This document shows, piece by piece, positions 1 through 21,096 of a DNA stretch of 21,096 nt. Below the pieces are notes generated by a model that ran no database searches, was not told the DNA's origin, and saw only the letters and a list, made by a program, of their open reading frames with translations. A program made the position numbers and the translations under genes. The stretch is taken from positions 1 through 21,096 of the IMG/VR virus record IMGVR_UViG_3300020180_000515; one strand, given 5' to 3'. Each line of letters opens with the position of its first letter. The first letter of the stretch is position 1. This DNA comes from a virus.

Positions 1-110
1 TCGCCGCACTCCTCCTCCTCAATCTGGTAGATGTTGAAAACTACCCTGGCGTTCTCCTCCTCCTCCTCCGATCCCAGTCGCCGCACTCCTCCTCCTCAAT
101 CTGGTAGATG
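1..110 (+). repeat. 33-bp direct repeat (two copies) in CTC-rich DNA
   Basis: Positions 1-33 and 78-110 are identical over 33 bp, beginning TCGCCGCACTCCTCCTCCTC and ending in GGTAGATG. The 44 bp between them contain a further run of CTC/TCC triplets (about 54-68). The first copy starts exactly at the window edge, so the true repeat may extend to the left and more copies may exist outside. Confidence 0.85.
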
Positions 111-556
111 AGCGATAGCAATGCAGCACACAAAACAATCAAACCAACGCAAGCTAACCTATGCACACTCAACCATTTAGCACATAATCAAGGAACATCG
201 AACTAGAGCTAAGTGCCACTACTCTAGCTATCCGGTAACAGTTGCTATAACCGCCGCCAAAATCCATCCTCAGCACAAGCTGACATCTACTAGACTCACA
301 GTGATTCCCCCCACTTCGATTCCCCAGACAAGACACAAGACAACACAAGCAACAATAGACAAGGCAGGTATAGACATGAGGATAACCGACGCAACTAACG
401 ACACGCGCTAGCAGGCACACTATCGGGGTAGCAGGGTATCAGGCGACTACCAGATAGCGATCATCTACCAGACGGATAGAGACACGCTACAAAGCGCGCA
501 ATGAAGCATTAGAACGAATGATATCAACACTATACGCGCATCCATCGGGTAACCGT

Positions 557-629
557 CATCTACTTACGCTCTAGCAGCGATCATCTACCTACGCTCTAGC
601 AGCGATCATCTACCTACGCTCTAGCAGCG
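557..629 (+). repeat. Three tandem 25-bp repeats
   Basis: Units at 557-581, 582-606 and 607-629 (the last truncated by 2 bp) are identical except for one T/C change in the first. Each starts CATCTAC and ends in CTCTAGCAGCG. A partial match (AGCGATCATCTACC) occurs at 457-470. The units abut with no spacers, so this is an iteron-like tandem repeat and not a CRISPR. Confidence 0.9.
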
Positions 630-701
630 TGTATCTACTATTCCTCTATCTGCCTTATTATCAACACTTTACAAGCTTTCACCCTCTCAGCTTTCGCGTG
701 C

Positions 702-761
702 CCTTAGGGGACCTATGTAAAAATTACACGAATCCTTAGGGGCCCTATGTAAAAATTACAC
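702..761 (+). repeat. Twin 28-bp elements with TGTAA-N3-TTACA dyads
   Basis: Two copies, 702-729 and 734-761, differ at one position. Each contains the small dyad CCTTAGG followed by the perfect dyad TGTAAAAATTACA (716-728 and 748-760). The dyad centres are 32 bp apart, about three helical turns, so both would face the same side of DNA. This geometry is typical of paired operators for a dimeric DNA-binding protein, but no gene starts close by. Confidence 0.8.
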
Positions 762-905
762 CATTAGTGAAACCTATACCCCTATAAGTTTCAATGTGGT
801 GTTGGTGCAGGGGCCTCCAGCGGCGCGTGCCAGCGCAAATTTTAGAACTATACGGGTAGGGCACTTCTGTTTCCGGAAATTTTGTACTATAGGTATAGGA
901 CTCCG

Positions 906-1074
906 TTATCCGCTATAGTTATCCGCTATAGTTATCCGCTATAGTTATCCGCTATAGTTATCCGCTATAGTTATCCGCTATAGTTATCTGCTATAGTTAT
1001 CTGCTATAGTTATCCGCTATAGTTATCCGCTATAGTTATCCGCTATAGTTATCTGCTATAGTTATCTGCTATAG
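906..1074 (+). repeat. Array of thirteen 13-bp units (TTAT[C/T]YGCTATAG type)
   Basis: Thirteen contiguous 13-bp units, TTATCCGCTATAG or TTATCTGCTATAG, fill 906-1074 without interruption. The C/T variant order is CCCCCC TT CCC TT, so units 4-8 (945-1009) and 9-13 (1010-1074) are an exact 65-bp duplication. Each junction creates TATAGT, and each unit carries GCTATAG. The period is not a multiple of three and no ORF uses it, so it is not a protein repeat. Iterons of a replication origin or an array of regulator sites are the best explanations. Confidence 0.95.
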
Positions 1075-1240
1075 TTATAGCGATTACAGCCCATTGGCTT
1101 CTACTCAGGTACAGCTATTAGGTATAGTAAGATACCCACCCACCGCATAAGACTCAAGACTCTAGGCTTTTATAAGATACAGCTAGAGGTACATCTCCAA
1201 GGATCTCTTTTTTTGGACATTCCCAAAAGGTGCGCTCCTA

Positions 1241-1268
1241 TTGTTATAAAGGCAATCTTTCGATTGCC
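1241..1268 (-). terminator. Terminator of the leftmost leftward unit
   Basis: The leftward transcript would form the hairpin GGCAATC-GAAA-GATTGCC (positions 1268 to 1251: 7-bp stem, GAAA tetraloop) followed by TTTATAA. It lies 37 bp beyond the stop codon of the last leftward gene. The T-tract is short, so efficiency may be moderate. Confidence 0.7.
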
Positions 1269-1305
1269 CTTTGATGATTTAGCAGATAACGGTACTGGAG
1301 GAATA

Positions 1306-1761
1306 TCAGTTTTGTGGTAGCCCTGAAGGTAGGAAGGCACGCAGGTAGTTCTGTATCAAGACATGCTTTATAGAAAACAGTTCCTTATAGGTACGACATC
1401 GTGCTATGTTGCCTGTACTGTTAGTAGTGAACCTTACAAGTAAGAGCTTTTTGTAGGTCACTGGATTCAGGTAATGGATTTGAGCCGTTACATTTACGTT
1501 GCCCTTATTAATTAAGGCAACTACCTCTTCTGGTTTATCGTATTTCTCGGTAGTGGTATATTGAGCATCATTGAAAAGGGGTACGAGGGTAGCTTCGTAG
1601 GGACGTGCCACGGTTATGATATTCGTTAACTCCTCTACTATATGAACTAGCTCGAGTCGTAATAGAGGATGCAGGAAGTCATCCTTTAATTGTTCTTCGA
1701 GAGCTGCTATAGCTCTCTTTAGAGCATCTTGGGTGCTCGTGCCCAAACCAGGTCTAATCAT
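1306..1761 (-). CDS. Small early protein, paralogue family A (151 aa)
   Basis: I do not recognise a named family. Residues 57-150 align by eye with three neighbouring proteins encoded at 1818-2117, 2117-2515 and 3488-3841. The shared pattern is a PE-VV segment, a strand ending in Y-NP, a short hydrophobic strand with a central G, then H-LIQ-YL---LP near the C-terminus. Residues 1-56 are an extra, mostly helical segment (LKRAIAALEEQLKDD) that the paralogues lack. The start ATG has AAGGG about 9 nt upstream. It is the last gene of its unit, 56 bp behind the previous gene, with a hairpin terminator just beyond. Role unknown; position suggests an early accessory protein. Confidence 0.8.
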   Translation of the reverse strand: MIRPGLGTSTQDALKRAIAALEEQLKDDFLHPLLRLELVHIVEELTNIITVARPYEATLVPLFNDAQYTTTEKYDKPEEVVALINKGNVNVTAQIHYLNPVTYKKLLLVRFTTNSTGNIARCRTYKELFSIKHVLIQNYLRAFLPSGLPQN

Positions 1762-1817
1762 TACAGGTACCCTTCTATTTACGATCGCTTGTTTCTTGTA
1801 GTGTTCTTTGATACCAG

Positions 1818-2117
1818 TTATGGCAAGTCGTCATCGGGTAGCCTAGAGAGTAGGTAATCCTGGATGAGGATATGACGCCTCTGTTCGAGAGATCTATAAG
1901 GCAGGTAGCCTGTAATGATGCCCTTGTCGTCGATGACGCATTTCACGATACAGTGACGGATGCTGAGATGAGGGTTGTTATAGTCGAGGTGGACTGTGGC
2001 TCCCTTGATCTTTTCGAGCACAGAAACTACGTCTTCTGGGTTCTCGTAGCGACGTAGGTCTGTGGTATCTTCGCCAAGCGCTCCATACTTGGTAACTACG
2101 ATATAAGGTCCCGGCAT
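1818..2117 (-). CDS. Small early protein, paralogue family A (99 aa)
   Basis: This is the shortest and cleanest version of family A, consisting of the shared domain alone. It begins PYIVVTKYG, has NPEDVVSVLEKI near residue 26, a strand ending in LDYNNP, a CVIDDKGIITGY strand pair, and ends HILIQDYLLSRLP. The similarity to the 1306-1761 protein is strongest (PE-VV...NP...HxLIQxYL...LP). Its start overlaps the preceding stop by one base (TAATG), implying translational coupling. No catalytic motif is visible. The fold is probably a small alpha/beta domain; function unknown. Confidence 0.82.
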   Translation of the reverse strand: MPGPYIVVTKYGALGEDTTDLRRYENPEDVVSVLEKIKGATVHLDYNNPHLSIRHCIVKCVIDDKGIITGYLPYRSLEQRRHILIQDYLLSRLPDDDLP

Positions 2118-2515
2118 TATCTGCGGCTCCGATATAGTTTCAAATTCTTGGCCACAGGTCGCTTAAAGACCCATTGGTAGAGGATAGCATTATTTTCCTC
2201 CAGGATAGCAGGGCCTTGTACACATTGGTAGAGCGCCCCGGTAGAGTCGATAAAACATTGTAGAATTGGCCTATGCCGCCATTCAAGGTCTTTTGTGGCT
2301 CTGTTAGCAACCTGTTCATCAACATAGATTTCCAGGTACGCCTCCGTGATCGTGTCGATGCGCTTAACGATGCCCTCGGCAGTTTTGTAGCTATAGACAT
2401 CATCTGCATCTTTAGACACCAGTACACTATACGGTTTATCCGCCCTGCGAGCCTCATACTTTTGAATCGCCTCGAGATCGCGTTTATTCCAGTACCTGAC
2501 AGCCGCTTGGTTCAT
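2117..2515 (-). CDS. Small early protein, divergent paralogue family A (132 aa)
   Basis: A divergent family A member. Residues from about 28 onward repeat the layout: KPYSVLVSK, a Y-x-TAEGIVKRI helix, a strand (AYLEIYVDE), then ILQCFIDSTGALYQC and a C-terminal helix with W. It differs by an N-terminal charged helix (NKRDLEAIQKYEARRAD) and by losing the LP ending. The start overlaps the stop of the preceding gene by one base (TAATG), and GAAGG lies 7 nt upstream. Function unknown. A minus-strand ORF in another frame at 2140-2457 and a plus-strand ORF at 2273-2542 are shadows. Confidence 0.78.
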   Translation of the reverse strand: MNQAAVRYWNKRDLEAIQKYEARRADKPYSVLVSKDADDVYSYKTAEGIVKRIDTITEAYLEIYVDEQVANRATKDLEWRHRPILQCFIDSTGALYQCVQGPAILEENNAILYQWVFKRPVAKNLKLYRSRR

Positions 2516-3102
2516 TATTTACCTTCTTTCACTTCCACATAAGTTTTCGTACCAGGGTCCCATTGCACGATTCTGTTTGTGTATCCAAATTCAGCCCCAA
2601 CTTCAGTTAATCGGTCGTCAACGTCGATGATAAGAGAGACACCCCAATTCTTAGTATTCCGGATTAAAAATGTATCCGGTCTAACTACAATCTTATCGTT
2701 GCTTCCTAAGAAAACGTTTCGGTCGTAGCTATCGCAAGCCGCATAGCAGCCAGTTTTAGTTAATAGTTTAACCGATTCCATTTCTTCAGGTTCCCAAATA
2801 GAAAACCCTTCCAGCAACTGAAAAAAAGTACTGGCTTGTTCTTTACAACCAATCATACTAAAGTTTCTCCAGTTCTGGCAATTAGGGCACTTAACCCAAA
2901 AAGATACCATAGCGCTATACTTAGTATAGTTTGAGGTACCTAGGTAAAATTCGATTTGCCCCACAACTTCTGTGTTAAAGTGTAGAGCCGCAGTTTCGCG
3001 CCCGTAAGTTTCTAGTACCTTACAAGCTCTAATCATTTGCTCTGTAGTGAGCAAACCTCCCTGACTTAAGATCACCGCGTAAATACTGTTTTCCGAAGAC
3101 AT
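2515..3102 (-). CDS. Hypothetical protein with a Cys cluster (195 aa)
   Basis: Unrecognised. The most notable feature is the cluster CPNC at residues 72-75 with a third Cys at 86, which could hold a metal together with a fourth ligand elsewhere, though it is not a complete zinc-finger pattern. The C-terminal third has a strand-rich segment (WGVSLIIDVDDRL) followed by a charged tail. It has a good Shine-Dalgarno (AAGGA, 7 nt before ATG) and overlaps the next gene by one base. It is larger than its neighbours and, unlike them, does not belong to family A. Function unknown. Confidence 0.8.
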   Translation of the reverse strand: MSSENSIYAVILSQGGLLTTEQMIRACKVLETYGRETAALHFNTEVVGQIEFYLGTSNYTKYSAMVSFWVKCPNCQNWRNFSMIGCKEQASTFFQLLEGFSIWEPEEMESVKLLTKTGCYAACDSYDRNVFLGSNDKIVVRPDTFLIRNTKNWGVSLIIDVDDRLTEVGAEFGYTNRIVQWDPGTKTYVEVKEGK

Positions 3103-3103
3103 G

Positions 3104-3169
3104 TTACTTTCCTTGAATCCTTTCTTGTTTCACTACTAGACGCACCTGTGTAAGCATTGCGTTATCCAT
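3104..3169 (-). CDS. Possible 21-residue mini-ORF
   Basis: An ATG begins one base after the stop of the 3171-3497 gene (TAACATG) and opens a 21-codon frame (MDNAMLTQVRLVVKQERIQG, then K and stop) that ends just before the start of the 2515-3102 gene. It fills an otherwise empty 68-bp gap and would pass ribosomes on by coupling. There is no good Shine-Dalgarno and it is too short to judge by composition, so it may be chance. Confidence 0.25.
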   Translation of the reverse strand: MDNAMLTQVRLVVKQERIQGK

Positions 3170-3170
3170 G

Positions 3171-3497
3171 TTATTGATCCGCCACTCGTTGCCAGCCTAT
3201 ATAGGTTGCGGTAACTTCAACCTGCCCGCAACGTGCCGTTCCAACGATCCTGAACACGAACCCAAACGGGCGCTTGTTCATTTTCACCAGTTCTATCCCT
3301 TCCGGTAGTACCCCACGAATCGGTATTGCGTAATCGGCAATCCGTTCGTGCCCTTTCTCGTCCTGCCATCTCCCCCATAGGTAGCCAAGCAATTTGTGAA
3401 AACTCGGCGCCGCTACAAAGCTAGAGATTAGCGCCAAGTTTCCTTCAGTCATCATACCCGAAGGTATTTGTTTCGTTGTTAACCTGATTACAGGCAT
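3171..3497 (-). CDS. Hypothetical early protein (108 aa)
   Basis: Unrecognised small protein. It is beta-rich in its second half: a PIRGVLPEGIELVKMN segment, then FGFVFRIVGTARCGQVEV. No signal peptide, membrane segment or catalytic motif is evident. The start ATG lies inside the end of the upstream gene (10-bp overlap), with AAGGAAG about 9 nt upstream. It is the second gene of the unit driven from the cassette at 3851-4023. Function unknown. Confidence 0.75.
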   Translation of the reverse strand: MPVIRLTTKQIPSGMMTEGNLALISSFVAAPSFHKLLGYLWGRWQDEKGHERIADYAIPIRGVLPEGIELVKMNKRPFGFVFRIVGTARCGQVEVTATYIGWQRVADQ

Positions 3498-3841
3498 AAT
3501 GCCACTTCCTTTTTCTGCCTTTTCTGTTTCGATACCGGAGGAGGCAGTTTACTCATGAGCCACGCTACTATAGGCTCGTGGTTGCCATCCGTAAGACGCT
3601 CGCCTACTTCACATGAGGCTATCGCTCCCGATGCACCCATCACTATTGTGAACATGTACCACTCCATACATGGATCGCCGTAGGTGTTGTGGTGCAACGA
3701 AATAGTCGCGCTCTTTTTAAGGCTTTTTAGTAGCCCGACTACAGGTTCGATTCTCTCGAATCGGTAAATGCCTTCGATCGCAGAGCTGTGTCTCGTTTCC
3801 ACTGTTACAACATATGGTTCCGAATGCCATGGTTTTCGCAT
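3488..3841 (-). CDS. Small early protein, paralogue family A, first gene of unit 3 (117 aa)
   Basis: A family A member: EPYVVTVETR at the start, an EPVVGLLKSLKKSATISLHHN segment of the same shape as in the 1818-2117 protein, a strand pair around ASGAIASC, and an ending HEPIVAWLMSKLPPP, followed here by a basic tail (KQKRQKKE). It is the first gene after the promoter cassette. The leader AGGAG is 16 nt from the ATG. At the position where the other cassettes have their ATG, this one has an in-frame ATA (3848-3850), so the ancestral start seems to have moved three codons downstream. Function unknown. Confidence 0.8.
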   Translation of the reverse strand: MRKPWHSEPYVVTVETRHSSAIEGIYRFERIEPVVGLLKSLKKSATISLHHNTYGDPCMEWYMFTIVMGASGAIASCEVGERLTDGNHEPIVAWLMSKLPPPVSKQKRQKKEVALCL

Positions 3842-3850
3842 TGTCTTTAT

Positions 3851-4023
3851 CTGTAAACTCCTAAGTTAAGTTAATAGCTTAATGCTATATATCTATTAAC
3901 ACTATACTTGCATTTACCATCATCTCAGCAGTTATTTTTTAGTTATTTTTACTATACCTCGCCACCGCTATAAGTTCGCACTATCCGCATATTTTTGTTA
4001 TTTATATTTCCCCACAAACTCAC
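3851..4023 (-). promoter_or_regulatory. Leftward promoter/leader cassette, copy A
   Basis: This 173-bp block is nearly identical to 4935-5105, and its gene-proximal 100 bp also match 9397-9497. Read leftward it has a TATAGT -10-like hexamer (3906-3901) with CTGAGA 16 bp upstream as a weak -35, then a leader with the hairpin ATAGC-TTAAT-GCTAT (3874-3888) nested in an outer dyad TTAATAG/CTATTAA (3871-3899), then an AGGAG ribosome site. A second TATAGT lies at 3956-3951. Conservation of non-coding sequence at three unit starts is the main evidence for a regulatory role. Confidence 0.75.
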
Positions 4024-4119
4024 GCTACGCCAGTACCTCTCGTAAACACACAATCCCCCCAACTACAGCCACACAATTCAGTCTAGCCCGCGCTACGCTG
4101 TTACTATTAGCACTTCTCT

Positions 4120-4137
4120 GCTATATATATATACAGC
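4120..4137. promoter_or_regulatory. AT-rich palindrome behind cassette A
   Basis: GCTATATATATATACAGC is an imperfect palindrome. Its counterparts stand behind the other two cassettes at 5107-5122 and 9510-9525. Between it and cassette A lie about 95 bp (4024-4118) that copy B lacks; that stretch is flanked by CGCTACGC at 4023-4030 and 4091-4098 and shows no gene. Confidence 0.45.
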
Positions 4138-4151
4138 CAACAACCAGCAAT

Positions 4152-4202
4152 AAAAAATGGTAGCAAACTAAGAGCTGTTAAACTCCTAGCCGCTACCCTT
4201 TT
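4152..4202 (-). terminator. Terminator of leftward unit 2
   Basis: A long inverted repeat: AAAAATGGTAGC (4153-4164) against GCTACCCTTTT (4192-4202, one mismatch), with an inner CTAAGAG/CTCCTAG stem. Read leftward, the stem is followed by a T-rich tract. It lies 30 bp beyond the stop of the 4234-4575 gene and is a close copy of the terminator at 5138-5187. Confidence 0.75.
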
Positions 4203-4233
4203 CAGGTATCCTCAATGCGGTTTCTAGTTTTTA

Positions 4234-4575
4234 CTATACGCCAAGTGAAACAGTTATGTGCCATTCCGCCACAATACACAAGAACTTTTCAAAAGACTTA
4301 AGACCTATACCAGACTCAAGTAACTTGTACTTATACTCCAAGGAGCATGAAGGTACCGGAACCTTCAGGTACATTCTAGCTGACCAAGCACCTGTCAAAG
4401 GATGTACTATTACGTAGAGCCTAGTTTCGACGCAATGTCGATACACTTCTTCAGGGCCTATCTCCGAATTAAGAGTACGCGCCATATGTGTATCGGCAAC
4501 CCAACTGTTACCCTCACTGAGTAACTCGTAAAATGGGTTAGCTGGTTTCTCGTCTCTTTTTGTTGTAAGAGCCAT
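4234..4575 (-). CDS. Hypothetical early protein (113 aa)
   Basis: Unrecognised. It is an apparently soluble protein with a central strand pair (RLYVIVHPLTGAWSARMYLKV) and a C-terminal helix plus strand ending AEWHITVSLGV. It has no transmembrane segment or metal motif. It follows the 4584-4934 gene by 8 bp, and the GGGAG about 14 nt before its ATG lies in the end of that gene. These two genes are the whole of leftward unit 2, bounded by the cassette at 4935-5105 and the terminator at 4152-4202, so they are expected to be expressed together. Function unknown. Confidence 0.75.
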   Translation of the reverse strand: MALTTKRDEKPANPFYELLSEGNSWVADTHMARTLNSEIGPEEVYRHCVETRLYVIVHPLTGAWSARMYLKVPVPSCSLEYKYKLLESGIGLKSFEKFLCIVAEWHITVSLGV

Positions 4576-4583
4576 GTTTTGTT

Positions 4584-4934
4584 TTACACTCCCTTCTTTT
4601 CTTCAACTGTCGCCAAGCGTAGCGACGTAGGAGTCACACGCCATTTTGTTCCGATCGCGCATCCTCGCATGAAACCTTGTCCGTGGTAGTTAAGAAGTTT
4701 CACAACTTCACAACTAATGGTTTTGGCATTGACGCCAGTCACCTTCGCCACAATGAGAACAGCACTTCTCGGGTCCTTAAAGACCACAACGTCTCGGAAG
4801 TTTATTTTTCCTCGTGCCTCATAAGAGATACGGTCCATACCCATGTTTACCGCAGTACGCAACTTAACCAGTTGCGCCTCTGTTGCAAACTCCCGAATAT
4901 TATCCAAAGCCTGTTCGAACATTTCGTTATCCAT
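4584..4934 (-). CDS. Small SH3-like/KOW-like phage protein (116 aa)
   Basis: The C-terminal 70 residues follow a pattern seen in many small phage proteins with an SH3-like barrel: a strand (KINFRDVVVFKD), a strand pair (AVLIVAKVTGVNAKTISCEV), and a closing GTKWRVTPTSLRLA. The first 45 residues are helical (MFEQALDNIREFATEAQLVKL). Members of such families are usually uncharacterised and may bind nucleic acid or protein; that is inference. It is the first gene after cassette B, with AGGAG 7 nt from the ATG, so it should be strongly translated. Confidence 0.8.
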   Translation of the reverse strand: MDNEMFEQALDNIREFATEAQLVKLRTAVNMGMDRISYEARGKINFRDVVVFKDPRSAVLIVAKVTGVNAKTISCEVVKLLNYHGQGFMRGCAIGTKWRVTPTSLRLATVEEKKGV

Positions 4935-5105
4935 CTGTAAACTCCTAAGTTAAGTTAATAGCTTAATGCTATATATCTATTAACACTATACTTGCATTCA
5001 CCAGCATCTTAGCAGTTATCTTTTAGGTTTTTACTATACCTCGCCACCGCTATAAGTTCGCACTATCCGCATATTTTTGTTATTTATATTTCCCCACAAA
5101 CTCAC
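4935..5105 (-). promoter_or_regulatory. Leftward promoter/leader cassette, copy B
   Basis: This 171-bp block is nearly identical to 3851-4023. The -10-like TATAGT is at 4990-4985 (and a second at 5038-5033), the leader hairpin ATAGC-TTAAT-GCTAT at 4958-4972, the outer TTAATAG/CTATTAA dyad at 4955-4983, and AGGAG sits 7 nt before the ATG of the 4584-4934 gene. Differences from copy A are few and cluster between the -10 and the upstream T-rich stretch. Confidence 0.75.
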
Positions 5106-5106
5106 T

Positions 5107-5122
5107 GCTATATATATACAGC
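5107..5122. promoter_or_regulatory. AT-rich palindrome behind cassette B
   Basis: GCTATATATATACAGC is palindromic apart from one mismatched pair. It occupies the same place relative to cassette B as 4120-4137 does for A and 9510-9525 for C. It could be an operator or simply a helix-destabilising element. Confidence 0.45.
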
Positions 5123-5137
5123 CATCTATGAGCCAAT

Positions 5138-5187
5138 AAAAATGGTAGCAACCTAAGAGCTGTTAAACTCCTAGCCGCTACCATTTT
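5138..5187 (-). terminator. Terminator of leftward unit 1
   Basis: A perfect outer stem, AAAATGGTAGC (5139-5149) with GCTACCATTTT (5177-5187), plus an inner CTAAGAG/CTCCTAG stem with one mismatch. Read leftward it ends in CCATTTTTATT, a normal intrinsic-terminator T-tract. It lies 20 bp beyond the stop of the 5207-5533 gene and insulates unit 1 from the next promoter cassette. Read rightward the T-run is weaker. Confidence 0.8.
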
Positions 5188-5206
5188 CTGACTTGTGATA
5201 AGGTTA

Positions 5207-5533
5207 TTAGATAGACTGATACGGTTCACGAACTCCAGCTAACGAGCGCACCCAATAAGGCTTTTTATTTTGAAAGTATAGATCGTAATTGATCTTGGTA
5301 GTTTTATCATACAAGACCATTTTCAGCTGGTCTTTCACAATATCTAGAATTAAGATATGCTCCGGTAGGTAGGCTTTGGCTGCGTGTATCCACACATCAC
5401 ATTCCTTTATTGAGCTGTTACTAAACAATTTGTCTTTGAGACGTACCAACACGTCTATAAACTGCTTATTGTTTGAGAGCTTATCAAGCAAGTCTCGTGT
5501 AGCTCTCGGAGTGCCAACTGTTTGTTTAGGCAT
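5207..5533 (-). CDS. Hypothetical early protein (108 aa)
   Basis: Unrecognised. The N-terminal half is helical and charged (RDLLDKLSNNKQFIDVLVRLKDKLF). The C-terminal half is a probable beta-hairpin domain (HILILDIVKDQLKMVLYD, then INYDLYFQNKKPYWVRSL). It is the last gene of leftward unit 1, with the terminator 20 bp further on. The ribosome site is weak: AGGACTGG lies about 12 nt upstream. Function unknown. A plus-strand frame across 5376-5687 is a shadow. Confidence 0.75.
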   Translation of the reverse strand: MPKQTVGTPRATRDLLDKLSNNKQFIDVLVRLKDKLFSNSSIKECDVWIHAAKAYLPEHILILDIVKDQLKMVLYDKTTKINYDLYFQNKKPYWVRSLAGVREPYQSI

Positions 5534-5563
5534 CTTGTTTACCAGTCCTATTCATAAAGTAAT

Positions 5564-6463
5564 TTACAACTTGGACAACTGTTCAAACGTCACAAATGAT
5601 CTACCATCTTCTAATGGTTCCAATAACTCAATTCCCTGTACAAAACCATCAATAACATCAACATCTTTGTTACCAACTAGCTGGTAGCACCATACCCCAT
5701 AAAAAGGGTACACACCGCCACGCTTTTCAGCATCCGTAGGAAACGTACCTTCAAGATACGACCGACTTATACCACCCATTGTGTAGAAACCATTTTTATC
5801 TGCAGGCGCCAACATGACGCCTGTATGTGATTCAACAATGCCCGCTTCGAGAATGCTGAACTTGCATAATCGAGCATACCTTAAGACACCGTCCCAAAAC
5901 TCTTCGTTGTAATCTAACGACATCTCTTTTCGTTTATCAAAGCGGCCTTCACCAGACCCCGCAGTTAAATCTTCGTAAAAGTTCTCCATGTCAATTTCTG
6001 TTGGCTGTACCGCCATAAGTTTTTGCCGTTCATAAAGGCCCATGTATTTATAATTGAGCCGCACAAACATATCTTCGTAAGAGAAATGTTCAGTCCCTCC
6101 TTCAGGTAGCACCCGAACACAAGAACCATAAAATTTTGCATCTTTAATGCTGCTAAAGACTTTGATGTAGAACACATCGTGCCGACCAGTCCCGCTAAGA
6201 TCGCGCACAAAGAACTGTACATGCTGTGTTTCGTACCCAACGTACTCAGCCTTACCTTGAATAATATCCGATGATACTTCAAGCTCGAAAAGATCTTCAA
6301 GTATCATCTTCCATCGGGCAGCTTCTCGGGCCTCAATCAAACCCACGTAATACATTCTAATCGGGGGGTAAGACAATGTTACTTTTAAGTTTTTTGTCTT
6401 ATCAAACTCTGTGCCCGGATAAAACGATCCGATTGGAGTTTTCAAGTAATCAATTTTTTTCAT
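5564..6463 (-). CDS. Hypothetical early protein (299 aa)
   Basis: The largest gene in the leftward region, and not recognised. It is acidic and aromatic-rich throughout, with alternating strands and helices (e.g. DVFYIKVFSSIKDAKFYGSC near residue 95, EFWDGVLRYARLCKF near 188) and no obvious catalytic motif, membrane segment or repeat. The region after residue 200 (GVMLAPADKNGFYTMGG, then GVYPFYGVWCYQLVG) looks like a second domain. A strong AAAGGGAAC ribosome site precedes the ATG. Its neighbours are small unknown genes on the same strand. The minus-strand frame at 5965-6300 is a shadow. Confidence 0.8.
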   Translation of the reverse strand: MKKIDYLKTPIGSFYPGTEFDKTKNLKVTLSYPPIRMYYVGLIEAREAARWKMILEDLFELEVSSDIIQGKAEYVGYETQHVQFFVRDLSGTGRHDVFYIKVFSSIKDAKFYGSCVRVLPEGGTEHFSYEDMFVRLNYKYMGLYERQKLMAVQPTEIDMENFYEDLTAGSGEGRFDKRKEMSLDYNEEFWDGVLRYARLCKFSILEAGIVESHTGVMLAPADKNGFYTMGGISRSYLEGTFPTDAEKRGGVYPFYGVWCYQLVGNKDVDVIDGFVQGIELLEPLEDGRSFVTFEQLSKL

Positions 6464-6484
6464 TTCTGTTCCCTTTTTCCCTTT

Positions 6485-6760
6485 TTAGTCTTTAATTTTG
6501 ACAAATGCTTTAGTGAACCGCCTTGGCAGCCCACCACACATATCAAAGGTTTTGAGTGCCGAGCTCAGTTTATTCATTAGATCCACAATCTCGTTATTAG
6601 TTTTAACGTCACGTCGCAGCTTCAGTTTAGCTTGAATATCAGCTACACGCGAATCAATCGCACGATTCTGTTCAATGCGATCCATTTGTTTCTCCTGTGG
6701 AGACATTAAATGATACGGTTTTTTCACGTCGGCTTCCTTTTTAGTTTTCAGTGGTTTCAT
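6485..6760 (-). CDS. Charged helical early protein (91 aa)
   Basis: The chosen start is the ATG at 6760, because it overlaps the upstream stop in an ATGA tetranucleotide (6757-6760). A longer frame reaches 6814 but its extra 18 residues lie inside the upstream gene. The protein is strongly charged and predicted helical, with a coiled-coil-like stretch (RIEQNRAIDSRVADIQAKL, about residues 27-45) followed by a second helix (EIVDLMNKLSSALKTF) and a basic tail. It is likely a small binding or adaptor protein; function unknown. Confidence 0.75.
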   Translation of the reverse strand: MKPLKTKKEADVKKPYHLMSPQEKQMDRIEQNRAIDSRVADIQAKLKLRRDVKTNNEIVDLMNKLSSALKTFDMCGGLPRRFTKAFVKIKD

Positions 6761-6963
6761 TTCAAAGGTCTCTTCATGAACTCCATCACGCCTTCTTTGA
6801 ATCCAGCTACCCAAGCATCTCGTTCTTGACTATTGTTGAACCTACGTGCCGGCACCATTTGTGATGCTTGCACGCCACACTTTTTGCCATTTTCAAACGC
6901 TGTTACAGTTTTACCACTTGCAGGCGCCCGTTCTTTTTGTACCTTATCTAGTTTCTTGATCAT
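6757..6963 (-). CDS. RMF/CrpP-like small protein (68 aa)
   Basis: After a basic N-terminus the protein has AFENGKKCGVQASQ (residues 22-35), then RRFNNSQERDAWVAGFKEG (40-58). This matches the pattern of the ribosome modulation factor fold and related phage and plasmid proteins: a first helix with G-x3-G spacing, then R-x2-W-x2-G-[FW]-x-E-G. RMF itself dimerises ribosomes in stationary phase, but most phage-borne relatives are uncharacterised, so ribosome binding is only a suggestion. It overlaps the upstream gene by 20 bp and the downstream gene by 4 bp, so expression is coupled. Confidence 0.72.
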   Translation of the reverse strand: MIKKLDKVQKERAPASGKTVTAFENGKKCGVQASQMVPARRFNNSQERDAWVAGFKEGVMEFMKRPLK

Positions 6964-7177
6964 TATAATTCTTCACTTTCTTATTGATTTCTTCAATAGT
7001 TCTACAAAACTCATCGAGCTGAAATACCGTAGTACCCAGTTCTCGCATCGTCATAACTTCCAGGACCTTTAAGTCTTTGAGCCGGTCAAGTGCCGCCCTG
7101 GCACGCTCGAAGCTATCCGTAAAATCACTAAAGAGTTTCTGCTCTTGTAGACAAGACGTATTTGTCGGTTTAATCAC
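6944..7177 (-). CDS. Helical early protein, GTG start (77 aa)
   Basis: It starts with GTG at 7177, overlapping the end of the 7170-7697 gene by 8 bp. The protein is almost entirely helical and charged: EQKLFSDFTDSFERARAALD (13-32), a second helix with LDEFCRTIEEINKKVKNYND near the end. It suggests a small helical-hairpin or coiled-coil protein. No known family recognised. The overlap on both sides places it firmly in the operon. Confidence 0.7.
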   Translation of the reverse strand: MIKPTNTSCLQEQKLFSDFTDSFERARAALDRLKDLKVLEVMTMRELGTTVFQLDEFCRTIEEINKKVKNYNDQETR

Positions 7178-7697
7178 TCTCGGACTTCTTTCTCCCAGGA
7201 TGTTTCACTGTGGAAAGCCAATCCCGCTTTGCAAGATTATGTTCGTCAATGAGATGTCTACAGAATGTCGGCACGCTCATGTGCGCCCGTACATCGCCAA
7301 CACGATATTCTTTAGAACGCGTTGTGGAGAAAAACCCTATCTTTTTCTCGATTAAAGGAAGTATCTCTTGCAAGTTTCTAGCGAAGCTTACATCGCTAGC
7401 GCGCTCAATAGTAAAAGCGCATTTCCGGACAACAGATATTTCAACTATCGGCGTGTCGGATACCTCCGCATATTCAGCAATCAGCCGTGTAGAACTTCCA
7501 AGTGTAATCGGCTTTACCCGATTGACCCAAAACCCCGCACCATTCACCCGCAACGTGTATCGAACAGTTCCGTCAAGAGATGTGCACCAGAACTCACCGC
7601 CGTCGCCCTCGATCTCGCTCCAGTTGCAGAAGACCGTTACCAATCCACACATTTCTCGGAACTGGTACAAAGCTTCTCCAAGATTAGGTAGTTGCAT
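7170..7697 (-). CDS. Hypothetical early protein (175 aa)
   Basis: Unrecognised. The N-terminal 100 residues are strand-rich with repeated short hydrophobic strands (RYTLRVNGAGFWVNRV, then IVEISVVRKCAFTIERA). A helical C-terminal part (NLQEILPLIEKKIGFF) ends in a basic tail (KHPGRKKSESD). A plus-strand frame of similar length on the opposite strand (7210-7719) is a shadow: it has no ribosome site and runs against the direction of all its neighbours. Function unknown. Confidence 0.75.
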   Translation of the reverse strand: MQLPNLGEALYQFREMCGLVTVFCNWSEIEGDGGEFWCTSLDGTVRYTLRVNGAGFWVNRVKPITLGSSTRLIAEYAEVSDTPIVEISVVRKCAFTIERASDVSFARNLQEILPLIEKKIGFFSTTRSKEYRVGDVRAHMSVPTFCRHLIDEHNLAKRDWLSTVKHPGRKKSESD

Positions 7698-7698
7698 A

Positions 7699-7986
7699 TT
7701 ATACCCACTCGATTTCTAAAGTGCTCAAGATACTTGATACGATGTCTAAGGCTTGTTCGTGCATTTCCATACCGCCAGGTGTTTGCGGTATGTAATTCAC
7801 GATCTCTTGAATAGCCTCCCACAACTCTTGAGCTGTGTAGTCCCCGTCTCCAAGTTTGTACTTGTCTACAGCCCTAGAGCTGCTCGAATTTAATCGAATT
7901 CGATATAAGCCTTTCACGTTTCTTATAAACGCTTCAAAGAATGTAGGCCATTCCGGCAAAATCCCATATGTTAATGATGTTCTCAT
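7699..7986 (-). CDS. Hypothetical early protein (95 aa)
   Basis: Unrecognised. The C-terminal half is a probable helix pair (QELWEAIQEIVNYI and MHEQALDIVSSILSTLEIEWV). The N-terminal half holds WPTFFEAFIRNVKGLYRIRL. It is one base from the next gene and 20 bp from the previous one. The plus-strand frame 7856-8068 is a shadow. Function unknown. Confidence 0.75.
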   Translation of the reverse strand: MRTSLTYGILPEWPTFFEAFIRNVKGLYRIRLNSSSSRAVDKYKLGDGDYTAQELWEAIQEIVNYIPQTPGGMEMHEQALDIVSSILSTLEIEWV

Positions 7987-8006
7987 GTTTCTCTTTCTTA
8001 CCGCTC

Positions 8007-8459
8007 TTACCGTGTATTGTTTAAGTTTAGACCATCACGGTCGTAACCATCGCTGTCATATCCATTGATGTCGTACCCGTCCTCATCGAATCCATTCTCG
8101 TCTCGCCACATCACCAACCGTTCCGAACAAAGACCATCACGGGCATACCCCGCACGGTTAAATCCTTCGATATCGTACCCATCACGGTCATACCCTTTTG
8201 TATCGCGCTCGTAAAGTAGTGTTTCCAGTTCCTCCAGTGTTCGACATGGCGAGAAGGCCCAGCACGTTTCTCGGTAAGAGAACCCAAAAAAAATCCTCGC
8301 TTGTTTCCAGCAGCCGTGCTTAGATACAGTCGCTCCCGACATGATTTGTCCCCATCCCGCGAAGCAATGTTTTGTACGTTTGTGCAGCTGTCTTTGATCC
8401 CAGTTAGCCGGATGAGTTTTAATCTCAGCCAGCACCAACTTTACGTTTTCTTTGTTCAT
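8007..8459 (-). CDS. HPxxWDQ-family protein with GYDxD pentapeptide repeats (150 aa)
   Basis: The start is the ATG at 8459, which overlaps the upstream stop as ATGA; a GTG two codons earlier is less likely. Residues 1-60 carry HPANWDQ followed by KHCFAGWGQIMSG. This is the pattern of a widespread family of short uncharacterised phage and plasmid proteins, usually HPE-x-WDQ...C-x-AG-x-A. The C-terminal third is two blocks of a five-residue repeat, GYDRDGYDIEGFNRAGY and ENGFDEDGYDINGYDSDGYD, separated by a short linker with Trp. The acidic aromatic repeat suggests a protein-binding or metal-binding tail; that is inference. Confidence 0.8.
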   Translation of the reverse strand: MNKENVKLVLAEIKTHPANWDQRQLHKRTKHCFAGWGQIMSGATVSKHGCWKQARIFFGFSYRETCWAFSPCRTLEELETLLYERDTKGYDRDGYDIEGFNRAGYARDGLCSERLVMWRDENGFDEDGYDINGYDSDGYDRDGLNLNNTR

Positions 8460-8704
8460 ACGCACGCCCCTGATTCGTATGCCGTCGTCATTCGAGCCTC
8501 AGCAGCAGCCAAATGACGAGTTAACAAAGGCATCAAGTTCGCCCTTGTTACCGTAAGCTCGGCACACAAATCGTTCAGGATCTGTTCTTTGCCACATGGC
8601 TTCGCCACCACGTAGTTCATCATGGCTGACTGTATCACCAAGATGAAGAAGCCCCGTGACAGCTTCGGCAACTCCACTTGTTTAACCCACTTCTTTGTTT
8701 TCAT
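8456..8704 (-). CDS. Small early protein, paralogue family B (82 aa)
   Basis: This aligns with the 9142-9396 protein along most of its length: KL-x4-F followed by AM-x2-Y, a central LCAEL block, then PLLTRHLAAAEAR against PLLTKFKEAAASL. Both are all-helical. It has AAGGA 7 nt before ATG, and its stop overlaps the next start (ATGA). No function is known. The two family B members are separated by two other small genes, consistent with duplication inside the operon. Confidence 0.78.
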   Translation of the reverse strand: MKTKKWVKQVELPKLSRGFFILVIQSAMMNYVVAKPCGKEQILNDLCAELTVTRANLMPLLTRHLAAAEARMTTAYESGACV

Positions 8705-8745
8705 CTATGTTTCCTTTTCTGTTTCCTTTTCTATTACGCCCTACT

Positions 8746-9006
8746 TTACAAGGCGCTGACTACGACAACGGCAAACCATAATTCGTTACCCTTCAAAAGA
8801 ACTTCCAGTTTCAGACCAGCTGAATTAAGTGCTAGCTCGCTAGGGATGGTATCAGACCGCCCGTTTCTTACTGTATTATAGGCCAGCTGACCTACAGCAC
8901 CCTCAAGGCGTACCGAGCCTTCTAACAGAACTCGAGCCTTAAGAGCTTCGAGCGCTAGAGCCATCTTTCGCTCCGAAAACTCCTGGCATGTTTCCGTGTT
9001 TATCAT
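8746..9006 (-). CDS. Hypothetical early protein (86 aa)
   Basis: Unrecognised. The first half is a helix (RKMALALEALKARVLLEG). The second half is strand-rich, ending LKLEVLLKGNELWFAVVVV. The ATG overlaps the stop of the 45-residue upstream gene (ATGA, 9003-9006), and AAGGA lies about 7 nt upstream. The plus-strand frame at 8678-8881 is a shadow. Function unknown. Confidence 0.72.
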   Translation of the reverse strand: MINTETCQEFSERKMALALEALKARVLLEGSVRLEGAVGQLAYNTVRNGRSDTIPSELALNSAGLKLEVLLKGNELWFAVVVVSAL

Positions 9007-9140
9007 TTTTGTTTCCTTTCCCTTTTCTGTTTCTTGCTATCCGGTCCAAACAATTCGTTACAACGGTCTTCTGATATAAGACCGTGATGATTAGGCCAAG
9101 GGTAATCCTCATGCAGACACTCTAACATAGCCTTAGCCAT
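9003..9140 (-). CDS. Short early protein (45 aa)
   Basis: A short gene that fills the gap between two accepted genes. Its ATG (9140-9138) follows the upstream TAG by one base, and its TGA overlaps the downstream ATG. The product begins MAKAMLECLHEDYPWPNHHG and ends in a basic tail (KKQKRERKQK). The tight coupling on both sides and the exact fit argue for a real gene, though it is too short for confident composition arguments. Function unknown. Confidence 0.6.
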   Translation of the reverse strand: MAKAMLECLHEDYPWPNHHGLISEDRCNELFGPDSKKQKRERKQK

Positions 9141-9141
9141 G

Positions 9142-9396
9142 CTAGTTCCGACCTTCTGCGTAGGATGTGTACTGCTCGTCGATCAAAGAAGCCGCAGCTT
9201 CTTTGAACTTGGTCAGTAAGGGAGTTAGCTGTGTTTCGTTCAGCCCCGTCTGTGCACACAGGCAAGCCATTATGACTTTCCTGTATTCATCAGACACGAT
9301 CGTGTAGTCTAGCATGGCTGTAAATGCCAGCTTTTGGAATTGCGCCTTGTTCAACCTAGCGCTTTCCAGCTTACGTTGTAATCTTTTCTCGTGCAT
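9142..9396 (-). CDS. Small early protein, paralogue family B, first gene of unit 1 (84 aa)
   Basis: The first gene of the leftward unit, with AGGAG 6 nt before ATG in the conserved leader. It is all-helical, with a basic N-terminus (MHEKRLQRKLESARLNKAQF), then AMLDYTIV, an LCAQTG block and PLLTKFKEAAASL. It is a paralogue of the 8456-8704 protein. First position behind a promoter usually means highest expression in phage early operons. Function unknown; no DNA-binding motif stands out. Confidence 0.8.
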   Translation of the reverse strand: MHEKRLQRKLESARLNKAQFQKLAFTAMLDYTIVSDEYRKVIMACLCAQTGLNETQLTPLLTKFKEAAASLIDEQYTSYAEGRN

Positions 9397-9497
9397 TGTA
9401 AACTCCTGTCTTAAGTTAATAGCTTAATGCTATATATCTATTAACACTATACTTGCATTTACCATCATCTCAGCAGTTATTTTTTAGTTATTTTTAC
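9397..9497 (-). promoter_or_regulatory. Leftward promoter/leader cassette, copy C
   Basis: About 100 bp nearly identical to the gene-proximal parts of copies A and B: TATAGT at 9451-9446, leader hairpin ATAGC-TTAAT-GCTAT at 9419-9433, outer dyad 9416-9444, and AGGAG 6 nt before the ATG of the 9142-9396 gene. Unlike A and B it lacks the distal second TATAGT segment and instead runs into a different AT-rich stretch. It drives the longest leftward unit, 12 genes to 5207. Confidence 0.75.
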
Positions 9498-9509
9498 CGC
9501 ATATTCTCC

Positions 9510-9525
9510 GCTATATATATATAGC
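9510..9525. promoter_or_regulatory. Perfect 16-bp AT-rich palindrome
   Basis: GCTATATATATATAGC is a perfect palindrome between the divergent promoters. It corresponds to the imperfect palindromes at 4120-4137 and 5107-5122 behind the other cassettes. Candidate operator; it could also extrude or melt easily. The rest of 9526-9570 is AT-rich with no gene. Confidence 0.5.
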
Positions 9526-9571
9526 CATTTTTATCACTATAAGTTATTTTTAATATTATTAAATCGGCTTA

Positions 9572-9600
9572 TTGCAAAGCATATTTCACTACGCTATACT
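9572..9600 (+). promoter_or_regulatory. Rightward sigma70-like promoter
   Basis: TTGCAA (9572-9577) and TATACT (9595-9600) are separated by exactly 17 bp, close to the bacterial consensus. The expected start is near 9607, where the small hairpin GCTAT-TCCC-ATAGC (9608-9621) begins. The gene at 9654 follows. This promoter is divergent from cassette C. Confidence 0.7.
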
Positions 9601-9653
9601 ATCTATAGCTATTCCCATAGCAAAGTTCTTTCAAATCCCAAACTTGAGGTAAG

Positions 9654-9917
9654 ATGAAAACCGCACAAAATTTCGATATACCCGCATTTGAGTTAACAAG
9701 TAAGTTCACTCACGCCGAAATGGACACCGCGTTCCATTTTGTTTCCAGTGAACAAGACTGGCGCCGTCCAATAGACGCAGTTGTTCCAAACGAACAAGTA
9801 GATCTTGTCGTCGCCGCTATAGCCTGGTTTACCGGAGGGCAGTGCCATATTCTAAGCGTTGATAGCAGCACCAGTCGAGTTATCTCCGAAGGCGCATTTG
9901 CCACCCAAGTTTGTTAA
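9654..9917 (+). CDS. Hypothetical first rightward protein (87 aa)
   Basis: Unrecognised. The ATG follows GAGGTAAG (Shine-Dalgarno GAGG with short spacing), and the promoter at 9572-9600 lies 50 bp upstream. The protein has a helix-like N-terminal half (FTHAEMDTAFHFVSSEQDW) and a hydrophobic helix (VDLVVAAIAWFTGGQ) leading to a short strand pair. A strong terminator follows 30 bp after the stop, so the gene can be expressed alone, which is typical of a regulator or immediate-early gene. There is no visible helix-turn-helix, so its role is open. The minus-strand frame at 9710-9904 is a shadow. Confidence 0.72.
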   Translation: MKTAQNFDIPAFELTSKFTHAEMDTAFHFVSSEQDWRRPIDAVVPNEQVDLVVAAIAWFTGGQCHILSVDSSTSRVISEGAFATQVC

Positions 9918-9947
9918 AAAGTTTAGGCACGTAAACTCCGCCTTTCC

Positions 9948-9980
9948 GGCTCGGTAGAGAAATCTATCGGGCCTTTTTTT
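9948..9980 (+). terminator. Intrinsic terminator after the first rightward gene
   Basis: GGCTCGGTAGA (9948-9958), GAAA tetraloop, TCTATCGGGCC (9963-9973), then seven T. The 11-bp stem contains two G-U pairs. This is a textbook Rho-independent terminator, 30 bp after the 9654-9917 stop. Genes from 10108 on therefore need read-through, antitermination or their own promoter; I see no clear promoter in 9981-10107, which otherwise holds nothing recognisable. Confidence 0.88.
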
Positions 9981-10107
9981 ACGTTTAATAGCTGTACTAA
10001 GTATCAGCGGTAACATAGAATGTAGGTGCCGCCGATAACTAGTAGGTCCTTCCTCCCTCCATTAGACCTAACAGTCTCATCCCCCGGTGACACCTACACC
10101 TATTTTT

Positions 10108-10542
10108 ATGTACATATACATAGCAGCCCCATTATCAGATAAAAGAAAGTGCCAGCAGTTACAGCACGCTTTAGAATACAACGGGCATACAGTTACAGCT
10201 TCTTGGATTAGACAAGATCAAAACGAACCAGTTATAAGCCAACGGACAACAGGTAACAGCGCTTGGCTTCGTAATTGTGTAATAGACGGGCTACAAGATT
10301 TTGCAGATATAGACAAAGCAGACTTAGTAGTGTTTATAGGTCATCAGTCAACGGCTGGCGGTCTTTGGGTAGAACTAGGGTATAGCATTGCTTCAGGGAA
10401 GCGCATACTGTGGACTGATTATGCAGTGCCTAACGTATTTGCAGGACTTGTCGCAAAGTTGAGAGACGCTAGCGAAGACTCAGTAGAAATGACGCTGATA
10501 GTAAACCTCATACAGCCTTTTCTTAGCACGCAACAACGCTAA
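10108..10542 (+). CDS. Nucleoside 2-deoxyribosyltransferase-like protein (144 aa)
   Basis: It begins MYIYIAAPLSD, the typical first strand and loop of the family. It continues with AWLRNCVIDGLQDFADIDKA, DLVVFIGHQ (Asp72), and GGLWVELGYSIASGKRI, where Glu89 fits the family's catalytic Glu in the G-x-W-x-E-x-G motif. Such enzymes cleave or exchange the N-glycosidic bond of deoxynucleosides; relatives in phages may act in nucleotide salvage, DNA base modification or NAD-type metabolism. The substrate here is unknown. The frame opens at GTG 10087, but ATG 10108 gives the family-typical N-terminus; neither has a good Shine-Dalgarno. Confidence 0.75.
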   Translation: MYIYIAAPLSDKRKCQQLQHALEYNGHTVTASWIRQDQNEPVISQRTTGNSAWLRNCVIDGLQDFADIDKADLVVFIGHQSTAGGLWVELGYSIASGKRILWTDYAVPNVFAGLVAKLRDASEDSVEMTLIVNLIQPFLSTQQR

Positions 10543-10639
10543 CGGCCCCGCTAGGGTTGCCAGCCCGCTGCTGACCCCCGCAATCCTCCAAATTACATTG
10601 TCTAGGCGCTCCGCATCTACCATTAGGAGCCAGCCGGTC

Positions 10640-11323
10640 ATGAAGCAGAAATTCCTTGTACCAAATGAATTACGTCCCTATCACGAGATACGAGATGTGG
10701 TACACACAGGCGCATTCGTTTTCTATAACGGACGTGAATCGAGATTCTCCTCTATTATTAGAACCTTTACAGGCGTACCACCGCATGTAGGAGTTATTCG
10801 ACGTACTCCGAAAAACGATGAAGGACTTGATGCGGTATTAGTTATAGAGTCCACAACGATGAATTCGGTTACCGGTCAACGGGGAGTTCAACAGTCCAGG
10901 CTCAGCGAGTCTATCTTTTACCATAAGGGGGATGTATGGTTAGGCATTTTACATCCCTGGTTGCGTGAGGAGTACGATTACGACGCAGCAGAGAAGTACT
11001 GTATCTCGATTGAAGGCAAGCCATACGACTTCATTCAGGCCATAACGTCAGGAGTAAGGCACTACTTAGGCATCATTCCATCGAGGAGCTTCAAGAATCA
11101 GATATACTGTTCTGAGTTAGCCGCCGGTATGACTGGTGCAGCATTACCGAGACTTGCGAAACGCCGGTTCTGGAGGCAGACGCCATCACCCAATCAATTA
11201 GTAAGAGAGTTTCCAATCTTTGAAAAGTTCATTCAGGTTAAAGTTTACGACAAACCGTTGCCGTTAATCTCATCTTGGCTGTCAAAAGAATACTACGATC
11301 AGATAACGTCTCCAACTGTGTAG
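10640..11323 (+). CDS. Permuted papain-like amidase/peptidase (YiiX/YaeF type, 227 aa)
   Basis: The order of catalytic elements is that of the circularly permuted NlpC/P60 (YaeF/YiiX-type) enzymes: HVGVI with His49, a polar VIEST with Glu70, GKPYD at 126-130, and YCSELAAG with Cys157 at the start of the late helix. These enzymes cleave amide bonds; some act on cell-wall peptides or acylated substrates. There is no signal peptide or membrane segment, so the phage protein acts in the cytoplasm or in the virion. ATG 10640 has AGGAG 10 nt upstream and is preferred over a TTG at 10598. The GC-rich 10543-10639 gap contains only a weak hairpin. Confidence 0.78.
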   Translation: MKQKFLVPNELRPYHEIRDVVHTGAFVFYNGRESRFSSIIRTFTGVPPHVGVIRRTPKNDEGLDAVLVIESTTMNSVTGQRGVQQSRLSESIFYHKGDVWLGILHPWLREEYDYDAAEKYCISIEGKPYDFIQAITSGVRHYLGIIPSRSFKNQIYCSELAAGMTGAALPRLAKRRFWRQTPSPNQLVREFPIFEKFIQVKVYDKPLPLISSWLSKEYYDQITSPTV

Positions 11324-11356
11324 TGCCTGTCGGTAGGCGGTACTATTAGTTTAACC

Positions 11357-11551
11357 ATGGCACCGCCTATTACAAACAAAACGACCGCGTCTCGCACAGA
11401 CGATAACTTCTGTCCTACGTGCGGTAAGACTGCAATTGAACATTGTAAGCCGATCTTTGAGTTAGTGAAAGGACGCTCAACGCACGCAGGCTACAGATTT
11501 TATCCATGTGCACGCCCATTGGCGATAGTTGTCAAGCGCAATGGCAAGTAA
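11357..11551 (+). CDS. Four-cysteine mini-protein, possible zinc ribbon (64 aa)
   Basis: Cysteines at 19, 22, 30 and 51 include a CPTCGK knuckle, suggesting a small zinc-binding fold, though the second pair is not a standard CxxC. It overlaps the next gene by 11 bp. No clear Shine-Dalgarno precedes the ATG. It has a basic C-terminus. Function unknown; a nucleic-acid or protein adaptor is possible. Confidence 0.65.
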   Translation: MAPPITNKTTASRTDDNFCPTCGKTAIEHCKPIFELVKGRSTHAGYRFYPCARPLAIVVKRNGK

Positions 11552-12257
11552 GCAGCCACAACCAGAACAACCTTTTGTACCAACTAAAATAAAAGGTATC
11601 AAAGACCTTAGAGTTGGCGATGTAATAAGGTTCAACAAAGAGATTGTTAGACAGTCCATGATGCCGAAGTACATGGAGAAAGAAGTCCGAGAACGGTTAA
11701 CCATTGTCACTGTCGGCAACAGCGAATACATCAGGTACGTAGAGTCACCAATTTGCGACAACCTCGTAGTAGGTAGATATGGCGACGAGAGCTTACTCCG
11801 AAAAGGGTACGTAGTGGTTCGTCGCGTAGATAACGGGTTCACTTACGCATATGCGTTTGATAAGTATGCGGATCACCCATATGGCGCCATTGACGTACAA
11901 ATCCATGACGCCAAAAGAATTAAAAACGGCTCCGGGCCGCTACTGCCGAAAGGAATACCCCATGGCGTAATCACTGAAACGCATCAAAGGCAATTATCTG
12001 GGTTCATAAAGAAGATATCCTGTAAAGATGACTTCAAATCCATAGACGAACTATTGTCTAACGGAGACTGGCGAAAAGACTGGCGAAACATGGCCAGCAT
12101 AAGGAGACACCAACTTGTCAATTACGACGTTTACCTGGCAGCCCGAATGGCCGAGCGGGCTATCCGTTCCCGACTTCTTAAGAAAGCCGCCCGAAAAGCT
12201 AGTTTCGAGCGTTCTATCAAACCTTCTAGTTCTAAGACAGTCAAGCGTGGCAAATAG
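11541..12257 (+). CDS. Hypothetical protein with SH3-like start and basic tail (238 aa)
   Basis: Unrecognised. The start is the ATG at 11541, inside the end of the previous gene; a TTG at 11529 would add four residues. Near the N-terminus, IKDLRVGDVIRFNKE resembles the opening strands of SH3-like barrels. The last 45 residues are very basic and helical (RMAERAIRSRLLKKAARKAS), ending in a Ser/Lys tail, which suggests nucleic-acid binding. No catalytic motif is seen. The minus-strand frames 11477-11842 and 12051-12374 are shadows. Confidence 0.75.
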   Translation: MASKQPQPEQPFVPTKIKGIKDLRVGDVIRFNKEIVRQSMMPKYMEKEVRERLTIVTVGNSEYIRYVESPICDNLVVGRYGDESLLRKGYVVVRRVDNGFTYAYAFDKYADHPYGAIDVQIHDAKRIKNGSGPLLPKGIPHGVITETHQRQLSGFIKKISCKDDFKSIDELLSNGDWRKDWRNMASIRRHQLVNYDVYLAARMAERAIRSRLLKKAARKASFERSIKPSSSKTVKRGK

Positions 12258-12504
12258 TGCGTACTTGTTCGACGACCTACACCCAACACCAGTGCACGAC
12301 TTCAACGTGTTAGAAAGTATAGAAGCAGTAGTACAAGTTTTAAGTACACGCGAACTAGCAATAGCGGCGGACATCTTAGCAGTGCACTTTAGTCCAAAAG
12401 ACTTGCTTACGATGCCGTACCTTAAAAAAGCATCAGTGCTAGTAATGGTTCTCTACGAACTGTACTCTCCACCAAAAGAACGTGATACCAGCTTCCGTCT
12501 CTGA
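12247..12504 (+). CDS. Hypothetical protein, GTG start (85 aa)
   Basis: The frame is open from 12115, but its first 44 codons lie wholly inside the previous gene and look like read-through of that gene in another frame. The GTG at 12247 gives an 11-bp overlap and is the likely start, though its ribosome site is weak. The protein is helical: VLESIEAVVQVLSTRELAIA, then KKASVLVMVLYELYSPPKE. Function unknown. Confidence 0.6.
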   Translation: MANSAYLFDDLHPTPVHDFNVLESIEAVVQVLSTRELAIAADILAVHFSPKDLLTMPYLKKASVLVMVLYELYSPPKERDTSFRL

Positions 12505-12763
12505 ATACGATATGGCTATCCTGCGAACAGCTTGGGAACTAGGACCTATCACATTTAAGAACTCACACGAATTGTTTGCCAAGGTATATAAAGGTCCCAA
12601 AGCGCATCCGTTGTATTTAGATAGGCGTCGCGCAGAGCTAGTAAAGTTAGGATACCTAGCAATAGTGACTATTATAGTTAACACTGAAGGTGTGCCGCAC
12701 CAGTTAAAAGAAAGCTACTTGTCTATCAAAGGACTAGTAGTGCTAATAGAAAAAGGAATCTAA
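12482..12763 (+). CDS. Winged-helix-like protein (93 aa)
   Basis: The layout resembles a winged helix-turn-helix: a first helix (EYDMAILRTAWELG), a middle helix (NSHELFAKVYKG), a recognition-like helix RRRAELVKLGYLAI, and a C-terminal wing and helix ending SYLSIKGLVVLIEKG, like the 'LT-x-KG' ending of MarR-type regulators. This is by-eye pattern only. It starts at GTG 12482, overlapping the previous gene by 23 bp; ATG 12512 is an alternative. If correct it would be the only recognisable DNA-binding regulator in the window besides the sigma factor. Confidence 0.55.
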   Translation: MIPASVSEYDMAILRTAWELGPITFKNSHELFAKVYKGPKAHPLYLDRRRAELVKLGYLAIVTIIVNTEGVPHQLKESYLSIKGLVVLIEKGI

Positions 12764-13062
12764 TGTTCGATCCAGAAGAAGTAATCTCCGATCCAGAAAC
12801 AATTATAGTGAACCAATTTGTCAGTGATGGCGACGGCGGTCTACTGCAATTGTTTTATAAAGATAACATGATGGTACAGCTAACCACTGACGCAGCTAAA
12901 ACTTTAGCAGTCGCCCTGTTAGCCGCGGCCATCGCGGTAGACGCTTCTTCTAACTTGATAGCCAAGTTGGTACAATTAGGCTACGACGAAGAACTCGCTG
13001 TGCACATAGCAACATCAGGAGATGTTGAAGGCCGCGAATTAACCACCACAAAACCAAATTAA
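12763..13062 (+). CDS. Hypothetical acidic protein (99 aa)
   Basis: The start overlaps the previous stop by one base (TAATG) with AAGGA 6 nt upstream. The N-terminal half is acidic and strand-like, then comes an alanine-rich helix (DAAKTLAVALLAAAIAVDAS), and finally LVQLGYDEELAVHIATSGD, which has the look of a UBA-type three-helix motif; I treat that as a weak resemblance. No catalytic motif. Function unknown. Confidence 0.7.
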   Translation: MFDPEEVISDPETIIVNQFVSDGDGGLLQLFYKDNMMVQLTTDAAKTLAVALLAAAIAVDASSNLIAKLVQLGYDEELAVHIATSGDVEGRELTTTKPN

Positions 13063-13076
13063 ACAAAGGACAAAGT

Positions 13077-13724
13077 ATGATAGATCGTAAACCGTTGAAT
13101 ATGCCAGGGTATACCCCTGAAAGCTTAGTTATCGACAGTATCCAGATAGTAACTGTTGCTAATCATATCGCAGCAACCGGCAAACCAGCACCACCGATGC
13201 AATTCTTCCGTGATCCCAAAAATTGGATAGACGGAAAGGTGCTACGCAACCCATCGGTGTACCCGCGCAGAATAACCTATCCCAATGTCGTAGAACTAAA
13301 TGACGCTGGTGTCGTTATGTGGATAAAAGTTGCCGATCTTCCAACACCTGTTACACCGCAAGAAGTACAGGCGATGGAGTTCTACAAAGAATACAGGGTT
13401 TTAGAAATCCCAAGTACAACTTCAATGCAGATCTCAAAAGACGAAGCAATTCAATCCAATTTGGCCCAGACCAACGAAGTAATACCACCAGAATGGGCAC
13501 TTCGCGCACCGGTTCCGGTACCATTCAGTCCATTAGTAGCAGGTGAAGCCTGGTTTCCAGATCCAAGTGGGCTGCTACGAGCCCGATTGCAGATTGTAAA
13601 CATCGATCTGTGGCGAAAACAGTCGCCAATAACAAAATCAGGTCCAGCCCAATCAGATATCACCGATCTAAAGGCGCTGATTAAAACCGGATTCGATGAA
13701 ATAAAAAAGCTGCTGACAAAGTAG
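13077..13724 (+). CDS. Hypothetical proline-rich protein (215 aa)
   Basis: Unrecognised. AAAGGA lies 8 nt before ATG. The middle is proline-rich and strand-like (ADLPTPVTPQE; WALRAPVPVPFSPL), and the C-terminus is a short helix (DLKALIKTGFDEIKKLL) that could oligomerise. The composition is what one expects of a virion-associated or assembly protein, but no family is evident. The 13319-13546 and 13451-13663 frames are shadows. Confidence 0.75.
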   Translation: MIDRKPLNMPGYTPESLVIDSIQIVTVANHIAATGKPAPPMQFFRDPKNWIDGKVLRNPSVYPRRITYPNVVELNDAGVVMWIKVADLPTPVTPQEVQAMEFYKEYRVLEIPSTTSMQISKDEAIQSNLAQTNEVIPPEWALRAPVPVPFSPLVAGEAWFPDPSGLLRARLQIVNIDLWRKQSPITKSGPAQSDITDLKALIKTGFDEIKKLLTK

Positions 13725-13763
13725 TATCAAAAAGAGCTAGTTGAAAAGAAAGAAAGGCCGTTC

Positions 13764-14627
13764 ATGCCAGAACCAGAAGAAGTTACAAAGGTAGAAGACG
13801 CAAAAACAGAAGCAGCAATGCCAGAGTTTGGAAAACTGCGAAACTTCGCGTTAATCATAGGAGGTAAAGAAAGGCCAGCAGTGCTTGACCTTAACACGTT
13901 AGACCAGATTCTGAACCTAACAAGCAAATCGCTGCCAATGTTAATGGCTAACTTAGCAGACGCCCGTGTAGACGAGATGATTTCCATAGTTTATTCTTGC
14001 TTGAATCAAGCTGACCCCGCTATTTCTAGAGCGGAGGTGTCTTCCTGGCTGAACTACAAAAAGATTCAGTCAGTTATCCTTGCGTTGACAAAGCAGTTAG
14101 CCACATGGCAAATCGAAGACGGAGAAGCATCGTTAGCACCATACGTGCAACTCCCCGAAGTAGTTAAAAAAGAGGCGTTTGATTCGCTAAATCTATCTAC
14201 TGGTCAAACACTCCTAGATATCGGCTGCGGTGAAGGTGGTGTGTTGATCTCAGCGTTAGCGTATGCGCCTCTCAAAGCAGTGTTCGGTGTAGAGTTGAAC
14301 GCTGGCAGAGCAGCTGTCGCTAAGCAATTGCTGCTAACAAATACGGAAAACGAGAAGATTGCGAAAGTCTCCGTGCACCACGGCGACATATGTGATTATA
14401 CGTTACCCCTAGTTGACGCCGTGTACCTGTACCTATTACAAGAGTCTAACGATAAGTTGGCACCTGTGTTAAAAGCTCGGTACGCAGGCGCCCCAACTAA
14501 AATTGTTAGCGTAGACTTCACGTTGCCGTTCCCACTAACGTCCAGAACAGAAGTTACAGCTAACGGTAAAGTTTATCAGGTGTACATGTACGACATGGCC
14601 GAGTGCTTACCAGACCCGGTATCATAA
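13764..14627 (+). CDS. SAM-dependent methyltransferase with an extra N-terminal domain (287 aa)
   Basis: Residues 151-159, LDIGCGEGG, form the SAM-binding motif I of class I methyltransferases; VFGVELN follows as motif II with the acidic residue, then HHGDICDY and DAVYLYLL as later strands. The target is unknown: there is no DPPY/NPPY motif, so an adenine or cytosine-N4 DNA methylase is unlikely. Residues about 25-115 are separate; their pattern (a short strand pair, LDLNTLDQIL, a helix bundle, ADPAISRAEVSSWL) recalls phage tail-assembly chaperones. The ribosome site is AAAGG, 8 nt before ATG. Confidence 0.82.
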   Translation: MPEPEEVTKVEDAKTEAAMPEFGKLRNFALIIGGKERPAVLDLNTLDQILNLTSKSLPMLMANLADARVDEMISIVYSCLNQADPAISRAEVSSWLNYKKIQSVILALTKQLATWQIEDGEASLAPYVQLPEVVKKEAFDSLNLSTGQTLLDIGCGEGGVLISALAYAPLKAVFGVELNAGRAAVAKQLLLTNTENEKIAKVSVHHGDICDYTLPLVDAVYLYLLQESNDKLAPVLKARYAGAPTKIVSVDFTLPFPLTSRTEVTANGKVYQVYMYDMAECLPDPVS

Positions 14628-14770
14628 ACTAGCAAGGAAGTGCAACGGTGTGGACTAAATACTTATGCCGGTGGCTTTGTAGTTGTGTAGAGCCAGCAAG
14701 AAGTTTAACGCTGCTCTGGATAACCCCAGGCCACTCGCAACCGTTCAAAATTGTTAAAGATGGAGATAAA

Positions 14771-15079
14771 ATGATCGTTAAAATCAATGTACCTTACGTT
14801 GCTACAGCTAAGCCTGTGGCAGCATCCGGCAACCCCACGAAGTTCGATGGCAAGCCAACTTGGGCCGTAACCGACCCGAACACCGCAACGCTTGTAGTGT
14901 CCGAAGATGGCTACACTGCACAAATCACATTTTTGAAGTTTGATGACGCTGGCCAGGTTACCTGTATCGGTGACGGCAAGCAAGGCCCAGGTGAAAACCC
15001 GATCCCACTCATCGCTGACTACGTGACGCTAGCAGAAGACGCTGTTTCCGGTACCATTACGTTCGTAGAAGTAGTTTAG
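14771..15079 (+). CDS. Ig-like fold protein (102 aa)
   Basis: The ATG at 14771 follows GGAGATAAA. A GTG at 14648 in the same frame has an AAGGA too, but would add 41 Cys/Trp/Arg-rich residues that do not look like a domain. The protein is strand-rich with the pattern of bacterial/phage Ig-like domains: KPTWAVTDPNTATLVVSEDG, then TAQITFLKFDDAGQV and a late VSGTITFVEVV strand. Phages often use such domains on capsids or tails to decorate the virion; here that is inference. It is followed by a terminator. The region 14628-14770 holds nothing else clear. Confidence 0.72.
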   Translation: MIVKINVPYVATAKPVAASGNPTKFDGKPTWAVTDPNTATLVVSEDGYTAQITFLKFDDAGQVTCIGDGKQGPGENPIPLIADYVTLAEDAVSGTITFVEVV

Positions 15080-15115
15080 CAAAGCAACCCTTCGGACCAC
15101 TAGTCATAAAGTGGC

Positions 15116-15155
15116 ATAGGCGTAAACTTGAAAATAGTTTACGCCTATTATTTTG
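15116..15155 (+). terminator. Intrinsic terminator with 12-bp perfect stem
   Basis: ATAGGCGTAAAC (15116-15127), a 9-nt loop and GTTTACGCCTAT (15137-15148), followed by TATTTTG. It lies 36 bp after the Ig-like gene. The stem shows that the TTG at 15128 (in the loop) is not the start of the next gene. Expression of the genes beyond would need read-through or a downstream promoter. Confidence 0.85.
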
Positions 15156-15172
15156 TACAAGGATACCAACTC

Positions 15173-15892
15173 ATGGAATTTATAACAATCAACAATGTTC
15201 AATGGCGCCCAAATTTAGAGCACGCTCAAGCGCTTGTGGCGCTCAATACAGCGACCAATGATGCGTCACGCACACTAGAAAAAGAAGTTGCCATAAATGT
15301 TTGGCGGTGGGCTGAGGCTTACTTCGTTGACAAGCACGGACCATTCGACATTCTGGATTTAGGATCTAGATACGGAACAGCCGCGTTGTTTACAGCAATC
15401 ACCAACACCACAGTAAGAGCACGCGTCCTACATAACGACGCAGGTAGCTTTACGAAGATCCAAACGCTTAACTCAGTAGAGTTCATCGAAGTCGAATCTA
15501 TCGAAGACGAAGAAATATTCGGTCTTTTGTGTACCATGAGAAAAGCCAACATCATTTTCTTGTTAGAACAAGTTCAGTACCTGCACTACCGCTTAAGTTA
15601 CTTGTTGCGATTGTTAAAAGACCATGCAATAGCCGACGACGGCGTTATATATCTTTCGTTTCCAGATGTAGACGATTACGGCAAAAGCTACACGTTCTAT
15701 AACTGTCTAGCCGATATCCCCGTCTCGCCTTTCCAGCATTCGTTAGTAGACCGTCCTTGCGTACCTGTATGGATGTACAGCCTTGACGAAGTGTTTAGCG
15801 AACTAGCAATAGCCGGCTTTAAAGTTGTCAAAAAAGCTGTAGCGATAGGCCCTGAAGGCAAGCACTACAATTTAGCGTTAGTTAAAATCTAA
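15173..15892 (+). CDS. Second methyltransferase-like protein (239 aa)
   Basis: The start ATG at 15173 has AAGGA about 9 nt upstream and lies just past the terminator hairpin. Residues 60-70 (ILDLGSRYGTA) match the SAM-binding loop of class I methyltransferases, although the second Gly position is Ser-Arg-Tyr rather than Gly-x-Gly. Downstream, IIFLLEQVQYLHY and GVIYLSFPDVDDYGKSY fit strands 4 and 5. The C-terminal part (SLDEVFSELAIAGFKVVKKA) resembles the final helix and strand of methyltransferase type 11/23. It may be active on a small molecule, protein or glycan; unknown. It is unrelated in detail to the 13764-14627 enzyme. Confidence 0.72.
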   Translation: MEFITINNVQWRPNLEHAQALVALNTATNDASRTLEKEVAINVWRWAEAYFVDKHGPFDILDLGSRYGTAALFTAITNTTVRARVLHNDAGSFTKIQTLNSVEFIEVESIEDEEIFGLLCTMRKANIIFLLEQVQYLHYRLSYLLRLLKDHAIADDGVIYLSFPDVDDYGKSYTFYNCLADIPVSPFQHSLVDRPCVPVWMYSLDEVFSELAIAGFKVVKKAVAIGPEGKHYNLALVKI

Positions 15893-15969
15893 CTAGGTAC
15901 TACTATATAGGGCAGCGTCATCTGTCCCACCTGTTTACGTATAAAGGCAGTGCCAATCAAAGCTCTTAA

Positions 15970-17298
15970 ATGAGCGCAGACCATCCCAATGAAATGTCTG
16001 AACGTGTTTCATACTACAAAAAGATTGCCGCTAGCAATCCAAAGTTTAGAGCAGCTTTAACACCCAAGCTCAATAAGTATATTCCTCACGAACCATCGGA
16101 GAAGCAAGCCGCTTTTTTGTTGTTAGACAATAAAGAAGCTTTTTATGGGGGCGCTGCCGGTGGTGGTAAAAGCGAAGCATTGCTAATGGCCTCATTGCAA
16201 TACATCGAAGTTCCTGATTACTCTGCGTTGCTATTACGTAGGACATTCCGAGAACTTTCAATGCCTAAGGCCATCTTAGACAGGTCAACGCAATGGTTGA
16301 AAAACACCGATATGCGTTGGCGTCCGAAGCAGTACACTTGGGAGTCTCCACAAGGCGGACGCTTAACATTCGGGTACTTGGACCACGAGTCCGACGTGTA
16401 CCAGTATGACTCTGCTGAGTTCCAGTTTATCGGATTCGATGAGCTTACCCAGTTCACAGAGTTTCAGTACACGTTTATGTTTGGCCGCCTACGAAGAACA
16501 CGAGGTATGCCAGTGCCGTTGCGTATGCGCGGAGCCTCAAACCCAGGCGGCGTAGGGCATATATGGTGTAAAAATAGATTCGTAAAAAGCCTTACTGCTG
16601 GTAGAATATTCATTCCAGCCAAAATGCAAGACAACAAGCATTTGGATAGCGAAGAGTACAGCAGCGCCCTAGACGAACTAGACCCCGTAACACAAGCACA
16701 ACGTCGCGACGGCGACTGGGACGCGGAGTACATAGGCGCCATGTTCAAACGATCATGGTTCACAAAGTATGTTAGAACCCGCCCACAAGAATCCGTATCC
16801 GTAAGATTTTGGGATCTAGCTTCTCTAGATGGCCGAGGCGATTACACTGTAGGAACTAAAGTTTCTAAAACCGACAACGGTGTGTACTATATTGAAGATG
16901 TTATTCGTAAACAAATGGGTCCAATGGAAGTAGAGCAGACTCTTCTAGCCACCGCCCGATTGGACGGAGATGACGTTACAATCTGTATAGAACAAGAGCC
17001 CGGCTCCGCAGGCAAGCACGTACTACACAACTACATTAGGATGCTCGCTGGGTACACTGTTAAAGGATCACCCGCTACAGGTAGCAAGTTAAGCAGGTAC
17101 AAGCCGTTCGCCGCACAAGCCGAAGTAGGCAACGTTATTTTACTAGACGGCCCGTGGAACTCAGAGTGGATAGATGAGATCTGTGCTGTGCCAGAATCCA
17201 AACACGACGACCAAGCTGACTCAGCTTCAGGCGCCGTAAATGAGCTGTCCGCCGAGGTTGCCGGAGACTGGGGCATTTCTGTATTAGGATCATTATGA
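15970..17298 (+). CDS. terL: Phage terminase large subunit (442 aa)
   Basis: The packaging motor that translocates DNA into the prohead and cuts it. The ATPase domain has Walker A GGAAGGGKS (60-68), Walker B FIGFDE (153-158) and the coupling RGASNPGG segment near 188-194. The nuclease domain has FWDLAS (Asp282), EQEPGSAGK with acidic residues 341/343, and HDDQADSASGA with Asp413/414/417: a normal set of metal ligands. The length is standard. The start lacks a clear Shine-Dalgarno, and no terminase small subunit is recognisable upstream. A weak TATAAA-type hexamer near 15943 could be a promoter. The stop overlaps the sigma-factor ATG (ATGA). Confidence 0.97.
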   Translation: MSADHPNEMSERVSYYKKIAASNPKFRAALTPKLNKYIPHEPSEKQAAFLLLDNKEAFYGGAAGGGKSEALLMASLQYIEVPDYSALLLRRTFRELSMPKAILDRSTQWLKNTDMRWRPKQYTWESPQGGRLTFGYLDHESDVYQYDSAEFQFIGFDELTQFTEFQYTFMFGRLRRTRGMPVPLRMRGASNPGGVGHIWCKNRFVKSLTAGRIFIPAKMQDNKHLDSEEYSSALDELDPVTQAQRRDGDWDAEYIGAMFKRSWFTKYVRTRPQESVSVRFWDLASLDGRGDYTVGTKVSKTDNGVYYIEDVIRKQMGPMEVEQTLLATARLDGDDVTICIEQEPGSAGKHVLHNYIRMLAGYTVKGSPATGSKLSRYKPFAAQAEVGNVILLDGPWNSEWIDEICAVPESKHDDQADSASGAVNELSAEVAGDWGISVLGSL

Positions 17299-17852
17299 CT
17301 TACTACAAAGTGCAAGGTGACATATCTGTTCGTGTAAAACGACTAGGGTGCAACATAATTCCAATGGCGCTGTCATTAGCGCACAAGTTTTCTAACCACC
17401 AACATGTGGAATTAGAAGATATCATATCCGCCGCGTTATTAGGTTTAGTAAAAGCTAGCAACGAGTTTAACATTAAAATGAACAGTAGGCCCAGTACTTA
17501 CGCCTACAAAAGAATCTCAGGAGAGATCCTAGACTTATTAAGAAAAGAAGGTGTGTACAAAAAAAGATACCAATTAGCGGACGACGAGTTGCTGTCGACA
17601 ATATATAAAGACGCAGAAGTCGAACAGACTATAGCCGAACGCGAACTTATACAAACGCTTCGTAGCATAGTTGTAAACGAGCTTTCTACCGAATTCAAAA
17701 ACATAGTTTATGTAGCGTATTGGAAAAACATGACTGACCAAGAAGCATCTAAAGTTCTTAGCTGTTGTGTAGCTACGTACCGTAAACGAAAAGTAGAAGC
17801 GCTCACCGCATTGAAGTACGCATTTTCAAAGAGAGGCATCAAATGTCGATAA
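17295..17852 (+). CDS. Phage-encoded sigma-70-family factor (185 aa)
   Basis: Region 2 is visible at about 23-86: ALSLAHKFSNHQHVELEDII, then AALLGLVKASNEF and RPSTYAYKRISGEILDLLRK, the core-binding and -10 melting helices. Region 4 is the helix-turn-helix TDQEASKVLSCCVATYRKRK (147-166). It lacks region 1 and has a short linker, as in small sigma factors of the FliA/SigF type. It would redirect host RNA polymerase, most plausibly to phage late promoters. It overlaps terL (4 bp) upstream and the portal gene (10 bp) downstream, so it is made together with head proteins. Confidence 0.85.
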   Translation: MTYYKVQGDISVRVKRLGCNIIPMALSLAHKFSNHQHVELEDIISAALLGLVKASNEFNIKMNSRPSTYAYKRISGEILDLLRKEGVYKKRYQLADDELLSTIYKDAEVEQTIAERELIQTLRSIVVNELSTEFKNIVYVAYWKNMTDQEASKVLSCCVATYRKRKVEALTALKYAFSKRGIKCR

Positions 17853-19138
17853 TTCAAACACTAGGAGGACTTATAAGCAAGTCCTCAATTGTTAGCAGCA
17901 ACGCCGTTCAGTTAACGCGAGGAGGTAAGTACAGCCCTTCAACGTCAATGACGTTTAGAGAAGCTTCTCAAAAAGGTTACAAGAGTTTAACTTGGGTACG
18001 ACGTTGTATTACCACAATAGGCGACGCCGTAGGATCCGTTCCTTGGAAGACCTACAAAGACTTAGGAGACGGCCGCCTCAAAGAGCTACCTACACACCCG
18101 CTGACACGTTTGCTGAACCACCCTAATCGTTTTCATAGTAGAAAAGAGTTCTGTGCCGCCCTAACAGGGCAGCTAAGCTTGTCCGGCAACGCGTACATTG
18201 AAGTCGTAAAAGTAAACGGGAAGCCTAAAGAAATGTACACGATAAACCCATCGTGGTGTTCCCCATTTCCAGACCCAAATCTGTACGTTAGCCACTACGT
18301 AGTTGATCCATCCGGCGGCACTCAAAAGCCCCTTCGTTTAGAACTCGAGGATGTAATACATTTCAAGTACTACGATCCAGAAAACGAGTTTGTAGGTTGC
18401 TCTCCTATTTCAAGTGCCAGAAAAACTATAGAGTTAGAGCACTCAGCTATTCAATGGAATCAAGGCGTGTTCGATAATAGTGCTGTGCCAGGCGGCGTCT
18501 TAAAAGTACCAGCCAATACTATTAAGCCTCAAGAACGCGCTAAGTTAAAACAAGATATTGAAACAGGCTTTACCAAAGAAAACATTGGCAAGCCTATGAT
18601 TCTCTGGGGCGGCATGGAATGGGAAACCATCACTATGTCCCCCCAAGACATAGAGTTCTTAAAGCAACGACAAATAAACAAATATGAAGTATGTGCCATC
18701 TTCGGAGTACCTCCCCAAATGGTTGGCGCCAACGAAGACCCTACATACGCAAACTACGAGGTTGCTCGTCAATCATTCTGGGAAGATCGAGTAATAACAG
18801 ATCTTGAGTGGTTGCAAATCAAATACCAAGAATCTCTGGCGCACTACTACGGCGACGACATCGTTGTGTTGTACGACATTTCAGATATTCCTGCTCTGCG
18901 AAAGAGCTACATGCAGAAAGTAGAAACAGCAAAATCCATGTACCAAATGGGCTACCCTGCCAACGAACTAAACCGACGCCTCCGTTTAGGAATGAAAGAG
19001 ATTCCTTGGGGCGACGTATGGTGGACCCCAATGAATATGATGCCTGTAGATAATGCAGACATCTCTCAGTATGTGAATAACACTGCTAAAACAATGAAAG
19101 AAGGAGAAGGTCATGATCCGTTTGAAGACCCATCATAA
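17843..19138 (+). CDS. Phage portal protein, HK97 family (431 aa)
   Basis: The dodecameric ring at the capsid vertex through which DNA passes. The family markers are visible: KSLTWVRRCITTIGDAVGSVPW (52-73 region), HPLTRLLNHPN, GNAYIEVVKVNGKP, GCSPISSARKTIELEHSAIQ, the clip region with GGVLKVPANT, and GVPPQMVGA. The length is normal. It starts with GAGG 7 nt before ATG, inside the sigma gene. The C-terminus is short and acidic. Confidence 0.96.
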   Translation: MSIIQTLGGLISKSSIVSSNAVQLTRGGKYSPSTSMTFREASQKGYKSLTWVRRCITTIGDAVGSVPWKTYKDLGDGRLKELPTHPLTRLLNHPNRFHSRKEFCAALTGQLSLSGNAYIEVVKVNGKPKEMYTINPSWCSPFPDPNLYVSHYVVDPSGGTQKPLRLELEDVIHFKYYDPENEFVGCSPISSARKTIELEHSAIQWNQGVFDNSAVPGGVLKVPANTIKPQERAKLKQDIETGFTKENIGKPMILWGGMEWETITMSPQDIEFLKQRQINKYEVCAIFGVPPQMVGANEDPTYANYEVARQSFWEDRVITDLEWLQIKYQESLAHYYGDDIVVLYDISDIPALRKSYMQKVETAKSMYQMGYPANELNRRLRLGMKEIPWGDVWWTPMNMMPVDNADISQYVNNTAKTMKEGEGHDPFEDPS

Positions 19139-19141
19139 ATT

Positions 19142-19612
19142 ATGTACACCGAATACGACAAAAAAGAATTCATCGATCTTTTAATACAATGTTTAGCTAC
19201 TATGGAAGGGTACTATAACTCAGAAGAAGACGCCAAGGCTTCTAAAACATCTTGGCCCACGCTTACGCAAAGAAACAGTAATCCCATAGGGTTAACTGTT
19301 TGGGGTGCCTTCCCCATAAACCAAGGCATGGTTAGATTTAACAAGCCGCAAGAAGGCTTAGAAGCCGCTAAACAGTTCATCACCAAAAACGTATTTGTAC
19401 GAAAAGTTTCTTTTTATGAACTGTTTAATGGTTGTGAGCGCGGAGCCGATATCTATAAAGGATTCAGATCGGTAGCGCAAGGTTACAACGCACAACAGTA
19501 CGCCGATTGTTTAATACAGTACTTGTGCTTAAAATCTAAGCACGTAGGCAACTACCAAACGCTGACTAACATAGATGTTTCAGAGCGCACAATCATAGCA
19601 GACTTGTTATGA
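19142..19612 (+). CDS. RNxNP-motif protein, lysozyme-like/P5-type (156 aa)
   Basis: The core TQRNSNPIGLTVWGAFPIN, the NKPQEGLEAAKQFI helix, SFYELFNG and the YNAQQYADCLIQYL helix fit a family usually written QRNNNPGNLR...F-x-SPE-GW-AL...Y. Those proteins (often annotated 'structural protein P5') are thought to be virion-associated, with a lysozyme-like fold. Here the usual GNL is replaced by IGL. Three bases separate it from the portal stop, and its end overlaps the next gene by 4 bp. It might degrade peptidoglycan at entry or act in head assembly. Confidence 0.6.
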   Translation: MYTEYDKKEFIDLLIQCLATMEGYYNSEEDAKASKTSWPTLTQRNSNPIGLTVWGAFPINQGMVRFNKPQEGLEAAKQFITKNVFVRKVSFYELFNGCERGADIYKGFRSVAQGYNAQQYADCLIQYLCLKSKHVGNYQTLTNIDVSERTIIADLL

Positions 19613-20379
19613 CCTCCCCGCAACAAATCGCGTACGCTGTTCAATTGCAAAACTATGTAGACAACGTGACTGTAAACTACGCTACGCTGTTTCAAAATGC
19701 TATTAACAGTTGCTTGCCAGCAGTTACCAACGCGTTGACGTACCGATTTTCCAGTGATGGTGTAGCCAGTATAGTAGAATCCGTAGTCAAGTTAGCCGTT
19801 TCAAAAGTGTACTACACGTTGTACAGTGTATTTGCAAAAGAATACGGTAGTGCCTATGCTCGTATGTTCGTTCCATTGATACGTAAATCTGATGAATTTG
19901 ACGAATGGGATCCTTATGAAGATCCTCAAATGCGAGAATGGATAGCAAGCACTACAGCCACACGTATAACTAAAATAGGAGCATCTACAAGTGCAGGTGT
20001 TCGTGTAATAATCGACCGAGCGCTACAGCAAAACGTACCTTTGCAAGATGTCGTAAAAGAGCTGCAAGCCGCGTACGCATTTTCAAAAGAACGTGCTACT
20101 AAGATAGCCAGGACAGAAATAGTCGCCGCTTCCAATGCCACCAGTCATTTTGTAATGGGAAAATTTATAGACCCTAGCAGCATGAGAAAAGCATGGCTAG
20201 CTACAAGCGACAAACGAACGCGACAAACGCATATAGCCGCCAATGGGCAAGATCAAGAATACAACGATCCATTTCAAGTAGGTGGGTCGAAACTGTTGTT
20301 TCCAGGTGATACAAGTTTAGGGGCAGCCGGTAAAGAAGTAATAGCTTGCCGATGCACTGTCTTGTATATCCCCAAATAG
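19609..20379 (+). CDS. Minor head protein, Mu gpF-like (256 aa)
   Basis: The C-terminal half is the SPP1 gp7 / Mu gpF-type domain: RATKIARTEIVAASNA, a helix, then KAWLATSDKRTRQTHIAANG, and ACRCTVLYIP at the end. The N-terminal half is helical. Such proteins bind the portal and are packaged in low copy into the head. The gene overlaps the previous one by 4 bp and is followed by the protease, the usual order. Confidence 0.9.
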   Translation: MTSPQQIAYAVQLQNYVDNVTVNYATLFQNAINSCLPAVTNALTYRFSSDGVASIVESVVKLAVSKVYYTLYSVFAKEYGSAYARMFVPLIRKSDEFDEWDPYEDPQMREWIASTTATRITKIGASTSAGVRVIIDRALQQNVPLQDVVKELQAAYAFSKERATKIARTEIVAASNATSHFVMGKFIDPSSMRKAWLATSDKRTRQTHIAANGQDQEYNDPFQVGGSKLLFPGDTSLGAAGKEVIACRCTVLYIPK

Positions 20380-20424
20380 CAACTTTAACAAGAGCTGTCG
20401 ACAATATAAACAGGATATAGAGAG

Positions 20425-21096
20425 ATGTCAAACACCACTAAACCAGCAGTCCCTGAAAAGAAAACGCCGCTTATAAAGAACGTTTCGCCGTTGCTATGCA
20501 AACTGTCTGTTAGCAATGACGAATCTCCAGATGGCTGCGTAGAGGGTTACGGCAGCGTGTTCAACGTCACCGACTCCTACGGGGACATTGTACTACCAGG
20601 TGCTTTTAAGAAAACGCTCAAAGAACGATTAAAGCCCGGCTTAGTAAAGATGCTGGACAACCATCGTAGCAGTTCAACAGAGTCTTGTATCGGTGTTATA
20701 GTAGAGGCCAAAGAAGATGAGTATGGTCTTTGGTTCAAAGCTAAGTTTTCAAGTACCGCGCTAGCGCAAAGCGTTCGAACAAAAATCAAAGAAGGCATTT
20801 TGAACGGCCTGAGCATCGCGTACAATGTAGTCAAAGCCGACCCCAACAAGGCCACTGAATACGGACTTCTATTGAAAGAAGTAAAGCTGTATGAGATCAG
20901 TGTAGTTATTTGGGGTGCCAACTCTGACGCGTTAGTTGAATATGTAAAGAACGAACTCACCACAGAAGAAGACGCCGCAGACGTAGATACAGAAGAGCTT
21001 AAAGAAGTCCCGCTGCTCGCAGAAGATTCGCCCACCGCAGAAGACCTAGCAAAACTAGCCGAGTCTGTGCGCATCAGCGATCTGTCTACTAAAGCC
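20425..21096 (+). CDS. Prohead protease, HK97 family, truncated by window end
   Basis: It processes the capsid and scaffold during head maturation. YGSVFNVTDSYGDIVLPGAF (42-61), the catalytic-His segment KMLDNHRSSS, the Ser segment GILNGLSIAY and KLYEISVVIWGAN are all present. All 224 codons to the edge are open; the acidic, low-complexity C-terminal part (ELTTEEDAADVDTEELKE) probably begins a scaffold-like extension that would lie with the major capsid protein gene just outside the window. The minus-strand frame at 20577-21074 is a serine-rich shadow. Confidence 0.95.
   Translation, partial: MSNTTKPAVPEKKTPLIKNVSPLLCKLSVSNDESPDGCVEGYGSVFNVTDSYGDIVLPGAFKKTLKERLKPGLVKMLDNHRSSSTESCIGVIVEAKEDEYGLWFKAKFSSTALAQSVRTKIKEGILNGLSIAYNVVKADPNKATEYGLLLKEVKLYEISVVIWGANSDALVEYVKNELTTEEDAADVDTEELKEVPLLAEDSPTAEDLAKLAESVRISDLSTKA

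Follow-up and report, generated by a model that had tools for sequence, protein, structure and literature searches.

What is a sigma factor gene doing between the large terminase gene (terL) and the portal gene of a phage, and which promoters would its product serve? The question is raised by an open reading frame for 185 amino acids at positions 17295–17852 of the window, by which we mean the entire 21,096-base IMG/VR record IMGVR_UViG_3300020180_000515. As the record is classed as linear, the window is probably a fragment. A first-pass annotation had read the frame as a sigma-70-family factor with regions 2 and 4 that overlaps the genes on both sides, and had suggested that coupling its synthesis to the head operon would create positive feedback on late transcription. 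The answer depends on whether the protein is a genuine sigma factor, whether its place in the gene order is genuine and shared, and what the promoters of the window and the sigma factors of other mobile elements indicate about its role.

A short sigma-70-family protein

The product of 17295–17852 is a genuine sigma-70-family protein of the short type, with regions 2 and 4 and without region 3, which is the layout of ECF-type (group 4) sigma factors. No part of the protein is better conserved than region 2, which in this family mediates core binding, −10 recognition and promoter melting; this region is recognized by the Pfam model Sigma70_r2 (PF04542; E = 5.4e-11, 42.6 bits against a cut-off of 24) and carries the conserved motif STYA..I.GEI..LR. 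Region 4 is placed in the protein by the NCBIfam sigma70-ECF model TIGR02937, which spans residues 23–174 (E = 2.5e-16, 59.8 bits against a cut-off of 42.9), together with a modelled helix-turn-helix. The protein also matches phrog_351 (E = 1.1e-11), and in a phmmer search of the PDB, FliA aligns with it over both regions 2 and 4. Scored alone, region 4 reaches 12.9 bits with PF04545 (E = 0.084), below the Pfam cut-off of 24.1. This weak single-domain score is no strong ground for doubt, because gp47 of phage 7-11, a validated sigma factor, scores lower than the window protein against Pfam region 2. The ranking of families is mixed, with the general sigma70-ECF model first, followed by FliA/WhiG and SigF for region 2, and PADLOC gave the protein weak scores only.

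Structure prediction leads to the same assignment. Whereas a single-sequence AlphaFold run was unusable (mean pLDDT 45.5), a 10-row alignment raised the mean pLDDT to 68.1 and yielded usable domains. The resulting model has two helical domains, mostly at pLDDT 70–90, which correspond to region 2 (residues ~18–87) and to the helix-turn-helix of region 4 (residues ~121–179, pLDDT ~72–90), and these are joined by a disordered or low-confidence linker of ~30 residues (88–117). The matches listed by Foldseek against the PDB are sigma chains or sigma–polymerase models, and among viral models the best-ranked matches that carry a name are to sigma factors or to subunits of RNA polymerase. The whole-chain TM-scores are low (0.3–0.4) because the relative placement of the two domains is not predicted, so the fold search backs the domains and not an overall pose. 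The first-pass annotation had staked its reading on a predicted structure containing regions 2 and 4; AlphaFold shows both, Foldseek returns sigma matches, and the identity is borne out by Pfam, NCBIfam and PHROGs as well.

The protein could instead be a degenerate or repurposed relative that takes no part in initiation, serving, for example, as an ArpU-like DNA-binding regulator or as a substitute small terminase subunit. The weakness of region 4 would suit such a role, no small terminase subunit was recognized in the window, and the helix-turn-helix domains of small terminases sometimes match region 4 weakly (as at L226:6394-6960). Yet region 2, with its functions in core binding and melting, would be expected to decay first and is instead the best-conserved part, and the model shows both domains at fair confidence, which makes a loss of the initiation function improbable. 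We consider the 185-residue protein likely to be a functional sigma factor serving phage promoters.

Gene neighbourhood and gene order in relatives

The sigma gene lies on the rightward (+), structural strand in a tightly overlapping run that begins with terL (15970–17298), which is of the psiM2/phrog_979 type (phrog_979, E = 1.6e-104; TIGR01630), and continues with an HK97-type portal gene (17843–19138; TIGR01537, 168 bits against a cut-off of 112; phrog_12). Further along the same strand are a gene for a 156-residue protein with no confident family (19142–19612), a head morphogenesis (minor capsid) gene (19609–20379; phrog_2468, E = 6.3e-39) and a head maturation protease gene that reaches past the end of the contig (20425–21096; phrog_80, E = 3e-47). 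The length of the sigma frame, its coordinates and its two overlaps are exactly as first described. Its ATG at 17295 overlaps the terL stop codon (17296–17298) in a 4-bp ATGA, and the portal ATG at 17843 lies upstream of the sigma stop codon (17850–17852), giving an overlap of 10 bp; a partial Shine–Dalgarno-like GAGAGG for the portal start is located within the sigma gene.

These junctions bear on whether an assembly artefact could have joined the sigma gene to the phage. The arrangement comes from one record only, and the GC content of the sigma gene (39.6%) is lower than that of its neighbours (41–49%). At both junctions, however, starts and stops overlap and the flanking genes are intact, a configuration that a chimera could hardly produce, and the codon preference of the sigma gene fits that of the adjoining genes. 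A chimeric contig is, in our view, a most improbable explanation.

The first-pass annotation took terL and portal to be normally adjacent, which is true of about half of the 13 annotated phage regions that we inspected; the rest have one to several intervening genes. Cargo at this position in other phages includes a PAPS reductase in one and an HNH endonuclease in another. A sigma gene between terL and portal was found in none of these 13 regions and in none of 216 terL- or portal-related loci (80 viral loci and 56 from bacterial or archaeal genomes collected through terL, and 80 viral loci collected through the portal), many of which are short fragments, with several portals too divergent to be recognized by that of the window. 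TIGR02937 was run over 150 of the viral records and our own sigma profile over the open reading frames of all loci collected by then, and scans of viral contigs with the single sigma, terL and portal sequences returned no relatives. To the earlier question of whether relatives keep the order, the answer among these loci is negative. The closest relatives surveyed are only about 50–53% identical in terL and 33% in the portal, so the survey spans distant relatives of this phage only. Judged from these sequences, the terL–sigma–portal order looks private, and it is known from one incomplete 21-kb fragment. The terL relatives come from Bacillota, Melainabacteria, Chloroflexi and archaea, a span that allows no host to be inferred for the phage. 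Matches of the sigma protein labelled 'human fecal phage' were rejected as phage relatives, as they resemble bacterial sporulation sigmas and their scaffolds are unannotated.

Elsewhere in the window, the protein encoded at 13764–14627 weakly matches a tail protein over its first third and has a Mad2-like methyltransferase domain (MADS defence system) behind that part, and the protein encoded at 8007–8465 (− strand) carries many degenerate five-residue repeats of the GYDxD type. Rfam and tRNA searches gave no match. In a different locus (L070:3665-5365), a minor head protein contains an in-frame insertion of ~300 residues before a conserved RC motif, which looks intein/Hint-like.

Promoter searches and repeated elements

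Bipartite and 8-mer searches for a late-promoter motif in 11 late-strand upstream segments, a set from one genome that gives little power, found no excess over shuffles. Sigma-70-type sites are near the shuffle level (22, compared with 17.3 in shuffles), the sigma-28 pattern was absent from the promoter search of the window, and a FliA-type −10 match at 10031 has no −35 box. A host-type promoter-like site (TTGCAA-17-TATACT) occupies 9572–9600; after it comes a terminator-like hairpin at 9948–9973 (+), which stands ahead of the long series of rightward genes to which the head genes belong.

TATAGT hexamers, which had been put forward as late-promoter candidates, turned out to lie in a tandem array at 905–1078 and in three leaders on the opposite strand; the proposed hexamers make poor candidates. 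The array, at the left end of the window, comprises 13.4 tandem copies of the 13-bp unit GTTATCCGCTATA and is possibly an origin or a binding-site array; near-matches to GCCGATAA exceed chance largely owing to it. The leaders, each of 101 nt and 90–97% identical, precede three opposite-strand genes (3852–3952, 4936–5036 and 9397–9497, − strand) and contain TATAGT and an AT-rich inverted repeat, which gives them the look of a shared early promoter or operator.

A 20-nt element has only two copies in the window, GCTGTCGACAATATATAAAG at 17591–17610 (+) within the sigma gene and GCTGTCGACAATATAAACAG at 20394–20413 (+) in the gap preceding the protease gene; GCTGTCGACAATATAWAMAG has two occurrences, in the interior of the sigma gene and directly before the protease gene. 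This element is a possible candidate for a promoter or a binding element, although a promoter at 20394–20413 would have almost no leader, because that copy is so near the protease start codon. An intergenic segment and the late side share an exact match of 15 nt, which is suggestive only, as 2 of 60 shuffles gave a match at least as long.

That the late region yielded no promoter motif would also fit a working sigma factor carried as auxiliary cargo, one that redirects host genes such as dormancy, motility or stress regulons, with the terL–portal junction as a tolerated insertion site. Its region 2 is like that of FliA/SigF-type host sigmas, the PAPS reductase and HNH endonuclease mentioned above occupy the same junction in other phages, and sporulation-like phage sigmas change host dormancy while being non-essential (PMC9429907). 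Against this, the overlap with head genes links the sigma factor to the late phase of expression, in which the phage would gain little from reprogramming its host, and published phage sigmas more commonly activate the phage's own genes. We regard host-directed cargo as unlikely, and prefer a sigma factor that serves the phage's own promoters.

Sigma factors of other mobile elements and a proposed role

For a role at phage promoters there are several points of comparison. The gp47 protein of phage 7-11, like the window protein, has 185 residues with regions 2 and 4 and is encoded in a late-transcribed cluster, and phiEco32 gp36 is, as gp47 is, a short phage-encoded late sigma factor. That gp47 guides the host polymerase to late promoters, of which there are eight, has been proven in vitro; its gene lies deep within the late cluster, and the authors propose that read-through comes first and that positive feedback follows (PMC8948821). 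No homology between gp47 and the window sigma was recognized, with only an out-of-register 35-residue match in BLASTP and a probability of 0.3% in hhalign. The gene order also differs, as terL adjoins the portal gene in 7-11 and the sigma gene is ~30 kb off on the other strand.

Xpf of PBSX turns on the late operon, and its gene presumably sits directly ahead of the terminase genes instead of separating terL from portal. Like the window protein, Xpf is a sigma-like factor with region 2 and region 4, in this case encoded by a prophage (PMC10141391). Sigma genes also lie within the late structural module of Clostridium-type phages (loci L206–L208 and L267–L272, found by sigma-alignment scans, with tail and host assignments made by eye from the sequences). 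Their region 2 is up to ~41% identical to that of the window protein over short stretches, but these sigmas are longer, most have a middle portion like region 3 and additional parts at the C-terminus, and their genes adjoin tail genes instead of terL or portal. SigN (ZpdN) of the pBS32 plasmid-prophage is likewise a mobile-element sigma, with autoactivation shown experimentally; it differs in being freed by LexA loss and in having promoters largely outside the prophage region (PMC6751061).

Two other sigma loci were seen in passing. In a Cytobacillus prophage (L226:4580-5154), two overlapping open reading frames lie upstream of the terminase genes, the second encoding sigma region 4 (E = 2.7e-9) and the first region-2-like by eye only, possibly a two-subunit sigma like SigO–RsoA. 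At L267:8001-10780, two sigma genes stand side by side, the second of which combines two sigma units within a single reading frame.

For the window sigma, we think it quite probable that the protein guides the host's RNA polymerase to promoters of the phage, amplifying the late operon or opening a later module. From its family and domains we infer that region 2 would bind the host core RNA polymerase and that the polymerase so bound would be steered to phage promoters. The sigma factor cannot initiate expression of its own operon unaided, so an initial head-operon transcript is needed from a host-sigma promoter or by read-through. Because sigma would be made together with packaging and head proteins, its level would rise after late transcription starts, and it might then amplify the late operon through the kind of positive feedback proposed for phage 7-11; alternatively, it may open a later module (tail, lysis) outside the fragment. 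Positive feedback on late transcription is, by analogy, plausible here, and the idea is not new, having already been published for phage 7-11. More tentatively, and with less confidence than we place in promoter direction itself, the locus may form a self-amplifying late switch, in which translational coupling ties sigma to the packaging motor and portal, the amount of sigma thus follows the synthesis of head proteins, and sigma drives later modules from its own promoter class.

Phage sigmas are well known as switches of the host polymerase, and what is new among the surveyed relatives is the position of the gene between terL and portal. The start-up problem of a sigma factor encoded in the late operon has been examined in few phages, and the terL–sigma–portal arrangement would make the coupling of transcription switching to the synthesis of head and packaging proteins directly testable.
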